Positions 1-64,000 of a DNA stretch of 64,000 bases are shown one piece after another. Below the pieces are notes generated by a model. The model worked only from the letters and a program-made list of their open reading frames with translations. It was not told where the DNA came from and made no database searches. This stretch comes from Spirosomataceae bacterium TFI 002 (lineage in GTDB: Bacteria > Bacteroidota > Bacteroidia > Cytophagales > Spirosomataceae). A program made the position numbers and the translations under genes. The stretch lies in NCBI GenBank assembly GCA_900230115.1, contig LT907983.1, positions 1,550,001 through 1,614,000 on the forward strand. Reading direction: 5' to 3'. Positions within the stretch are counted from its first letter, which is position 1. Every line of letters starts with the position of its first letter.

Positions 1-101
1 GTATTACAAACATTTTCTTTTAACATGTACCAAAGAATGCTACACTATTTGCCATTTCCATAGAAAACACGCAATTTCACATCTTTACTTTTTACCTCTT
101 T

Positions 102-279
102 ATGAAAACAATTCACTTTTATTTGAGCAGTTGATGGTAAAGAGGAAACTCAAAAGCCTTTTGTAATATTCAACAAAACGATCACCACGAAAAAAAGTTA
201 CCAAGAAATAACCACAGAACTAAAAACCGAACTTGCAGCATTCATTCAAAATTACACTGCAGTTGGGCTAGAATTATGA
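102..279 (+). pseudogene. Possible frameshifted small gene of about 59 codons
   Basis: An ATG opens MKTIHFYLSS and stops at 132. The next frame is open from 127 to a TGA at 277 and reads AVDGKEETQKPFVIFNKT and, at its end, ELAAFIQNYTAVGLEL. That second stretch has no start codon of its own, looks like ordinary protein, and its stop overlaps the ATG of the DUF4126 gene. Removing one base near 129 would fuse the two parts into one protein of about 59 residues translationally coupled to DUF4126. It could be a real frameshift, a sequencing error, or chance. I do not recognise the family. Confidence 0.35.
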
Positions 280-854
280 ATATTGAACAATTGTTAAGCC
301 TGATTCCCGCATTGGCACTTGGCATTGCACTTAGTGCCGCTTCAGGGTTCAGGATATTCATTCCCCTTTTAGTAACTAACCTAGCGAGCAAAGCTGGTTT
401 TTTTACTTTAGCAGGCAATTTTACATGGATGTCGTCCGACACGGCCACCATTATCCTAATTGTTGCAGCAGTTTTTGAACTAGCGGCGTATTACATTCCG
501 TTTATTGATAATCTTTTGGATACAGTAGCTGCTCCATCTGCCGTTGTAGCAGGAACATTATTAACAACATCTTTTCTTCAAATTAACGATCCAGTTTTAC
601 AATGGGGACTTGGCTTGGTTGCTGGTGGAGGAGTTGCAGGCACCATACAAGCAGGTACATCGTTATTAAGATTAGGATCAAGTAAGTTTACTGGTGGTCT
701 TGGAAATAATTTCCTTGCCACGGGCGAAAACGTCATTTCTGTAGGGATTTCATTATTTTCTATTTGGATTCCTATATTCATTGCCATTTTGGTTCTACTT
801 TTTGTTATTTGGGTTTGGAAAAAAATATGGAAAAGAAAAAAGTCCGTTCAATGA
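276..854 (+). CDS. DUF4126 family integral membrane protein
   Basis: A 192-residue hydrophobic protein that matches the DUF4126 family as I know it, whose role is unknown. The first segment (about residues 7-32) carries the family-like stretch LSAASGFRIFIPLL. Further membrane segments lie near residues 55-75, 85-104, 110-128 (glycine-rich) and 152-183, followed by a basic tail (WKKIWKRKK) that should face the cytoplasm. The start overlaps the stop of the possible broken gene upstream, and its own stop overlaps the next gene by an ATGA junction, so it is probably co-transcribed with the two secreted paralogues that follow. Family assignment rests on sequence recognition only. Confidence 0.8.
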   Translation: MNIEQLLSLIPALALGIALSAASGFRIFIPLLVTNLASKAGFFTLAGNFTWMSSDTATIILIVAAVFELAAYYIPFIDNLLDTVAAPSAVVAGTLLTTSFLQINDPVLQWGLGLVAGGGVAGTIQAGTSLLRLGSSKFTGGLGNNFLATGENVISVGISLFSIWIPIFIAILVLLFVIWVWKKIWKRKKSVQ

Positions 855-1519
855 AAAACCTATACATTATTACGTGCCTGTTACTATTAAATCTACAGCA
901 TACTCTCGCCCAAAACACACCTCTCTTGATGGAGAACACAAGACTCACCATTAGTAAAATGGAGGTGAATTATAATTCGGAAAGTGCCTACCTCATGCCA
1001 ACATGGGAAATTGGCAAAGTTATATTTGGTAATGGAACTAGTATGAACGCTACCATTAATTATAATGCTCTTAACGAACGATTGGAATATCAGGAAAACT
1101 CTCAGTTTTTAACTTTCACTCAACCTGTCAATTCCTTTATACTAGGTGACACTAGTCTTGCAAAGGGATATTTCTTTGAGAGTGGATTTGGGCAAATAGA
1201 CAAACAAAATGAATACAGCTTCTACCAAATATTATATCAGAGTACCAATCTTAAAGTTTTAAAACATATTCGTGTTGCCTCTAAAGAAGAGAAGAAATTC
1301 AACGACGCAACAACGAAAGTTAACTTCATACCTATTAAGAATTACTACATTTCGAATCTAAATAAAGAACTTACCCAAATAAGGAAAACTGAAAAAAGCA
1401 TTTTATCTATCTTTCCTGACAAGGCAGAAGAGTTGAAATCTTACATTAAGGATAATAAAATTAAACTTAGGAAATGGGCCGATGCAATCGATTTAATCGA
1501 ATTTGCCGATACATTATAA
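851..1519 (+). CDS. Secreted protein of unknown function, first of a tandem paralogous pair
   Basis: I start this at the ATG in the ATGA overlap with DUF4126, because it gives a clean signal peptide (MKNLYIITCLLLLNLQHTLAQ). An upstream in-frame start would only add a charged tail read from inside the neighbour. The mature part shares many motifs with the next gene: GKVIFGNGT, INYN, NERLEY, FILGDTS, SGF, FYQILYQS, KVLK and FPDKAEELKSYI. Both products are 222 residues long. I do not recognise the family. The repeated small-residue and aromatic pattern suggests a secreted beta-rich domain. Periplasmic or outer-membrane-associated location is inferred from the signal peptide. Confidence 0.75.
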   Translation: MKNLYIITCLLLLNLQHTLAQNTPLLMENTRLTISKMEVNYNSESAYLMPTWEIGKVIFGNGTSMNATINYNALNERLEYQENSQFLTFTQPVNSFILGDTSLAKGYFFESGFGQIDKQNEYSFYQILYQSTNLKVLKHIRVASKEEKKFNDATTKVNFIPIKNYYISNLNKELTQIRKTEKSILSIFPDKAEELKSYIKDNKIKLRKWADAIDLIEFADTL

Positions 1520-1584
1520 TTACACCAAAATTAATTCAGCAATTAACATTGAGTAAGTTCAAATTACCAAACCAGGACATTCAT

Positions 1585-2253
1585 ATGAATAGGATTATAC
1601 TTTCGCTCTTTTTATTTTCATCTGTAATTAGTGTGGCTCAAGATAGTAACATACTAGCTAACACGTCCGTAAATAGAATCACTACAAGACAATTGAAACT
1701 TTTCAACGGTGGAGATGCTTACCTACAAGAGGATTGGAAAGTAGGAAAAGTGATTTACGGTAATGGAACATTTAATTATTTACCAATAAATTACAATGGA
1801 TATAATGAACGCTTAGAATGGCTAAAAGATGGCCAACCATTAACTTTTGATGTCCCAGTCAACGCTTTTATACTTGGTGATACATCTGTAGCAAATGGAT
1901 ACCTATTTATGAGTGGCTTTTATCCAATAGAGAAACAAACTGCTTATACCTTTTATCAAGTATTATATCAAAGCCCCACTTCCAAGGTTCTAAAATATAT
2001 TCAATACAAAACTTCCGAAAAAAGGAACTTCAACGAGGCAAATGTTAATGTTAAATTTGAACCATACGAAACATATTATTTTGCTAATCAGAGCAATAAC
2101 CTTGTTAAGATAAAACCAAACAAAAAAACGGTCTATGAACTCTTCCCAGACAAGTCCGAAGCTTTAAAAAGTTATATTGATGAAGACGGCATAAAAATTA
2201 AAAACATGGATGACTTAATCAATGTGATAGGACATGCCGAAATGATGAAATAA
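1585..2253 (+). CDS. Secreted protein of unknown function, second of a tandem paralogous pair
   Basis: The ATG chosen gives a signal peptide ending in SVISVAQDS. Earlier in-frame codons would put a polar extension before it. At 222 residues it is the same length as its upstream neighbour and about two in five positions match by eye, including GKVIYGNGT, INYN, NERLEW, FILGDTS, FYQVLYQS and FPDKSEALKSYI. The pair must come from a tandem duplication old enough for the DNA to have diverged. A rho-independent terminator follows within 30 bases, so this ends the transcription unit that starts near DUF4126. Function unknown. Confidence 0.75.
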   Translation: MNRIILSLFLFSSVISVAQDSNILANTSVNRITTRQLKLFNGGDAYLQEDWKVGKVIYGNGTFNYLPINYNGYNERLEWLKDGQPLTFDVPVNAFILGDTSVANGYLFMSGFYPIEKQTAYTFYQVLYQSPTSKVLKYIQYKTSEKRNFNEANVNVKFEPYETYYFANQSNNLVKIKPNKKTVYELFPDKSEALKSYIDEDGIKIKNMDDLINVIGHAEMMK

Positions 2254-2280
2254 ATTGCAATTCTTGAAAAGTATCTAAAT

Positions 2281-2303
2281 AGCTCCCTGTGGAGCTTTTT
2301 TTG
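2281..2303 (+). terminator. Rho-independent terminator
   Basis: Six-base stem AGCTCC/GGAGCT with a CTGT loop, followed by a run of seven T. It lies just after the second secreted paralogue and separates that operon from susC. Confidence 0.8.
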
Positions 2304-2528
2304 TTTGCCGATGTACCAAACCTTTAAATAATTATTAATTTAATTTAATAATTGAAAAACTGTAATTTTCAAAGATTCCTTTCACTAATCTTATATTTAA
2401 ACTGAGAATCGTAACATTTTTTTAAAAATTATTACGACTAATACTCTTTTTACACTAATTTGGACGATTCATACATAAAGTATGAACTAATTGATTCATT
2501 TTAAAACATTTTTTAACCTTAGTTTCTT

Positions 2529-5500
2529 ATGAAAGTAAAACTTTATTTAAAGAGTTTACTATTCTTGTTGTGCGGTGTGGCCATTACAGCCAATACATTC
2601 GGACAATCGAGAAAAGTAAACGGAACAGTAACAGGAGCCGATGACAACCTTAGTTTGCCGGGCGTTTCTGTAGTAATCAAAGGAACCACACGTGGGGTAA
2701 CTACTGATGTTGATGGAAATTACACCATCGATATTCGTGGTAACAACGACGTTTTGGTTTACAGTTTTGTGGGATACACTCCACAAGAAGTGGCAGTGGG
2801 GAACCAATCAGCCATCAATGTTTCTCTTTCGAGTGATATTGCAAATTTGGAGGAAGTAATTGTAACAGGTTACTCTACCATTAATAAAAAAGAGTCTACA
2901 GCTGCTGCATCTATTGTAAAAGCTAAAGACTTGGTTCAAATTCCATCAGGTAACGTTGAGCAGCAATTACAAGGACGTGTTGCTGGTCTTACGGTAATTA
3001 CCAATGGTCAACCAGGAACCTCTTCTATCATTCGTGTACGTGGATTCGGAGCCTTTGGTGGTAATGAGCCGCTTTATGTTGTTGACGGAGTACCTGTACA
3101 GAACATAGATTTCGTCGCTCCAGATGATATCGAGACAACTACTGTATTGAAAGATGCCGCTGCGGCTTCTATCTATGGTGCTCGTGCTGCAAACGGTGTA
3201 ATTGTAATAACTACTAAGAAAGGTACTAAAAGCAAGAGACCTCTTACTGTAACTTACAATGGACTTTTAGGATTTACAGACCCTAATATCAATGGAGTAC
3301 CAAAAATGTTAACTCCACAGGAGCAAGCTGATTGGACTCACGTTGCATACAGAAATAATGCTGCTGCTAACGGAACTGATGTTGCTTACACTCACCCACA
3401 ATATGGAACTTCAGCTCAAGCAACTTTACCAGATTGGTTACATGCAAATGGACAAAATGGAGTGAGAGGATCTATCGATAGAGCAGCTATTGACGCTGCT
3501 TATGCCGCCGATCCAGGTAATGTATTCCTTTTTGCACCAAATACTGAAGGTACGAACTGGTACGATGCAATCACCCGCACTGGTGTTTTAGCTAGGAATA
3601 GCTTAGGTTTCTCTGGCGGATCGGAGACTGGTAGGTATTACATCGGTCTTTCTGCTCAAAACCAAGCGGGTATTCTTTTAAACAATGATTTCGCAAGATA
3701 CACAGCTCGTATCAACTCTGAGTTTGATCTTGGAAAGAGGTTGAGAATAGGAGAAAACCTTCAAATGACTTATCGCTCTGTTTTAGGACAAATCGGTGGT
3801 GAAGGTGGAAGAGGATCATCTGATGATGAAAATGCGATTCTTCAAGCCTATAGAATGCCAACTGTTATTCCTGTACTTGATGAATATGGTAATTATGCTA
3901 GTACAAGAGCTGCTGGATTCAATAATCCACGTAACCCTGTAAGAGATAGAGTTTTGAACCAAAAAGATAATACAGGTTTCAACTTAGGTGCATTAGGAAA
4001 TATTTATGCTGAGTTGGATGTAATTAAAAACTTAACATTGAGAAGTTCTTTAGGTATTAACATAGGTAATAACTATTACTCTTTCTACAGCAATAAATAC
4101 CTTGGAGATTCTGAGCCACAAGCATCTGACTCGTTCGGTGAAGGAGCTGGTTACTATAGTGCATGGACAATCACTAACACTGCAACCTATAGTTTCAATG
4201 TTGGTAGAATGAACAACTTTAAAGTATTAGTTGGACAAGAGGCATTGAACACTGGATCTGGTAGAAATATCAATGGTTCTGGTATCAACCCATTCTCTAT
4301 GGATCCTAACTTTGTAACTCTTAATGCAGTACAAAGCCCAAGTGTAAACTCTGGACTATATAAAGGTGTTAATTTCTCATCATTGTTTGGTAAATTAGAT
4401 TACAACTTCAATGAGAAATACTACTTCACCGGAGTATTAAGAAGAGACGGTTCTTCACAATTTGGACCAGAATCTCGTTATGGTATCTTCCCTGCATTCT
4501 CTGGAGCTTGGAGAATTTCTAGCGAAGAGTTCATGAAAGAGCTACCATTCTTCACTGATTTGAAGTTGAGAGCTGGATGGGGTCAAATGGGTAACTCAAA
4601 TAACGTAAACCCAGCCAACCAATTCTCTTTATTTGGTAGTAGCAGAGGAGCTTCTTTCTACCCTATTGGTGGACAAAGCAGTGGTGCTGACGAAGGATAT
4701 TACAGAACTCGTATTGGTAACCCAGCTGCAAAGTGGGAGACTTCAGAAACTTCAAACATTGGACTTGATGCAACATTTGCTAATGGTAAGTGGGAAGTTG
4801 CAGTGGATTTTTGGAGAAAAGACACTCGTGACCTGTTATTCACTGCTCCTATACCTGCAGTAGTAGGAACTGGTGCTGCTGCTCCTTTGATCAATATTGG
4901 TTCTATGAGAAATCAAGGAATTGATATTCAATTGATCAACAGAGGAAACATCACTGAGGACTTGAAATATGATGTAACATTGAACAATACTTTCTTAAGT
5001 AATGAAATTACTTCATTGAATCCAGGTGTGGATTTCGTAGGAGGTTCAGCTTATAGAGGAATTAGCCCTATCCGTAATGCAGTTGGTCAATCATTATCTT
5101 CTTTCTTTGGATATAAAGTTCTTGGATATTTCAACTCAACTGAGGAAGTAAACAATAGCCCTGAGCAATCTGGTGCTGGACTAGGTAGATTTAAGTATGA
5201 GGATGTTAATGGTGATGGTGTAATTACTCCTGACGATAGAACATTCTTAGGATCTCCAGTGGCTCCATATCAAGGTGGATTGAACTTAGGACTGACTTAT
5301 AAAAACTTCGACTTCGGTATCTATACTGCTTTCGTAGTTGGAAATGAGATTTTCAATCAATCTAAGTGGTTTACAGATTTCTTTGGAACATTTGAAGGTG
5401 CTGGTAAAGGTGAAAGAGCTAAGCAATCTTGGACTCCTGAACTTGGAAACAATGCACTTGCTCCTATTTGGGAATCTGCTTCAAACATTTCTACATCGGG

Positions 5501-5768
5501 TGCTGAGAACTCTTGGTACGTAGAAGACGGGTCTTACTTTAGACTTCAAAACATTTCTGCTGGTTACTCGTTACCAACTAATATAGTTTCTAAGTTAGGA
5601 ATGAACAATGCACGTTTCTCTGTTTCTGCAAACAACTTGCTAACGATCACAGGATACTCTGGACTTGATCCTTCAGTAGGTGGTGGAGCAGATAGTAACT
5701 TTGGTATTGATGTAGGAAACTACCCAATCACTCCTAGCTACAACTTGCAACTAAATCTTCAATTTTAA
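2529..5768 (+). CDS. susC: SusC/RagA-type TonB-linked outer membrane transporter
   Basis: A 1079-residue TonB-dependent channel that imports oligosaccharides or peptides together with the SusD-like lid encoded next. It has a signal peptide (residues 1-25, ending NTFGQ), a CarboxypepD_reg-like domain (about 28-112, with GVSVVIKGTTRG and GNYTI), the SusC signature EEVIVTGYS, and a plug domain carrying IRVRGFGAFGG and PLYVVDGVPV. The rest is a 22-strand-type barrel ending in LQLNLQF with the expected C-terminal phenylalanine. The length is normal for the family. The substrate cannot be told because no glycoside hydrolase sits next to it. Several hundred bases of AT-rich leader precede it. Confidence 0.95.
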   Translation: MKVKLYLKSLLFLLCGVAITANTFGQSRKVNGTVTGADDNLSLPGVSVVIKGTTRGVTTDVDGNYTIDIRGNNDVLVYSFVGYTPQEVAVGNQSAINVSLSSDIANLEEVIVTGYSTINKKESTAAASIVKAKDLVQIPSGNVEQQLQGRVAGLTVITNGQPGTSSIIRVRGFGAFGGNEPLYVVDGVPVQNIDFVAPDDIETTTVLKDAAAASIYGARAANGVIVITTKKGTKSKRPLTVTYNGLLGFTDPNINGVPKMLTPQEQADWTHVAYRNNAAANGTDVAYTHPQYGTSAQATLPDWLHANGQNGVRGSIDRAAIDAAYAADPGNVFLFAPNTEGTNWYDAITRTGVLARNSLGFSGGSETGRYYIGLSAQNQAGILLNNDFARYTARINSEFDLGKRLRIGENLQMTYRSVLGQIGGEGGRGSSDDENAILQAYRMPTVIPVLDEYGNYASTRAAGFNNPRNPVRDRVLNQKDNTGFNLGALGNIYAELDVIKNLTLRSSLGINIGNNYYSFYSNKYLGDSEPQASDSFGEGAGYYSAWTITNTATYSFNVGRMNNFKVLVGQEALNTGSGRNINGSGINPFSMDPNFVTLNAVQSPSVNSGLYKGVNFSSLFGKLDYNFNEKYYFTGVLRRDGSSQFGPESRYGIFPAFSGAWRISSEEFMKELPFFTDLKLRAGWGQMGNSNNVNPANQFSLFGSSRGASFYPIGGQSSGADEGYYRTRIGNPAAKWETSETSNIGLDATFANGKWEVAVDFWRKDTRDLLFTAPIPAVVGTGAAAPLINIGSMRNQGIDIQLINRGNITEDLKYDVTLNNTFLSNEITSLNPGVDFVGGSAYRGISPIRNAVGQSLSSFFGYKVLGYFNSTEEVNNSPEQSGAGLGRFKYEDVNGDGVITPDDRTFLGSPVAPYQGGLNLGLTYKNFDFGIYTAFVVGNEIFNQSKWFTDFFGTFEGAGKGERAKQSWTPELGNNALAPIWESASNISTSGAENSWYVEDGSYFRLQNISAGYSLPTNIVSKLGMNNARFSVSANNLLTITGYSGLDPSVGGGADSNFGIDVGNYPITPSYNLQLNLQF

Positions 5769-5794
5769 TTTAACCTATAATAGTTTAAATATTT

Positions 5795-7540
5795 ATGAAA
5801 AATATGTCAAATATCAAAAGAATGGCCTTTACTGCACTTGCAGTGATTTCGGTATCATTCTCATGTAAGGATTCCTTCTTGGATATACCTGCGACATCAT
5901 CTTTGGATGAGTTGCAGTTATTGAGCAAGCAAGGTGTGGAAGGCACCCTGATTGGGGCCTATTCTGTGTTGAACGCAAGAGGTTACTCTCGTCTTGCGGC
6001 ACCAAACAACTGGGTGTATGGAAGTATCATGGGTGGCGAAGCAAACAAAGGAACCGACCCTGGAGACTTTACTACAATCAATCCAATTCAGCGTTATGAA
6101 ATTGACCCTACAAATGGTGAAGTGAATTCTACTTGGAATGCCAAGTATGAAGGTATTTCACGTTGTAATGCAACAATTCGTTTAGCGGCAGCTTCTGAAA
6201 AAATATCGGAAGCGGATAGGTTAAGAATTACTGGAGAAGCAAGAATGCTTCGTGGTCACTACTATTTCGAGTTGAAAAAACTCTTTAACAGTGTTCCATA
6301 TATCGATGAGAATATGGATTATGGCAAGGGTATTGAAGAAGTTCAAAATTCTCCAGCGTTTTGGGATAAAATTGAGGCCGATTTCAAATTTGCGATGGAT
6401 AACCTTCCTGAGACTCAATCACAAACTGGTAGAGTAAACAAGTGGGCTGCGGCTTCATATCTAGGAAAGGCATACTTATATCAAAAGAAGTATGCTGAGG
6501 CAAAAGCTATTTTTACTGATGTGATTAATAATGGTCAAACTTCAAATGGTAAGAAATACGCTCTAGTACCTGAGTTTGCTCAGATATTTAATGCAGAAAA
6601 TGACAACCACGAAGAGTCTATTTTTGCATTACAATCTGCAATGAATACACAAAACGTGAACAACGCGAACTGGTTTGATGATTTGAACTATCCATATAAC
6701 ACTGGCCCTGATGGTCCAGGAAACTGTTGTGGATTCTTCCAACCATCTTTCAACTTAGCAAATTCTTACCGTACAAAAGATGGTCTTCCATTGCTTGATG
6801 GTTCTTGGAATACACCTGCCAATAGATTAAAAGATGATTACAATGTTGAGGCAAATACTCCATTTACTGAAGATGAAGGTCCTGTAGATCCAAGATTGGA
6901 TCACACTGTAGGTCGTCGTGGTATTCCTTACTTAGACTGGATAGAGCATCCAGGTAAAGCTTGGATTCGTTCTCAAGTATATGCGGGACCATACTCTCCA
7001 AAGAAGTTTGTATACTACAAGCGTCAGGAGAATGTATTGACTGACGGTTCTTCTTGGACTCGTGGTTATGCAACTATGAACTTCAACATCATCCGTTTTG
7101 CAGATGTACTTTTGATGGCTGCTGAAGCTGAAATTGCTACAGGTGGTCTTGAAAAAGCAAGAGAATATACTAACATGGTACGTGCTCGTGCAGCTAACAA
7201 AGCTGGATGGGTTATGGAGTATGACGGTACTAAACCTGCTGCCAACTACTCGATAAGTCTTTATTCAACACCATGGACAGATGCTGCAGTTGCCTTAAGA
7301 GCAGTACAAACTGAACGTATGCTTGAACTTGCACAAGAAGGACATAGATTCTTCGACCTAGTACGTTGGGGAATCGCTTCTGAAGAGATTACCAAGTATT
7401 TAGCTCATGATGGATCTATTCTAGTAGCAAAACTTGGTGGTGCCAAATATACATCAGGTAAAAATGAATATCTGCCAATCCCACAAGGAGCGATTGATGT
7501 TCAAGGAACAGAAATATTGAAGCAAAATCCTGGATATTAA
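5795..7540 (+). CDS. susD: SusD/RagB-type nutrient-binding lipoprotein
   Basis: A 581-residue surface lipoprotein that forms the lid of the SusC transporter. The lipobox VSFSC puts the acylated cysteine at residue 24, followed by KDSFLDIP, the typical start of a SusD. Also present are the family stretches ARMLRGHYYFELKKLF, the long TPR-like helices, NFNIIRFADVLLMAAEA, and the C-terminal ERMLELAQEGHRFFDLVRW and KNEYLPIPQGAID. It starts 26 bases after susC and is surely co-transcribed with it. A strong terminator follows. Confidence 0.95.
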   Translation: MKNMSNIKRMAFTALAVISVSFSCKDSFLDIPATSSLDELQLLSKQGVEGTLIGAYSVLNARGYSRLAAPNNWVYGSIMGGEANKGTDPGDFTTINPIQRYEIDPTNGEVNSTWNAKYEGISRCNATIRLAAASEKISEADRLRITGEARMLRGHYYFELKKLFNSVPYIDENMDYGKGIEEVQNSPAFWDKIEADFKFAMDNLPETQSQTGRVNKWAAASYLGKAYLYQKKYAEAKAIFTDVINNGQTSNGKKYALVPEFAQIFNAENDNHEESIFALQSAMNTQNVNNANWFDDLNYPYNTGPDGPGNCCGFFQPSFNLANSYRTKDGLPLLDGSWNTPANRLKDDYNVEANTPFTEDEGPVDPRLDHTVGRRGIPYLDWIEHPGKAWIRSQVYAGPYSPKKFVYYKRQENVLTDGSSWTRGYATMNFNIIRFADVLLMAAEAEIATGGLEKAREYTNMVRARAANKAGWVMEYDGTKPAANYSISLYSTPWTDAAVALRAVQTERMLELAQEGHRFFDLVRWGIASEEITKYLAHDGSILVAKLGGAKYTSGKNEYLPIPQGAIDVQGTEILKQNPGY

Positions 7541-7566
7541 TTTCAAGGTTTTCTTATTAAATATAG

Positions 7567-7598
7567 AAGAGGCTGTCTCATTTGAGGCAGCCTCTTTT
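7567..7598 (+). terminator. Rho-independent terminator of the susCD operon
   Basis: Nine-base stem AAGAGGCTG/CAGCCTCTT around a short inner loop, running directly into a short T-rich tract. Confidence 0.8.
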
Positions 7599-7627
7599 GC
7601 TTGAAAATACTAAAAAAAACCTCCATA

Positions 7628-7660
7628 TTGCCATTTAATACGTCTATTGATTTAATTTTG
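7628..7660 (+). promoter_or_regulatory. Candidate Bacteroidota promoter (TTG-N22-TAATTTTG)
   Basis: A TTG lies 22 bases ahead of TAATTTTG, which fits the TAnnTTTG box used by the Bacteroidota housekeeping sigma factor. The box ends only four bases before the ATG of the VCBS lipoprotein, so the transcript would start at or next to the start codon. The spacing is at the long end of what is usual. Confidence 0.45.
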
Positions 7661-7664
7661 AAAG

Positions 7665-10600
7665 ATGAAAAAGTGCCTTTACCTTCTCCCTATATTTTTA
7701 GTCATTTTATCTTGTTCTAATAAAGAGCAAGTTTTCGAATTAATCAGTTCATCTGAAAGCGGAGTAAGTTTTCAGAATACTGTAATCGAAAATGACTCAA
7801 TCAATATACTAACATTTGATTACACCTATAATGGTGGAGGCGTTGCCCTTGCAGACTTTAATAATGATGGTTTAAATGACATTTTCTTTTCCGCAAATAT
7901 GTCAGGAAACAAGCTTTATATTAATAATGGTAACTTTAAATTTACTGATGTCAGTAAGAAAATAGGGCTCGAAGGTTTTAAGCAATGGTGTACAGCAGCA
8001 ATAGCCGTTGATATTAACCAAGATAACTTAATGGATATCTATGTACCTGTTAGCTCCACCCGAAATACAATTCCTGAAAAAAGGCAAAACTTACTTTTTG
8101 TAAACAAGGGGTTAAATCAAGAAGGCCTTCCTATTTTCAATGAAGAGTCCAAACTATATGGCGTAAATGACGACGGATTTTCGGAGGGAGCAGCATTCTT
8201 CGATTTTGACAACGATGGAGATTTAGATTTATATGTTCTTACGAATGTAATTGACCAAAACCCAAACCTAATTCGACCTAAGCTGCTTGATGGTAGCCAT
8301 CCTAATACTGATAGGCTATATGAAAATATGGGAAAAGACGCTACAGGAATTCCACAATTTAAAAACATTTCAAATCAAGCTGGTATAACAATAGAAGGTT
8401 TTGGCCTTGGAATTAACATTGTGGACATCGACCGTGATGGTTGGAAAGACATATATATCACTAACGATTACGCTGCAGATGACCTTCTTTACCATAACAA
8501 CGGTGACGGTACTTTCTCTGATATTGCTAAAAAGTATTTCAAACATACTAGCAACTCTGCAATGGGTAATGACATAGCAGATATTAATAATGACGGACTC
8601 ATGGATATCCTTTCTTTGGATATGATGCCAGCAGTAAATATCCGTAAAAAAATGTTCGCTCCTGATAATAGTACCGAACTGTATAGGAGGTCCGATCAAT
8701 ATGGCTACACTTATCAGCACATGAGAAATACCCTTCAGCTTAATTCTGGCTTGGGTGAAAGTTTTCAAGAAATTGGCCTATTAGCTGGTATTTCAGAGAC
8801 CGATTGGAGTTGGACTCCTTCATTGGCCGATTTTAACATTGATGGCTTTCGAGATTTATTAGTTACTAATGGATTTCCTAAAGATGTTACTGACAAAGAC
8901 TTCATGACATACAGAGCCAACTCAGAACAAGTAGCAGGGAAAGAATACCTTCTTACCCAAATACCTCAGGTGAAAATAAGTAATTATGCCTTTAAGAATA
9001 CTAACGGACTACAGTTTGAAGATGTAACAGATAAATGGGGATTAAACATACCATCTTTTTCAAGTGGTGCAGCTTATGCAGATTTGGACAATGATGGCGA
9101 CTTGGATTATGTGGTAAATAATACAAATCAAGAATGTTTTTTGTATAAAAATACAACAATAGAAAAAGCCAAAGAAAATGAAAAGCAATTTGTTCGATTA
9201 CAATTCGACGGAAATAATCAAGGTATTGGAGTTATTGTTGAGGCTGACATAAGCGATCATAATGACTTTATATGGGAAAATAATCCATATCGTGGGTACA
9301 AAAGTACTGTAGAGAAAGTTTGTCAAATAGGACTAGGCGATAAAACCTTGATTCCTGAAGTAAGGGTTATATGGCCCAATGGAAAAGTAAACATTTTTAA
9401 AAATCTGACTGCTTCCCGCGAAACTATTGTTGTAAAGCAAAATGATGCTACAGATTACAATAAAGACTTAGTTCGGTCCGAAAAGCCTCTTTTTACAAAT
9501 GATGAAAATTTCAATTGGGTTCACAACGAACGACCTTTCCTTGATTACAATATACAAAACTTAATTCCATTTAAATTGTCCCAACAAGGGCCAGCGATGG
9601 CTGTTGGAGATGTCAATGGCGATGGTATCGACGACGTTTTTGTGGGTGGAGCAAAGTATAAAAAAGGAATATTTTTAATTCAAAATAAAAATGGTTCTTT
9701 TAGTAAACAAGACCTCTTGCCTGCCATAGATACAACTACAAAAAAGTCCGAAGACACTGGTGTGCTACTTTTTGATGCAGACTCAGATGGAGATTTAGAC
9801 CTTTATATTGTGAGTGGCGGAAATGAAGATTACCCAGACAGCGAATCATTTAATGATCGCTTGTATCAAAATGAAGGAGGCAAGTTTATAGATGTTTCTT
9901 ACGAACTACCAAAAAATGTAATTAGTGGATCTTGCGTGCGAGCTGGAGATATTGACAACGATGGAGATCTCGACCTTTTTGTTGCAGGAAGATTGGCCCC
10001 TACAGCTTATCCTAAGGCCACTAGTAGTGTCATTCTAATGAACCTATCAAAAGGTAATAAAATTCACTTTTCTGATGTAACAAGAAGTATCTGCCCTGAA
10101 CTCCAAAACTTTGGACTTATATCCGACGCAATATGGACGGATTTCAACAATGATAAAAAACTCGATTTGATTAGTCTTGGAGATTTTGATTCAATCCATT
10201 TTTTCGAAAACAACGGAAAAAAACTGGTCAAAAAAGAAATAACTGGACTTGAAGAATACAAGGGAGTATGGACTAGTATCAATGGAGGTGATTTTGATGG
10301 CGATGGAGATATCGACTACATCGCAGGAAACTTGGGCGAGAATATTAGATTCAAAGGGACACCAAAGGAACCTGCCATCCTACTTTCGGGAGATTTTGAT
10401 AATAATGGAATATATGATGTGATACCATTTCATTATGTCTTATCTGGAGACGGCTCTCCCAAAAAAGTAATGGTTCCCTACAATGGGAAAGGAGATATAA
10501 GCAAACAACTCAATGTTCTACGAACTCGTTTTGTTGACTTTAAATCCTATGCCACCGCAACAATCAACAATGTTTTAACACAAGAAGAACTTGCTAAAGC

Positions 10601-11147
10601 CACCCGACATGATTTTAATTATTCAAGTACCAGCTATATAGAAAACTTAGGGAATGGACAATTTAAGCTTAGAGCCCTACCCATTGAAGCTCAATATGCT
10701 CCTATAAATGGAATAGTCGTCGACGATTTCAATTCGGATGGCTCCCTTGACCTATTGCTCACTGGAAACAACTTTGGAAATGAATTAGTCGTAGGTCAAT
10801 ATGATGCGTTCAATGGCTTATATTTAATGGGGAATGGCAAAGGAGACTTTGTGGTAAAAAAGCATTCAGGCTTTATGGTTACTGGGGATGCAAAATCACT
10901 TGTCGAAATTATGGGTGCAAACAATGAATTGAAACTTATCTCAGCACAGAACAATAGTGCAGCTAAGCTATTCACAAGCAGTATCTTTGGAAAAGTGATA
11001 ATACCTAAAACAAATGATAGGCTTCTAAGCTATAAATTGAACGGGAAAGTAATAAGGAAAGAATTATACTGGGGATCATCGTACCTTTCACAGTCTACAC
11101 GAAAGCAGCTTATCCCAGAAGGAGCAAGTGAAGTCAGATTGGAGTAA
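7665..11147 (+). CDS. Large VCBS/FG-GAP repeat lipoprotein with ASPIC/UnbV-type domain
   Basis: A 1160-residue lipoprotein (lipobox VILSC, cysteine 17) built from two beta-propeller halves. About fourteen calcium-loop motifs of the form D-x-[DN]-x-[DN]-G are visible, for example DFNNDGLND, DFDNDGDLD, DIDRDGWKD, DVNGDGIDD and DADSDGDLD. Between the halves, around residues 540-590, lies an ASPIC/UnbV-like segment (RGYKSTVEKVCQIGLG, then VRVIWPNGK). Such proteins often follow SusCD pairs in Cytophagales and are thought to act at the cell surface. The exact role is unknown. It has its own promoter box, so it need not be in the susCD transcript. Its 3' end almost touches the convergent zinc-ribbon gene. 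Confidence 0.9.
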   Translation: MKKCLYLLPIFLVILSCSNKEQVFELISSSESGVSFQNTVIENDSINILTFDYTYNGGGVALADFNNDGLNDIFFSANMSGNKLYINNGNFKFTDVSKKIGLEGFKQWCTAAIAVDINQDNLMDIYVPVSSTRNTIPEKRQNLLFVNKGLNQEGLPIFNEESKLYGVNDDGFSEGAAFFDFDNDGDLDLYVLTNVIDQNPNLIRPKLLDGSHPNTDRLYENMGKDATGIPQFKNISNQAGITIEGFGLGINIVDIDRDGWKDIYITNDYAADDLLYHNNGDGTFSDIAKKYFKHTSNSAMGNDIADINNDGLMDILSLDMMPAVNIRKKMFAPDNSTELYRRSDQYGYTYQHMRNTLQLNSGLGESFQEIGLLAGISETDWSWTPSLADFNIDGFRDLLVTNGFPKDVTDKDFMTYRANSEQVAGKEYLLTQIPQVKISNYAFKNTNGLQFEDVTDKWGLNIPSFSSGAAYADLDNDGDLDYVVNNTNQECFLYKNTTIEKAKENEKQFVRLQFDGNNQGIGVIVEADISDHNDFIWENNPYRGYKSTVEKVCQIGLGDKTLIPEVRVIWPNGKVNIFKNLTASRETIVVKQNDATDYNKDLVRSEKPLFTNDENFNWVHNERPFLDYNIQNLIPFKLSQQGPAMAVGDVNGDGIDDVFVGGAKYKKGIFLIQNKNGSFSKQDLLPAIDTTTKKSEDTGVLLFDADSDGDLDLYIVSGGNEDYPDSESFNDRLYQNEGGKFIDVSYELPKNVISGSCVRAGDIDNDGDLDLFVAGRLAPTAYPKATSSVILMNLSKGNKIHFSDVTRSICPELQNFGLISDAIWTDFNNDKKLDLISLGDFDSIHFFENNGKKLVKKEITGLEEYKGVWTSINGGDFDGDGDIDYIAGNLGENIRFKGTPKEPAILLSGDFDNNGIYDVIPFHYVLSGDGSPKKVMVPYNGKGDISKQLNVLRTRFVDFKSYATATINNVLTQEELAKATRHDFNYSSTSYIENLGNGQFKLRALPIEAQYAPINGIVVDDFNSDGSLDLLLTGNNFGNELVVGQYDAFNGLYLMGNGKGDFVVKKHSGFMVTGDAKSLVEIMGANNELKLISAQNNSAAKLFTSSIFGKVIIPKTNDRLLSYKLNGKVIRKELYWGSSYLSQSTRKQLIPEGASEVRLE

Positions 11148-11152
11148 CATCT

Positions 11153-11521
11153 TTAATCCTCTTCATTTTTCCCTCGATTATCTTTTACGATTAGGTAAAA
11201 GTTATTGTCTAGCTCAAGGTATCCATAGTCATACACAAAATGGTATGTGCTGCCCTTTTTAGTTGTACGAATACTTGTGATGAGGTTAAAGTCGAAACCC
11301 TTCGAATTTAACGTACTCCACGTTGTTTTAGCTTTTTCTTCCCCGCATATTCTTTCTAAGATTCTTCTATTTTTTCGAAGAGCATTGTTGGTATTGCGTA
11401 CCAGACTTATGCTATCAGTATTGAGCTTATTATTGTATGTATTTCTACACAAATCCGAACAAAACTTTTTATCGGCTCTCCCTTGAATAGGAGTTCCACA
11501 TTCTAGACAATGAGTGGGCAT
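11153..11521 (-). CDS. Small zinc-ribbon protein of unknown function
   Basis: A 122-residue protein with an N-terminal four-cysteine zinc ribbon: HCLECG (C5, C8) and KFCSDLCRNTYNNK (C21, C25). Similar ribbons are found in small DNA- or RNA-associated Bacteroidota proteins often annotated as hypothetical. The remainder (residues 30-122) is a helical segment followed by beta-strand-like YHFVYDYGYLEL and FYLIVKDN. It is convergent with the VCBS gene, with only five bases between stops. A role in nucleic-acid binding is inference only. Confidence 0.75.
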   Translation of the reverse strand: MPTHCLECGTPIQGRADKKFCSDLCRNTYNNKLNTDSISLVRNTNNALRKNRRILERICGEEKAKTTWSTLNSKGFDFNLITSIRTTKKGSTYHFVYDYGYLELDNNFYLIVKDNRGKNEED

Positions 11522-11561
11522 AGTGCTTAAAACAATAGTGATTCTTAATAAAACTATAAAG

Positions 11562-11612
11562 AAAAACTCACTTTTCGAGCAAATGACGTGTCATTTTACT
11601 AAAAAAGTGAGT
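11562..11612 (-). terminator. Terminator of the DPP-IV-like gene, with a palindrome nested in its loop
   Basis: A perfect ten-base outer stem (ACTCACTTTT at 11566 and AAAAGTGAGT at 11603) encloses a second perfect palindrome, AAATGAC-GT-GTCATTT at 11581-11596. Read on the minus strand the outer stem runs into TTTTTC, as expected for a terminator of the peptidase gene. The nested palindrome is unusual. Confidence 0.6.
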
Positions 11613-11646
11613 CTATAATTTTAAGAAATAAGGTTTCCTCGTTCTT

Positions 11647-13812
11647 TTAGTCTTTTATCAAAAACTCCTTTGGAGGAACTCCTTTCATCAAGTGTTGCAC
11701 AAAATAATCCCATCTCCTACGCATGATGTAATTCCTGTCACCACCATAGCTGTGGCGAGCATTTGGCAATAAAATAAAATCGAAATCCTTATTGGCCTTA
11801 ATTAAAGCATCGAGAACCAAATAAGAGTTATAGGGAGGTACATTATCATCTAATCCGCCGTGAATAACTAATAACTTACCTAATAGATTTTTAGCAATTG
11901 TTTGATTCGCTTGAAGCTCATAATTAGTAGGACCTTCAGCATTGATAGTTTCTAAACCATTATATCGCTCTCCCCAATCATCTTCATAATTTCTATTATC
12001 ATGATTCCCCGACTCCGAGATTCCAACTTTGAAAAACTCTGGATATTTAAACATTGCGGCTCCAGTAGCAAAACCACCACCTGAATGTCCCCATATTCCT
12101 ACTCTATCCAAATCCATGTATGGGTTTTTAGCCTTCAATTGTTTCAAGCCAGCAATCTGATCTGGCAGCGTGTTTTCTCCCATGTTGCCATAACATGCAT
12201 CGTGAAAAGACTTTGATCTTCCGGGGTTGCAACTACCTTCTAACTGTACAACAATAAAGCCCAATTCTGCCAATGCTTGATTATCATTCCTTGCAGCTCT
12301 AAAATTCCAAGAACCTACACTTCCGCCTTGAGGACCTGGGTAAATATATACGATAACTGGATACTTTTTAGTGGGATCAAGGTCTGTAGGAGTATACATG
12401 AGTCCATACAAATCCCATTTTCCATCTGCCGACTTTACACTATATGGTATGTTAGTTTTCCATCCAGTTGATTTTAATCTACTGATATCCGTTTTGGCAA
12501 GTACTGTAACAAGTTCCCCTTTGGTATTTCTAATTTCATGTACTGGCGGAACATTGGGTTGTGAGTAAGAGTCTAGGAAATACTTATTATCAGGAGAAAA
12601 AGTGATGTTATGATTCCCAAGACCTTGGCTCAACATTTTCAAGTTTTTACCATCTAAACCCACTTTATATAGATACCTAAAATATGGGTTTATGGATTTG
12701 TCCTTTCCAGCAGCTGTAAAGTAAATTTCTCTATTAGCTTCATCAAGGTACAATACTTCGTACACTACAAATTCGCCACTTGTAATCTGATTCTTAACTT
12801 TTCCAGTTTTGGCATTGTAGAGGTATAGGTGTCCCCAATCGCTTCTCTGAGAGTACCATATTATTTCATCAGTTTTAGATAAATATTTCCAATTGACAGA
12901 ACCTCTACCCGATTCAAATTGAGTTTCAACTACTTCTTCAAAAATGTCCTTAACCTCACCAGTTTTGGTATTCGCTATACGAACCTTGGCCTCTTTATGG
13001 TCCCTACTTGTAGAAACAAATGCCAAGCTTTGAAAATCGTCGCTCCAAGCAACATCGCCCAAACTTCCATCACAAGCAATATCATCGCAAAGTGTACCTC
13101 TTCTAGCATCGGGACTCATATTAAGCCTCGTTATTTTAGGAGTGTTTTCAAGGTCGATAATGACTCTGTGTATTCTTATAATATCTTCATCACCAGGAAG
13201 TGGATATTTCCATGCTTGTAATTCTGGAGCACCTACAGTAGTTTTCACCAAATACATGTCTTTCACATGACGTTGATCTTGCTGATAAGTTGCTATTTTT
13301 TTTGAGTCTGGAGACCAGCTTACAATTGGTCTGTCACTATGTTTCCAACCTGCATTATCGGTTGCGTATCCAAAGTCTTTAACCCCGTCGGTTGTAAGGG
13401 CAGATTCCGAATTAGTTGCCACATCTCTAATCCACAAATTCCAGTTTTTTATAAAAAGCACTTTCTTACCATCAGGTGAAGTCACCTCATTTCTATTTGG
13501 TCTTGAACCATCGATTTGTTCAATTCCTGCTTTTGAAAATAGATCGTCTTTGGAATCAGCTTCGAGCCAAGTTTTACTTTTGGGATCGTATAATTTGAAT
13601 GACTCTTTGTTTGAAACTTCTGTCTCAAACCAAACTCGACCATCGGCTAGCCACCTAGGTCTGATATCGTTGTCAATGTACTTTTCGACATTCGAGCTCA
13701 GTGTATTTACGGCTCTTTGATAATCGCCTTCGGTATAAACTCTATTGGTTTGTCCTTGAGAAGAAAACATGGTAAAAATTGAAAGAATTAAGAATAAGAT
13801 TGGGGTTTTCAT
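11647..13812 (-). CDS. S9 family dipeptidyl peptidase IV-like exopeptidase
   Basis: A 721-residue secreted serine peptidase. A signal peptide (about 1-20, ending SSQGQ) is followed by a DPP-IV-type beta-propeller to about residue 460, containing WSPDSKKIATYQQDQRHV and ITFSPDNKYFLD. The alpha/beta-hydrolase domain carries a catalytic triad by family pattern: Ser577 in GHSGGG, Asp655 in HGGLDDNV and His687 in NARHSYGG. Prolyl dipeptidyl peptidases release N-terminal Xaa-Pro dipeptides in the periplasm. The nucleophile elbow is GHSGG rather than the GWSYGG of classical DPP-IV. A cytosolic-type Xaa-Pro aminopeptidase is encoded nearby, so the region holds two proline-directed peptidases. Confidence 0.92.
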   Translation of the reverse strand: MKTPILFLILSIFTMFSSQGQTNRVYTEGDYQRAVNTLSSNVEKYIDNDIRPRWLADGRVWFETEVSNKESFKLYDPKSKTWLEADSKDDLFSKAGIEQIDGSRPNRNEVTSPDGKKVLFIKNWNLWIRDVATNSESALTTDGVKDFGYATDNAGWKHSDRPIVSWSPDSKKIATYQQDQRHVKDMYLVKTTVGAPELQAWKYPLPGDEDIIRIHRVIIDLENTPKITRLNMSPDARRGTLCDDIACDGSLGDVAWSDDFQSLAFVSTSRDHKEAKVRIANTKTGEVKDIFEEVVETQFESGRGSVNWKYLSKTDEIIWYSQRSDWGHLYLYNAKTGKVKNQITSGEFVVYEVLYLDEANREIYFTAAGKDKSINPYFRYLYKVGLDGKNLKMLSQGLGNHNITFSPDNKYFLDSYSQPNVPPVHEIRNTKGELVTVLAKTDISRLKSTGWKTNIPYSVKSADGKWDLYGLMYTPTDLDPTKKYPVIVYIYPGPQGGSVGSWNFRAARNDNQALAELGFIVVQLEGSCNPGRSKSFHDACYGNMGENTLPDQIAGLKQLKAKNPYMDLDRVGIWGHSGGGFATGAAMFKYPEFFKVGISESGNHDNRNYEDDWGERYNGLETINAEGPTNYELQANQTIAKNLLGKLLVIHGGLDDNVPPYNSYLVLDALIKANKDFDFILLPNARHSYGGDRNYIMRRRWDYFVQHLMKGVPPKEFLIKD

Positions 13813-14222
13813 TATGCTCGTTTATTGATGTTCTAAACAAGAGTCATTTCAACTAAGAAATAGTTGCTCTATTGCTATTCGCAAATTAGGTATAAAATGT
13901 TTTCAGCAAAGTAATTTATAAAAAGATATCATTTGAAATCAATCTTTAATTTGTTTCAAAAACTATAGAGGACAATTTTTCTATTCGAAAACAAAAAAGT
14001 ATAAAGCATACCTTTTAACCAAAAAGCCTCCCCATTTACCTCAAATCCACAATTTTGACCAAATCATAAACGACAGTAAACGATTACAAACGTTTTTATA
14101 CGTATACAAGTGGTTAAAATCCGACTATCGTTTACACTCCTCACCACCTTTGCATTGTCGAAATGAAACAACGACCTCTCCCATACTCGGGTTTGATTTT
14201 TAAACAATAAATACATACACAA
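13813..14222. other. Divergent intergenic region with inverted repeats near the ssb side
   Basis: This 410-base gap must hold promoters for the peptidase on one side and ssb on the other. It has no convincing reading frame. The half near ssb contains the heptamer TAAACGA twice (14067, 14077), a perfect inverted repeat GTAAACGAT (14076-14084) / ATCGTTTAC (14127-14135), and between them the palindrome TATACGTATA (14097-14106). These could be operator sites. The half near the peptidase is AT-rich and shows nothing I can name. Confidence 0.5.
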
Positions 14223-14546
14223 ATGAACACAGTAAAATTAGTAGGTAACGTAGGAAAAGAAGTAGTAGTAAAAGACACCGTGAATAGCAAACTGGCGACT
14301 TTCAGTCTTGCTACAAACGAAAAGTACACGGATAAAAACAATCAAGAAGTAAAGAATACTACATGGCACAATATAGTTGCGTGGGGCAAAATGGCCGAAG
14401 CATGTGAGAAGCTTTTAAGTAAAGGAAAGTTTGTAAGCATTGAAGGAAAAATCGTTTACCGTCAATATGAAAATGCCCAAAACCAAAAAGTGAATGTGAC
14501 AGAAATCCAAGCCTACAAAGTAGAAGAAGTTACGGCTAAAGCGTAA
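14223..14546 (+). CDS. ssb: Short single-stranded DNA-binding protein, first paralogue
   Basis: A 107-residue protein made of a single OB fold. It begins MNTVKLVGNVGKEVVVK and carries the SSB core motifs LATFSLATNE and TTWHNIVAWGK, then GKFVSIEGKI. It ends at ..EEVTAKA and lacks the flexible linker and acidic tip (DDDIPF type) with which housekeeping SSB recruits repair partners. It is therefore more likely an accessory SSB than the essential one. A second copy lies about 520 bases downstream, with a GxxExxY gene between them. An inverted-repeat-rich leader suggests regulation. Confidence 0.9.
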   Translation: MNTVKLVGNVGKEVVVKDTVNSKLATFSLATNEKYTDKNNQEVKNTTWHNIVAWGKMAEACEKLLSKGKFVSIEGKIVYRQYENAQNQKVNVTEIQAYKVEEVTAKA

Positions 14547-14555
14547 CTCATTTTC

Positions 14556-14584
14556 GAACCACAAAGACACCAAAACACCAAGAC
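14556..14584 (+). repeat. Left copy of an inverted repeat flanking the GxxExxY gene
   Basis: Begins GAACCACAAAGACACCAAAA and ends just before the ATG of the GxxExxY gene. It matches the reverse complement of the copy at 15003-15031 at 20 of 29 positions. Repeats of this CACnAAG type are, as I recall, found next to GxxExxY genes in many bacteria. Confidence 0.6.
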
Positions 14585-14585
14585 T

Positions 14586-14990
14586 ATGTATGATTCCGAT
14601 GATTTCGAAAAACTAGACCTTAGAACTGAAAATATTGCCAGAGAAATAGTAGACTCCGCAATAAGAGTACATAAGCAAATGGGTCCAGGTCTTTTAGAAA
14701 GTATTTATGAAACTTGCATGACTCATGAATTAAAATCAAAAGGTTTTGTGGTAGAAAGACAAAAACAAATTTCTCTTAAATACGGCAATATTGTGTTAGA
14801 AGAATACTTAAGACTTGATATGCTGATTGAAGGTAAAATAATTATTGAGATTAAATCCGCAGAGAAAAGCCACGCTGTATGGAAAGCACAACTGCTTAGT
14901 TATTTGAAACTCACCGATAATAGGCTGGGATTTCTCTTAAACTTCAATGTGCCTCTAATGAAGCATGGAATAAGAAGATTTATTAAATAA
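14586..14990 (+). CDS. GxxExxY protein (PD-(D/E)XK-like small protein)
   Basis: A 134-residue protein with the family signature G35-LL-E38-SI-Y41, preceded by AIRVHKQMGPG. The centre carries a nuclease-like D-x(n)-E-x-K arrangement in RLDMLIEGKIIIEIKSAEK, followed by QLLSYLKLTDNRLGFLLNFN, all typical of GxxExxY proteins. Their function is unknown; the fold resembles PD-(D/E)XK nucleases. The gene sits between two ssb paralogues and is enclosed by an imperfect inverted repeat that touches its start codon, as if it had been inserted as a cassette. Confidence 0.9.
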   Translation: MYDSDDFEKLDLRTENIAREIVDSAIRVHKQMGPGLLESIYETCMTHELKSKGFVVERQKQISLKYGNIVLEEYLRLDMLIEGKIIIEIKSAEKSHAVWKAQLLSYLKLTDNRLGFLLNFNVPLMKHGIRRFIK

Positions 14991-15002
14991 AATAGAAAAA
15001 TG

Positions 15003-15031
15003 AACTTCGTGGCCTAGTGCCTTCGTGGTTC
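15003..15031 (-). repeat. Right copy of an inverted repeat flanking the GxxExxY gene
   Basis: Read on the minus strand it begins GAACCACGAAGGCACTAGG and pairs with the copy before the GxxExxY start codon at 20 of 29 positions. It starts 12 bases after the stop codon, so the two copies tightly bracket the gene. Confidence 0.6.
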
Positions 15032-15070
15032 AGAACAAGAACAGCGATGTTCACAAAATAAAAGAAAAAT

Positions 15071-15418
15071 ATGAATTCAGTTAAATTAATAGGAAACGTA
15101 GGAAATGGAGTGCAAATAAAAGAAACTCCAAATAGCAAATTGGCAACATTTAGCCTTGCAACAAATGAAACTTATACCAACAAATTAAACGAAGAAGTGC
15201 GTAACACCACATGGCACAATGTAGTCGCTTGGGGAAAACTTGCCGATGAGTGTGAAGGCCTTATTGTAAAAGGGAAATTTGTAAACATAGAGGGTAAATT
15301 AAATACTCGCAGCTACAAAAATAAGAATGATCAAACTGTCTATGTTACAGAAGTTGTAGCATTCAAAGTAAATGAAGTTCAGGCGAGCAAGCCAAAAGAA
15401 AGAATGTTTATACTTTAA
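15071..15418 (+). CDS. ssb: Short single-stranded DNA-binding protein, second paralogue
   Basis: A 115-residue single-OB-fold SSB closely related to the first copy: MNSVKLIGNVGNGVQIK, LATFSLATNE, TTWHNVVAWGK and GKFVNIEGKL. It also lacks the acidic C-terminal tip, ending ..ASKPKERMFIL. The two copies probably arose by tandem duplication, with the GxxExxY cassette arriving between them before or after. Accessory roles such as natural transformation or mobile-DNA maintenance are possible but nothing here proves one. Confidence 0.9.
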   Translation: MNSVKLIGNVGNGVQIKETPNSKLATFSLATNETYTNKLNEEVRNTTWHNVVAWGKLADECEGLIVKGKFVNIEGKLNTRSYKNKNDQTVYVTEVVAFKVNEVQASKPKERMFIL

Positions 15419-15442
15419 ATAAAATCATGAAAAATCGAGCAA

Positions 15443-15482
15443 AGAGCTACTTGCACTAAAAGCTGGTAGCTCTATTTTTTCA
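15443..15482 (+). terminator. Terminator after ssb, with possible pseudoknot
   Basis: Perfect eight-base stem AGAGCTAC (15443-15450) / GTAGCTCT (15466-15473) followed by ATTTTTTC. The loop contains TTGCACTA (15451-15458), which is exactly complementary to TAGTGCAA at 15487-15494 beyond the T tract, so an H-type pseudoknot could form. Confidence 0.7.
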
Positions 15483-15540
15483 ATTCTAGTGCAAAATCCT
15501 ACATAGCAAATCGTAACTTGCAAGCTGAATTGAAAGAACT

Positions 15541-16914
15541 ATGAGATTATTTCCAGCAGAGACCTACAAGAAAAGAAGAGAGCAGCTATTATCACAATTG
15601 AATGGAGGAGTTTACCTTATAATGGGTAACAATGAATCTCCAATGAACTGTAAAGACAACACCTACAGGTTCAGACAAGACAGTAACTTCTTGTACTTTT
15701 TTGGATTGAATATACCCAATGTAGCAGCAACACTCGATGCATCTACTGGAAATGTAACATTATACGGAAACGATTTTTCTGTGGTAGATGTGATTTGGAT
15801 GGGGCAGCAAGCTACCATGAAAGAACTTGGTGCACAGGTAGGAGTTGAAAACACCAAGCCCTTCTCCGCATTGGCAACTGACTTGAAAAATGATGTAAAC
15901 TACCTTCCGCCTTATCGACATGATAGAGTGATTTTCCTAGCAGATATTTTGAAAAAATCTACTACCGAAATAAGTTCTGAATTTTCTGTTCCACTTATTG
16001 AAGCAGTAGTAAAATTACGCTCTGTAAAAGATGATTTGGAAATTGCTGAAATGACAGAAGCTGTGAATATTTCACGAGAACTGCATATCAATGCCATGCA
16101 AATCGTAGCATCAGGCAAAAAAGAATACGAAATAGTTGCTGAAATCTATGCGACAGCCAAGCGATCCAATTGCTACTTGGCTTATCCAGCTATTTGTACC
16201 GTCAATGGTCAAACTTTACACAATCATTATCATGGCAATACACTTCAAGAAAGTGATTTGTTCCTAAATGACTCTGGAGCAGAAAATGACATGTGCTATT
16301 CTGGAGATATTACTAGAACCATTCCTGTTTCTAAAAGATTTTCGAACCAGCAAAAAGACATTTATAATTTAGTATTAAAGATGGAAGAGGACTGCATTGC
16401 AGATCTCAAACCTGGCTTACTGAATCGTGATAGTCACCTCGCTGCCAATAGAATCATGCTAAATGGTCTAAAAGAACAAGGACTTGTAAAAGGTGATGTG
16501 GATACAATGGTGGAACTTGGTGTAGGTGGATTATTCATGCCACACGGCCTTGGTCACATGATTGGCTTGGATGTACATGACATGGAAGACCTAGGAGAAA
16601 AATACGTTGGTTATAGAGAAGGTTTAGAGCGTAGTACACAGTTAGGTTTAAAATCACTTAGACTAGCAAAAGAACTAGAAGAAGGTTTTGTAATTACTGT
16701 AGAACCAGGCATTTACTTCATCCCAGAATTGATTAAAAAGTGGCGTGCAGAAAAGATGTTCACTGACTTTATCAACTACGAAAAACTAGAAAACTATTAC
16801 GACTTTGGTGGAATACGTATTGAAGACGATGTACTCATAACCGCCGAAGGTTCGCAGGTTTTAGGAAAAAGAATTCCAAAAACAACCGAAGAGATAGAAG
16901 GACTACACTGTTAA
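15541..16914 (+). CDS. M24B Xaa-Pro aminopeptidase (PepP-like)
   Basis: A 457-residue metallopeptidase that removes N-terminal residues preceding proline. It has a creatinase-type N domain (about 1-165, with DSNFLYFFG) and a pita-bread catalytic domain. By alignment to the family pattern, likely metal ligands are Asp244 (NDSGAEN), Asp256 (SGDITRT), His339 (HGLGHMIGLDVHD), Glu388 (VEPGIYF) and Glu428 (GGIRIEDD). No signal peptide is present, so it should be cytosolic. The first ligand loop reads NDSG instead of the common DAG. The 3' end overlaps the convergent lipoprotein gene by four bases. Confidence 0.93.
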   Translation: MRLFPAETYKKRREQLLSQLNGGVYLIMGNNESPMNCKDNTYRFRQDSNFLYFFGLNIPNVAATLDASTGNVTLYGNDFSVVDVIWMGQQATMKELGAQVGVENTKPFSALATDLKNDVNYLPPYRHDRVIFLADILKKSTTEISSEFSVPLIEAVVKLRSVKDDLEIAEMTEAVNISRELHINAMQIVASGKKEYEIVAEIYATAKRSNCYLAYPAICTVNGQTLHNHYHGNTLQESDLFLNDSGAENDMCYSGDITRTIPVSKRFSNQQKDIYNLVLKMEEDCIADLKPGLLNRDSHLAANRIMLNGLKEQGLVKGDVDTMVELGVGGLFMPHGLGHMIGLDVHDMEDLGEKYVGYREGLERSTQLGLKSLRLAKELEEGFVITVEPGIYFIPELIKKWRAEKMFTDFINYEKLENYYDFGGIRIEDDVLITAEGSQVLGKRIPKTTEEIEGLHC

Positions 16915-17306
16915 GGGCAAATAGGAACTATAGTTTGATCTCCAAATTTCAAACTATAGTTCTGCATTATTTCTAGTGAATCTACCATGACAGATAGCTC
17001 TAGTATATCACCTTTAATTTGACCACTGTATATTGCAGGAAAAGCTCGGCTATAGTTTTCATCTGGAGGTGGAGGGCCAGATAGTCGGCTATAGGTTCCT
17101 GATAATTTAAAACTATTCTTTCCATCGAGTTTGATTGAAAGTGGAATAGCTCCTGTAGCACAGGTAAATTGAATGCTTGCATTTTCTTCATTCACCGACA
17201 TACTTGCCGTATCACTTCCCCATACACCCACATCAAGCAATGCAGAAGGATTAGTCTCACAACTAACTAGTAGTAAACAAAATAGAACCAATTGTAGCTT
17301 TTTCAT
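16911..17306 (-). CDS. Small lipoprotein of unknown function
   Basis: A 131-residue lipoprotein with lipobox LLVSC (cysteine 16). The mature part is beta-rich with the segments ASIQFTCATGAIPLSIKLDG and FKLSGTYSRLSGPPPP, ending in VPICP, and holds two further cysteines that could form a disulphide. I do not recognise the family. The pattern (substance added to a tag, SGTY, IYSGQIKGDILELSV) resembles small lipoproteins that report on excess or binding of a ligand, but no function can be given. Confidence 0.7.
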   Translation of the reverse strand: MKKLQLVLFCLLLVSCETNPSALLDVGVWGSDTASMSVNEENASIQFTCATGAIPLSIKLDGKNSFKLSGTYSRLSGPPPPDENYSRAFPAIYSGQIKGDILELSVMVDSLEIMQNYSLKFGDQTIVPICP

Positions 17307-17392
17307 ACAATAGAGACGCTAAACTGTATACGATAGTTGGAAATGTAGTTTCAAAAAACTAATTTTCTTATCCTAACCAAAAACTAATCACT

Positions 17393-17812
17393 ATGGATTT
17401 ATCAAATTTAAACTTTCTAGCCATCATAGTTGGTGGCTTACTTGCATGGGGTTTTGGCTCTTTATGGTACAGCCCTTTGCTCTTCAGCAAAGCTTGGCAA
17501 ACCGAATCTGGTATGACAGATGACGATCTAAAAGATGCCAACATGGCTAAAATATTTGGGGGTAGTTTTGTGCTTATGATAATTATGTCATTTGGAATGG
17601 CAATACTATTGAGAGGACATGACGACCCAGCAGAAATCACCTTACAAACCGGCATTATGCATGGTCTTTATGTAGGCATCATGTTTGTTGCTACGAGTAT
17701 CGGAATCAATCAGTTATACCAAAGAAAATCATTGAAATTATTCTTCATCGATGCAGGATACCAAATCATTATGCTGATGATAATGGGTGCTGTAATAGGT
17801 GCTTGGGCATAG
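17393..17812 (+). CDS. DUF1761 family membrane protein
   Basis: A 139-residue protein with about four membrane segments: residues 8-28, 55-74, 85-104 and 119-138. The start NFLAIIVGGLLAWGFGSLWYSPLLF followed later by FIDAGYQIIMLMIMGAVIGAW is the DUF1761 pattern. The conserved WYSP and the acidic GMTDDDL loop are characteristic. The function of the family is unknown. It is followed by a terminator and then the toxin-antitoxin operon, so it is probably monocistronic. Confidence 0.85.
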   Translation: MDLSNLNFLAIIVGGLLAWGFGSLWYSPLLFSKAWQTESGMTDDDLKDANMAKIFGGSFVLMIIMSFGMAILLRGHDDPAEITLQTGIMHGLYVGIMFVATSIGINQLYQRKSLKLFFIDAGYQIIMLMIMGAVIGAWA

Positions 17813-17835
17813 TAAGCCCCGTACATTATTGAAAA

Positions 17836-17868
17836 CCTCATAAGCCATTACAGCTTTTGAGCTTTTTT
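17836..17868 (+). terminator. Rho-independent terminator of the DUF1761 gene
   Basis: Stem CTCATAAGC/GCTTTTGAG (one mismatch, seven-base loop) followed by CTTTTTT. Confidence 0.6.
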
Positions 17869-17885
17869 CGTTCAAGCCTATTTTT

Positions 17886-17915
17886 TTGAATTGGTTATTT
17901 TTGTACATATATTTG
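17886..17915 (+). promoter_or_regulatory. Promoter of the yefM-yoeB operon (TTG-N19-TATATTTG)
   Basis: A TTG at 17886 and TATATTTG at 17908 are separated by 19 bases, a textbook Bacteroidota arrangement. A second box (TATTTTTG, 17896) lacks a well-placed TTG. Transcription would begin near 17920, about 20 bases before the antitoxin ATG. Confidence 0.6.
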
Positions 17916-17931
17916 TACACATAAAAGTACA
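17902..17931. promoter_or_regulatory. Operator of the yefM-yoeB operon: three TGTACA-type sites at 12-bp steps
   Basis: TGTACA occurs at 17902 and 17914 and a one-mismatch copy AGTACA at 17926, spaced exactly 12 bases. The second and third also form the inverted repeat TTGTAC/GTACAA. TGTACA is the core that YefM recognises in the E. coli yefM-yoeB operator. The sites overlap the -7 box and the expected transcription start, fitting autorepression by the antitoxin-toxin complex. Confidence 0.65.
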
Positions 17932-17941
17932 ATTTAATTCT

Positions 17942-18196
17942 ATGTTGACTGCTTCCATTTCAGATTTCAGGAAAAACATCAAACACTATCTCAATAGTGT
18001 TACTAAAAACTTTGAGACACTTATCATAAACAGAGGAAAAGACAACGGAGTTGTAATAATGTCATTAGATGAGTATAATTCACTCACAGCAACTCAACAT
18101 GAATTATCTTCAAGACACAATGAACAAAGGTTGGATAATTCTATTGCTAAGATTCGAAAAGGTGAATTAACTGAACAAGGCCTTATTGAAGAATGA
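17942..18196 (+). CDS. yefM: Antitoxin, YefM/Phd family
   Basis: An 84-residue antitoxin. I start at the ATG giving MLTASISDFRKNIKHYLNSV, the usual Phd/YefM N-terminal DNA-binding segment; in-frame codons further upstream lie inside the operator. The middle (VVIMSLDEYNSLTATQHE) is the family core, and the C-terminal part (residues 60-84) is the region that normally wraps and blocks the toxin. The stop overlaps the toxin start as ATGA, so the two are translationally coupled. The gene is expected to be autorepressed through the TGTACA sites just upstream. Confidence 0.93.
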   Translation: MLTASISDFRKNIKHYLNSVTKNFETLIINRGKDNGVVIMSLDEYNSLTATQHELSSRHNEQRLDNSIAKIRKGELTEQGLIEE

Positions 18197-18450
18197 TTTT
18201 ACTTTTCACCGATGAGTCATGGGAAGACTATCTTTATTGGCAAAAGACAGATAAAAAAATGCTCAAAAGAATAAATGAGCTAATAAAAGATATTAAAAGG
18301 CACCCTTTTGAAGGTATCGGTAAGCCAGAAGCTCTTAAATATAAATATCAAGGGTTTTGGTCTAGAAGAATTAACCAAGAGCACAGAGTTATTTACAAAA
18401 TAAAAGGCGAGCAACTTATTATTGCTAAGTGTAGGTTTCATTATGACTAG
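18193..18450 (+). CDS. yoeB: Toxin YoeB, ribosome-dependent mRNA endonuclease
   Basis: An 85-residue Txe/YoeB toxin that cleaves mRNA in the ribosomal A site. It follows the E. coli protein closely (ESWEDYLYWQKTDKKMLKRI, FEGIGKPEALK, GFWSRRINQEHRVIYKI) and keeps the catalytic residues at the same numbers: Glu46, Arg65 and His83, with RFHY near the end. No truncation is seen, so the toxin is probably active. It overlaps the antitoxin by four bases. The following gene has its own start 73 bases away and is unrelated. Confidence 0.95.
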   Translation: MILLFTDESWEDYLYWQKTDKKMLKRINELIKDIKRHPFEGIGKPEALKYKYQGFWSRRINQEHRVIYKIKGEQLIIAKCRFHYD

Positions 18451-18523
18451 TTTTTTAATTTAATACCTAGGTATATTCACTACATTCCAAGTAATAATCG
18501 CACATAAGCTACTAACTTGCACC

Positions 18524-19222
18524 ATGCAAAACCTCTATCTCATCCCTACTTTACTCGCTCCTGATACTCACGATCAAGTATTACCTCCAGAAGTAGTAAA
18601 TAAAGTTGCCGAATTAAACACCTTCTTCGTTGAGAATATCAAGTCGGCGAGAAGGTTTATTTCTAGTCTTAAAATAGGGAAAGTAATCGATGACATCACA
18701 TTTTATGACCTTACAAAAGATAGTAACTATGACGACATCCTTACGCTTATGAGTCAGTTGAGCGAAGATATAGGAGTGCTTTCAGAAGCTGGTTGCCCAG
18801 GAGTTGCAGACCCAGGAGCCATGGCTGTGGACTGTGCACACCAACTAGGAATGAAAGTACATCCAATTGTAGGCCCAAGCTCTATCTTATTGGCTTTAAT
18901 GGGATCTGGTTTCAATGGTCAGTCTTTTGCTTTTAATGGATACCTTCCCATAGATAAAAAGGAAAGAGCCAAAAGAATAAGAGAACTAGAGAAATTGTCT
19001 TTCCAGCATGACCAGACTCAGCTTTTTATGGAAACGCCTTACCGCAATAATCAAATGTTGGAATCCATTATTCAAAGCTGTAATCCAAACACTAAACTTT
19101 CTGTTGCTGTCGATATTACTGCTCCAACTCAGGTGATTAAAACCCAAACCGTAGCTCGCTGGAAACAAGAAAAATCACTTGACCTTCATAAGCGTCCTGC
19201 TATTTTTAGCTTTGGTAGATGA
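18524..19222 (+). CDS. SAM-dependent methyltransferase, RsmI/tetrapyrrole methylase family
   Basis: A 232-residue methyltransferase of the tetrapyrrole methylase fold. Recognisable are the N-terminal LYLIPTLLAP, the GCPGVADPGA loop (SEAGCPGVADPGAMAVDCAH), VHPIVGPSSILLALMGSGFN, FNGYLP and ETPYRNNQML, all as in RsmI, which 2'-O-methylates 16S rRNA. However, it differs from typical RsmI in the missing GNxxD-type opening and in its shorter length (RsmI is nearer 280). It is thus better described as an RsmI paralogue of the kind common in Bacteroidota. The substrate is unknown. Confidence 0.85.
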   Translation: MQNLYLIPTLLAPDTHDQVLPPEVVNKVAELNTFFVENIKSARRFISSLKIGKVIDDITFYDLTKDSNYDDILTLMSQLSEDIGVLSEAGCPGVADPGAMAVDCAHQLGMKVHPIVGPSSILLALMGSGFNGQSFAFNGYLPIDKKERAKRIRELEKLSFQHDQTQLFMETPYRNNQMLESIIQSCNPNTKLSVAVDITAPTQVIKTQTVARWKQEKSLDLHKRPAIFSFGR

Positions 19223-19530
19223 TATTTTCATGAACCAAATTCTGCGTTTTTTGAGTCACGCAGACACGAAGTTTTTCTAAAGCTAATTCAGCGATTTTCG
19301 GGACACCCTTCTCTTCGGCTGAGCTTAGTGACCACGACCAGTGCTAAGGGCAGATAAAGACTAAAAAACACAAAGTTCTATTTTATTTGGTAAATGAGCT
19401 TTCATAAAGAAGCGTACTATTTTACGTCTCGTCCTAAATAAGTGTTACACTTTTATAGGTTTAAAACCTTCCTTCTTCCCATTCACACTTCAACAAAAAA
19501 CTATAGCCTATCCCCTATTTCTTTAAAAAA
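19223..19530. other. Intergenic region with decayed repeat material
   Basis: No reading frame is convincing. Near 19255 the stretch GTCACGCAGACACGAAG resembles the repeats that flank the GxxExxY gene at 14.6-15.0 kb. Further on, CTTAG (19325) and CTAAG form the ends of a weak inverted repeat around a region resembling the CTTCGGCTGAGC-type intergenic repeats of Bacteroidota. The remainder toward tdk is AT-rich and featureless to me. Confidence 0.4.
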
Positions 19531-20106
19531 TCAACCTTCAAAAAAACACTTTCTACACCTAGCTTCGTAACTTTCTTTTTCTCCCAAAAGGACTTGGCTT
19601 TCGTCTGGAACTGTTCTAAAAGAGTAATTAGCAACTTCTCCACATTTCACACAGATCGCATGTACTTTGGTGACGTATTCAGCAATGGACATCAAGGCAG
19701 GCATAGAGCCAAATGGTCTTCCTTTACTATCCATATCTAGGCCAGCTACAATTACTCGCTTGCCATTATTTGCAAGTTTATTTACGACCTCCACTATTCC
19801 ATTATCCAAAAACTGGGCTTCATCAATGCCCACAACATCACAATCGCCCGAAAGCAACAAAATTTCCTCAGCCGCACTCACAGGTGTACTCCTAATTGCA
19901 TTTTGATCATGAGAAACTATATTTTCTAAGTCATATCGTACATCAATGGCGGGTTTAAATATCTCTACTTTAAGCTTCGCAATCTTTGCTCTATTCAATC
20001 TACGGATCAATTCTTCAGTTTTTCCCGAAAACATAGAACCGCACACAAGTTCCACCCAACCAGATTTTTGTCCTGAAATACCTCGACTTTTTGGTTCTAT
20101 AAACAT
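19531..20106 (-). CDS. tdk: Thymidine kinase
   Basis: A 191-residue type II thymidine kinase that phosphorylates thymidine with ATP in the salvage pathway. The P-loop is GSMFSGKT (residues 23-30), the Mg-binding/Walker-B motif is GIDEAQFLD, and the lasso region carries a structural zinc site: CVKCG and CRKC (four cysteines). [12 protein letters not shown] and YEARCRKC match the family. The length is normal. It is divergent from the next gene, with about 100 bases between the starts that must contain both promoters. Confidence 0.97.
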
Positions 20107-20203
20107 TAATTTTGCATTTTATTCGTTAGCTGAATGAAACTGGCAAAGTACTTGCAATTCCTACTTTGACTACCCGTTAAACTTTACAAAACAAATCAAT
20201 TTG

Positions 20204-21349
20204 ATGATGTCCTACAAATGGAACTCGGCAGATGCCAAAACTTACGCTAAAGCTTTCTCTCAACTAATTTGCAGCGAATATTTCAACACAAGAAATAGTA
20301 TCACTGGTTCAGAAATATTAAAACTAACTGAAATTAAGCAACTCAACCTCATGATTGTGCGAGTGCTTTACGAAAAATGGCAAGAAGAAACTGCCAGATT
20401 GAAAAGTCCATATTTCGACTTTGACAATGAAGAAGTGAACAAAGCATTCAAAGAATTCAAAAATATTCTTTCACGAAATATCTCTGTAAAAAAGGATCAT
20501 TTTGAAGAAGTCCTTAATAGAGCGGTATATGCAACTTTGGAGCTCAATCTATCTAGTCAAACATTCTTTGAAGGCCTAATGAAGGATTTACCTGAATTTA
20601 AGCTGACACAAGACTGGCTAAAGCTTAACGGTAAATATTTCGTTTCACATAATTGGGTTTTGGCTGAATTGCTAAATAGACTGCAAGGAATGCCTGTGGT
20701 ATATGCAAATCAGGCTATTGATTGGGTAAAAGAAATATTGCAGTCAAAACAAGAAACTCCTAGCCAAGATTTGGAGCAGTTTGATAAAATACTTTCAATT
20801 CCTTTCAATGAAAATTATCAACAAGTAGCTGCTAATACATCGTTTTTCGATGATGCTTTCTCTATTCCAGAGACGCCAGTTGCACCTCCAGTAACTGTGA
20901 ACCACTACGAAGCTCCAGTTGCGAAACTTGAGCCTGCAGAAGAACCAATAGAAATAGAAACGGTTACTACTACTAGGATTATTGAGGAAGTAAAAAGTAA
21001 AGTTTACGAGCCCGTAAGTTTCAACGACAAGCATTTGGGTGCAACCAAAACCTTGAACGAAAAAATACTTAAAGAAGAAATTGTAAGCTTATCGGATAAT
21101 CACAGTAAAGGTAAAATAACGAGTATCAGATCTGCAATTTCCCTTAATCAACGTTTTTTGTTCATAAACAATCTTTTTGGAGGAAATGTACAAGCTTTTA
21201 CCAATGCAATAGACGAACTCGAAGCAGCAGATAGTTTCTCTAGTGCCAAGGAAAAAATGCTTAAAAAGTACCTTCCACAGTACAAATGGGAAATCTCATC
21301 TCCTGAAGCCGAAGAGTTTTTTGACATTTTGAGAAGAAGGTTTAACTAA
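20204..21349 (+). CDS. Conserved Cytophagales protein of unknown function
   Basis: A 381-residue soluble protein. Of the three possible adjacent starts (TTG, ATG, ATG) I take the first ATG. Residues 1-190 are helical (DAKTYAKAFSQLICSEYF, LKLTEIKQLNLMIVRVLYEK). A low-complexity proline/glutamate linker follows (about 225-265), then a C-terminal domain with ISLNQRFLFINNLFGGNVQA, FTNAIDELEAADSF and FFDILRRRF. That C-terminal pattern recurs in Bacteroidota hypothetical proteins, but no function is known to me. A terminator follows immediately. Confidence 0.75.
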   Translation: MMSYKWNSADAKTYAKAFSQLICSEYFNTRNSITGSEILKLTEIKQLNLMIVRVLYEKWQEETARLKSPYFDFDNEEVNKAFKEFKNILSRNISVKKDHFEEVLNRAVYATLELNLSSQTFFEGLMKDLPEFKLTQDWLKLNGKYFVSHNWVLAELLNRLQGMPVVYANQAIDWVKEILQSKQETPSQDLEQFDKILSIPFNENYQQVAANTSFFDDAFSIPETPVAPPVTVNHYEAPVAKLEPAEEPIEIETVTTTRIIEEVKSKVYEPVSFNDKHLGATKTLNEKILKEEIVSLSDNHSKGKITSIRSAISLNQRFLFINNLFGGNVQAFTNAIDELEAADSFSSAKEKMLKKYLPQYKWEISSPEAEEFFDILRRRFN

Positions 21350-21371
21350 TACCTGGCAAACATATTTTAAG

Positions 21372-21400
21372 AAAAGACCGACCCAAAATCGGTCTTTTTT
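21372..21400 (+). terminator. Rho-independent terminator
   Basis: Perfect stem AAAAGACCGA/TCGGTCTTTT with a seven-base loop, leading into a T run. Confidence 0.85.
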
Positions 21401-21497
21401 CTTTTATTCCTATTGAAAAAACTATTAAAATTTTTAAATTGAGGTTATAACTCAATCCACTATTTATAAAATTACCGGTTTATTACTTTTAATAAGT

Positions 21498-22268
21498 ATG
21501 CCCTCCTTGGCTCAAATAGGTCCAGAACCTATCGGTGCAAGAGGTTGGGGAATGGGAAATGCAATGGTGGCTTTGCCGCAAGATCAATCCGTTTTTTATA
21601 ACCCTGCTGGAGTTGGTTTCTTGGATAATAATTTTGCTTCAGCCTCTTTTCATGCCCCTCTCGACTTACCAAGACTTTCTACAGCTGGCCTAAATACAAA
21701 CATTGCTCTTAAACCACTGAACTTAGGCTTAGGAATTGAGCGATTTGGGGATCATCTTTACAACGAAAGTAAAATTGGCATCACACTCGCAAAAAAAATT
21801 GATCGAATTGCATTAGGCATAAAAGGAAGCTATTTCAATGCTTCGGCTCAGGATGTAAACTCTAATAGTACGGTATTAATGGAGTTTGGTGTAATGGCCA
21901 TGCTACAATCTTCTTTGCGTATTGGTTTCCATGCCTACAATATTACTGCTGCAAAGTTGTTTTTGGACCAAAGAATCCCAACAGTGTTGAGAGGTGGCTT
22001 CGCTTTTGAACCAAGTGAAAAAATCACTATTACAGGAGAAGTCGAAAGTATACCAAGTGAGTTTACCTTCGTAAAAGCGGGTCTAGAGTACCAAATTGCA
22101 AACTTTCTTGCATTACGAACTGGGATTAACTCAAGAGTGAAAAGTAACCATTTCGGGTTGGGGTATATGGGTAAAAAATGGAACCTCGACTACGCCTTGC
22201 ATACTCACCCCTCATTAGGCTTGTCCAATCACCTCACCTTAAAACTTGACTTCGATGGGCAAAAATAA
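21498..22268 (+). CDS. PorV/PorQ-like outer membrane beta-barrel; true start probably a non-ATG codon at 21462
   Basis: The 256 residues from the first ATG begin MPSLAQIGPEP and carry the barrel-family opening GARGWGMGNAMVALPQD and VFYNPAGVGFLD, like PorV/PorQ outer membrane proteins. That ATG sits inside the cleavage region of a signal peptide. Upstream in the same frame the codons read (I)YKITGLLLLIS before MPSLAQ, a complete Bacteroidota signal peptide, but the first codon is ATT at 21462 and no ATG, GTG or TTG exists before the in-frame stop at 21435. Either ATT is the start, or the start codon has been lost. It overlaps the next gene by 14 bases and probably works with it at the outer membrane. 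Confidence 0.75.
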   Translation: MPSLAQIGPEPIGARGWGMGNAMVALPQDQSVFYNPAGVGFLDNNFASASFHAPLDLPRLSTAGLNTNIALKPLNLGLGIERFGDHLYNESKIGITLAKKIDRIALGIKGSYFNASAQDVNSNSTVLMEFGVMAMLQSSLRIGFHAYNITAAKLFLDQRIPTVLRGGFAFEPSEKITITGEVESIPSEFTFVKAGLEYQIANFLALRTGINSRVKSNHFGLGYMGKKWNLDYALHTHPSLGLSNHLTLKLDFDGQK

Positions 22269-24273
22269 AATCATTCTCATTTTACTTTTCTTTTCATCTG
22301 TCTTTGCCAAAGCACAAGAAGTACCTCGTCCAGAAATTGAGCTCGACGAGTTTATTCAAAAACTGGCGGCAACTCAGCAAGACGACGTTAACTATGAAGA
22401 TTTGTATGAGTCATTGTTGCAGTTTTACTTAAATCCACTGGACATAAATAAAGCAAGTGCTGCTGAGCTTAGAAACTTAAATATTTTGTCTGAGATCCAA
22501 GTAAACAACCTTCTCTCACACATTCAAAATAGCGGGCGGTTAGTTAGCTTGTACGAATTACAAGGGATAGAAGGGTTTGACAGCAACACAATTCAAAATC
22601 TTGTTCCTTTTATCATCGTAGGAGATAATATTCAATCTGAAGATGTAACGGGTGTCTTCAAAAGAGCCACCGACCACTTTTTTGTCTTGAGAATGGAGCA
22701 AACACTGGAACAAGCGAAAGGCTATAGAGATGATAAATACCTTGGTAGTCCTCAAAAGTTATATGCCCGTTATCGATTACAACATCCCAAAGATTTTAGT
22801 TTTGGAGTTATTGTAGAAAAAGATGCCGGCGAGCCCAATTTTGCTGACTATGTCACTGCTCATTTTCAGCTTCAAAACAAAGGATTTTTCAAAAACATGA
22901 TTGTTGGTGACTATCAATTACAGTTTGGACAAGGACTAATCTGTAGTGGTGGATATGCCGCTGGCAAAGGCGGTGAGCCCATTTATACTACTAGGCGAAG
23001 CGACTTGGGAATACGTCCACACAACTCGGTACTGGAGGGTGGTTTCTTTCGTGGAACGGCGGTTACGATTGCAAAAAACAATTTCGAAATGACTCCATTT
23101 GTATCTTTTGCTGGCAGAGATGCAAGTAGCAACACAGACCTTAGTGATGATGAAGATCAAATTTTCAGCTCCTTACTTATTGCTGGATTACACAGAACTG
23201 AGTCAGAAATTGCGAAGAAAAAAATACTAAAAGAATTCAACGTTGGCCTTAACGGAAAATGGAAGTTCCCGAATGGTCATATTGGAATTACTGCATTAAG
23301 TACAAATTACAATGCGAATATTACTCGCACCAGTAGGCCATATACTGCGTTTGAATTTAGCGGTGAACAAAACTTGGTAGTAGGCCCTAATTTCTCATAC
23401 AGTTGGCAAAACTTCAACTTCTTTGGCGAAGCAGCACGATCTAGTAGTGGGGGTTTCGGTGCTACGGGTGGTTTTGTAGCTGCTCTTTCTCCCAGTGTAG
23501 AATGGGCAATGAATTTTCGTAATTACGACAAAGACTTTCATTCCTTTTATGCCAATTCATTTGGCGAAGGAAGCCGAACTATCAATGAAAAAGGGGTTTA
23601 CACTGGTATAAAGTATTCTCCATCTCGTAAAATTACCTTTGCAGCATTTTATGATAAATTTTCTTTTCCGTGGGCGAGGTATTTGGTTGATGCACCTTCA
23701 CAGGGGTACGACTATTTGCTTAGGTTCACCTATAAACCATCAAAAAAAGCAATATTCTACGCTCAAATTCATAACGAGCAAAAACAAAGAAACGCTCCAA
23801 ACAATGATACTCCAAGTGATTATTTAGTAAACAGCTTAAGGTCAAATGTACTTGCAAATATAGATGTACAAGTGCTCAAAAAATGGAAGTCTCAAACAAG
23901 ATTACAACGTAACACTTTTACCTACGAGGGACAGTCCACTTCGCAAGGATTTGCAATCATTCAAGATATTGAAGGAAGTATTGGGCGTCTTCAGCTAAAA
24001 TCGAGATTTGCCTACTTTGATACCGATGATTACAATTCTAGGGTATATGCCTATGAAAACGACATACTCTATGCTGTTTCTTTTCCTGCGTACTTTGGAA
24101 GGGGTACTCGCGTTTACCTCGTCGCTCGTTATGGCATTACTCGCAATATAGACATGTGGTTTAGAGTAGCTAGAACGTCACTTACAGATAGAGAAACTAT
24201 TAGTAGCGGCAACAATGAAATAGATGCTCCACATCGCACCGATGTTAAAATGCAACTGAGATATAAATTCTAA
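22255..24273 (+). CDS. Helix-hairpin-helix domain outer membrane protein
   Basis: A 672-residue exported protein. The ATG chosen gives the signal peptide MGKNKIILILLFFSSVFAKA; an upstream TTG adds only three residues. Residues about 60-125 hold ComEA-like helix-hairpin-helix repeats (LDINKASAAELRNL, then GRLVSLYELQGIEGFD). The rest is strand-rich and ends in MQLRYKF, as for an outer membrane barrel. Proteins of this layout are common in Bacteroidota; their role is unknown, though HHH motifs bind DNA elsewhere. It overlaps the PorV-like gene and is convergent, with a four-base overlap, to the epimerase gene. Confidence 0.85.
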   Translation: MGKNKIILILLFFSSVFAKAQEVPRPEIELDEFIQKLAATQQDDVNYEDLYESLLQFYLNPLDINKASAAELRNLNILSEIQVNNLLSHIQNSGRLVSLYELQGIEGFDSNTIQNLVPFIIVGDNIQSEDVTGVFKRATDHFFVLRMEQTLEQAKGYRDDKYLGSPQKLYARYRLQHPKDFSFGVIVEKDAGEPNFADYVTAHFQLQNKGFFKNMIVGDYQLQFGQGLICSGGYAAGKGGEPIYTTRRSDLGIRPHNSVLEGGFFRGTAVTIAKNNFEMTPFVSFAGRDASSNTDLSDDEDQIFSSLLIAGLHRTESEIAKKKILKEFNVGLNGKWKFPNGHIGITALSTNYNANITRTSRPYTAFEFSGEQNLVVGPNFSYSWQNFNFFGEAARSSSGGFGATGGFVAALSPSVEWAMNFRNYDKDFHSFYANSFGEGSRTINEKGVYTGIKYSPSRKITFAAFYDKFSFPWARYLVDAPSQGYDYLLRFTYKPSKKAIFYAQIHNEQKQRNAPNNDTPSDYLVNSLRSNVLANIDVQVLKKWKSQTRLQRNTFTYEGQSTSQGFAIIQDIEGSIGRLQLKSRFAYFDTDDYNSRVYAYENDILYAVSFPAYFGRGTRVYLVARYGITRNIDMWFRVARTSLTDRETISSGNNEIDAPHRTDVKMQLRYKF

Positions 24274-25142
24274 AAAACCTGAACTGACCAACCGCGAGTA
24301 AATACCTTGCCCGCAGCAAGCGATATAATACCTTCTTTTTCTGTGAGGTTTTGATTGTGATCTGCACTATCTGCAATCCCACACCAAGGTTCCAAACAAA
24401 CAAAGTTTGCCTTGGGAACTGACCAAATGCCGAAATATGGAAAGTCTTTAAATTTAAACTTTAGGCCTCGTCTAGAGTTTTTGGAGTTCAATTCTATTGT
24501 TTCAGACTTTAATCCTTTGAAAACTAAAGCATCTTTTTCGAATAAGTCTTTATGTAAAGGTAATGTCTTTAATGTAGCATCCATGAGTTCTGTTTGGCCT
24601 GTAAGAAGTCCAGCAGCATTCAAATGCCACCTTTCCGCATTTTCAACTTCTGAAAACACTAAGTTGTAATCGCTATAAGAAAGCTCTTCGTCCAGCGGAA
24701 CTTGAAAAGCTGGATGAGCTCCAATAGAAAAGTACATCTGCTTTGAGCCAACATTTTTGACCTCATAGCTTACTACAAGTTCATTCCTCTCTTCAATCGT
24801 GTAGATGATTCTTAGTTCAAAGTCGAAGGGATAAACTTTCAAACTTTCTTCATCACTTTTGAGCAAAAAGCAAAGTTTATTCTCTGCTTTTGATTCTAAA
24901 ACAAACTGTCTATCTCTCGCAAAACCATGTCTCCCGAGTTCATAGGTTTTACCGTTGTAGTGATATTCGTTGTTTTTGAGAGCTCCTACTATTGGAAAAA
25001 GTATTGGAGAAGACTTTCCCCAAAAGAGTGGATCTGCGTTCCAAACATACTCTTGAGAGGTATTTTTCTTGGTTATACTCTTTAATTCAGCCCCTTTCGG
25101 CTTTATCCAAATCTTTAAGCTTTCGTTTTCTAAGCAAAACAT
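24270..25142 (-). CDS. Aldose 1-epimerase family protein
   Basis: A 290-residue galactose-mutarotase-fold enzyme of the YeaD/LacX type. Active-site landmarks are GRHGFARDRQF (His near residue 75), SIGAHPAFQVP (second His) and FVCLEPWCGIADS (catalytic Glu). No signal peptide is present, so it should act in the cytoplasm on a free or phosphorylated sugar. The exact substrate cannot be told. It is transcribed away from the lipoprotein gene that follows, with about 160 bases between. Confidence 0.88.
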   Translation of the reverse strand: MFCLENESLKIWIKPKGAELKSITKKNTSQEYVWNADPLFWGKSSPILFPIVGALKNNEYHYNGKTYELGRHGFARDRQFVLESKAENKLCFLLKSDEESLKVYPFDFELRIIYTIEERNELVVSYEVKNVGSKQMYFSIGAHPAFQVPLDEELSYSDYNLVFSEVENAERWHLNAAGLLTGQTELMDATLKTLPLHKDLFEKDALVFKGLKSETIELNSKNSRRGLKFKFKDFPYFGIWSVPKANFVCLEPWCGIADSADHNQNLTEKEGIISLAAGKVFTRGWSVQVF

Positions 25143-25275
25143 AATTGTAGTGGAATGTATTTTCTGGGTACAAAGCTAGGGTCAATATTCACTTTTGCGA
25201 CATAAAATCTTTGGAATAAATTTGAACGGTATCATTACTATGAACGCTAAAGTGTTTTTGACCTTCATAATTTGG

Positions 25276-25283
25276 TACATTTG
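25276..25283 (+). promoter_or_regulatory. Candidate -7 box TACATTTG
   Basis: Matches TAnnTTTG and lies 20 bases before the ATG of the lipoprotein gene. The -33 region has TTT at a good distance (18 bases) but a TTG only at 15. Confidence 0.4.
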
Positions 25284-25303
25284 TGATAATTCCACTTCAA
25301 ATT

Positions 25304-26623
25304 ATGACAACCAGAAAACTTAGTATTATCTTATTTATCTGCTTCACTCAGATCGCTTGCCAAAAAATTCATCACACTGAAATTATCGCTTTGAGTGATG
25401 AGCAATATCCCGATAATCCTGACATTGAGTTTAGAAGTGAGCAATACAATAAGATCAAATACAGTAATATTCGTTTTATTCCAGAAGAGGGAGAATACAA
25501 CTTCAGTATTGAATTAGTGGATCAAAACAACATTGAACATAAACTGATCTTGGCAAATATTGACCTCAATGAGTTTATCCCCACAGTACCTTCTTGGATC
25601 AGACAAGATGAATATTTAACTAAGATTGGGCTTATCAACCAAGAGTGGAATCGCCAGCAAGTAAGTTTTGACAGGAAATTCAAAGGATTGAAAGTTGCAG
25701 GAAACGAATTTGAAGAAAAATCACTTTCTAGAATCGACATTGCACGCAACTGCCTTAGTTCTTTCAAATGGGAGGTTATTCTCTATGCAAACGAAAATGG
25801 AACAGAACTACCCTATTACCATGGTTGGTTCGACTTTCCACAAGATTTTTATATTTCGCTTTTTGAGAAAAAAAACAATGACGATTTTGGAAATTTTGAA
25901 ACTCACTTGACCAACTGGGTTGATCCAGAAAACGAAATAGTAAACTTCCCTTTGCTTCGCACAATTAAGGAAACAAAAAAGGTGTTCTTCCAAAACCTCA
26001 ACAATAAATTATATCCCAATGAAGAAGAAAGGAAGAAGAAAGCAAAGAATATCTTGGTGCCCAAAGTGTACAATAAAATACAAGATTTCCTTACAGACTC
26101 TACCACCTTTGCAACTTTTACAGATGAAGGTTTATACGACACAAAGGATCCTAGAAGAACAGAATTGGGCCGACTTGCTATTGTTGACAGTATATTAGTT
26201 TCGTCAATAAGTTCTCCCAATGGTCAAAATGATCATTTAAGTGAAATCCGAATATTCTTCACCCATCATCAAGATAGCATCAAAACCGAACTGATCCTTG
26301 GGGGGATTAACTTTAACGATCTACCGAGATTGCTTGAGGAAGACCTAAATAGAGGCTGGCAAAACTCCATGGGAATTGCAAACCATACATTTTATGCTTC
26401 ATATGAGGAAACAATAGCCCATTCGTCGTCTAAAAGCCCATATTATGCCATGCTTACTGATCAATATCAAAATTGGCTGGATAGTCATAAAATTGGAATA
26501 GATGGCCCATTGATGTTTTTAGACAAAAGAAACCCGAAAATTCTTCATATTTTGATTCTCTCCTTTGAAAGACATTCTTTCGTAGGACATTTTAAAATAA
26601 GTCTTGACACTGTACCAAAATGA
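25304..26623 (+). CDS. Lipoprotein of unknown function, first gene of a four-gene operon
   Basis: A 439-residue lipoprotein starting at the ATG that gives MTTRKLSIILFICFTQIACQ, with lipobox TQIAC. A GTG seven codons earlier overlaps the promoter box and is unlikely. The mature protein contains an N-terminal DUF-like segment (VPSWIRQDEYLTKIGLINQE) and a C-terminal half with IFFTHHQDSIKTELILGG. I do not recognise the family. Its stop overlaps the start of the MazG-like gene (ATGA), which in turn overlaps the membrane-protein gene, so the three are coupled. Confidence 0.75.
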   Translation: MTTRKLSIILFICFTQIACQKIHHTEIIALSDEQYPDNPDIEFRSEQYNKIKYSNIRFIPEEGEYNFSIELVDQNNIEHKLILANIDLNEFIPTVPSWIRQDEYLTKIGLINQEWNRQQVSFDRKFKGLKVAGNEFEEKSLSRIDIARNCLSSFKWEVILYANENGTELPYYHGWFDFPQDFYISLFEKKNNDDFGNFETHLTNWVDPENEIVNFPLLRTIKETKKVFFQNLNNKLYPNEEERKKKAKNILVPKVYNKIQDFLTDSTTFATFTDEGLYDTKDPRRTELGRLAIVDSILVSSISSPNGQNDHLSEIRIFFTHHQDSIKTELILGGINFNDLPRLLEEDLNRGWQNSMGIANHTFYASYEETIAHSSSKSPYYAMLTDQYQNWLDSHKIGIDGPLMFLDKRNPKILHILILSFERHSFVGHFKISLDTVPK

Positions 26624-26949
26624 CCATAGAAGAAGCACAAAAAACAGTTGACGATTGGATTAAAACCTACGGAGTTCGTTATTTTAGCGAGCTTACAAAT
26701 ATGGCAATGCTTAGCGAAGAGGTTGGAGAGGTTGCTCGCATCATTGCACGTAGATATGGAGAGCAATCGGAAAAGGAAAGTGATAAGCAAAAAGACCTCG
26801 GCGATGAGATGGCAGATGTGCTTTTTGTATTAATTTGCCTTGCCAATCAAACAGGAGTTGACCTCACTCAGGCTCTCCAGAAAAATCTGAATAAAAAAAC
26901 CAAAAGGGACGCCGATAGGCACATTAACAATAAAAAATTACATGATTAG
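26620..26949 (+). CDS. MazG-like nucleotide pyrophosphohydrolase
   Basis: A 109-residue all-alpha NTP pyrophosphohydrolase. The metal-binding signature is EEVGEVARIIARRYGEQ followed by DLGDEMADVLFVLICLANQTG, i.e. the E-x-x-E plus E-x-x-D pairs of the MazG/MazG-like family, which hydrolyse (d)NTPs to the monophosphate and pyrophosphate. Single-domain proteins of this kind are thought to clean up non-canonical nucleotides. It overlaps both neighbours by four or eight bases and so is translated as part of the operon. Confidence 0.92.
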   Translation: MTIEEAQKTVDDWIKTYGVRYFSELTNMAMLSEEVGEVARIIARRYGEQSEKESDKQKDLGDEMADVLFVLICLANQTGVDLTQALQKNLNKKTKRDADRHINNKKLHD

Positions 26950-27895
26950 TTTCATTATCCAACAGCTCAGAATATTAATTAAAGATAAAGCAACTTGGAT
27001 TTTACTATACTTGGTTTCATTGTTCTTTGGACTTTTGGTAGGAGTTCCCTTCTATTTAACTGCAGAGACAATTGGTGGCAATAGTATGGAATTGGATCGT
27101 TTGGTTTCCAACTTCGATTTTAGTACTTTTTTCGATTTCACAAGAAAGGCTGGCAAGAGTTTTAGACCACAATACATGGCAACTGCCGCATTGGGCTTCA
27201 TGTATTTTTTGCTAAACATCTTTTTCGCAGGTGGAGTAGTAGACAGGGCTGAGCATTTGAAAGAGAAGTTTAGCTTTTCACGGTTTATGTCAAGTAGTGC
27301 AAGAACATTTCCTAGATACTTGGGTGCATATGTATTAATGCTGTTGGTTTCGATATGCATTTTTTTTGCAAGCGGGATCATCTATTTCGTTGCAACACTA
27401 TTAGCAGATAGCGGAAACGATAGATCACTCATTCTTTGGCTTAGTATTCCTACGATTATCTTGGTAGTAAGCCTTTCATTTATGCTGACGGTTCAAGACT
27501 ATACCAAGGTTTTACTTTATAAATACGAACACCTAGGCATTGGCACTGCATTTTCTAAGGCATTCGGCTTTGTTTTCAAGAATCCTAAAACTTTGCTCAA
27601 TCTTTGGATTTTAATTGCCTTCGCGATGATCCTTTTTGCAGTTTACTTAGGGCTTGATTACCTAATTGGCATGACTGGCATTGCTACCATTATTCTGTTC
27701 TTTATAATTCAGCAAGTAGTGAGCTTTATTAGAATTTTCCTCCGGTTTTCTCACCTTAGAGTAGCTGCACAATACTTACACCTCAAGCCTATCAATATTC
27801 CACCACCCAAGGTTATTGAGTTTTTGGACGAAATAGATGAAGACCTACAAAGTGATGAAGATATCGACCTTGAAGACGAAAAATTGGAAGACTAA
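26942..27895 (+). CDS. Multi-pass membrane protein with acidic tail
   Basis: A 317-residue protein with about six membrane segments: near residues 18-40, 80-98, 120-150, 160-182, 215-240 and 245-265. The C-terminal 30 residues are very acidic (DEIDEDLQSDEDIDLEDE) and presumably cytosolic. It looks like a Bacteroidota hypothetical membrane protein that is often near mazG; no enzymatic motif is visible. The start overlaps the end of the MazG-like gene, and DUF2480 follows 32 bases later. Confidence 0.75.
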   Translation: MISFIIQQLRILIKDKATWILLYLVSLFFGLLVGVPFYLTAETIGGNSMELDRLVSNFDFSTFFDFTRKAGKSFRPQYMATAALGFMYFLLNIFFAGGVVDRAEHLKEKFSFSRFMSSSARTFPRYLGAYVLMLLVSICIFFASGIIYFVATLLADSGNDRSLILWLSIPTIILVVSLSFMLTVQDYTKVLLYKYEHLGIGTAFSKAFGFVFKNPKTLLNLWILIAFAMILFAVYLGLDYLIGMTGIATIILFFIIQQVVSFIRIFLRFSHLRVAAQYLHLKPINIPPPKVIEFLDEIDEDLQSDEDIDLEDEKLED

Positions 27896-27927
27896 AACTT
27901 TCGATCAATCAATGGTGTTCTCTTTTT

Positions 27928-28443
27928 ATGGAAGAAACAATTGTAAATAGAGTAACGAATAGTGGGTTAATCACTTTCGACCTTGAAGACTTATACCAAA
28001 AAGGTGATCGAGTTTTCTATGACCTCAAAGACAATTTGTTCATGGAAATGATCTTAAAAGAAAAAGACTTTAGGGCATTTCTAAAAGATAACGATTGGTC
28101 TGCCTATAAAGACAAACATGTAGCTATTGGCTGCTCTGTTGATGCAATTATTCCTACTTGGGCATATATGCTCCTTGCCCTCAAACTTGAAGAATTTGCT
28201 ACTACGGTTAACTTTGGAGACCTAAAAGCACTCGAAATCAAGCTTTTCCAAAATCAGCTGTCAAAAATTGACTACTCGCAATATCAAGATGCACGTATTG
28301 TGATCAAAGGATGTAGTAAAGTAGATGTACCAACAGAAATATATGTAGAAGCGTCTAACTTATTAAAACCTTTAGCTAAAAGTCTAATGTTTGGTGAACC
28401 ATGTAGCACCGTACCACTTTACAAAAAGCCAAGAGAAATATGA
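27928..28443 (+). CDS. DUF2480 family protein
   Basis: A 171-residue soluble protein that matches DUF2480, a family restricted to Bacteroidota. Characteristic features are NRVTNSGLITFDLEDLY, the strand VAIGCSVDAIIPTWAYML, the second cysteine motif VIKGCSKVDVPTEIYVE and the final FGEPCSTVPLYKK. The three conserved cysteines could bind a metal or be redox-active, but no function has been established that I know of. It is the last gene of the run that starts with the lipoprotein upstream, followed by a distinct promoter box for the copper operon. Confidence 0.88.
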   Translation: MEETIVNRVTNSGLITFDLEDLYQKGDRVFYDLKDNLFMEMILKEKDFRAFLKDNDWSAYKDKHVAIGCSVDAIIPTWAYMLLALKLEEFATTVNFGDLKALEIKLFQNQLSKIDYSQYQDARIVIKGCSKVDVPTEIYVEASNLLKPLAKSLMFGEPCSTVPLYKKPREI

Positions 28444-28475
28444 CTAAGCACATGTTTTCTATCAAGAAGACATCT

Positions 28476-28483
28476 TACCTTTG
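28476..28483 (+). promoter_or_regulatory. Candidate -7 box TACCTTTG of the copper operon
   Basis: Exact TAnnTTTG match ending nine bases before the ATG of the Cys-motif protein. The -33 region is T-rich but has no TTG at the ideal distance. Confidence 0.45.
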
Positions 28484-28492
28484 TATCTAATA

Positions 28493-28885
28493 ATGACATT
28501 TCTGAAACAAATATCAGTTTTACTCGTAGTGACTTTGCTTTTTGCAAAGACATTGCTCGTACCTGCATTGTTTCTTAACTATGAACTAAGGAAAAGCTAC
28601 ATCATCCAGAATTTTTGTGAAAACAAAAATCGCCCAGAACTTCATTGCGATGGTATGTGCTACTTAGCCAAACAAATAAAAGCCACAGAACAAGAAGATG
28701 AACGCCAAGCAACGAATACTTTCCTTGCAAAGGTTTATCAAGTAGAACACATAGAGAGCTCACTAAATCTTAGCCTTTCCACTTCGTTCTACACTTATTT
28801 CATAGAATGCGATCAAATTAACCGACTTCTCAATTTGAAAAGTAGAAACTTTTCAAATCCTGTTTTTCAACCTCCACGAGCATAA
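28493..28885 (+). CDS. Small membrane-anchored protein with a Cys motif, possibly metal-binding
   Basis: A 130-residue protein. The ATG giving MTFLKQISVLLVVTLLFAKT is used, because the upstream TTG lies inside the promoter box. One N-terminal membrane segment (about 5-28) is followed by a soluble part with FCENKNRPELHCDGMCYLAK (C42, C52, C56 with His51). This C-x9-C-x3-C stretch recurs in Bacteroidota small proteins near metal-uptake genes and could bind copper or another soft metal. It precedes MbnP and di-haem genes on the same strand with no obvious terminator. The metal is inferred from context. Confidence 0.7.
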   Translation: MTFLKQISVLLVVTLLFAKTLLVPALFLNYELRKSYIIQNFCENKNRPELHCDGMCYLAKQIKATEQEDERQATNTFLAKVYQVEHIESSLNLSLSTSFYTYFIECDQINRLLNLKSRNFSNPVFQPPRA

Positions 28886-29049
28886 CTCTTTTCTTTCGTA
28901 GGAATGCTATTGCTGCAAGATCAATTGTTCTTGAGCTAAAATTCCTGCCCATTCCTGAATAGTCTTTCGGCTATTCAAATCACCTATATTTTAAATTCCA
29001 AACACCTCCCATTCAGATGGAAGAGGTATTGCTCAATACGTTTATACAA

Positions 29050-29847
29050 ATGAAAAATCTTATTAAAAAATATACACTTCTTGCTTTTGTTTTCGCTGCT
29101 ATAGTTTCTTGTGAAAAGACCGATGTAATTGGCCCAGATGAAAAAGGAACACTAGTTTTAGAATTTGACAACAGAGTTGACATGGATGAAATCAAACTCA
29201 ATAGTACGGTATACACTAACCAAGACACCAAGGAGTCGTTTACCATTTCTACACTTAATTACTTCATTTCAAACATTACACTTACGAAAGCAAACGGAGA
29301 AACTGTCCCTATCGACGATCAGTATTTTTTGGTTCGTGAAGCTGATCAAGCATCTCAAAAAATAAGCTTAACTGACATTCAAGCTGCAGATTATACAAAA
29401 GTTAGCTTTACAATAGGAGTTGATAGCCTGAAAAGTATTTCGGAAGTAGGTGCTCGAAAAGGTGTGTTAGATCCAGCTAGTTATGGAGATGACAATATGT
29501 ATTGGTCATGGAACATGGGTTATATTTTCTTCAAAATAGAAGGAAAATCATCTGTTGTTACCAACAATGCAGAAAACAAGTTTGAGTATCATATTGGAGG
29601 ATTTGGTGGTAAGGATGCTGTCACTCCTAACAACTTAAAAACGATAAGCTTAGATCTTCAAACTCAAGCTAAAGTTAGACAAAGTGATGAATCTACAGTC
29701 CATGTAATATTTGACGTAAACAAAGTTTTCACTGGATCAAAACAAATCACACTAACTAGCAATCCTCAAATTCATAGCCCAAAGGTTGCTATTGACGTGG
29801 CTAACAATTATGTCAATGGATTTTTTGTAGATCACGTACACAATTAA
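29050..29847 (+). CDS. MbnP-like copper-binding lipoprotein
   Basis: A 265-residue lipoprotein (lipobox AIVSC, cysteine 21). The ATG at MKNLIKKYTLL is preferred over one 11 codons earlier because it starts the signal peptide. It follows the MbnP family pattern: GTLVLEFDNRVD, TLNYFISNITLTKANG, VSFTIGVDSLKS, MYWSWNMGYIFFKIEG and a His-rich end (VDHVHN). In methanotrophs MbnP binds copper after its di-haem partner MbnH oxidises a tryptophan to kynurenine. Here the only tryptophans are W152 and W154, both in the conserved MYWSW block. The di-haem partner starts five bases downstream. Confidence 0.85.
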   Translation: MKNLIKKYTLLAFVFAAIVSCEKTDVIGPDEKGTLVLEFDNRVDMDEIKLNSTVYTNQDTKESFTISTLNYFISNITLTKANGETVPIDDQYFLVREADQASQKISLTDIQAADYTKVSFTIGVDSLKSISEVGARKGVLDPASYGDDNMYWSWNMGYIFFKIEGKSSVVTNNAENKFEYHIGGFGGKDAVTPNNLKTISLDLQTQAKVRQSDESTVHVIFDVNKVFTGSKQITLTSNPQIHSPKVAIDVANNYVNGFFVDHVHN

Positions 29848-29852
29848 TAAAA

Positions 29853-30902
29853 ATGAAACCTGTGTTTCTTTTAATACTATTGATGTATCTGTCAGGCTGC
29901 TCAGGTCTGACAGATACTACTGATCTTGAGCCTGAGGCAGAAAAAGAGTTGTTTTACCAACCAGAAAACTTCCCCGAAGTAGTTTACAACATCCAAGAAA
30001 AACCAGTTACTAAAGACGGGTTTGAACTGGGGCGAAAACTATTTTATGATGGTAAGCTATCACGAGATGGAACGATTAGCTGTGCAGAGTGTCACAGCCA
30101 ATCATACGCTTTCACACATCATGGTCATATGCTTAGTCATGGGATTGATGACAGAGTGGGTACGCGAAATGCCCCTGCCATTCAAAATATGGCATTTATG
30201 AAAAGCTTTTTTTGGGATGGTGGAGTTTTTGATTTAGACCTATTCTCTATTGCTCCCATTATCAATCCTTTAGAAATGGATGAAGAATTAGGTTCTGTTT
30301 TGTCCAAAATAAAAGCTGATAAAGAATACAAAAAGCTCTTTAAAGCAGCTTACGGAGATGAAGAAGTTAATACGGAGCGTTTCTTACTTGCATTATCTCA
30401 ATTCATGAACTCTCTTGTCTCTGCCAATAGTAAATATGACAAATATGTAAGAAATGAAGCTGGTGGAGAAATGACAAGTGATGAGCTAGCTGGTCTTCGA
30501 CTATTTGAACAAAAATGTGCTTCGTGTCATAGCGGAAGTCTTTTTACTGATCAGAGCTTTAGAAACAATGGGTTAATAATTTACCCTAGAGATACACCCG
30601 ATCCTGGTAGATTCTTAATAACCGAGAACGAAAATGATCGTAACAAATTCAAAGTACCTAGTCTGCGAAACATTGCTCACACTGCCCCATATATGCATGA
30701 CGGTAGGTTTGGCTCACTGAATTCGGTGATGAATCACTATAGCGAAGGAGTTAGTAATACTTCTAACCTTGACCCTATATTAAATCAAGGAGGTAAGCTT
30801 GGAATTGAGCTTAATACTGACGAAAAACAAAAGATAATTGCCTTTTTAAATACACTTAGTGATCCCGATTTTCTAAGCGATCCTAGATTTGCTGCACCTT
30901 AA
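29853..30902 (+). CDS. MbnH/MauG-like di-haem cytochrome c peroxidase family lipoprotein
   Basis: A 349-residue di-haem protein with lipobox YLSGC (cysteine 16). Two haem c sites are visible: CAECH (77-81) and CASCH (222-226). Other family features are GKLSRDGTISCAECH, DDRVGTRNAPAI, FWDGG, INPLEM and the C-terminal PYMHDGRFGSL. Such proteins use peroxide to oxidise substrates or, as MauG and MbnH, to modify residues in a partner protein. Its position right after an MbnP-like gene makes MbnH-type tryptophan oxidation the most likely role, in the periplasm or at the membrane surface. A general peroxidase cannot be excluded. Confidence 0.9.
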   Translation: MKPVFLLILLMYLSGCSGLTDTTDLEPEAEKELFYQPENFPEVVYNIQEKPVTKDGFELGRKLFYDGKLSRDGTISCAECHSQSYAFTHHGHMLSHGIDDRVGTRNAPAIQNMAFMKSFFWDGGVFDLDLFSIAPIINPLEMDEELGSVLSKIKADKEYKKLFKAAYGDEEVNTERFLLALSQFMNSLVSANSKYDKYVRNEAGGEMTSDELAGLRLFEQKCASCHSGSLFTDQSFRNNGLIIYPRDTPDPGRFLITENENDRNKFKVPSLRNIAHTAPYMHDGRFGSLNSVMNHYSEGVSNTSNLDPILNQGGKLGIELNTDEKQKIIAFLNTLSDPDFLSDPRFAAP

Positions 30903-30904
30903 TT

Positions 30905-31816
30905 ATGAGATACATATTCGTTCTTTTTATACTATTATTTTCGAGCATTGATTCCAAGGCATGCGATATTTGTGGATGTGGCAATGGTGGTTCATTCTTT
31001 GGCATATTACCAAATTCCCACGTTCGTCTTTTGGGGCTTAAATACAAATACAAAAGCTTCAATTCTCATTTGGGAAGTAAAACATTGAGTGCTCAGGAAG
31101 ATTTTCAATCTGTAGAACTGTGGGGTAGAGCATATCCATTTAAAAATACTCAAGTCTTATACTTTGTACCTTACAACTTTAACTCGCAAACAAGGCTGGG
31201 CGACAATAAATCAAGTAGTATCAACGGCCTAGGTGATGCCACGGTTTTGGTCCAATACAATTTGCTCAATACTTTTATGGATACCACAAGAATAAGAACT
31301 TGGGAGCATAATTTACTGGTAGGAACTGGATTAAAAGCCCCTGTTGGGAAATTTGATTATGATCAAAACAGCTTGGAAGAAGTTGCCAATCCCAATTTTC
31401 AGTTAGGAACAGGAAGCTGGGACATACCACTAAATATCACTTATACCATAAAGCACAAAAACAATGGTATCAATGTAAATAGTACTTACAAGATCAATGG
31501 TAAAAATAACAATGACTACAAATTTGCCAATAGAATCAATACATCTATAAGTGCATTTAAAACCCTTGCTTTAGGTTCTTATACCCTTTTGCCCATGTTA
31601 GGCGTTTACGGTGAATATGCAGGTCAAGATCGCCAAAGTGGCATAGCTAATGGTTTTACAGGAGGAGGATTTGTAGCCGCAAATGCAGGTTTAGATATTT
31701 ATCTAAATAAATACACACTTGGTATTAACACTCAACTCCCAATTGCACAGAACTTGGTAAACGGTGAATTGTCGTTTAAAAAATCTTTTAATTTTCAGTT
31801 GACAAGGATGTTCTAG
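30905..31816 (+). CDS. Outer membrane barrel-like protein with N-terminal CDICGCG motif
   Basis: A 303-residue exported protein, two bases after the di-haem gene. The signal peptide (1-19) ends right before CDICGCGNGGSFFGILP, with cysteines 20, 23 and 25. The rest looks like a transporter-type barrel (LLGLKYKYKSFNSHLG, GLGDATVLVQYNLL, LLVGTGLKAPVGKFDYD) ending in FNFQLTRMF with a terminal phenylalanine. Proteins with this Cys cluster sit next to MbnP genes in other Bacteroidota as I recall. A role as the copper-accepting or outer membrane part of the system is inference. Confidence 0.8.
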   Translation: MRYIFVLFILLFSSIDSKACDICGCGNGGSFFGILPNSHVRLLGLKYKYKSFNSHLGSKTLSAQEDFQSVELWGRAYPFKNTQVLYFVPYNFNSQTRLGDNKSSSINGLGDATVLVQYNLLNTFMDTTRIRTWEHNLLVGTGLKAPVGKFDYDQNSLEEVANPNFQLGTGSWDIPLNITYTIKHKNNGINVNSTYKINGKNNNDYKFANRINTSISAFKTLALGSYTLLPMLGVYGEYAGQDRQSGIANGFTGGGFVAANAGLDIYLNKYTLGINTQLPIAQNLVNGELSFKKSFNFQLTRMF

Positions 31817-31826
31817 TAGCAAGGCT

Positions 31827-31834
31827 TATTTTTG
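31827..31834 (+). promoter_or_regulatory. Candidate -7 box TATTTTTG ahead of folA
   Basis: Exact TAnnTTTG match ending seven bases before the folA ATG. A TTG lies 25 bases further upstream, somewhat too far. If used, the transcript would be leaderless or nearly so. Confidence 0.45.
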
Positions 31835-31841
31835 TATAACT

Positions 31842-32345
31842 ATGAGCATTTCTTTAATCATCGCAGTTGCGAAAAACAACGTAATAGGAAAAGACAACCA
31901 ATTGATATGGCGTTTGTCGGAAGATTTAAAAAACTTCAAAAGACTGACAAGCGGACATAGCATAGTCATGGGTAGAAAAACCTACGACTCCATTGGAAGA
32001 CCACTTCCCAATCGACATAATATTGTTATTACTCGCAGCAAAGAGCTTTTTTATGATGGTTGCTTGATGGCCTACGGCCTGCAAGAGGCTATTGATATCG
32101 CAAAGCAACTTGATGGCAATGAAGAAATATTCATCATAGGAGGTGCCAATATATATACTCAGGCACTCCCAATGGTAAGTAAAGTTTACCTCACACTTGT
32201 AGATGCTGAACCAGAAGGTGATGCTTTTTTTGACCTCAGGCTATTCGATAATTTCCAAAAAATAGAAAGTACTTTTTTCAAGAAAGATGAAAAGAATGAG
32301 TTCGATTTTGAAATAGCCACCCTCGTAAGAAAAGTACAACCTTAA
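31842..32345 (+). CDS. folA: Dihydrofolate reductase
   Basis: A 167-residue DHFR that reduces dihydrofolate to tetrahydrofolate with NADPH. Recognisable are SLIIAVAKNNVIGKDNQLIW, the substrate-binding LSEDLKNFKRLTSGH, the NADPH-binding VMGRKTYDSIGRPLPNRHN and IFIIGGANIY. The length is normal. The acidic residue following the N-terminal W-x-L is as in other bacterial enzymes (SEDLK). It stands 25 bases after the copper barrel gene but has its own promoter box. Confidence 0.97.
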   Translation: MSISLIIAVAKNNVIGKDNQLIWRLSEDLKNFKRLTSGHSIVMGRKTYDSIGRPLPNRHNIVITRSKELFYDGCLMAYGLQEAIDIAKQLDGNEEIFIIGGANIYTQALPMVSKVYLTLVDAEPEGDAFFDLRLFDNFQKIESTFFKKDEKNEFDFEIATLVRKVQP

Positions 32346-32480
32346 AATTTATATTTTCAAGGAAACTCTGTGGATAATTAAATTTGTCCAATAAGCTTAC
32401 TGTGCTTAAATTGTGGATTCATCAATTTTAAAAAGTGGCGAAAAAATGAATTCGCATACTTCTCAAATTAGTATTTCATA

Positions 32481-35420
32481 ATGACGGTTTCACCCAACGA
32501 ACCATTCGAAATTATTTACTCATTATTCGAGCATCAGCACCTTGGGTATCTATTTGAATCGTTTATAGTACAACTCAGTCCCAAAGGAGACCTCACCTAT
32601 CAGTACCAAAATGTTTCTCACAAAAACATCATGGAGTTTGCTTCGGGTGTAGATGAAATTGATGTTGAATTGGTGAAACAAATGGATCAAATTCAGCAAG
32701 ATGCAATCTTGAGAAAGTTTAATCCCAAAGGGCTTAAAGCATTTGATTTTTTTAGCAAAACCTTTGGTTCCGAAAAAGGTGATTTCAAAACTAGAGCCGC
32801 CATTGAAGAACACCTAGACAAGTATAGAGCTAGAATTCTTGCAAATATTCTCACCAAAAGGTTGTTTACCATGACCAACGATGGTATTCCAATTGGTACT
32901 GAAATTAGAATTCAAAAAGAAAAAACAAAAGTATACTTTCACTTTGACCGCCAAGCAGACAAAACCCTCTATTACCCTATAGTAAAATGTGGTGAAAACA
33001 GAGTGAAAATTCAGTTTACAAACACTACAATATTAAACGAAAAACCTGCATTTCTGCTAAGCCAAGGGCAACTTCACCACTTTGAAGATTATGTAGATGC
33101 AAAAAAGCTAAAACCTTTTTTGGACAAAAGTAATATTGTCATTGATCGCAAAATTGAAAGTACATACTTCCGAAAATTCGTAGGCCCATTGATCGCACAA
33201 TTCAATGTTTTTGCGAAAGGATTTGAGATTAGAAAAGAGCATCTCACAAGTAAGCCACAACTCACACTTACAGAGATTGCCCATAAAAATGTGCGAGAAC
33301 TCACGCTTTTCGATGGTGATACAACAGATGTGGAGGAAGAAGGCACAGATGGGAAAATTACGTTTGACCTTCATTTCAACTATGGTAAGTACGAATTTCG
33401 CTATGACAGCATGGCGGCATTTGCCTATGTGGATGTAGAGCAAGATGGTGATGATTGGATTTTTCATAAGGTGCAACGCAACTTGCCACATGAGAAGGAT
33501 ATTGTTTCATTCTTGGTCGAAAGGGGCTTGAAAATTAGTGGAGGGCGTAAAACCCTTCCTAAAAATGAAGCATTTTCGTGGATACAACAAAATGCAGCCA
33601 TACTTGAAGAAAAAGGTATAGCAATCAAGCAAAAAGAAGATAGTGAAAATGAATATTTCCTTGGTGTATCTAGTATTGAAGTCAATATTGTAGAAAATAG
33701 AGACTGGTTTGATATTAAAACAAAAGTAAGGTTTGGTGATTTTGAAATTGCCTTCGTTACGCTCCGTGAGTTAGTATTGAGCAATAGAAGAGAATTTAGA
33801 TTGCCAAACGGTCAAATTGCTGTCATTCCAGAAGAATGGTTCTTGAGGTATCATGAGCTTTTTACCCTAAGTAACGTGAATGACGATGACGAGCTTGTAC
33901 TAGGCAAACACCACATGGTATTGGTGCAAAACCTAGAAGAAGACGGACTCGCAAGTACGGTTATAGGAAGAAAACTTGCCAACCTGCAGCGATTTGAAGA
34001 AATAGAAGAAATAGAAATGCCTAAAGCTTTTAAAGGGACGCTACGACCTTACCAGAAAGCAGGGTATAATTGGCTTCATTTCTTGCGAAACTTCAACTTA
34101 GGAGGTTGCCTTGCCGATGATATGGGTTTGGGTAAAACGGTAACTACACTTGCGTTTTTACAATCCATTAAAGAAACAAATGACAAGCACCCTACCCTAT
34201 TGATCATGCCTACTTCGCTGATTTATAATTGGCAAAAAGAAGCAGAGAAGTTCACTCCTAAACTTAAAGTTCTCATTCACTCGGGTAGCAATAGAGAGAA
34301 AAACACGAACCATTTCCAAGATTATGACTTGGTGCTAAGTTCTTACGGAGTAATACGAATAGACATCGATATCATTAAGAACTTCCGATTCGACTATATA
34401 ATTCTTGACGAGTCTCAGGCCATTAAAAACCCGTCTTCCAACATCTCACAAGCTGTGCGAATGTTGAACTCGATCAATCGTCTTATACTTACTGGAACAC
34501 CTCTAGAAAACTCGACGATGGATTTATGGAGTCAGTTGACTTTTGTGAATCCTGGCTTGTTAGGTTCTCAGCGATATTTCAAAGAGAAATTCCAAATACC
34601 GATAGAAAAACAACGGAATGTAGAAGCTACTCAAAAGCTGAACGCTAGGGTGAAGCCATTTATGCTCCGTCGCCATAAATCCCAAGTTGCCACAGAACTT
34701 CCAGAGAAAATAGAGGCTGTTCAATACTGCGACATGAGCGATGAGCAGGAAAAAATGTACGAAGAGACAAAAGCTCATTATAGAAATAAGATACTAGAAC
34801 ACATAGAGCAAAAAGGGCTAAAGCACTCTCATTTAATGGTACTGCAAGGTTTGATGAAACTGCGTCAAATAGCTAACAATCCGCTCATGATCGATGAAGA
34901 TTTCGATGGGGAATCCGGCAAAGACTCAGATGTTATTCACAAGATGAACAACATAATAGAAAGTGGTTCCAAAGTACTTATTTTTAGTCAGTTCGTAAAG
35001 CATTTGGCGATATTGAAAGGTTACCTCGACCTTCACGAAATTCCTTATTCATATCTAGATGGCAGTACCAAAGACCGTGAAAAGCAAGTCAATAACTTCC
35101 AAGATGATCCAGAAATAAAGGTATTCTTAATTTCTCTCAAAGCTGGTGGCGTTGGACTCAACCTTACGGCTGCTGAATATGTATTCTTACTTGACCCTTG
35201 GTGGAATCCTGCCATAGAAGCACAAGCAGTAGACCGAGCACACAGAATAGGTCAAAAGAAAACAGTTTTCACCTACAAGTTCATTTCAAGAAACACAGTT
35301 GAGGAGAAAATCCTTTCGCTCCAAAAAGTTAAAAGGAGACTCTTCGACGATCTTGTTACTACAGAGGAAACCTTCATGAAATCACTGGAGCAAAAGGACT
35401 TGTTGGCTTTGTTGGATTAA
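32481..35420 (+). CDS. SNF2-family ATP-dependent helicase/translocase
   Basis: A 979-residue Swi2/Snf2 DNA translocase. The N-terminal half (about 1-500) is a poorly conserved SNF2-associated region of the type found in bacterial proteins. The ATPase core starts with RPYQKAGYNWLHFL, motif I DDMGLGKT (about 541-549), motif II DESQ, TGTPLENSTMDLW, and ends with the helicase C part GGVGLNLTAAEYVFLLDP, WWNP and RAHRIGQ. No methylase or nuclease partner is adjacent, so it is more likely a housekeeping transcription or repair factor of the RapA/HepA kind than part of a defence system. Confidence 0.93.
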   Translation: MTVSPNEPFEIIYSLFEHQHLGYLFESFIVQLSPKGDLTYQYQNVSHKNIMEFASGVDEIDVELVKQMDQIQQDAILRKFNPKGLKAFDFFSKTFGSEKGDFKTRAAIEEHLDKYRARILANILTKRLFTMTNDGIPIGTEIRIQKEKTKVYFHFDRQADKTLYYPIVKCGENRVKIQFTNTTILNEKPAFLLSQGQLHHFEDYVDAKKLKPFLDKSNIVIDRKIESTYFRKFVGPLIAQFNVFAKGFEIRKEHLTSKPQLTLTEIAHKNVRELTLFDGDTTDVEEEGTDGKITFDLHFNYGKYEFRYDSMAAFAYVDVEQDGDDWIFHKVQRNLPHEKDIVSFLVERGLKISGGRKTLPKNEAFSWIQQNAAILEEKGIAIKQKEDSENEYFLGVSSIEVNIVENRDWFDIKTKVRFGDFEIAFVTLRELVLSNRREFRLPNGQIAVIPEEWFLRYHELFTLSNVNDDDELVLGKHHMVLVQNLEEDGLASTVIGRKLANLQRFEEIEEIEMPKAFKGTLRPYQKAGYNWLHFLRNFNLGGCLADDMGLGKTVTTLAFLQSIKETNDKHPTLLIMPTSLIYNWQKEAEKFTPKLKVLIHSGSNREKNTNHFQDYDLVLSSYGVIRIDIDIIKNFRFDYIILDESQAIKNPSSNISQAVRMLNSINRLILTGTPLENSTMDLWSQLTFVNPGLLGSQRYFKEKFQIPIEKQRNVEATQKLNARVKPFMLRRHKSQVATELPEKIEAVQYCDMSDEQEKMYEETKAHYRNKILEHIEQKGLKHSHLMVLQGLMKLRQIANNPLMIDEDFDGESGKDSDVIHKMNNIIESGSKVLIFSQFVKHLAILKGYLDLHEIPYSYLDGSTKDREKQVNNFQDDPEIKVFLISLKAGGVGLNLTAAEYVFLLDPWWNPAIEAQAVDRAHRIGQKKTVFTYKFISRNTVEEKILSLQKVKRRLFDDLVTTEETFMKSLEQKDLLALLD

Positions 35421-35457
35421 AGTGGAATGAAAGGTTTTAACTCCCCATTAAAAGGTA

Positions 35458-35576
35458 GTCCGACCAACAGTCGGACCTGTGTTAAACCGAGTGAACGATT
35501 AGTTACCGTTTAATAGCTCGGTCAAAGACTTAGAGATAGACTAGCGAAGGCGAAGCCGTCGAAGAGCCTTTTTTTC
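35458..35576 (+). terminator. Structured 3' region and terminator of the helicase gene
   Basis: Three hairpins in succession: GTCCGAC/GTCGGAC (35458, 35470), ACCGAG/CTCGGT with inner AACG/CGTT (35486-35522), and AAGGC/GCCTT (35547-35570) followed by five more T. The last resembles a terminator; the first two could be a processed 3' UTR structure. Confidence 0.4.
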
Positions 35577-35684
35577 TTGGATTAGGTGTCAATTCTCCTT
35601 CCTTTCTGAATTCGTTATTCATAATTGGATTTTTTTGAATGAACATAACGAAACTACTATTCTTAAGCAAAAACACCGCAGGAA

Positions 35685-35771
35685 GGATAGTCGCGGTATC
35701 CTCTCCCTGATTTTTCGGGAGAGATATAGCAGATAGCCTGACCCCAAGAGAGCCGCTAGGCGAAACTGGGG
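35685..35771. repeat. Structured intergenic element of a Bacteroidota-wide type
   Basis: Consists of GGATAGTCGCGGTATCC (hairpin GGATA/TATCC), then a hairpin CTCTCCC/GGGAGAG around TGATTTTTC, then GATATAGCAGATAGCC, then a larger stem CCCCA (35742) / TGGGG (35767) enclosing GCC-GCTA-GGC. The core of a GATAG..GCGG..ATCC arm, a variable hairpin and a GATATAGC.GATAGC arm is one I recall from many Bacteroidota intergenic regions. Its function is unknown to me. Confidence 0.55.
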
Positions 35772-35817
35772 AACTGCCGAAAAAAAGTTAAATTGGGAAG
35801 TAAAACTTAAACCAGTG

Positions 35818-36948
35818 ATGAAGAACAGAAGAGATTTTATAAAAGCCAGTTTATTGGCCGGAGCTACATTAGGACCAGTTGGAAAATTGATGGCAAAAGA
35901 ATGGAAGCCGATAACAACTAAAATAAAACCACTCAACATTTTGATTTTAGGAGGAACCAGCTTTCTGGGACCGCATCAAATTGCATATGCACTCGAACGC
36001 GGACACAGCATAAGTACTTTTACGAGGGGCAAAACGGTTCCCACAATAAAAAAAAGCGTGTTTGACAATGTGGAGCAGCTGATTGGTGACAGGGCTGACA
36101 ATCTGGAAGCTCTCAAGGGTAGAAAATGGGATGCCGTGATAGACAATAGCGGTAACAAAGAAGAATGGACTCGCATGTCGGCAGAGCTGCTAAAAGACAA
36201 TGTTGGCTTATATCTTTACACTTCGTCTACGGGTGTTTTTTACCCATATTTGGGAGCTGGTATGACGGAAGATAGCCCTGTAGTAATGGAAATGCCAGAC
36301 AACTTGAACGAAATGCAGGAGCTAGAATATGGGTTTGGCGTGATGAAAGCCCGCTCTGAAGTTGCTGCCAAAGCGGCTTTTGGCGATAGAACAATTATTG
36401 TAAGACCAACTTATATGATGGGCCCTGGCGACAGGACAGATAGGTTTACTTATTGGCCTGTTCGCTTGCAAAAAGGTGGCGAAATTATGGTTCCAGGTAA
36501 AGCAAATGATCCTGTTCAGCATATAGATGTACGCGATGTGGCGGAATACATGATTCGCTTAATTGAAACTGGTACAACTGGTACTTCTAATGCAGTAGGA
36601 CCTGCGGGCGAAATGACCATGTCAGAGTTTGTGCACGGTGCACATGCAGCTTTTAGTTCTCCCGCAAAATACACTCATGTAAGTGATTACTCTTGGCTAT
36701 CGGAAAAATACAATTTATATGATATGGTACCCTGGATAGTTCCCACAGGCGAAAACTATGGGTCGGCAAGAGTTAATTTTGACAAAGCCATAAGTCAAGG
36801 ACTTACCTATCGACCGCTCGCAGACTCTGTGAGAGATATTTACTATTGGTGGATGTCCGATGCGGTGACACAAAAAAGAAGGAATCAACTCGAAAGTGGA
36901 ATTATGGCTCAAGAGGCAGAGATGCTTACGGCTTGGAAGAAAAGGTGA
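35818..36948 (+). CDS. Tat-exported NAD-dependent epimerase/dehydratase-like protein
   Basis: A 376-residue extended-SDR protein with a twin-arginine signal (NRRDFIKASLLAG). The preceding GTG is one codon earlier; the ATG is preferred. The nucleotide motif is ILGGTSFLG (45-51). Further typical stretches are GRKWDAVIDNSG, YTSSTGVFYP and RPTYMMGPGDRTDRFTYWPV. The catalytic Y-x3-K of SDR enzymes appears as F173-GVM-K177, so the tyrosine is missing by this alignment, with Y171 the nearest alternative. It could bind NAD(P) without the usual chemistry. The substrate is unknown. Confidence 0.85.
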   Translation: MKNRRDFIKASLLAGATLGPVGKLMAKEWKPITTKIKPLNILILGGTSFLGPHQIAYALERGHSISTFTRGKTVPTIKKSVFDNVEQLIGDRADNLEALKGRKWDAVIDNSGNKEEWTRMSAELLKDNVGLYLYTSSTGVFYPYLGAGMTEDSPVVMEMPDNLNEMQELEYGFGVMKARSEVAAKAAFGDRTIIVRPTYMMGPGDRTDRFTYWPVRLQKGGEIMVPGKANDPVQHIDVRDVAEYMIRLIETGTTGTSNAVGPAGEMTMSEFVHGAHAAFSSPAKYTHVSDYSWLSEKYNLYDMVPWIVPTGENYGSARVNFDKAISQGLTYRPLADSVRDIYYWWMSDAVTQKRRNQLESGIMAQEAEMLTAWKKR

Positions 36949-37076
36949 CGTTGCTATTTTGTTTATTCCGGAGAAGAAATTATCCCATTAGCCTTGAGGA
37001 TTTTTTATTTTGACCCACTTATATTTTAAGCTTTCAAAAAGCCTACTTTAGTACATTATTCAACCAAAGCAAAAAA

Positions 37077-38642
37077 ATGAAATCAAATAGAAGAGCTTTT
37101 CTAGGTCAACTATCGGCCAGTGCTGCTACACTTGCTATGTGGCCAATTCTAAGTGAATGTACAACTAATGAAGAAATGCTCAAGCTGCTGCCAACGGGTG
37201 TACCAGAAGCTGAAGGCGTGCACTCGCAAGCTATCATAGATTTTATAAATGCCGCAAACTCATCCGGCCTAGAGTGGCATAGCTTTATGCTGCTAAAACG
37301 AGGAAAAGTACTTGCTGAGACTTATTGGAAGCCCTTTGATAAAGGTATGAAACACGCCTTATATTCATTGAGTAAAAGTTTTACAAGTACTGCAATTGGT
37401 TTCGCAGTTCAAGAAAAGCTACTAACAGTGGAGGACCCAGTTATTTCTTTCTTTGAAAAAGAATATAAGGGAACGCCAGATGAAAATCTAAAGGCAATGA
37501 AGGTGAAGCATCTACTCACTATGACCACTGGTCACGACTCCGATACGCTCGGAGAAATGAGAAAAAATGTTGGTGAAAACTGGGTAAAATCTTTCATTAA
37601 TCACCCTGTAGTACATGAGCCTGGTACCCATTTCTTATACAATACTGGTGCTACGTATGTGCTTGGGGCTATTTTAGAGAAAGTAAGCGGACAGCTCATT
37701 ACCGAATACCTTAAACCAAGGCTTTTTGACCCGCTAGAAATCACTGATTACGATTGGGAACTTTCGCCTGATGGGCTTAATACTGGAGGGTATGGACTTA
37801 GGTTAAGCACGGAGTCCATTGCAAAATTTGGTCAGTTTTATCTTCAAAAAGGTAAATGGAATGAAAAGCAATTGCTCAACCAAGAATGGATTGAGACTGC
37901 TACTAGTAAACAAACAGACTCTCAGGCAGGTGACGGAGATTGGTCTCAGGGATATGGCTATCAATTTTGGCGTTGTAAGCCAGGTTTTTATCGTGGAGAT
38001 GGGGCTTTTGGTCAATATTGCATTGTAATGCCCGATCAAGAAAGTATCATAGCTGTTAATTCTGAAACTTTTGACATGGGAAAATCCATGCAACTCATGT
38101 GGGATCATTTATTACCCGGCATGACTGATTCGCCTTTAGAAGCAAATGAGGAAAAATACAAGCAGCTTTTAAAAATATGCTCAGAGCAAGAATTACCAGT
38201 TCCTAAAGGGAATGGTTCGTCAAGCAATTCTGAAAAATATAGTGGTAAAAGATATAAGTTGGACAGTAACCCTTTTAATATAAATTCACTGATGTTCAAC
38301 TTTGAAACCAATGGCTGTCAATTTATAACTAACGAAGGTAAAGATGCTATTGAGCTTAAATATGGATCAAAAAAATGGGAAGTAAATCCAGCCAAAACGC
38401 TCAATCCATTTCCGGTGACAAAGAGAGCCAATACGGGTGTTCCATCGCTTATTGCTTCATCAGGTACATGGATTGATGACAACAACTTTCAACTAAGCAA
38501 TAAATTCATTGAAGGTATCCATACCGACAAAATAATTTTCACTTTTGACGAAGAAAAACTAACAGTAAAGTTCAACCTCAGTAGTGCAGAATATGGAAGT
38601 TGGGGGCCTGACGAAAGGGCAGAAATAAACGGATCGGTTTAG
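37077..38642 (+). CDS. Tat-exported serine hydrolase, class C beta-lactamase family
   Basis: A 521-residue enzyme with a twin-arginine signal (SNRRAFLGQLSASAATLAMW). The beta-lactamase/DD-peptidase fold carries the SxxK motif S97-LS-K100 and the YxN-type tyrosine in THFLYNTGATYVLGAILE. Another conserved segment is WSQGYGYQFWRC ... GDGAFGQYC. After about residue 350 comes a beta-rich C-terminal extension of unknown function. Related proteins hydrolyse esters or peptides and are not usually resistance enzymes. It is preceded by a short gap after the Tat epimerase. Confidence 0.88.
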   Translation: MKSNRRAFLGQLSASAATLAMWPILSECTTNEEMLKLLPTGVPEAEGVHSQAIIDFINAANSSGLEWHSFMLLKRGKVLAETYWKPFDKGMKHALYSLSKSFTSTAIGFAVQEKLLTVEDPVISFFEKEYKGTPDENLKAMKVKHLLTMTTGHDSDTLGEMRKNVGENWVKSFINHPVVHEPGTHFLYNTGATYVLGAILEKVSGQLITEYLKPRLFDPLEITDYDWELSPDGLNTGGYGLRLSTESIAKFGQFYLQKGKWNEKQLLNQEWIETATSKQTDSQAGDGDWSQGYGYQFWRCKPGFYRGDGAFGQYCIVMPDQESIIAVNSETFDMGKSMQLMWDHLLPGMTDSPLEANEEKYKQLLKICSEQELPVPKGNGSSSNSEKYSGKRYKLDSNPFNINSLMFNFETNGCQFITNEGKDAIELKYGSKKWEVNPAKTLNPFPVTKRANTGVPSLIASSGTWIDDNNFQLSNKFIEGIHTDKIIFTFDEEKLTVKFNLSSAEYGSWGPDERAEINGSV

Positions 38643-38768
38643 ATAGTTTGATTGCAATGAATTGAAAAAGCTCGTTAAGGATCAGTTTTTGATACAAAAA
38701 TGAGTGAGCAAAAAAACATTGGTGAACCCTTAGCGTTTTATCTACGTACTTAAGTCAAATAATAAATT

Positions 38769-39953
38769 ATGAGTAAAGGTATTTGGAGTTTTATTTTTTT
38801 GATTGTCTTATCATTGAGCTGTACAAAGACAGAAATTGTACAAAAAGAAGAGGAAGAAGAGGAGCAGCCCAATCCTAATGCGATATGGCAAGTAAGAGAT
38901 GTTTTCAGTAATCTGGAGTTTCTAAAACCAGTCGAAATGGTTAGAGCCGTTGATGGTTCAAATCGCCTTTTTGTATTAGAACAGAGGGGAAAAGTTTTCT
39001 CATTTGTAAACGACGAAGGTAATCCCGGTCTTAGTTTATTTTTAGATTTAACTGATCGCGTAAAAAGTGGTGGAGAACTTGGATTGTTGGGAATGGCCTT
39101 TCATCCTAGCTTTGAAATAAACGGCAAACTTTATGTCCACTACACAAGAGAAAATGCTGGCACTGAAACTGTGATTTCCCTACTTCAATTTGCAAAAGGA
39201 GGCGGTAATTTCCTATCCGAAGAAGTACTATTGTCTTACAAACAACCATTTGCTAATCACAACGCAGGTTCCATTCAATTTGGTAAAGACGGATACTTGT
39301 ACATTACAAGTGGAGATGGCGGAAGTGGTGGTGATCCACAAAACAACGCCCAAAACCTCAATAGCTATTTAGGTAAAATCTTAAGAATTGATGTGGACGC
39401 CATAGGTGAAAATTCGAAATATGGTATTCCGCCTGATAATCCGTTTATAAACACTAGTGGGGCAAAACCTGAGATTTACGCCTATGGAATGCGAAACCCT
39501 TGGAAAATGACCATGGATAGGGAAACAGGTAAATTTTGGATTGGGGATGTAGGCCAAAGCACCAAAGAAGAAATTGACATTCTTGAAAAAGGAGGCAATT
39601 ATGGCTGGAAAATAACCGAAGGTTTTGACTGCTTCAGCCCTGCAAACAACTGTGACAAGACCGGATTGATAGATCCTATTTTTGATTATGGTACAAATGA
39701 TGGTAGATCAATAACGGGTGGTTATGTGTATAGAGGTACCAAGTTGAAGAATATCATTGGCCATTATGTATACGGCGATTATGTAAGTGGAGGAATTTGG
39801 GCACTCAAATATGACGAGACAACAAAAAAGGCAACAAATACAAGACTTACTAGCCTAGTTGGTGCCCTATCATCTTTTGGTGAGGATGAAAGTGGTGAAA
39901 TCTTTATGCTCAATTACCAGACAGGTAAGTTACATAAGCTCGTATTCGAATAA
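38769..39953 (+). CDS. Soluble PQQ-type sugar (glucose/sorbosone) dehydrogenase lipoprotein
   Basis: A 394-residue lipoprotein (lipobox SLSC) with a glutamate-rich linker (EEEEEE) after the anchor. The six-bladed propeller has the family motifs GELGLLGMAFHPSF, YVHYTR, NHNAGSIQFGKDGYLYITSG, GDGGSGGDPQNNAQNLNSYL, GKILRIDVD, EIYAYGMRNPWK and GDVGQSTKEEIDIL. Enzymes of this fold oxidise aldoses using PQQ; whether this one binds PQQ cannot be told, since no PQQ biosynthesis gene is here. It would act at the cell surface or in the periplasm. Confidence 0.92.
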   Translation: MSKGIWSFIFLIVLSLSCTKTEIVQKEEEEEEQPNPNAIWQVRDVFSNLEFLKPVEMVRAVDGSNRLFVLEQRGKVFSFVNDEGNPGLSLFLDLTDRVKSGGELGLLGMAFHPSFEINGKLYVHYTRENAGTETVISLLQFAKGGGNFLSEEVLLSYKQPFANHNAGSIQFGKDGYLYITSGDGGSGGDPQNNAQNLNSYLGKILRIDVDAIGENSKYGIPPDNPFINTSGAKPEIYAYGMRNPWKMTMDRETGKFWIGDVGQSTKEEIDILEKGGNYGWKITEGFDCFSPANNCDKTGLIDPIFDYGTNDGRSITGGYVYRGTKLKNIIGHYVYGDYVSGGIWALKYDETTKKATNTRLTSLVGALSSFGEDESGEIFMLNYQTGKLHKLVFE

Positions 39954-40020
39954 AAAGCTTCTAGCCAGAATTCATAACAGCCTATTAGAAAAATCATAGA
40001 CAAGAATTACAAAACTTTGT

Positions 40021-40058
40021 TCAAATAGCTACAAACTTATGTTTGTAGCTATTTTTAT
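40021..40058. terminator. Bidirectional terminator between convergent genes
   Basis: Perfect 14-base stem AAATAGCTACAAAC/GTTTGTAGCTATTT with a TTAT loop, flanked by T or A runs on both sides. It serves the sugar dehydrogenase on the plus strand and the serine hydrolase on the minus strand. Confidence 0.85.
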
Positions 40059-40089
40059 ATTTAACCGTGATAGTTCTCGCTCTACAGTC

Positions 40090-41610
40090 CTAATTCACCT
40101 TCTTCGCATTTAACTCATTAAACCAGAAATCATCATTGGGTACATCAAATTCAATTCCTCTAATTCTTTGATTGTTATCGCTAGTGAATTTTATCGTTCC
40201 AAAACTAAACCAAGGATGGGTTTTCTTGAAACTCATCTCGAAGGTATCATAATGCCAGTGACTTAGTTTAGCCGTAAGATTAGGCGAATGTTCAAATTCA
40301 ACTTCTAAGCTACCATTGACCATTTTAACATTGATATTTCCATAAACTGGCGTATGGTAAGTTCCGGTATAATTGCTCAGTTTTTGACTTGGTTTTGTAC
40401 CAGAAACCCTACTTTTTTTAGCGTCAGCAATTCGAGTTTCATTGCTATGGTTTTTCTCGTTTCTTTCTAAATCTATGGTAGACCAATCAGTAAATTCTCT
40501 TCCTAGAAATTGATCAAAGGTATAATATGCCAATGCATTAATAGGTGCTTTTAGTCCATTTGTGAGAACCACTATTCCAAGCTTTTGATCTGGCATTAAA
40601 TTGATAGAAGTGATCATTCCATCATACCCTCCAGTATGAGAAACCCTTAGGTGACCTTGATAATCTCGTAGACCCCAGCCTAAACCATACCCAGAGAACT
40701 GCGTCCCAAATGGATTTTCGGTGGTTCTGTCTACTTTAAAATTATTATGCACAGTCCACACATTCGTTCTTGTGGCAGAACTAAGTAAGGTATCTGCTCC
40801 TATAATCCCATTATTAAGATTGAAAATCATCCATTTGCTGAGGTCGTCCACACAAGAGATAAGCCCACCTGTAGCAGCAATTTCCTCCCAGGAAGTATAT
40901 GGAATTGGAATATGTTTGCTGTTATTTTCGAGTCTATGAGGAGAAGCTGCGTTTCCAACTTTGTTAACCTGATCAATATTTACAAATGTACGGTTCATTC
41001 CAAGCGGGTCTAGAATTCTCTCTTTCACATTTTGATACCAAGTTTTGCCCGTTACAGTTTTTATGATTTCACCTGCTGTGATAAACATCAGGTTGGAATA
41101 ACCATAGCCAGCTCTAAACTCGTATGCGGGTGGAATGAATTTAATTCTTTTAATAATCTCTTCTGAGCTCAAGTTTGCATTATACCACATGATATCTCCG
41201 CTAAAAGTGCCCAAGCCAACTCGGTGGCTAAGAATGTCTCTAATGGTCGCATTTTCACCCGCATAGCTATCGTTCAAAGCGAAATAGGGTAAGTGCTTTC
41301 TTACTTTGTCATCCCAATCTAACTTACCTTCTTGAACAAGCATTCCTATTATAGCAGATGTGAATGCTTTTGAATTAGATGCGATGGCGTAAAGCGATTT
41401 CTCGTTGGGTTGGTCTTTCTCTCCTGCTTTTAGCGTTCCATAACTATTACTAAAAACGACTTTACCATCTTTTACTATTCCGATTGACATACCAGGAACA
41501 GCCCAGTCTTTTTGTGCTTTGGCGAAGTAATTGTCAATTGCCTTGTAGTCCTGAGCAAAGAGCTGACTAGCAGAGAATAGTAAAAAAAGTAAGATTGATT
41601 TGTTTTTCAT
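40090..41610 (-). CDS. Secreted serine hydrolase, class C beta-lactamase family with DUF3471-like C-terminus
   Basis: A 506-residue enzyme. I start at MKNKSILLFLLFSASQLFAQ, a signal peptide; another ATG five codons upstream adds MNQSD. The SxxK motif is S78-NS-K81 (IASNSKAFTSAIIGM), the tyrosine motif lies in AGYGYSNLMFITAGEII, and the HxG motif is SHTGGYDG. The final 110 residues (SNYTGTYHTPVYGNINVK, ending near WFNELNAKKVN) resemble DUF3471. It is not the same subfamily as the Tat hydrolase upstream. The substrate is unknown. Confidence 0.9.
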   Translation of the reverse strand: MKNKSILLFLLFSASQLFAQDYKAIDNYFAKAQKDWAVPGMSIGIVKDGKVVFSNSYGTLKAGEKDQPNEKSLYAIASNSKAFTSAIIGMLVQEGKLDWDDKVRKHLPYFALNDSYAGENATIRDILSHRVGLGTFSGDIMWYNANLSSEEIIKRIKFIPPAYEFRAGYGYSNLMFITAGEIIKTVTGKTWYQNVKERILDPLGMNRTFVNIDQVNKVGNAASPHRLENNSKHIPIPYTSWEEIAATGGLISCVDDLSKWMIFNLNNGIIGADTLLSSATRTNVWTVHNNFKVDRTTENPFGTQFSGYGLGWGLRDYQGHLRVSHTGGYDGMITSINLMPDQKLGIVVLTNGLKAPINALAYYTFDQFLGREFTDWSTIDLERNEKNHSNETRIADAKKSRVSGTKPSQKLSNYTGTYHTPVYGNINVKMVNGSLEVEFEHSPNLTAKLSHWHYDTFEMSFKKTHPWFSFGTIKFTSDNNQRIRGIEFDVPNDDFWFNELNAKKVN

Positions 41611-41754
41611 ATCCGATTGGTTCATTCTGCTAAAATAGAAAGTATTTCAGCTGAAAAGTATAGTCAAGTATTAAAAGATTTGGGAGGTTAAATTTAAACT
41701 TTCACCAACCTTTAGCTTACATTGTAAGTTATTATTAATAAAAGTAGGTAAACT

Positions 41755-42663
41755 GTGAAAATTCAAAGGGTTCATATATTGGTAATCATTGTCATTGGAT
41801 TGCTGGGCATTCAAGCTTGTAAAACTACAGATCCAAGCCCGGCACAGCAGATCAGGCTGAAAAGTTATGAACTACGCTTTGATGACAATAAAGAACTGAA
41901 TGTGTTTTGGACTACTTACTCATTTGATGGAGAAAAAATTTCGAAAATCGTTTTTAACGATACTATCTATAATAAAACTACGGATCAGTTTGAGTCAACT
42001 GAAACCATTCACGATTATACCTATGATTCCGACGGTTTTTTGATTAAAAGGGCTAGCTCTGTTATAAGTATTTTTCAAAATACTCAATCTGAGATTAAAT
42101 ATGGCTATGAAAATGGAAGACTAGATTTAGAAAATTTTGGGTCCAGAGTAACGGAATACCGTTACGATGAAAAAGGGAACGTAAAAGAAACAATTTCTAC
42201 TTCTCTTGTAAACGGAAACAAGTCCTATTTAAAATATAACAATAATATTCCTGAAGGGGTAGAGAAAGACGCGGATGGATATATTCAAAAAGATGACAAT
42301 GAGATCATTTATTACAACACAGATTTGCTAGAACACAAATACGAACTATATCGAAATGGTGCATTGTTTTTTGAAAGAAATAAAACTTATGCTCCACCTA
42401 AGCTACACCTGAGCTCTTTGCCTGACTTCAAGGGTTTTCCACTTATCAAGTCTTTCGCTTTTAGAAATGGAATAGAGAAAAGCATCAGTAGTTATGTGTA
42501 TGAGAATGGTCAAAAATTACCCGTAAATACAAGAAATTTAGTACAAACATATAATGATGAAGGTTTTTTAAAGAGTAATAGGGGTGAAGAGATTATTAAC
42601 CAAAATACCCAAAATCCAATATCACGAAAACTTGATTTTTTCTATAACTACGAATACTTCTGA
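41755..42663 (+). CDS. Lipoprotein of unknown function, GTG start
   Basis: A 302-residue lipoprotein. The start is a GTG; no ATG is available and the signal peptide (KIQRVHILVIIVIGLLG) begins right there. The lipobox is GIQAC (cysteine 22). The mature part has repeated short beta motifs with YDSDGFLIKR, YRYDEKGNVKE and TYNDEGFLKSN, weakly like the YD repeats of Bacteroidota lipoproteins. I do not recognise a specific family. It is convergent with the isomerase-like gene, with a terminator between. Confidence 0.75.
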   Translation: MKIQRVHILVIIVIGLLGIQACKTTDPSPAQQIRLKSYELRFDDNKELNVFWTTYSFDGEKISKIVFNDTIYNKTTDQFESTETIHDYTYDSDGFLIKRASSVISIFQNTQSEIKYGYENGRLDLENFGSRVTEYRYDEKGNVKETISTSLVNGNKSYLKYNNNIPEGVEKDADGYIQKDDNEIIYYNTDLLEHKYELYRNGALFFERNKTYAPPKLHLSSLPDFKGFPLIKSFAFRNGIEKSISSYVYENGQKLPVNTRNLVQTYNDEGFLKSNRGEEIINQNTQNPISRKLDFFYNYEYF

Positions 42664-42690
42664 TAGGAATTCAAAACGGAACTATGGTTA

Positions 42691-42726
42691 CAAAAAAATT
42701 CCCGTAGCCAGTGACCAACGGGAATT
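42691..42726 (-). terminator. Rho-independent terminator of the isomerase-like gene
   Basis: Perfect nine-base stem AATTCCCGT (42697) / ACGGGAATT (42718). Read on the minus strand it leads into a run of T. Confidence 0.8.
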
Positions 42727-42756
42727 CCAATCTTCATTTTTTCAACCTTTAGTATC

Positions 42757-43590
42757 CTAGAATACCAAATTCTTCATATATGCCGCATTGTTTTCCATGC
42801 TGGCAATTGGTGATGTTGGGTATTGCTCCTGCTCCACCAAAAAATATTTTATACCATTGTCTTTTGCCGATCTCATCAACTTCGCATAGTCTATAATTCC
42901 ATCCGCCAAGTCGGTTTGTTTTGGCTTGGGTTCTTTGACTACCAATTGTTTAACGTGACAAAGCTCGTATCTATTGCCATACTTGTCTAAATGTGCCATA
43001 GTATTTTCGCCAGCGGCCTCACTCCAACACATATCTAGCTCAAAACAGACTAAGTCAGGATCGGTATTTTCGATCAAAACCATCTGACCTTTTATGCCAC
43101 TCACAAAAGCGAAGGAGTAACTATGGTTATGATATCCAAACTTAATTCCATGCTTTTTGCATATCTCTCCTTTTTCATTAAAATCGTCGGCACGCTTTTT
43201 CCAAGCATCCTCTCCCGGCTGCATTCCTATGAAAGGACAAATCACGTATGAAAGACCAGCCTCGGCCGCCTGAGCTGCAAAAGCGTCATCTATAGCCTTC
43301 ATTTGTGAATGACTACTAATCATTTTCACTCCAAGATCTTTCAAGAATTTCTTACATTCCTTGGGACTCATACCCCAAAAAGGATCCGAAGAATAACTTT
43401 CAAATTGGGTATATCCCATTTTGGCAAGTGAGGTCATTACTCCTTTGGGATCTTTTGGCATTAAATCCCTTACACTATACAGCTGGCAGCCATATTTCTT
43501 GAGAGTTCCTGTTGGATTCGCCAAAGCTGCTAACGAACTTCCTGCCAACAACGTGGCTGTACTATACTTTAAAAATTCTCTTCTTCTCAT
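42757..43590 (-). CDS. Tat-exported sugar phosphate isomerase/epimerase-like TIM barrel protein
   Basis: A 277-residue xylose-isomerase-like TIM barrel protein with a twin-arginine signal (MRRREFLKYSTATLLAGSSL). Barrel landmarks are YGCQLYSVRDLMPKDP, GVKMISSHSQM, GIKFGYHNHSYSF, LVCFELDMCWSEAAGEN, YELCHVKQL and KYFLVEQEQYP. The His, Glu and Asp residues in HNHS, ELD and EQEQ are the expected metal ligands. Such exported proteins are common in Cytophagales near sugar metabolism, but the substrate is unknown. Confidence 0.9.
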   Translation of the reverse strand: MRRREFLKYSTATLLAGSSLAALANPTGTLKKYGCQLYSVRDLMPKDPKGVMTSLAKMGYTQFESYSSDPFWGMSPKECKKFLKDLGVKMISSHSQMKAIDDAFAAQAAEAGLSYVICPFIGMQPGEDAWKKRADDFNEKGEICKKHGIKFGYHNHSYSFAFVSGIKGQMVLIENTDPDLVCFELDMCWSEAAGENTMAHLDKYGNRYELCHVKQLVVKEPKPKQTDLADGIIDYAKLMRSAKDNGIKYFLVEQEQYPTSPIASMENNAAYMKNLVF

Positions 43591-43629
43591 TTAGGTGATG
43601 TTTGAACTCTTTAATATAGCCAATTCTTT

Positions 43630-44409
43630 TCACCTCTCAAATAAATCTGTGATCCCTCCCAAAACGCTACCGCTCTCTTTGTTTTTATTTCCACCTGCGG
43701 GAGATAATCTTTGAATTAGCTTAGAAATTGGCAGAGATTGAATCCAAACTTTTCCAGTTCCAGAAAGTGTTGCGAGAAACATTCCCTCTCCTCCGAAAAT
43801 GATAGATTTTAGTCCTCCTGCGGATTGAACATCAAAATTCAATTGAGGCTCGTATGCAACAATACAACCTGTGTCTATTCGTAATGTTTCGTTATTGAGT
43901 GTTTTTTCCATCACGACACCACCCGAGTGAATAAAAGCTAAACCATCTCCTTGAATACGTTCCAAAATAAATCCTTCACCTCCAAAGAGCCCTGCTCCAA
44001 ATCGCTTGTTGAAATGAATGGAAATACTCGTTCCCATAGCGGCACATAGAAAGGCGTCTTTCTGAACAATGAGGGTATTCTGTTTTATCTGCGACAAGTC
44101 TACTGCCTTGATCGTGCCAGGATAAGGAGCTGCAAAAGCCACTTTTCGCTTGCCATGTCCCCGATTGGTAAAGTGTGTCATAAACAGAGACTCTCCCATA
44201 AGTACACGGCTACCAGCTTGGAAGATCTTTCCCATCACCGACTGGTTTGGCTGGCTTCCATCTCCCATTTTGGTTTCAAACTGAATACCATCTTCCATAA
44301 AAAGCATGGTTCCTGCCTCTGCAATTACGGTTTCGTTTGGATCCAATTCTATCTGTACCACTTGGATGTCTTCACCCAAGATCTCGTAATCAATCTCATG
44401 ACTTCTCAT
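43630..44409 (-). CDS. AIM24/TIGR00266 family protein
   Basis: A 259-residue protein of the AIM24 (TIGR00266) family, a double beta-sandwich whose bacterial role is unknown. Family stretches are [68 protein letters not shown] and [20 protein letters not shown]. No signal peptide is present. It overlaps the preceding 67-residue gene by 14 bases on the same strand, so the two are coupled. Confidence 0.9.
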
Positions 44410-44599
44410 CTTCGTCGGATATATCTAGTTGATCTTCTACTCCTTTAAGTTTTTTATCTTCCACGTTTTTATTCAAAAACTGGTTAATTTTCTCAACATC
44501 GTACGACATTTGAATTTCGCCGAAAGAATTGATTTTGATATCAAATCCCTCTAAATCTTTGTGTACCCGTGGTTTTTCTTCTTTTTTCTCTTTAGCCAT
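44396..44599 (-). CDS. Small charged protein of unknown function
   Basis: A 67-residue protein rich in Lys, Glu and Asp. The central part ([20 protein letters not shown]) has a folded look, with a predicted helix after ([19 protein letters not shown]) and an acidic tail. It overlaps the AIM24-family gene downstream by 14 bases, which supports it being real. Similar small proteins occur next to gene pairs in Bacteroidota but I cannot name a function. Confidence 0.65.
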
Positions 44600-44723
44600 A
44601 GCTTATTTTTTTATTGAAGTTCGTTAATTCCCCCATCAATTCCATTGATCTTTTATTTAACGGAATCTTTCATGGATGAAAGGTGATTTTGCCTCGATAA
44701 CAAAGGTTTTTTTTGAAAGTTCC

Positions 44724-44764
44724 CCAAAAAAAGAACCTCATCAGCTTTTAACTAGATGAGGTTC
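44724..44764 (-). terminator. Rho-independent terminator of gltX
   Basis: Perfect ten-base stem GAACCTCATC (44733) / GATGAGGTTC (44755). On the minus strand it runs into a seven-base T run. Confidence 0.85.
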
Positions 44765-44790
44765 CGTATAATACATTTTGTTTCTCTCCT

Positions 44791-46296
44791 TTATCTACCC
44801 AAGGTATCTAAGGCTTTCTGAATACGAGATATAACTTCAGCTTTACCCAATATTTCGAGTGTCAGCATCAAGTCTGGTCCTTGCCCCACCCCAGTAACAG
44901 CTAAACGAAAAGCTTGCATGATTTTACCTGGTTTTATACCTGCTTGTTCTGCAAGGTCTTCAAATAATACTTTATGAATTGCTTCAGTTTTGAAATCTTC
45001 GGCATCCATTGCTTCGAAAAGCGAAATTATTTTTGGAAAATTCTCTTTTACCGTATCGTCCCATTTCTTTTCAGCAATGGTTTCATCATAACTTTGTGGT
45101 GCTGTGAATAAAAATGGAATTTCGTCTACCATTTCATTTACAAATGTTACGCGGTCTTTCATGAGTTTCACCAAGTTTTCGGCCATTTCTGGACTATCAA
45201 CTTTAGGGTTCAATAAAGCAGCAAGCTCCTCGTCACTCTTGTTTTTAAGGTATTGCTGATTGAACCATTTGGCTTTCTCCACATCAAATCTTGCACCCGA
45301 CTTATTGATTTTATCCAAAGAAAAAGCTCCAATCAACTCTTCCATGCTAAACATTTCTTGTTCCGTACCTGGATTCCAGCCCAATAGTGCTAAGAAGTTC
45401 AACAATGCATCGTCAAAATAACCATCCTCTTTGAAACCTCTAGAAATCTCTCCACTTTCATCTTTCCATTCCATTGGGAAAACAGGAAAATCACCTAACA
45501 AACCATCTCTTTTGCTAAGCTTTCCATTTCCCTGTGGTTTCAATAATAGCGGTAAATGGGCAAACTGAGGAGCTTCCCAACCGAAGGCTCTGTATAGTAA
45601 AATATGTAATGGAGCTGATGGTAACCACTCCTCTCCACGAATCACGTGTGTGATTTCCATCAAGTGATCATCCACGATGTTTGCCAAGTGATAAGTTGGC
45701 ATTCCGTCGGCTTTTAGTAACACTTTATCGTCAATGGTAGAGCTATGAACCACTACCCAGTCACGTATAAGGTCTTTGAACCTGATTTCTTCCTTGATAG
45801 GTACTTTGAGGCGAATTACATAAGGCTCATTAGCCGCAAGTTTTGCTTCTACTTCGTCTTTTGACAAAGTAATGCTGTTCTTCATTTGCATTCTCGTTAC
45901 CGAGTTATATGAAGGATTATCAGCTTTTTCTGCCTCTAGTTTTGCTCGCATTTCTGCTAAATCCTCAGCTGTATCAAAAGCATAATAAGCCTTGCCTTCA
46001 GCAACTAGTTTTTGTGCATAATCAGCATAAATATCTTTTCGCTCCGATTGTCGATATGGGGCATGTGGCCCACCTTTCGACGGAGATTGATCAAATTCAA
46101 TTCCAAGCCAAGACAATGAGTCTTCTATATATTGCTCTGCACCTGCAACAAAACGCGATTGGTCGGTGTCCTCTATTCTTAAATAGATTTCTCCACCTTG
46201 GTTCTTTGCAAAAAGGTAATTATAGAGTGCTGTACGCACTCCGCCAATGTGTAATGGTCCTGTAGGACTAGGTGCAAATCTTACTTTTACTGACAT
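44791..46296 (-). CDS. gltX: Glutamate-tRNA ligase
   Basis: A 501-residue class I glutamyl-tRNA synthetase that charges tRNA-Glu. The signatures are RFAPSPTGPLHIGGVRTALY (HIGH region) and KLSKRDG (KMSKS region), with ADGMPTYHLANIVDDHLM and VIRGEEWLPSAPLHILLYRA between them. The anticodon-binding C-terminal part ends GQGPDLMLTLEIL. Length is normal. The gene has its own terminator. The amino-acid-specific branch (GluRS against GlnRS) is supported by the class of the HIGH-region sequence and by the lack of a GlnRS-type extension. Confidence 0.97.
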   Translation of the reverse strand: MSVKVRFAPSPTGPLHIGGVRTALYNYLFAKNQGGEIYLRIEDTDQSRFVAGAEQYIEDSLSWLGIEFDQSPSKGGPHAPYRQSERKDIYADYAQKLVAEGKAYYAFDTAEDLAEMRAKLEAEKADNPSYNSVTRMQMKNSITLSKDEVEAKLAANEPYVIRLKVPIKEEIRFKDLIRDWVVVHSSTIDDKVLLKADGMPTYHLANIVDDHLMEITHVIRGEEWLPSAPLHILLYRAFGWEAPQFAHLPLLLKPQGNGKLSKRDGLLGDFPVFPMEWKDESGEISRGFKEDGYFDDALLNFLALLGWNPGTEQEMFSMEELIGAFSLDKINKSGARFDVEKAKWFNQQYLKNKSDEELAALLNPKVDSPEMAENLVKLMKDRVTFVNEMVDEIPFLFTAPQSYDETIAEKKWDDTVKENFPKIISLFEAMDAEDFKTEAIHKVLFEDLAEQAGIKPGKIMQAFRLAVTGVGQGPDLMLTLEILGKAEVISRIQKALDTLGR

Positions 46297-46532
46297 AAAT
46301 TTTTCTTAAAAAGGCTGCAAAAATACGAATTAAACCCGCACTATTCATTAGAAATTCGTAATGAGAAGTTAAATTTCAATAAAACAGGCAATTAAACGAG
46401 ATGAGAATAGCAATCTATTTGAATTCAAATTAATTGAGTTTACAGACTGGTTTGAAGTAAATTAACTTTGGATTAGCGTTTATGGTTTATGCTGACCATA
46501 TCCTCGAAATTTCTTCACGGGATTTGAATCAT

Positions 46533-46540
46533 TATCTTTG
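46533..46540 (+). promoter_or_regulatory. Candidate -7 box TATCTTTG ahead of the DUF5916 gene
   Basis: Exact TAnnTTTG match 15 bases before the ATG of the DUF5916 gene. No well-placed TTG was found; the -33 region reads TTC. Confidence 0.4.
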
Positions 46541-46555
46541 CGGCAACATTATCAA

Positions 46556-48853
46556 ATGTACAATCGCACTTCAAGTTTAATGCAGAAAATCTTACTCCTC
46601 ATTATAAGTATTTTACTACTTCAGATTTCCTTTTCTTTTGCTCAAAATGCCCCGGGAACCGGATTACACATTAAAAAAGCTACCGAGGAAATAAAGCTTG
46701 ACGGTATACTTGACGAAGCAACTTGGAGAAATGCCGACGTTGCTAATAATTTTTATACCAATTATCCTTACGACACCGCATTGGCTGAATTCCAGACCGA
46801 GTTTCGTGTTTCATTTAATGACGATTATGTATACCTATCATTTATCGCTCAAGACGACACTACTGCGGACATGGTGAATTCTCTGAGAAGGGATTTCAAC
46901 TATAACCTCAATGATAATGTGGGAATCGTATTCAGTCCTTTCAATGATAAACAAAACGGCTTTTTCTTTATCATCACTCCAAAAGGTATCCAAATGGAAG
47001 GTATCATGAGTGCTGGTGGGGCAAGTGATAACGCATGGAGTATTTACTGGGATTGCAAATGGTTCTCCAAAGTTGTGAGGTACAAGGACCACTGGATAGG
47101 TGAAATAGCCATCCCGTTTAAAAGTTTTAGGTACAAAAGCGATGTTACTGAATGGAACATTGCTTTTGACAGGTATGATGCCAAACGAAATATAAAATCG
47201 GCTTGGATACAAACACCTATTCAATTCCCAACAGCTTGCATGGCATATTCGGGACAATTGAAGTGGGATGATCCTATTCCTAAATCGAAAAGAAACATTT
47301 CTTTGATACCTTATGTGGCTGGAGGTTTATCCAATTCTGCTCCATACGAAGCCAAACCTTCGGGCAATCTACAAGTAGGTTTTGATGCAAAAGCGGCGAT
47401 TACGCCATCACTTAGCTTGGACCTTACAGTGAACCCTGATTTCTCCCAAGTGGAGGTGGATCGGCAGGTGATAAACCTTACTCGTTTCGAATTCCAGTTC
47501 CCTGAAAGAAGGCAGTTTTTCTTAGAAAACAGTGATCTATTTGCCAATGCAGGATTCCCAGGAGTAAGACCTTTCTTTAGCCGAAGAGTTGGCTTGGTGC
47601 AAGATTCTGTGGGTTTATATCAACAAGTTCCTATTGCTTTTGGAGCGAGAATTAGTGGTTCTCTAAACGAAAAATGGAGGATCAGTCTCATGAACATGCA
47701 AACCAAAGAAATGCTTTCGCAAGGTTTACCGGTTCAAAACTATGGCGTAGCTACTATCCTCAGAAATTTTAAAGGGCAATCCAATATCTCTTTCACTTTT
47801 GTAAATAAGCAAAGCTTGGGTGTAGGTGCAGGGGATTCATTGAAGTATTTTCATCAGAGCATCTTTAATAAACTTGGCGGTACTGAAACACAGACCGAAC
47901 CTAACTTATTCAACAGGACCTTCACAGCGGATTTAGAATTATTAAGCGACGATAATAAATGGTATTTTAGTTCGTACGCCACTAAATCGCTCGATGAAGA
48001 AAAGGTAGATAAAACAGGAGCAATTGGTTACTATTTCAAATACGCCACTCGAAACCTGCAAATCACTCAAAATGCAAAGTATTTAGGCGAAAACTATAAT
48101 CCTGAAGCGGGATTTGCTCCTGCATTGCGTGTATATGCAGGTCAGTTATCTCATTCTATTGGTAGTCAATATAAGTTTTTTCCAAAAGCTCCTAAACTTG
48201 TTTTTATGGGCCCTGAAGTAGCATTTAGCGAAACATATTTACCTAGTGGCCCTCTCACAGATCGCAATTACGGGCTTAGTTATAATTTCAATTTCTTGAA
48301 TACATCATCCTTCGAAATTTCGGCTGAGCATACTTTTCAGCGATTGACAAATGATTTTTCGCTTTCGAACCCTGAGGTTTTCAAGAGTTTTTTGACCAAT
48401 GAAGTGTACAAATGGAATACCTTCACAATGGCTTACCAAAGCAGCACGATTAAAAAAGTAAACTATACGCTATCGGGTGCTTATGGCGGGTTTTATAATG
48501 GTACAAATTTTAATATAAGTGGACAATTGAATGCTCGCTATCAGCCATTTGGAAATGTTTCTTTACTAGTAGATTATAATGACCTTAAGCTGCCAGCTAA
48601 TTACGGAGGTGCAGAGAAACTATTCTTGATAGGCCCTAGATTAGACCTTACGCTTACCGATAAGCTCTTTATCACAACTTATGTTCAATACAATAACTTA
48701 CTCGACAATGTGAATATCAATGGGCGTTTTCAATGGCGATACTCTCCTGCTTCCGACTTTTTTATTGTTTACACAGAAAACTACTTCGCCAATAGCTTCA
48801 ATTCTAAGAACAGAGCATTGGTTTTTAAACTTAATTATTGGTTGAATTTATAA
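46556..48853 (+). CDS. DUF5916 outer membrane protein with CBM9-like N-terminal domain
   Basis: A 765-residue exported protein. The ATG at MYNRTSSLMQKILLL is taken; a TTG six codons earlier lies in the promoter box and an internal ATG eight codons later is possible. After the signal peptide (ending ISFSFAQ) comes a carbohydrate-binding-like domain (IKLDGILDEATW, FRVSFNDDYVYLSF, GEIAIPFKSFRY, WNIAFDRYDAKRN), followed by a barrel-forming DUF5916 part (PDFSQVEVDRQVINLTRFE, PERRQFFLENSDLFANAG). The ending VFKLNYWLNL is as expected for a barrel. A role in binding carbohydrate or protein at the surface is plausible. Confidence 0.9.
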   Translation: MYNRTSSLMQKILLLIISILLLQISFSFAQNAPGTGLHIKKATEEIKLDGILDEATWRNADVANNFYTNYPYDTALAEFQTEFRVSFNDDYVYLSFIAQDDTTADMVNSLRRDFNYNLNDNVGIVFSPFNDKQNGFFFIITPKGIQMEGIMSAGGASDNAWSIYWDCKWFSKVVRYKDHWIGEIAIPFKSFRYKSDVTEWNIAFDRYDAKRNIKSAWIQTPIQFPTACMAYSGQLKWDDPIPKSKRNISLIPYVAGGLSNSAPYEAKPSGNLQVGFDAKAAITPSLSLDLTVNPDFSQVEVDRQVINLTRFEFQFPERRQFFLENSDLFANAGFPGVRPFFSRRVGLVQDSVGLYQQVPIAFGARISGSLNEKWRISLMNMQTKEMLSQGLPVQNYGVATILRNFKGQSNISFTFVNKQSLGVGAGDSLKYFHQSIFNKLGGTETQTEPNLFNRTFTADLELLSDDNKWYFSSYATKSLDEEKVDKTGAIGYYFKYATRNLQITQNAKYLGENYNPEAGFAPALRVYAGQLSHSIGSQYKFFPKAPKLVFMGPEVAFSETYLPSGPLTDRNYGLSYNFNFLNTSSFEISAEHTFQRLTNDFSLSNPEVFKSFLTNEVYKWNTFTMAYQSSTIKKVNYTLSGAYGGFYNGTNFNISGQLNARYQPFGNVSLLVDYNDLKLPANYGGAEKLFLIGPRLDLTLTDKLFITTYVQYNNLLDNVNINGRFQWRYSPASDFFIVYTENYFANSFNSKNRALVFKLNYWLNL

Positions 48854-48870
48854 GGCCATTTTATGTGCAG

Positions 48871-48906
48871 GGGTAAAAATACCTAGAATGGTAAGTATTT
48901 TTACCC
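48871..48906. promoter_or_regulatory. Perfect 12-bp inverted repeat before the defence island
   Basis: GGGTAAAAATAC (48871-48882) and GTATTTTTACCC (48895-48906) pair perfectly around a 12-base loop. No T run follows on the plus strand, so it is not a typical terminator for the DUF5916 gene; it may be an operator or a boundary element. Confidence 0.5.
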
Positions 48907-48935
48907 TAAATCCGAAAATAGATCTTCCTATATTA

Positions 48936-48964
48936 TTGTAAATCCAACGATTGAGGTATTTTTG
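48936..48964 (+). promoter_or_regulatory. Promoter of the defence island (TTG-N18-TATTTTTG)
   Basis: TTG at 48936 and TATTTTTG at 48957 with an 18-base spacer fit the Bacteroidota consensus well. Transcription would start near 48970, about 30 bases before the methyltransferase ATG. Confidence 0.6.
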
Positions 48965-49001
48965 ATTACTTGATAAAAACCATATTGGCAGTTTAACTGG
49001 A

Positions 49002-50267
49002 ATGACAAAAGATGATCCAAATTACAATTTCATAGACTTATTCGCGGGTGCTGGAGGGCTTTCAGAAGGTTTTATTCAAGCTGGTTTTGAGCCAATTGCT
49101 CATGTTGAAATTGAAAAATCGGCATGTAATACTCTAAGGACAAGAGCAGTTTATCACTATTTAAAAACCAATAAGAAATATAACACATACATTTCCTATC
49201 TCAAAGGTGAAATAACACGGGAACAACTATATAAAAGTATACCAAATGAGGTGATGGATTCTATTATAAACCTTCCAATAGGAGAGGAAAACAATAAAAA
49301 TATTCAAAAACAAATAGATAAATGCCTAGGAAATAAAAAGGTTGATATAATTATTGGAGGACCGCCTTGCCAAGCTTATTCATTAGTTGGCAGATCTCGT
49401 TCAAAGACCAAAATGGAGGGCGACCCTAGAAATTATTTGTTCGTACAATACGCTGCATATTTAGAGATATATCAGCCAAAAATGTTTGTTTTTGAGAATG
49501 TACTCGGACTTAAGTCAGCAAAGAAAGGTCACTACCTTGAAGAAATGGAAAAGCTTTTCAACGAAAAAGGCTACCGAATAAAGCTCTTTACACTTGAAGC
49601 AACAAATTTCGGTGTCTTACAAAATAGGAAAAGAGTCGTGATTCTTGGTTGGAAAAAAAATAGAAAAGTTAACATTCCGAACTTAGAAGAAATAATAGTT
49701 GAAAGTAATTACTTGGTTCAGGATTTATTGAAGGATTTGCCAGTAATTAAAGCTGGTGAAGGTGCAGATAGGTTTTTGAAATACAAAACGGAAACAACAG
49801 AATACTTAAAATCTCACGCCTTACGCAATGGTATTGACATTTTAACCCAACACATTGCAAGACCCCATAGAGATCAGGATAAAGAAATTTATAAAATTGC
49901 CGTTCAGAAATGGGAGAAAAAACAAGAAAGGTTAAATTATAACGATTTGCCAGAACGACTTAAAACCCACCGAAATCGCACTTCATTTTTTGATAGGTTT
50001 AAAGTGGTAGCTGCAGATTTGCCTTTCTCTCAAACTGTTGTTGCCCATATTTCCAAAGACGGCCATTATTATATTCATCCTGATGGCAAGCAAAACAGGT
50101 CAATCAGTGTTAGAGAAGCAGCACGACTTCAATCTTTTCCTGATGACTATTATTTTGAAGGTGAAAAAGAGGGAGCAAATAGAACGGCTGCTTTTAAACA
50201 AATTGGCAATGCTGTGCCGCCTTTGATGGCGAAAGCAATTGCAGTAAAAATTAAAGAAATTCTATAA
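49002..50267 (+). CDS. C5-cytosine DNA methyltransferase
   Basis: A 421-residue enzyme that transfers a methyl group from SAM to C5 of cytosine in DNA. Motif I is DLFAGAGG (12-19), the catalytic PC motif is GGPPCQAYS with Cys123, the ENV motif is FENV (164-167), and the last motifs are VREAARLQSFPDDYYFEG and FKQIGNAVPP. An insertion of about 90 residues between motif I and the PC motif is a departure from the simplest m5C enzymes. The target site is unknown. It is the first gene of the island and likely marks self DNA. Confidence 0.95.
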   Translation: MTKDDPNYNFIDLFAGAGGLSEGFIQAGFEPIAHVEIEKSACNTLRTRAVYHYLKTNKKYNTYISYLKGEITREQLYKSIPNEVMDSIINLPIGEENNKNIQKQIDKCLGNKKVDIIIGGPPCQAYSLVGRSRSKTKMEGDPRNYLFVQYAAYLEIYQPKMFVFENVLGLKSAKKGHYLEEMEKLFNEKGYRIKLFTLEATNFGVLQNRKRVVILGWKKNRKVNIPNLEEIIVESNYLVQDLLKDLPVIKAGEGADRFLKYKTETTEYLKSHALRNGIDILTQHIARPHRDQDKEIYKIAVQKWEKKQERLNYNDLPERLKTHRNRTSFFDRFKVVAADLPFSQTVVAHISKDGHYYIHPDGKQNRSISVREAARLQSFPDDYYFEGEKEGANRTAAFKQIGNAVPPLMAKAIAVKIKEIL

Positions 50268-50284
50268 ATTATATCTAAACCTAT

Positions 50285-50509
50285 ATGGAGATGATTTATT
50301 CTCACCCTAATTACAGAATCACATTTCTAAATGAAAAAAGCCTAAGAGAGGAATTAAAGAATTGGTGTCGCGAAGACCTAATACTTTGGCTAAAATGGAA
50401 TGATCCTAATGGAATTTACAATGACGAAGAAAGTATGGAAGAGCTTGGCAATATTATGACCTATGAAGAGGGGGTTGAAATAATTGTTAAGCAAGTAATT
50501 CAAGCCTAG
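50285..50509 (+). CDS. Small acidic protein of unknown function in the defence island
   Basis: A 74-residue protein starting MEMIYSHPNYR; the second methionine is an alternative start. It contains LREELKNWCREDLILWLKWN, then DPNGIYNDEESMEEL and TYEEGVEIIVKQVIQA. The pattern LxxWLKWNDPNGxYxDExS recurs, as I recall, in short uncharacterised Bacteroidota proteins. Its stop overlaps the GTG start of the ATPase by one base, so it belongs to the island transcript. It could be a regulator or a subunit that bridges the methyltransferase and the ATPase complex. Confidence 0.75.
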   Translation: MEMIYSHPNYRITFLNEKSLREELKNWCREDLILWLKWNDPNGIYNDEESMEELGNIMTYEEGVEIIVKQVIQA

Positions 50510-51990
50510 TGATTGACTACTCCAACATACAATCCACCTCCGCTGAACCAGAAGCAAGTTCAATGATAGAAACCTTTCGAGCGATTGGTTATTCTATAGA
50601 AACTGCTATTGCTGACATTATTGATAATTCAATTACGGCTGGAGCAAAGAATATATGGATAGATTACAATTGGAAGGGCTCAAAAACTACAATATCCATT
50701 TTGGATGATGGAACAGGGATGAATAATGAGCAGCTTGTTCAAGCAATGAGACCTGGAAGCAAAAATCCTTTGGATGAAAGAAATCGAGATGATTTAGGTC
50801 GATTTGGATTAGGACTAAAAACTGCCTCATTTTCACAATCAAGAAAATTTACTGTTTTCTCAAAAGCAAAAGATTACAAGCCAGTTTTTTGGACTTGGGA
50901 TTTAGACTTTGTTAATCAAGAAAAGGTATGGAAATTAATTAGATACATTTCTGACCAAGAAAACTGGACTAAAAAAATAGAAACTGTTGAGACTGGCACT
51001 TGTGTAATTTGGTGGGATTTGGATAGGCTTACAAAAGATACTTCTGAAGATAATGAAGAGGCTAAAAGTAAGTTTTTTGGAATTATGGATTCGGTAAAAT
51101 CTCACTTATCTATGGTTTTTCATAGATATATGGATGAAGGTTTGAAGATCTATTTACGTGAAAGAGAAATAAAATCTTGGGATCCATTTATGATTGGTGT
51201 TGATGGATTACAAACTAAACCAGAAACGAGGTTAGAAAGTGGTTTCATAAAAATAAAGGGGTTTATATTACCGCACCGTTCTAAACTTACTGCCGAACAG
51301 TATAATCTTGGAAAAGGACCAAAAGATAGTTGGACAGCTCATCAGGGATTTTATGTTTATAGAAATCGAAGATTGTTAGTTGCAGGCGACTGGCTTGGTC
51401 TCTTTAAAAGAGAAGGGCATTATGACCTTTGTAGAATTCAAATTGATTTACCAAATAATTTTGATGATGACTGGCAAATTGACATCAAGAAATCTATTGC
51501 TAGACCACCGTCAATTTACCGTGAACAAATTCTTGCACTAGCAAGAGAAGTTAGAAATCAAGCAGTAGAGGTATATAGGCACAAAGGCAAGGTGCTTAAG
51601 CGGAAATTGGCTTCGGATGAATATTTTCCATTTTGGGAAGAAAGAGCTAGGTACGGTAAGCGTTTTTATAAAATAAACCGCAAACATCCACTTTTAAATG
51701 AATTACTTTCCAAGTCTGGCGATTTGAAAAAGGAAATAGAAAAGGTAATTCAGTTTATTGAAGAAACAATACCTGTTCCTTTAATCACGCTTCAAGAAAG
51801 CGAAAATGAAAAACCTCATGGACAACCTTTTGAAGGAATAGATCACAACGCGATAAAGGAAACAATGCAAAAGCTTTTCAATGGTTTTGTTATTAGTGGA
51901 CTTTCTATAGAAAAAGCGAAGGCAAGAATATTAAATACCGAACCTTATAATTTCTATCCAGAATACATTGAATTTTTGATAAATGAGTAA
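50509..51990 (+). CDS. MORC-like GHKL ATPase
   Basis: A 493-residue HATPase-fold protein. The start is a GTG overlapping the TAG of the previous gene. ATP-binding motifs are N box ADIIDNS (35-41), G1 ILDDGTGM (64-71) and G2 GRFGLGLK (97-104). The catalytic Glu of MutL/MORC-type N boxes is replaced by Asp36, as I recall from related bacterial proteins. The GFYVYRNRRLLVAGDWLGLF segment belongs to the second (transducer-like) domain. These ATPases clamp on DNA when two subunits dimerise. It overlaps the Z1 gene by eight bases. Confidence 0.92.
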   Translation: MIDYSNIQSTSAEPEASSMIETFRAIGYSIETAIADIIDNSITAGAKNIWIDYNWKGSKTTISILDDGTGMNNEQLVQAMRPGSKNPLDERNRDDLGRFGLGLKTASFSQSRKFTVFSKAKDYKPVFWTWDLDFVNQEKVWKLIRYISDQENWTKKIETVETGTCVIWWDLDRLTKDTSEDNEEAKSKFFGIMDSVKSHLSMVFHRYMDEGLKIYLREREIKSWDPFMIGVDGLQTKPETRLESGFIKIKGFILPHRSKLTAEQYNLGKGPKDSWTAHQGFYVYRNRRLLVAGDWLGLFKREGHYDLCRIQIDLPNNFDDDWQIDIKKSIARPPSIYREQILALAREVRNQAVEVYRHKGKVLKRKLASDEYFPFWEERARYGKRFYKINRKHPLLNELLSKSGDLKKEIEKVIQFIEETIPVPLITLQESENEKPHGQPFEGIDHNAIKETMQKLFNGFVISGLSIEKAKARILNTEPYNFYPEYIEFLINE

Positions 51991-54739
51991 AAAAGACCCG
52001 ATAAAAAATATTAGACAACTGTTATCCGATAGCTCTTCATACACTAGAGAAGAAATTGAAGATGCGGTTGATGAAGTTCTTAAAATGAAGTATTTCATAA
52101 ATGAGAATCGTGAAATGCTCATAAGAAGGATTGAAGAACTTTATACTATTAGACAAGATGAGTTTGGAACAATTTTAAAGGAAGATGAAAATAATCCTTG
52201 GTTAAATGAGAAAAGATCCGAAATTGATTTTGAAAATGGTTTCTGGGGAAGGTATAGAGAGTATTTGGAAATAGAAAAGAACTTTGCACCAGATGTAATA
52301 AATAAACTCGACAGAATAACCGATAGTATTCTTGACAATTTTTTCGACCCCGCAATTAAGGCTACAATTAACAAGAAAGGGTTGGTTGTTGGGCAAGTAC
52401 AATCAGGTAAAACAGCAAATTATACAGGGCTTATCTGTAAGGCCGCTGATGCTGGTTTTGGATTAATTATCGTTTTGGCTGGAATTCACAATAACCTTAG
52501 AAGTCAAACTCAAATAAGGATTGATGAAAGTTTTTTAGGGTTTGACACACAACATACTAGGGCATTTGACCAAAGAAGTATTCAAATTGGAGTTGGAGAC
52601 CCTTACTTTGGCCCTCCAATTGTTGCTCATTCTTTAACATCAAGCATTGAGAAGGGAGACTTTACGCAAGGAGCAGCAAACGCATTAGGTTTAAACTTTA
52701 ACACTTCAGAACCGATAGTTGCGGTTATTAAAAAAAATCCTCACGTTCTCAGGAGAATATATCAATGGCTGGCAGCACAAGCAAATGAAGATAGCGAACT
52801 TGGTCGTGTAATTCGGAACAAATCACTTTTACTTATTGATGATGAAGCAGATAACGCTTCCATAAATATTTCAAACGATCCTGAACGACAAAGCTCTATT
52901 AACGGATGGATTACTCAAATACTTAATCTCTTTGGTAAAAATGCCTATGTCGGTTATACTGCTACTCCATTCGCCAATATTTTTATTCCACTGGATGACC
53001 AAAACTTATTCCCAAGAAACTTTATTAAGAATATTCCAGCACCTTCAAATTACATTGGACCAGAAAAGGTATTTGGATTTAGTCCATTGGACGAAGATGA
53101 AGCTTCTAATACAGTTCTTCCAATTGTCAATAGAATAAATGATTACAGCGGTTTTGTTCCAGATAGACACAAAAAGGATGACCAAAAACCTTCTTCCCTT
53201 CCTGAATCGTTAAAAAGAGCAATTCGCTGTTTTATAATTACTTGTGCAATAAGAAGATTAAGAGGACAAACAGCTGTTCATAACTCTATGCTTATTCACG
53301 TTTCGAGATTTGTTCTCTGGCAGGATCACATTTCGGAACTCGTATCTAATCAATTTATTTATTACAGAAGAGGCATTGACCAAAATGATCCAGTAATTCT
53401 AAATGAATTTAAATCAACATTTGAACAAGATGAAAATGGTTATAAATCTTTTGTAACCGTTTCTGAACAAATGTTGGACTCAGAGCTTAAAAATCTGGAT
53501 TCTCAAACACAAGTCCATCTATGGAGTGATGTGCTAGAACATTTGTTTGATGCAGCAGCACGAATAGAAGTAAAGTCAATCCACGGCGGTTCAGGTGAAG
53601 CCCTAGACTATTTTGACCATAAAAATGGATTATCCGTAATTGCTGTAGGCGGAAATAAACTTTCCAGAGGTTTAACCCTAGAAGGTCTTTCTATTAGTTA
53701 CTACTTACGAGCATCAAGAATGTATGACACTTTGATGCAGATGGGTCGTTGGTTCGGATATAGAGGTGGATATGCTGATTTATGTCGATTATTTACAAGT
53801 AGAGAATTGAATGAGTGGTTTTGTCATATTACACAAGCATCCGAAGAACTTAGAGAAGAATTTGATTATATGACGGATGTTGCAGGTTCAACCCCTGAGC
53901 AATACGCTTTAAAAGTTAGGACGCACCCTGGAGTACTTCAAATATCAGCAACGAATAAAATGCGTTCAGCAATTACGGTTCAAATTTCTTGGGCAGGTAG
54001 ATTAGTAGAATCTTATGAGTTTAAAAAGGACATTTCTGTAATTGATAATAATTTCAAAAACACTCAAAAATTTATAGGAACTCTTCCTTCAGGTTTTGCC
54101 ACCAAACCAAATGCTTTTGTTTGGTATGACATTCCTGCGGAGCAAGTTGTCAACTTTTTTGAAGGAATGCAATCTGTGGAAAATCTAAAAAAGGCTGAAC
54201 CTAGAAAATTAATTCAGTTTATCAGCACTCAATTAAGAAACGGTGAATTAACTGATTGGCGAATTGCTCTTATGAATAAAAAAGCACCTAAGCAATCAAA
54301 AATTTTTATTGGCGGAAAGGAAACTGATATTGGACAATGGTTTAGACGCGAAGATGATAACAACTCTAATGAGGATTTATTCTACGTAAGGAAATCTCAT
54401 ATTATCAGTCGTAAGGATGAATTCATTGATTTAACTGAATCTGAACTTGAAGATGCTAAACGACTTTCAGGAAATGTAGAAATTCCAAATGGTAAGATAG
54501 TAAGAGAACGAATTAGAGACCCCAAAAAACCACTTCTTATAATCTATCTACTCGATCCAGATGAAAGTCTTTGGAAATATCCAATGGAAAAAGGAATTAA
54601 TCCTTTTGTTGGTTATGCCATAAGCTTCCCAAAAAGTAATTTCAACGCTCCAGTATCTTATGCTGTTAATGAGGAGTTACTCGACAGGTTTGATATTGTT
54701 GAAGAAGATTTTGAAGATTATGGAGATGACGAAGATTGA
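51983..54739 (+). CDS. Z1-domain ATPase
   Basis: A 918-residue protein of the Z1 family, a variant of helicase superfamily II. The P-loop is GQVQSGKT (137-144), the Walker B-like motif is LLLIDDEAD (283-290), then YTATPFAN (about 325-332). The C-terminal helicase-like half holds GGNKLSRGLTLEGLS and LMQMGRWFGYRGGYADL. An N-terminal helical segment (1-130) precedes it. Z1 proteins are known from predicted restriction-like systems together with MORC ATPases. Overlaps of eight bases with the ATPase and 20 with the PD-(D/E)XK gene imply coupled translation. Confidence 0.92.
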   Translation: MSKKDPIKNIRQLLSDSSSYTREEIEDAVDEVLKMKYFINENREMLIRRIEELYTIRQDEFGTILKEDENNPWLNEKRSEIDFENGFWGRYREYLEIEKNFAPDVINKLDRITDSILDNFFDPAIKATINKKGLVVGQVQSGKTANYTGLICKAADAGFGLIIVLAGIHNNLRSQTQIRIDESFLGFDTQHTRAFDQRSIQIGVGDPYFGPPIVAHSLTSSIEKGDFTQGAANALGLNFNTSEPIVAVIKKNPHVLRRIYQWLAAQANEDSELGRVIRNKSLLLIDDEADNASINISNDPERQSSINGWITQILNLFGKNAYVGYTATPFANIFIPLDDQNLFPRNFIKNIPAPSNYIGPEKVFGFSPLDEDEASNTVLPIVNRINDYSGFVPDRHKKDDQKPSSLPESLKRAIRCFIITCAIRRLRGQTAVHNSMLIHVSRFVLWQDHISELVSNQFIYYRRGIDQNDPVILNEFKSTFEQDENGYKSFVTVSEQMLDSELKNLDSQTQVHLWSDVLEHLFDAAARIEVKSIHGGSGEALDYFDHKNGLSVIAVGGNKLSRGLTLEGLSISYYLRASRMYDTLMQMGRWFGYRGGYADLCRLFTSRELNEWFCHITQASEELREEFDYMTDVAGSTPEQYALKVRTHPGVLQISATNKMRSAITVQISWAGRLVESYEFKKDISVIDNNFKNTQKFIGTLPSGFATKPNAFVWYDIPAEQVVNFFEGMQSVENLKKAEPRKLIQFISTQLRNGELTDWRIALMNKKAPKQSKIFIGGKETDIGQWFRREDDNNSNEDLFYVRKSHIISRKDEFIDLTESELEDAKRLSGNVEIPNGKIVRERIRDPKKPLLIIYLLDPDESLWKYPMEKGINPFVGYAISFPKSNFNAPVSYAVNEELLDRFDIVEEDFEDYGDDED

Positions 54740-55721
54740 AAATATTTGGCTCGGTTTAGAGGGTGATAATTTCAGTCATTCAGGATTGCTTTATAAGCGA
54801 TATTCAGCAGAAGTTTTGCCTGATGTGTATATAGCTTTAAAAGTTCCAGAAAAACTAAGATGTATTTCTTTTAGAATAAGTGTCTCATTCTCTTTTGACG
54901 AAAATCAATGGAACAAACTCAAAGACATCAAGATTGAAACGCTTCCTGATGAAAGAGATAAAACCAAGAAATTTTTGCTCATTCTTTTACTTAACAAGCA
55001 ACATAAGGACATATTTTCAACCCTATGTGAGGATTTGATTTTTGGAGTATCAGAGGTAACAAATGAACAAACTTTAGTAGAAAAGTTATTAGAGCGATTA
55101 GCTAAATGGCAATCCTTATTTGAAAAAGTTGGTAAACAAGGGTTATCAGACGAAGCACAAAGAGGTCTTTACGGTGAAATTTATTTTTTACGTTTTTTCT
55201 TGAACAATACATCTGATAAAAACTATTGTCTAAAATCCTGGCTTGGTCCTGAAAAATCAATACAAGACTTTCAATATTCTAATTGGGCAGTTGAAGTAAA
55301 AACCACGCATGGTAATAATCATCAAAAAATTCATATCACTAGTGAACGGCAGTTGGATGATTCTATAATTGAAAAAATATTTCTGTTTCATCTTTCACTT
55401 GACATAAGAGTTGGAAATGGAGAATCACTAAATTCACTCATTGACGAAGTTTCGGAATTGCTGAATGTCAATACAATGGCTTCTAATTTATTTAAGCTAA
55501 AATTATTGGAATCTGGATTTTATGAAACACATAGACCTTTATATGAAGATAGAGGTTATTCCATTCGCCAAGAAAACTTGTACCGAGTTTCTGGAAATTT
55601 TCCGAGAATAGCCGAAAACCAAATTCCAATTGGTGTTGGTGATGTTAAATATTCAATTATTCTATCGGAATCAGAAGAATGGAGAATTAACACTGAGACT
55701 CTCTTGACTGAAATACAATAA
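54720..55721 (+). CDS. PD-(D/E)XK motif protein (PF14390-like predicted nuclease)
   Basis: A 333-residue protein. I start at the ATG that reads MEMTKIENIWLGLEGD, inside the end of the Z1 gene; upstream in-frame codons are a read-through of that gene. The nuclease core is GLYGEIYFLRFF (Glu153), SIQDFQYSNW (Asp183) and WAVEVKTT (Glu192-V-Lys194), the E...D...ExK arrangement of PF14390. The N-terminal half (VYIALKVPEK, IETLPDERD) is the domain usually found before it. It is the probable DNA-cutting component. The AIPR gene follows six bases later. Confidence 0.92.
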   Translation: MEMTKIENIWLGLEGDNFSHSGLLYKRYSAEVLPDVYIALKVPEKLRCISFRISVSFSFDENQWNKLKDIKIETLPDERDKTKKFLLILLLNKQHKDIFSTLCEDLIFGVSEVTNEQTLVEKLLERLAKWQSLFEKVGKQGLSDEAQRGLYGEIYFLRFFLNNTSDKNYCLKSWLGPEKSIQDFQYSNWAVEVKTTHGNNHQKIHITSERQLDDSIIEKIFLFHLSLDIRVGNGESLNSLIDEVSELLNVNTMASNLFKLKLLESGFYETHRPLYEDRGYSIRQENLYRVSGNFPRIAENQIPIGVGDVKYSIILSESEEWRINTETLLTEIQ

Positions 55722-55727
55722 TTATTT

Positions 55728-58049
55728 ATGGAGAATCAAGAATTACAAAAGTTCTATGTAGATAACCAAGAAGAAATTAAAGCAACATTAATTTCGGAAG
55801 AAGACGGAACAAACCCAGAGCAGATATTTACTGAACTCGCACTATCTCTACTTCAAGAAGCTGGTGAAACCGAAAATTATCGTGTTTGTTTTGATGAAAA
55901 GATTAGTAGAAGAGGTATTGAGCACAAAATAAATGGCTATTCACTTTATGAAAACTATGAAACACTTGACTTGTTCGTAACCATCTATAATGCTGATTCT
56001 AAAATTCAAAGCATTGCCAAAGGAGAGGCTGAAAAAACATTAGAAAGAGCGGTCAAATTTTTCAGAAATGCAATTTATAAAGACTATGTAAACGAAATCG
56101 AGGAAAGTTCCGAAATATTCGACTTGGCACAAACTTTAGCTAATGTACCCGAAATAAAAGAATACCTCACTCGAGTAAATATTTTTTTAATTACGAATGG
56201 AGAATTAAAGACCGATTTGAAAACCACAAATTCTACGATAGCCGGTTACTCGGTTTTTTATAGAATAATCGATTTAAACTACCTTTTCAATCTTTCAGAT
56301 AAATCCAGAGTACCCATTGAAATTAATTTTGAAAGTGCAGGATATAAAGTTCCTTGCATTGTAAATGAAGCTGAAAATTCTGATTATCAATCTTGGTTAG
56401 CAATTATACCAGGAATGGCACTTGCTGATATTTACGAACAATATGGAGCAAGGCTACTAGAACAAAACGTGCGTTCATTTCTTCAATTTACGGGTAAAAT
56501 AAACAAAGGTATACGAAACACTATTTTAAAAGAGCAGCATATGTTTATGGCTTTTAATAATGGCATTGCTGCGACTGCTGAAGAAGTTACCATAACTAAT
56601 TTACCCAATAATGAAGGTAAAGCCATCGCACTAGTTAGAGATTTTCAAATTGTAAATGGGGGCCAAACCACAGCGTCAGTTTATCATACATGGAAAAAAG
56701 ATAAAGTTGATATCAGCAAAGTATTTGTACCTGTTAAATTAACCATCGTAAAAAATCGAGAAAATTTCTCTGAAATAGTAGGTCGTATTGCAGAATATGC
56801 AAATACTCAAAATAAAGTTTCTGCATCAGATTTAAGCTCAAACAGAGAGAATCTCGTTTTAATCGAAAAATTATCTAGAACAATTTGGGCCCCGCCAATT
56901 TCGGGTGAAACGACTCAAACACGTTGGTTTTTTGAACGTTCGAGAGGTCAATTCAAGAATGATAGAAATAGAAATGGCATAACTGCTTCTAAACGAAAAC
57001 AATTTGACAGGCAAAATCCTCGTAGTCAAATGTTTACTAAAGAATCATTAGCAAAATATATAAATTCTTACGCTGAAGAATATCACAGCAAAAAGTTGGT
57101 AATCGGTCCACATATTGTTGTAAGAGGAAGTCAGAAAAATTATGCTCAATTTCTAAACTATAATTTCAGTTTCAAACCAGACAATATCTGGTTTGAAGAT
57201 TTAATTGCTAAAGCTATATTGTTTAAAAACGCAGAGAAAATTTATGGAGTTAAACCAAATGCCATTGGTGACATGAGATACATAACAGTACCTTATTCCT
57301 TAGCTTGGTTAGCTCTGAAAATAAATTATAAACTCGATTTATACAAAATATGGAAGCAACAATCATTGAGTGAAAATCTTAAGACAAAGTTATATGAAGT
57401 AATGCTTAGAATAGAGGATTACATCAAAATAAACGCACCAGGTTCTTTGTATGGGGAATGGGCAAAAAAAGAAGAATGTTGGAATGCAATCAAAAGTGAA
57501 GATTTTGACTTTGATCTAGAAAGTTTATCATTAGACTTAGAAAACAAATCATCTGAAAAACGAAAAAAAATAAGTGATGATATCTTATTGGAAGAGCAAC
57601 GAAATCAAAATATTGATTTGTTAAGATCAATTGATCCTAAAACTTGGTTATTGATTGAAAGCTGGGGAAGGGAAACTGGACATCTAACAAGGTTTCAATA
57701 TGATATAGTTTTCAATATACAAGGTAGAATAAGAAATCAAAGAGAATTTTCAGAAAAGGAAATTGAAACAGGTATTTTAATTTTAAATGTAGTTTCTGAA
57801 AAGAAACCAGAGCTTTTTTACAGTGTAGACGAAAATTACTTTCCAGAAACGAAGAACGTTGATGTTTTACAAATTGATCTTGATTTGATACAACGTATGG
57901 TAAAATGGGATAAAAAGAATAAGAGACTTGCACCATTTAAATATCGACTAATGGCTGATTTAGCCGAAGGGAAAAAAGATTTAACGGAACGTAATAAATT
58001 TTTGGCCAATCTAAATTACCAAATGTTAAAAAAATGGGGATTTGAATAG
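55728..58049 (+). CDS. AIPR family protein (abortive phage infection-associated)
   Basis: A 773-residue protein of the AIPR family (PF10592). The family core is HMFMAFNNGIAATAEEV (near residue 275) followed by RDFQIVNGGQTTASVYH (near 307-323), with EYANTQNKVSASDLSSNREN after. An N-terminal region (DLFVTIYNADSKIQSI) could be a Mrr-like fold, but this is uncertain. AIPR proteins were first linked to abortive infection and are part of predicted restriction systems with Z1 and MORC genes. It is the last gene of the island, and its codon use is as AT-rich as the others. Confidence 0.92.
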   Translation: MENQELQKFYVDNQEEIKATLISEEDGTNPEQIFTELALSLLQEAGETENYRVCFDEKISRRGIEHKINGYSLYENYETLDLFVTIYNADSKIQSIAKGEAEKTLERAVKFFRNAIYKDYVNEIEESSEIFDLAQTLANVPEIKEYLTRVNIFLITNGELKTDLKTTNSTIAGYSVFYRIIDLNYLFNLSDKSRVPIEINFESAGYKVPCIVNEAENSDYQSWLAIIPGMALADIYEQYGARLLEQNVRSFLQFTGKINKGIRNTILKEQHMFMAFNNGIAATAEEVTITNLPNNEGKAIALVRDFQIVNGGQTTASVYHTWKKDKVDISKVFVPVKLTIVKNRENFSEIVGRIAEYANTQNKVSASDLSSNRENLVLIEKLSRTIWAPPISGETTQTRWFFERSRGQFKNDRNRNGITASKRKQFDRQNPRSQMFTKESLAKYINSYAEEYHSKKLVIGPHIVVRGSQKNYAQFLNYNFSFKPDNIWFEDLIAKAILFKNAEKIYGVKPNAIGDMRYITVPYSLAWLALKINYKLDLYKIWKQQSLSENLKTKLYEVMLRIEDYIKINAPGSLYGEWAKKEECWNAIKSEDFDFDLESLSLDLENKSSEKRKKISDDILLEEQRNQNIDLLRSIDPKTWLLIESWGRETGHLTRFQYDIVFNIQGRIRNQREFSEKEIETGILILNVVSEKKPELFYSVDENYFPETKNVDVLQIDLDLIQRMVKWDKKNKRLAPFKYRLMADLAEGKKDLTERNKFLANLNYQMLKKWGFE

Positions 58050-58132
58050 GTCGATAAATTATATGTTGAAAATTGTTGAATAAGATTCCATCAAGACAAA
58101 AACTAATCCATCTCAGTGCATGTTAATCCTTC

Positions 58133-58837
58133 ATGAAAACAGCATTAATTACGGGCGGTTCTAAGGGTATAGGTCTTGGAATTGCAGAAGTCCTTATCAA
58201 AGAAGGCATAAAGGTAGCAATCACAGGAAGAGACGAAAAAACAATCAACGAGGCTGCTGCTGAGCTAAATGCTCAAGTAAAAGATAGCACCATTGCAATC
58301 GTGTCCGATGTAAGAGATTTGAGTTCTCAAGAGGCTGCGGTAAAAAAAGTCATCGCCACTTGGGGGCAGCTAGATTACTTTATTGCGAATGCAGGAGTTG
58401 GACATTTTGCAACAATAGAAAACTTAACTGCAGAACAATGGAACGATACTATTGATATTAACCTCACAGGAGTATTTAACTCTGCTAAAGCGTCACTCGA
58501 GGCTTTGAAAAAAACCGAAGGATATTTTATTACAATAGCGAGTTTGGCAGGAACCAACTTTTTTGCTCAAGGTACTGCTTACAATGCGAGTAAGTTTGGC
58601 CTTGTTGGTTTTTCACAAGCAATGATGCTAGATGTACGTGAGTACGGTGTAAAAGTGAGTACGATCATGCCAGGTTCTGTTGCTACTTATTTTGGTGGAC
58701 ATATCCCAAGCGACGCTGATGCATGGAAAATCCAACCAGAAGATATTGGTCAGATCGTTTCAGATTTAATCAAAATGCCTGCTAGAACTTTACCAAGTAA
58801 AGTAGAAGTACGACCAAGTAGACCAGGAGGTAAATAA
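58133..58837 (+). CDS. Short-chain dehydrogenase/reductase
   Basis: A 234-residue classical SDR oxidoreductase. The nucleotide motif is TGGSKGIG (8-15), the structural NAG motif is IANAGVG, the catalytic serine sits in ITIASLAG, and the Y-x3-K motif is YNASK. The Arg at the end of the second strand (TGRDEKT) suggests NADP preference. The substrate is unknown. The gene lies immediately after the defence island, on the same strand, but is separated by about 80 bases without a gene and is not part of the same functional group. Confidence 0.93.
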   Translation: MKTALITGGSKGIGLGIAEVLIKEGIKVAITGRDEKTINEAAAELNAQVKDSTIAIVSDVRDLSSQEAAVKKVIATWGQLDYFIANAGVGHFATIENLTAEQWNDTIDINLTGVFNSAKASLEALKKTEGYFITIASLAGTNFFAQGTAYNASKFGLVGFSQAMMLDVREYGVKVSTIMPGSVATYFGGHIPSDADAWKIQPEDIGQIVSDLIKMPARTLPSKVEVRPSRPGGK

Positions 58838-58908
58838 GTAGCCTATAACTCATTGTTCAGTGCAGTATAAGCCTCTAAGCTTTGACTTTTCTGCAACAAA
58901 TATTATCT

Positions 58909-58956
58909 GCGAACAAGGTATTCTTTTGATAAGAGTGTCTTGTTCGCTTTTTTTTT
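58909..58956 (+). terminator. Rho-independent terminator of the SDR gene
   Basis: Perfect nine-base stem GCGAACAAG (58909) / CTTGTTCGC (58939) with a long AT-rich loop, followed by nine T. Confidence 0.8.
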
Positions 58957-58978
58957 CGCTCAGTGAGATTTTGAATCG

Positions 58979-59353
58979 TTAAGCTGGGAAGAAATAAGGA
59001 AAATAAATTAAAGCAAATAGAACCGCAGCCGCTATTGCACAAAAAGTGACAGCACCAGCTGCGATGTCCTTTATAAAACCAATCTTGGCATTAAAATCTG
59101 GGTGAATGAAGTCGGCCATTTTTTCTACCGCTGTGTTCATACTTTCGATGCCTAGCACCATGGCCATCACAAGAGTTTGATTTATCCAATCTTGTTTAGA
59201 GATATCAAAGTAAAACCCCAAACCAATAACAACACAAGAAGTAGCAAACTGAACCATGATACTATGCTCAGTTGTGATTAATAAAAAGGCTCCTTTCAAT
59301 GCATATTTCATGCTGAGCAGGCGGCCATGGACAAACTTTTTCATGGGATTCAT
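58979..59353 (-). CDS. dgkA: Diacylglycerol kinase family protein
   Basis: A 124-residue membrane enzyme of the DgkA type, which phosphorylates diacylglycerol or undecaprenol in the inner membrane. Three membrane segments lie near residues 36-50, 58-76 and 96-120. The catalytic stretch LGIESMNTAVEKMADFIHP and the juxtamembrane KDIAAGAVTFCAIAAA match. Two starts (M1, M4) are possible. It is 44 bases downstream of the barrel receptor gene on the same strand and probably shares its transcript. Confidence 0.92.
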   Translation of the reverse strand: MNPMKKFVHGRLLSMKYALKGAFLLITTEHSIMVQFATSCVVIGLGFYFDISKQDWINQTLVMAMVLGIESMNTAVEKMADFIHPDFNAKIGFIKDIAAGAVTFCAIAAAVLFALIYFPYFFPA

Positions 59354-59397
59354 TTTTCAGCACGAAATTAGCCCATGAAACTTGAATTAAAAAATAC

Positions 59398-61845
59398 TTA
59401 AAACTCCCTCTCGCCAAACTCACTATTCGGTAAGTTTTTAGTTTTAAGGCTTTGATTCAATTTATATGACAAGTTAAAGCGAATGATATTTGTCTCCTGA
59501 ATGTAATTAGTCGTGGTGAAGAAATTGGTTCCGCTAGTTGTAATTCGCTGTTCATTGGTTGCCATGCTTCCGATTACAATATTTTGCCACTGAAGCGATA
59601 CCACTATTTTATTTTGATTAAAACCTTTGTTAACGCTTAAGTTTGGCAAGAAAAACCTAGAATCCTCACCTTGAGCGGTTACCCTTTTGGAAAGGTAATT
59701 GAGGTTAAATTGAACTCCAAAATCTTTTTTCAACTTAAAATCTTGATTGGTATTGATAGAGTAAACCAGCCCTTGAGTATTCACATTAACGGCATTATTA
59801 AACAAATCTCCTTTGATCTGGAGCTGGTAAACATTTGCACCTACATAGGAGGTCCACCATTTTATAGGCTTGATATTGAAACCTACCTCTGCTCCCATTA
59901 GAACTGCTTTTCCAGCATTAGTGAAAATCCTGTTTAATATGGTATCATTGTAAACACTGTTTACCCTATTTACGATGTTTTCAATATCCTGACGGTAAAC
60001 TGTTAGGTAAGAAGACCCTTTCTCAAAATCTTTAATTAAGCCTACTTCACTAAGGGTTATAAACTCTGGAAGAATAAGCGGGTCTCCCTGCTCCAAAGTC
60101 TCCGAGTGCTCTCTTTCTGGGAACGGGTTCAGTTCATTGTTGGTTGATCGCTGCACCCTTCTGCTTAATCCTGCTTTTAGCTTAAAGTCATTGGGCAAGT
60201 CTTTCAGGAAGTTGAATGAAGGAAATAGGTTATTGAGAACAAGCTTATCGTTTTTTCCCTCATTCACTACTTCAAATGAACGAAATGAATTCTCATATCG
60301 TAAACCCACATTAAAGCTCATCCCCTCTTTTTTGTATCCATATTCAGCATAGAGTGCATGTATCCTGTTTATAATGTCTACATCAGCTGAGAAGTCTTCG
60401 TTTGTTAGCATCTCCTTGGTTTCCACATTTTGTTCTTGGTACAAGTAATTCCCAATCTGGTCTTGAAAACGATATTGATAACCCACATTTAAGTTTCCTT
60501 TGCCAAGCTTTTTACTGTAGTCAGCCTTTAGTCTATAAGCATTAAGTGGGCTTAAGTTAGTATTGAGCGTATAGGCAAGAGTATCGCTAAAGTCCGCAAT
60601 ATTAAGGTTCCTGTTTTTGGTAAAACCACTAAACTTTGCACTTTCAAATAAACCCGAAACTGTCAAATTAGACGTTTCGTTAACTTTTAAATTGTAGTCA
60701 ACATTGGCAAGACTAAAGTCCCCTGTTTTCCTAACTAAATTAGAGTTGAAGTAATCAATTTGTCCAATGATTTGATTGGTTCTTAAGTCTGTTTTGGAGT
60801 TATTATAATATATATCTGCTAATCTATATTGGTTTCTCCTACCGTGATACGCCCCTATACTGAGAGAGTTTCGTTTGTTTATTTCGTAAGATGCTAATCC
60901 TCTAAAACCATAATTGTACTTTTTAAAACTTCTTTCCCCTTGCGATGGAAATTCGGTTAAGATTTCATCTATTGTCGTGTTCACATCCCCTACTCTACGA
61001 CCAGCAATGTCATTTTTCTGAAAATTTCCAGAAAGCGAAACTTCCCATTTGTTTTGCTTCATAGCATAACCAATATCCATTCCGTAGCGTTGTGGTTCTT
61101 CTGCATTGAAATATTCTTGAATACGAGGTAAGCCTACTTGTAAGTTGACCGACAAAGAAGAAGCGTTTGCCACTCCTTTTTTGGTCACAATATTTATAAT
61201 TCCTGCTTTTCCGTCCGCGTCGTATCGAGCAGAAGGTGCCGTTATTACTTCTATGTTTTCAATGTCATTTGCAGCCAATTGCGAAAGAATTGTGATGGGA
61301 TCGACAACAGTAGGAGTCCCATTGATCAAAAGCAAAAAGCCTTTAGCTCCACGAATGGTTAATTCACCTTCTGCATTTATACTCACAGATGGCAAGTTGC
61401 GAAGTACTTCAATTGCACTTGCTCCTTTGGCATTTTCAAACTGCTTTGCTGCAAATACTTGCTTCTCCAGTTGAGTGAGCATATGAGGTTTTTGACCGGT
61501 AACTTGAATGGCTTGCAATAGCTCTTCAGAAGGGCTAATCATTATACTGCCAAGACTGAAAAACTCAGAGCTTTCTTTTAGGTCAATTGTCAGGCTTTTA
61601 TCGCTGTAACCAATGTTTGTAATTTTCAGAAAGTACTGACCTTTTTCGAGGTTAATAAATTTGAAATTTCCTTTTGCATCAGTTATTTGACCTTTGAAAA
61701 CCAAGCTATCTTTTTGAGACTTGATTGTAACACTTGCGTATTCCAGCGTTTCAAGGGTACTTTCATCCATAATGAGACCTTGCACAATGGCTGTTTGTGC
61801 AAAAATGGAGGTACTCAAAAATAGAAGTGCTATTAGTTTTTTCAT
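59398..61845 (-). CDS. TonB-dependent receptor-like outer membrane protein (CarboxypepD_reg, OMP_b-brl_3)
   Basis: An 815-residue outer membrane protein. The internal ATG reading MKKLIALLFLSTSIFA is used; three codons upstream is another ATG. Domains are a CarboxypepD_reg-like fold (about 20-105), a plug (VLRNLPSVSINAEGELTIRG, LLLINGTPTVVDP, ITAPSARYDADGKAGIINIV), and a barrel ending SEFGEREF. The layout is that of the outer membrane beta-barrel family often named TonB-dependent receptor. The ligand is unknown. A -7 box (TAGCTTTG on the minus strand, 61862-61869) precedes it. Confidence 0.92.
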   Translation of the reverse strand: MKKLIALLFLSTSIFAQTAIVQGLIMDESTLETLEYASVTIKSQKDSLVFKGQITDAKGNFKFINLEKGQYFLKITNIGYSDKSLTIDLKESSEFFSLGSIMISPSEELLQAIQVTGQKPHMLTQLEKQVFAAKQFENAKGASAIEVLRNLPSVSINAEGELTIRGAKGFLLLINGTPTVVDPITILSQLAANDIENIEVITAPSARYDADGKAGIINIVTKKGVANASSLSVNLQVGLPRIQEYFNAEEPQRYGMDIGYAMKQNKWEVSLSGNFQKNDIAGRRVGDVNTTIDEILTEFPSQGERSFKKYNYGFRGLASYEINKRNSLSIGAYHGRRNQYRLADIYYNNSKTDLRTNQIIGQIDYFNSNLVRKTGDFSLANVDYNLKVNETSNLTVSGLFESAKFSGFTKNRNLNIADFSDTLAYTLNTNLSPLNAYRLKADYSKKLGKGNLNVGYQYRFQDQIGNYLYQEQNVETKEMLTNEDFSADVDIINRIHALYAEYGYKKEGMSFNVGLRYENSFRSFEVVNEGKNDKLVLNNLFPSFNFLKDLPNDFKLKAGLSRRVQRSTNNELNPFPEREHSETLEQGDPLILPEFITLSEVGLIKDFEKGSSYLTVYRQDIENIVNRVNSVYNDTILNRIFTNAGKAVLMGAEVGFNIKPIKWWTSYVGANVYQLQIKGDLFNNAVNVNTQGLVYSINTNQDFKLKKDFGVQFNLNYLSKRVTAQGEDSRFFLPNLSVNKGFNQNKIVVSLQWQNIVIGSMATNEQRITTSGTNFFTTTNYIQETNIIRFNLSYKLNQSLKTKNLPNSEFGEREF

Positions 61846-61861
61846 ATGATTCAAATGAGAA

Positions 61862-61869
61862 CAAAGCTA
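61862..61869 (-). promoter_or_regulatory. Candidate -7 box TAGCTTTG
   Basis: Exact TAnnTTTG match on the minus strand, 16 bases before the start codon of the receptor gene. No TTG at a good -33 distance was found. Confidence 0.4.
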
Positions 61870-61960
61870 GTCAACATTGTATCATAAAACTTTGCTTATT
61901 TAGGTATTAACTTATACCAAATAGCCCAGTTTTTGAGCAAAAATTAGAATTCGAAAATGC

Positions 61961-64000
61961 TTAACGATGACGTCTTTGTCCCGAAAACTCCATGGCCTCT
62001 CCTTTACCAAATCCAAAACTCACACCGAAGGTGATAAATCTTCCTCTCTGGCTAAAGTTTCGTAAGTAAAAGCTGTCTTGAGCAGCTATGCTTTCTGAGA
62101 TACGAGTAGCAAAAAGATCCCTAATACTGAGGTTAAGAATTGCCTTACCTTTCACTATCTTCTTTCTCGCACCTAAATCAAAGTAGTAAGCAGGCGAAAT
62201 ATCTCTTTGGAAAGTTCGGAAACCAGACTGGTAATTATTGCCAACCTCAATGTCTATATCAGCCGGTAATTTAAATTTGGCTGTAATTCTATTTGACCAT
62301 TGTTGCCCATTGAAATCAAAAGAAGTATTTTCAAAACTTCCATCTCGTTGGAAATAGTTAAAGTTAAAGTTTTCGTTGATCGTAACCCATTTGGCAGGAA
62401 TCATTTTAAGGTTAAGCTCCGTTCCGAAAGTGTTATTTGTACCCACATTCACTGGCTGAGACAAACTAATGTTGTTTTGAAATGTAACGACTTGCTCCAC
62501 TACGTCGTCTGTATGGCTATGAAAAACAGCGAAATTAAGAGAAGTAGAGCCGTAATCGAAAATACTATTTAACTCATAAGAGTCTGTAAATTCTGGTTGT
62601 AAGTTTGGATTTCCAGTACGAACATTGAAGCTATTTCTAATATTATAGAAAGGGTTCAAATCCCATAATCTAGGTCGGAAGATTCGCTTAGAATACCCAG
62701 CCTGCAAAGAGAAGTTTTGACTGATTTTATAAGAAGTGTGAGCACTAGGAAAAAGGTTCGTGTAGTTCTTATCATTATTCTCGTTGGTGGTTCTTAAAAG
62801 CGTATTCAAATCAGTGTTTTCAAGTCTTAGCCCAAGCTTAAGTCCCCACTTTTCACCTTCATAAGCTCCTGTACTATATATTCCAAGCACTTTTTGATTC
62901 CACTCAAAAACATTAGACTGAGCAACATTTTCAACCCAGATACCATCAAGTAGATCGGCATTTGAGAAATCGTTGGTCACGTTATTAATTGCATATTGAG
63001 AACCAGTTTCAATGGTAAACTTGTTTTCGAAAGGCTGAGTGTAATCAAGCTTGAATGTATAATCTGCTCTCGAAAAGTTCGTTAATGCCCTCTGTTCTGT
63101 ATTGAGGTCGTCTCCGAGTGTTGTTAAATTCTTAAAGTTCATGCCTTGGTCTTTACCAAAGTAATTTCCTATTGCTGAGAATAGCAATGCATGTTCTTTA
63201 TTATCTTCAAAGTCCTTTTTGTATTGTAACTCATACTGCCATTTTGGATTTGTGGCTGTAGTAAGTTCGCTTCTTGTAAAGCCTTTTGATAACGTATTTT
63301 GATCAAATAGTTCAAAGTCACTTACTGAGTTTTCATCTTCAATTTCGTAGGCAAAATTCCCTGAAAGTGTCAACACATTGAGGTCATTGATATGGTAATC
63401 TGTACCTAATATGAAGTTGTAAAAAGTCTCGTTCTTATTGCTTTGGCCTACACTCATTACTTGTGTGTTATTTACCAAATCTCGGTTTTCGCTTTCATCG
63501 TCGCTTGGGTAAGTTCTTCTTCCTACACCTATTTGACTAAAGAGGTTAAACTTTTCGGTTCTTCGGTTCAAACTAAACCCTAAGCTATGATTATTTGGGA
63601 CTCCAGTATTGAGCGAAACAGAGCCATTGATTCCTTTTTTTTCTTCTTTCTTTAATACGATATTAATAATTCCTGAAGTTCCTTCTGCTTCATACTTTGC
63701 AGATGGATTCGTAATCACTTCAATTTTTTCGATCATATCGGCGGTAATGGTTCCTAAGGCATTTCCTGCCTGATCCGCCAAAACTGATGGTTTGCCATTG
63801 ATAAGGATTTGTACCCCTTGGCTACCCCTCAAGCTAATTGCACCCTCAATACTTACAGTAACAGAAGGAACATTATTAAGTACCTCCAATGCACTCGCTC
63901 CTGTATTACTGAGATCTTTACCTACATTAAATACACGCTTGTCTAACTTAAACTCTGTTTGAGATAACTCGGCACGTACCACAACTTCTTCCAAAACCTT
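61961..64000 (-). CDS. TonB-dependent receptor-like outer membrane protein (partial, 5' end outside the window)
   Basis: The open frame runs off the window end (the last in-window codons read KVLEEVVVRAELS), so the signal peptide and CarboxypepD_reg domain are missing here. It has the plug (EVLNNVPSVTVSIEGAISLR, ILINGKPSVL, ITNPSAKYEAEGTSGIINIV) and a barrel with RPRLWDLNPFYNIRN and GNPNLQPEFTDSYEL, the hallmark of this family. It is a paralogue of the receptor gene downstream on the same strand, about 115 bases apart. The ligand is unknown. Confidence 0.92.
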   Translation of the reverse strand, partial: KVLEEVVVRAELSQTEFKLDKRVFNVGKDLSNTGASALEVLNNVPSVTVSIEGAISLRGSQGVQILINGKPSVLADQAGNALGTITADMIEKIEVITNPSAKYEAEGTSGIINIVLKKEEKKGINGSVSLNTGVPNNHSLGFSLNRRTEKFNLFSQIGVGRRTYPSDDESENRDLVNNTQVMSVGQSNKNETFYNFILGTDYHINDLNVLTLSGNFAYEIEDENSVSDFELFDQNTLSKGFTRSELTTATNPKWQYELQYKKDFEDNKEHALLFSAIGNYFGKDQGMNFKNLTTLGDDLNTEQRALTNFSRADYTFKLDYTQPFENKFTIETGSQYAINNVTNDFSNADLLDGIWVENVAQSNVFEWNQKVLGIYSTGAYEGEKWGLKLGLRLENTDLNTLLRTTNENNDKNYTNLFPSAHTSYKISQNFSLQAGYSKRIFRPRLWDLNPFYNIRNSFNVRTGNPNLQPEFTDSYELNSIFDYGSTSLNFAVFHSHTDDVVEQVVTFQNNISLSQPVNVGTNNTFGTELNLKMIPAKWVTINENFNFNYFQRDGSFENTSFDFNGQQWSNRITAKFKLPADIDIEVGNNYQSGFRTFQRDISPAYYFDLGARKKIVKGKAILNLSIRDLFATRISESIAAQDSFYLRNFSQRGRFITFGVSFGFGKGEAMEFSGQRRHR

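Follow-up and report, generated by a model that had tools for sequence, protein, structure and literature searches.

A predicted methylase-bearing relative of the MZA antiphage operon in Spirosomataceae bacterium TFI 002

The window, a stretch of DNA of 64,000 nucleotides, holds at 49002-58049 what is, judged from its sequence, an intact copy of a widespread type of defence operon, a methylase-bearing relative of MZA. Six intact open reading frames lie on the + strand in one tightly packed unit with overlapping genes (Table 1), and the initial annotation had all six where we find them. It is reasonably probable that their products form a methylation-gated, ATP-driven restriction system, which agrees with the restriction-like role first proposed for them. 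In such a system, the host chromosome would be marked by the methylase at a short motif. Where incoming DNA lacks the mark, the MORC protein may close on it as a clamp, the Z1 ATPase would translocate or remodel the DNA, as in the Z1-containing systems CglI and NgoAVII, and the DUF4420 nuclease would cut it. The AIPR protein, with a nuclease-like N-terminal fold and a ParB-like nucleotide switch, may serve as a regulatory or second effector subunit, and a partner of phage or host origin is the probable contact of its fast-changing tail.

Table 1. Features of the operon and its upstream flank (positions in the window)
Feature	Position	Strand	Description
Perfect 12-bp inverted repeat GGGTAAAAATAC-N12-GTATTTTTACCC	48871-48906	.	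just upstream of methylase gene
m5C DNA methyltransferase	49002-50267	+	421 aa; PF00145 E=5.7e-66
Methylase specificity region	49665-50051	+	residues ~222-350, between motifs VIII and IX
74-aa acidic protein	50285-50509	+	no Pfam match
MORC-family GHKL-S5 ATPase (MzaB homologue)	50509-51990	+	493 aa, GTG start; HATPase_c_3
SF2-type ATPase with Z1 domain (MzaC homologue)	51983-54739	+	918 aa; PF10593 6e-80
DUF4420 PD-(D/E)XK nuclease (MzaD homologue)	54720-55721 (or from 54660)	+	333/353 aa; PF14390 2e-78
AIPR protein (MzaE homologue)	55728-58049	+	773 aa; PF22879 (AIPR_N) 4e-40, PF10592 3.5e-90
AIPR residues 1-193	55728-56306	+	predicted restriction-endonuclease-like (PD-(D/E)XK) fold
AIPR residues 216-373	56373-56846	+	predicted ParB/sulfiredoxin-like fold, holds IVNGGQT
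AIPR residues ~600-773	57525-58046	+	hypervariable, allelically exchanged helical C-terminal region

The gene of the 74-residue protein and that of the MORC ATPase share 1 base, and the 8-base overlap described between the MORC and Z1 genes is present (start at 51983, end at 51990). The 20-base overlap given for the Z1 and nuclease genes holds if the ATG at 54720 is used, and grows to 80 bases if the first ATG, at 54660, is the start. The inverted repeat is the sole match in the window at up to 3 mismatches, with 0 expected, and is a candidate terminator of the preceding gene or a candidate operator. Neither a tRNA nor notable direct repeats were found flanking the locus as insertion boundaries.

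Matches in Pfam, PADLOC and NCBIfam bear out the domain calls made at the outset (m5C methylase, MORC-like, Z1, PD-(D/E)XK and AIPR). The motifs said to be intact in every enzyme are so, and are nearly invariant when conservation is counted over 60-79 aligned relatives, depending on the protein. The methylase, the only m5C methylase of the genome, retains GGPPCQ, ENV and QxRxR (motifs invariant in 68 relatives), and its best PADLOC model is DrmMII (PDLC02649, 575 bits). The MORC ATPase retains DxxDNS, DDGxGM and GxFGxGxKxAS, and at residue 280 carries the MORC-defining S5 motif GFYVYRNRRLL, the G, F, Y, Y, R and R of which are 100% conserved in 74 relatives. GQVQSGKT, DDEAD and DTLMQMGRWFG are intact in the Z1 ATPase, the last being 100% conserved in 79 relatives. 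In the nuclease, numbered from the 54660 start, GE172-173, D203 and E212-x-K214 are all 100% conserved in 72 relatives. Neither the Z1 nor the AIPR protein has a sequence relative in the PDB.

The gene order was sought in other genomes, in a sample of 80 loci from several phyla that were chosen solely for a Z1 relative and counted where the contig was long enough. The genes co-occur far beyond chance: MORC accompanies Z1 at 73 of 76 loci, the methylase at 55 of 57, the nuclease at 71 of 75, and AIPR at 63 of 66. That they might fail to co-occur elsewhere is thereby refuted. Gene set and order alike are conserved in Bacteroidota, archaea, Chloroflexota, Cyanobacteria, Planctomycetota, Proteobacteria and Actinomycetota. 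Operons of the methylase-bearing MZA type occur across both bacteria and archaea. Of the 80 relatives, 39 have next to them a gene for Vsr, a mismatch nuclease that acts in the repair of deaminated m5C, as would be expected if their methylases were active. The host genome has no PF03852 (Vsr) match anywhere.

Homologues of MzaB, MzaC, MzaD and MzaE occur here in the same order as in MZA (mzaABCDE), with PADLOC matches of 7e-109 (MzaB, PDLC02204), 3e-169 (MzaC, PDLC02205), 7e-24 (MzaD) and 6e-87 (MzaE, PDLC02207). However, all four miss the NCBIfam equivalog cut-offs, with 428 bits against 850 (NF041932), 665 against 1500 (NF041933), 140 against 420 (MzaD) and 381 against 1050 (NF041935). MZA also has MzaA, a sigma-factor-like protein of 683 aa, in the place of which the present locus has the m5C methylase. 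The sole MzaA match in the genome is a 290-aa open reading frame 3.7 Mb away (C1:5281328; model residues 403-667), which is most likely a housekeeping sigma factor. In addition, the locus has the 74-aa gene and an extra AIPR C-terminal tail of ~180 residues; the MzaE model stops at residue 594 of AIPR, and the tail is absent from MzaE models. MZA was reportedly validated by experiment as an antiphage system by Gao in 2020.

The initial annotation had considered the combination under-described. This stands as far as the mechanism is concerned, since none was found in the literature for any methylase-type MZA operon, as had also been supposed. It does not stand for the parts: the core is MzaB-E of PADLOC and NCBIfam, the methylase version was predicted in 2008 and listed in 2022, and in vivo motifs of relatives have been published. 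In the passages of Iyer, Abhiman and Aravind (2008; PMC2292703) drawn on here, MORC/Z1-helicase/RE-fold nuclease restriction-modification operons with DCM, Vsr and AIPR are predicted. Their MORC S5 motif, GhXhhpXXRhl, corresponds to GFYVYRNRRLL here, the SF2 helicase motif DThhQXuRhFG to DTLMQMGRWFG, and the E-D-ExK of the RE-fold nuclease to GE, D203 and E212xK214. Cytosine methylase and AIPR accompany them as they do here; Vsr, frequent though not obligatory in those operons, is missing here, and the same passages make no mention of the 74-aa protein (PMC2292703). Miller, Stern and Burstein (2022; PMC9523054), in the portions of the paper used, call MzaA a sigma factor, describe MZA as an experimentally validated antiphage system, and list this kind of operon among putative defence systems as 'Type II', which has subtypes II-A and II-B and is made up of Z1, PD-(D/E)XK, cytosine methylase and AIPR with an associated MORC, all of which are present here. 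Those portions are silent on the 74-aa protein and on AIPR tail variation (PMC9523054).

Two relatives can be likened to the present locus by description. The M.Pin25611FIII locus of Prevotella intermedia, with genes for a m5C methylase, Z1 and AIPR as here, methylates GCWGC in vivo, and a methylase-encoding locus of Listeria, called mza, methylates GCAGC in vivo. More distant are CglI, NgoAVII and BceSIV, which share two families with the present locus, a m5C methylase and an SF2-Z1 ATPase, the latter needed for ATP-dependent cleavage; in CglI and NgoAVII, the Z1 ATPase hydrolyses ATP when the site is unmethylated, and cleavage requires it. The nuclease of these systems is of the PLD type with a B3 recognition domain, in contrast to DUF4420 PD-(D/E)XK, MORC and AIPR here, and none of the six proteins has a Pfam match to a PLD or B3 domain. 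Beyond the earlier literature found are the occurrence of the 74-aa family near unrelated methylases, the swapping of AIPR tails, and the predicted fold of the AIPR N-terminus.

The N-terminal half of AIPR is predicted to consist of two domains, the first with a restriction-endonuclease-like and the second with a ParB-like fold, and not to adopt that of a HEPN toxin. In its AlphaFold model (mean pLDDT 82.9), residues 1-193 form an alpha/beta domain with five long strands, in contrast to the all-alpha HEPN, a prediction that holds for this subfamily. The best VIA-align score of this domain is Z 9.4, reached by FokI (151 aligned, rmsd 4.1) and AF1548 (116 aligned, rmsd 3.4), with MspJI, HamA, BspD6I, NucC, SduA, Can2 and McrC as further neighbours. 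RE-fold nucleases make up most of the top 14 chains, yet Foldseek gave no significant match. E31 is invariant, E78 and D81 are 96% and K67 93% conserved, and no (E/Q)xK occurs at the expected place. For residues 216-373, VIA-align gave Z 6.2 to pNOB8 ParB-N (103 aligned, rmsd 4.0), with Srx and SspE lower; IVNGGQT in this domain is 100% conserved in 60 relatives. The C-terminus of AIPR is the fastest-evolving component of the locus, and its tail is exchanged between alleles independently of methylase specificity. For example, loci L024 and L030 have methylase specificity regions that are 95% identical and AIPR tails that are 29% identical. The tail as a target-recognition domain matching the methylase was rejected on the strength of this pair and of a Spearman coefficient of 0.07 with the specificity region among close pairs.

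These features bear on whether the operon acts by restriction or otherwise. It might instead act by abortive infection, a role in which the initial annotation had seen AIPR as a possible effector, the methylase and ATPases sensing infection and AIPR damaging the host, as an RNase/HEPN-type toxin or through nucleotide depletion by its ParB-like domain, until the cell dies. AIPR is named after this phenotype, a HEPN toxin domain was predicted for it in 2012, DndB being related to AIPR, and a C-terminus that evolves fastest is expected of an arms-race effector or sensor. We regard it as unlikely, given the predicted alpha/beta N-terminus with restriction-endonuclease-like neighbours, the consensus of 43 AIPRs, in which R-x4-6-H is not conserved, and the intact DUF4420 nuclease and methylase in nearly all relatives, which favour DNA targeting. 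Far less likely still is a solitary epigenetic island, in which the methylase would be active in gene regulation or as a shield from other restriction systems and the rest a decayed, non-functional remnant. Orphan m5C methylases are common, the sole m5C methylase of the genome could act alone, and parts do decay in relatives, the slot gene of locus L020 being a truncated remnant; however, none of the five core genes is truncated, their catalytic motifs are invariant, their reading frames overlap, and conserved neighbours are 75-95% identical in other genera.

Restriction remains the function we favour with some confidence. For it speak the intact motifs, the gene set and order across phyla, the Vsr neighbours, the methylating relatives, the analogy to CglI and NgoAVII, and the validated MZA. 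Against it are the methylase swapped without core change, the GCWGC frequency described below, the MzaB-E scores under the equivalog cut-offs, and a literature search that found no experiment showing phage protection or DNA cleavage by a methylase-type member. The roles of prokaryotic MORC, Z1 and AIPR proteins bear on the origin of the eukaryotic MORC chromatin ATPases.

The 74-residue protein (pI 4.4) has no match in Pfam, PADLOC or NCBIfam, and its family has 13 invariant columns in a 9-row alignment (R, I, W-L-x-W-N-D, N-G, Y, D, S and E). Its probable role is that of a methylase partner or regulator, given that relatives of the protein sit with m5C methylases in systems that otherwise share nothing (DISARM, LlaJI-type and XRE-methylase restriction loci); for instance, it might delay or limit modification. 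In a sample of 395 genomes, 5 of 5 strong cellular matches outside MZA loci sit close to a m5C methylase, as does 1 of 2 plasmid matches. These counts, together with the invariant core, argue against the view that the protein is no methylase partner but an unrelated passenger, or an anti-restriction protein of phage origin, in the accessory slot. That alternative, which we hold to be possible though doubtful, would suit the acidity of the protein, which recalls DNA mimics, its presence in only 4 of the 80 MZA-type loci, and the short open reading frames of the family in phages, where 17 of 19 viral-contig loci have no m5C methylase within 4 kb. Its predicted fold is a small helical model (pLDDT 74.6), and a fold assignment was rejected, the best PDB matches, DEK and CARP2 (Z ~5), not rising above background.

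A more ambitious joint reading is offered tentatively. The 74-aa protein may be the founding member of a family that has no name as yet, made up of small acidic proteins that specifically regulate m5C methylases in defence systems of unrelated mechanism (MZA-type, DISARM, LlaJI-type and XRE-methylase), and the MZA-type AIPR may be a ParB-switched subunit of nuclease fold, its hypervariable C-terminal tail serving as an exchangeable sensor or target-contact domain. Were this so, the sharing of a small regulator by several unrelated defences based on methylation would be of broad interest. The contact partner of the swappable tail and the control of the methylase by the 74-residue protein are testable handles.

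A further handle is which protein holds restriction specificity. In locus L027, the methylase has been exchanged for a distant one (24% identity in the catalytic and 14% in the specificity region), with MORC 87% and the nuclease 86% identical, and no matching change was found in any core protein of these otherwise near-identical loci. Comparison therefore does not locate the specificity element of the restriction machinery itself. The Z1 C-terminus, the nuclease N-terminus and MORC were each rejected as partner, none of them co-varying clearly (Spearman 0.04 to 0.36); in locus L036, the Z1 C-terminus is exchanged and the methylase class unchanged. Word statistics of the genome yielded no methylation motif. 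GCWGC is not depleted in the host genome (O/E 1.00), CCWGG (O/E 0.67) and GGWCC (0.68) are also low in relatives without the locus, and CCGG has an O/E of 0.56, yet no excess of deamination products. No GCGC occurs in 864 kb of the host genome; this is unrelated to the locus, for relatives that share the absence have no Z1 gene.

Six plus-strand genes had been placed at 49002-58049 by the initial annotation, and these positions were exactly confirmed. The 20-base overlap it gave between the Z1 and nuclease genes is obtained with the second ATG of the nuclease (54720), and a start at the first ATG (54660) extends the overlap to 80 bases. PADLOC and NCBIfam name four of the products as Mza proteins (Table), each match falling under the NCBIfam equivalog cut-off. 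Judged from sequence, the enzymes of the island are identified: in the methylase, the two ATPases (MORC and Z1) and the nuclease, key catalytic-motif positions show 94-100% conservation across 68-79 relatives. The ATPase carries the S5 motif, the defining mark of MORC proper, and the Z1 protein the DThhQXuRhFG motif, both as given in Iyer 2008 (PMC2292703), where this type of operon was already predicted. According to Miller 2022 (PMC9523054), the MzaBCDE core is part of a validated antiphage system, MzaA is a sigma factor, and the methylase form is proposed as a defence system. The sole match to the MzaA model in the genome is a 290-residue reading frame 3.7 Mb away, fitting the sigma-factor part of the model. 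The genome holds no Vsr gene, and its only m5C methylase is that of the island.

Features of the island and of compared loci (L-numbers)
Feature	Locus	Coordinates	Strand	Assignment or neighbours
Six-gene island	window	49002-58049	+	
Gene 1, methylase	window		+	Pfam C5-methylase
Gene 2, 74 residues	window		+	no Pfam match
Gene 3, ATPase	window		+	Pfam HATPase_c_3; MzaB
Gene 4, Z1	window		+	Pfam Z1; MzaC
Gene 5, nuclease	window		+	Pfam DUF4420; MzaD
Gene 6, AIPR	window		+	Pfam AIPR_N and AIPR; MzaE
Inverted repeat, 12 bp	window	48871-48906		
74-residue relative	L128			m5C methylase with Vsr and type II nuclease
74-residue relative	L129			XRE-methylase fusion
74-residue relative	L130			LlaJI-type locus
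74-residue relative	L131			m5C methylase with DISARM component DrmD
74-residue relative	L132			m5C methylase with DISARM component DrmB
HPDEDFxxYIN protein	L130	7217-7516		
HPDEDFxxYIN protein	L132	7776-8060		
HPDEDFxxYIN protein	L048	3128-3451		
HPDEDFxxYIN protein	L144	3619-3906		
GHKL accessory remnant	L020	8250-8560		
Z1 with exchanged C-terminus	L036	9899-12715		

Methylation would label self DNA, and unmarked DNA would be the target of the MORC clamp, the Z1 motor and the DUF4420 nuclease, with AIPR as a nucleotide-switched subunit; we infer this order of action, as well as the roles of AIPR and the 74-residue protein. A search of the open literature found no description of the 74-residue methylase-linked family, of AIPR tail exchange or of a nuclease-like/ParB-like AIPR architecture.

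Scanned once with the Z1 protein, 84,980 genomes gave 80 loci, predominantly in Bacteroidota but also in archaea, Chloroflexota, Cyanobacteria, Planctomycetota, Ignavibacteriales and Calditrichaeota. On contigs that extend far enough, these loci contain MORC (73/76), methylase (55/57), nuclease (71/75) and AIPR (63/66), and the same gene order occurs on annotated plasmids of Agrobacterium, Rhizobium, Hymenobacter and Pseudarthrobacter; the methylase form is thus the usual one in these relatives. Within Spirosomataceae, a Z1 gene is found in 0 of 19 genomes. The island (G+C 33.8%, genome 37.4%) lies between a DUF5916 gene and a short-chain dehydrogenase gene, and in G406, a genome of the same family, about 2.3 kb separate the glutamyl-tRNA synthetase and dehydrogenase genes, with a sulfatase-like gene inside and the island absent. 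Given this and the family count, the interval is variable and the island was probably acquired. Neither boundary is marked by a tRNA, an integrase or a flanking repeat. Directly upstream of the methylase gene is a perfect inverted repeat, the sole copy in the window and possibly a terminator or operator.

The 74-residue family shares the invariant core R..I.WL.WND.NG.Y.D..S..E, and its predicted fold gives no useful clue. In a sample of 395 genomes of the phylum, all five strong matches outside the window adjoin an m5C methylase. Such methylases number about one or two per genome, so this adjacency would presumably not be expected by chance. A relative on a Pedobacter plasmid stands before two methylases, and a Marinobacter copy is 6.5 kb from its methylase; on viral contigs a methylase adjoins 2 of 19 relatives, the remainder being mostly shorter phage reading frames. 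We infer that the window's subfamily is a partner or regulator of the methylase, not of the MORC/Z1 machine. A second small protein (about 94-107 residues, motif HPDEDFxxYIN) repeatedly adjoins m5C methylase and Vsr genes and frequently accompanies the 74-residue family.

Among close loci, AIPR is about 86% identical over residues 1-590 and about 52% over residues 600-773, with an abrupt fall in DNA similarity near codon 600. The tail, which the MzaE models stop short of, exists as discrete alleles: that of locus L024 is 97% identical to that of L022 and 29% to that of L030, although the remaining AIPR (98%), MORC (97%) and methylase (95-99%) of L024 and L030 are nearly the same. The tail did not track the methylase specificity region in the close loci compared. 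In the AlphaFold model (pLDDT 82.9), most structural neighbours of the alpha/beta N-terminal domain are enzymes with a restriction-endonuclease fold (best Z 9.4); since background matches can score as high, a nuclease-like fold is likely rather than proven. The canonical (E/Q)xK was not seen in this domain. The second domain, which contains an invariant IVNGGQT, has ParB, sulfiredoxin and SspE as neighbours, at Z values (up to 6.2) that can also be background. The model appears to agree with the DndB-AIPR link drawn in 2012 and to disagree with the HEPN prediction of the same work.

The specificity of the system is puzzling. In locus L027 a distant methylase is substituted and the core is still about 85% identical, and core regions showed no clear co-variation with methylase specificity in the loci compared. 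Either specificity resides in a few residues, or methylases of different lineage have overlapping motifs. The latter is suggested by the fact that GCNGC-type motifs recur in Z1-linked systems (GCWGC in Prevotella and BceSIV, GCAGC in Listeria, GCSGC in CglI/NgoAVII). Depletion of GCWGC was not found in the host genome.

Other words do deviate. CCGG stands at 0.56 of expectation in the host genome, versus 1.09 in G406 and 0.94 in high-G+C relatives; the host genome sample shows no CTGG/CCAG excess, the trace of CCGG deamination. GCGC is absent from 864 kb of the host genome, where one strand should hold about 640 copies. Small samples of four same-family relatives (G406, G401, G402, G395) likewise have none or almost none, and its frequency is normal in other sampled genera. 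The island is not the cause, since relatives with the same absence lack the Z1 gene; one idea is an unprotected GCGC-specific nuclease.

The operon is modular. Vsr accompanies 39 of the 80 loci. The methylase-MORC gap is under 100 bp, with no gene, in 41 of 72 loci, and filled slots hold interchangeable genes, such as a NOV_C/DUF3883-like protein, DUF2971, or a GHKL plus receiver-like pair resembling published two-component-like elements tied to m5C methylases and paraMORC. The 74-residue gene fills this slot in the window, as do its relatives in loci L021 and L072. Four loci (L083, L084, L093, L097) lack DUF4420 and have a Z1 protein of about 1200 residues, with an SMC/RecF-like ATPase (about 630 residues) before AIPR. 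The slot of L020 holds a truncated GHKL accessory remnant, a sign of slot turnover. The Z1 C-terminal region of L036 is exchanged (residues ~660-918 about 25% identical to the window's, versus about 80% for the N-terminal part), and its methylase class is unchanged.
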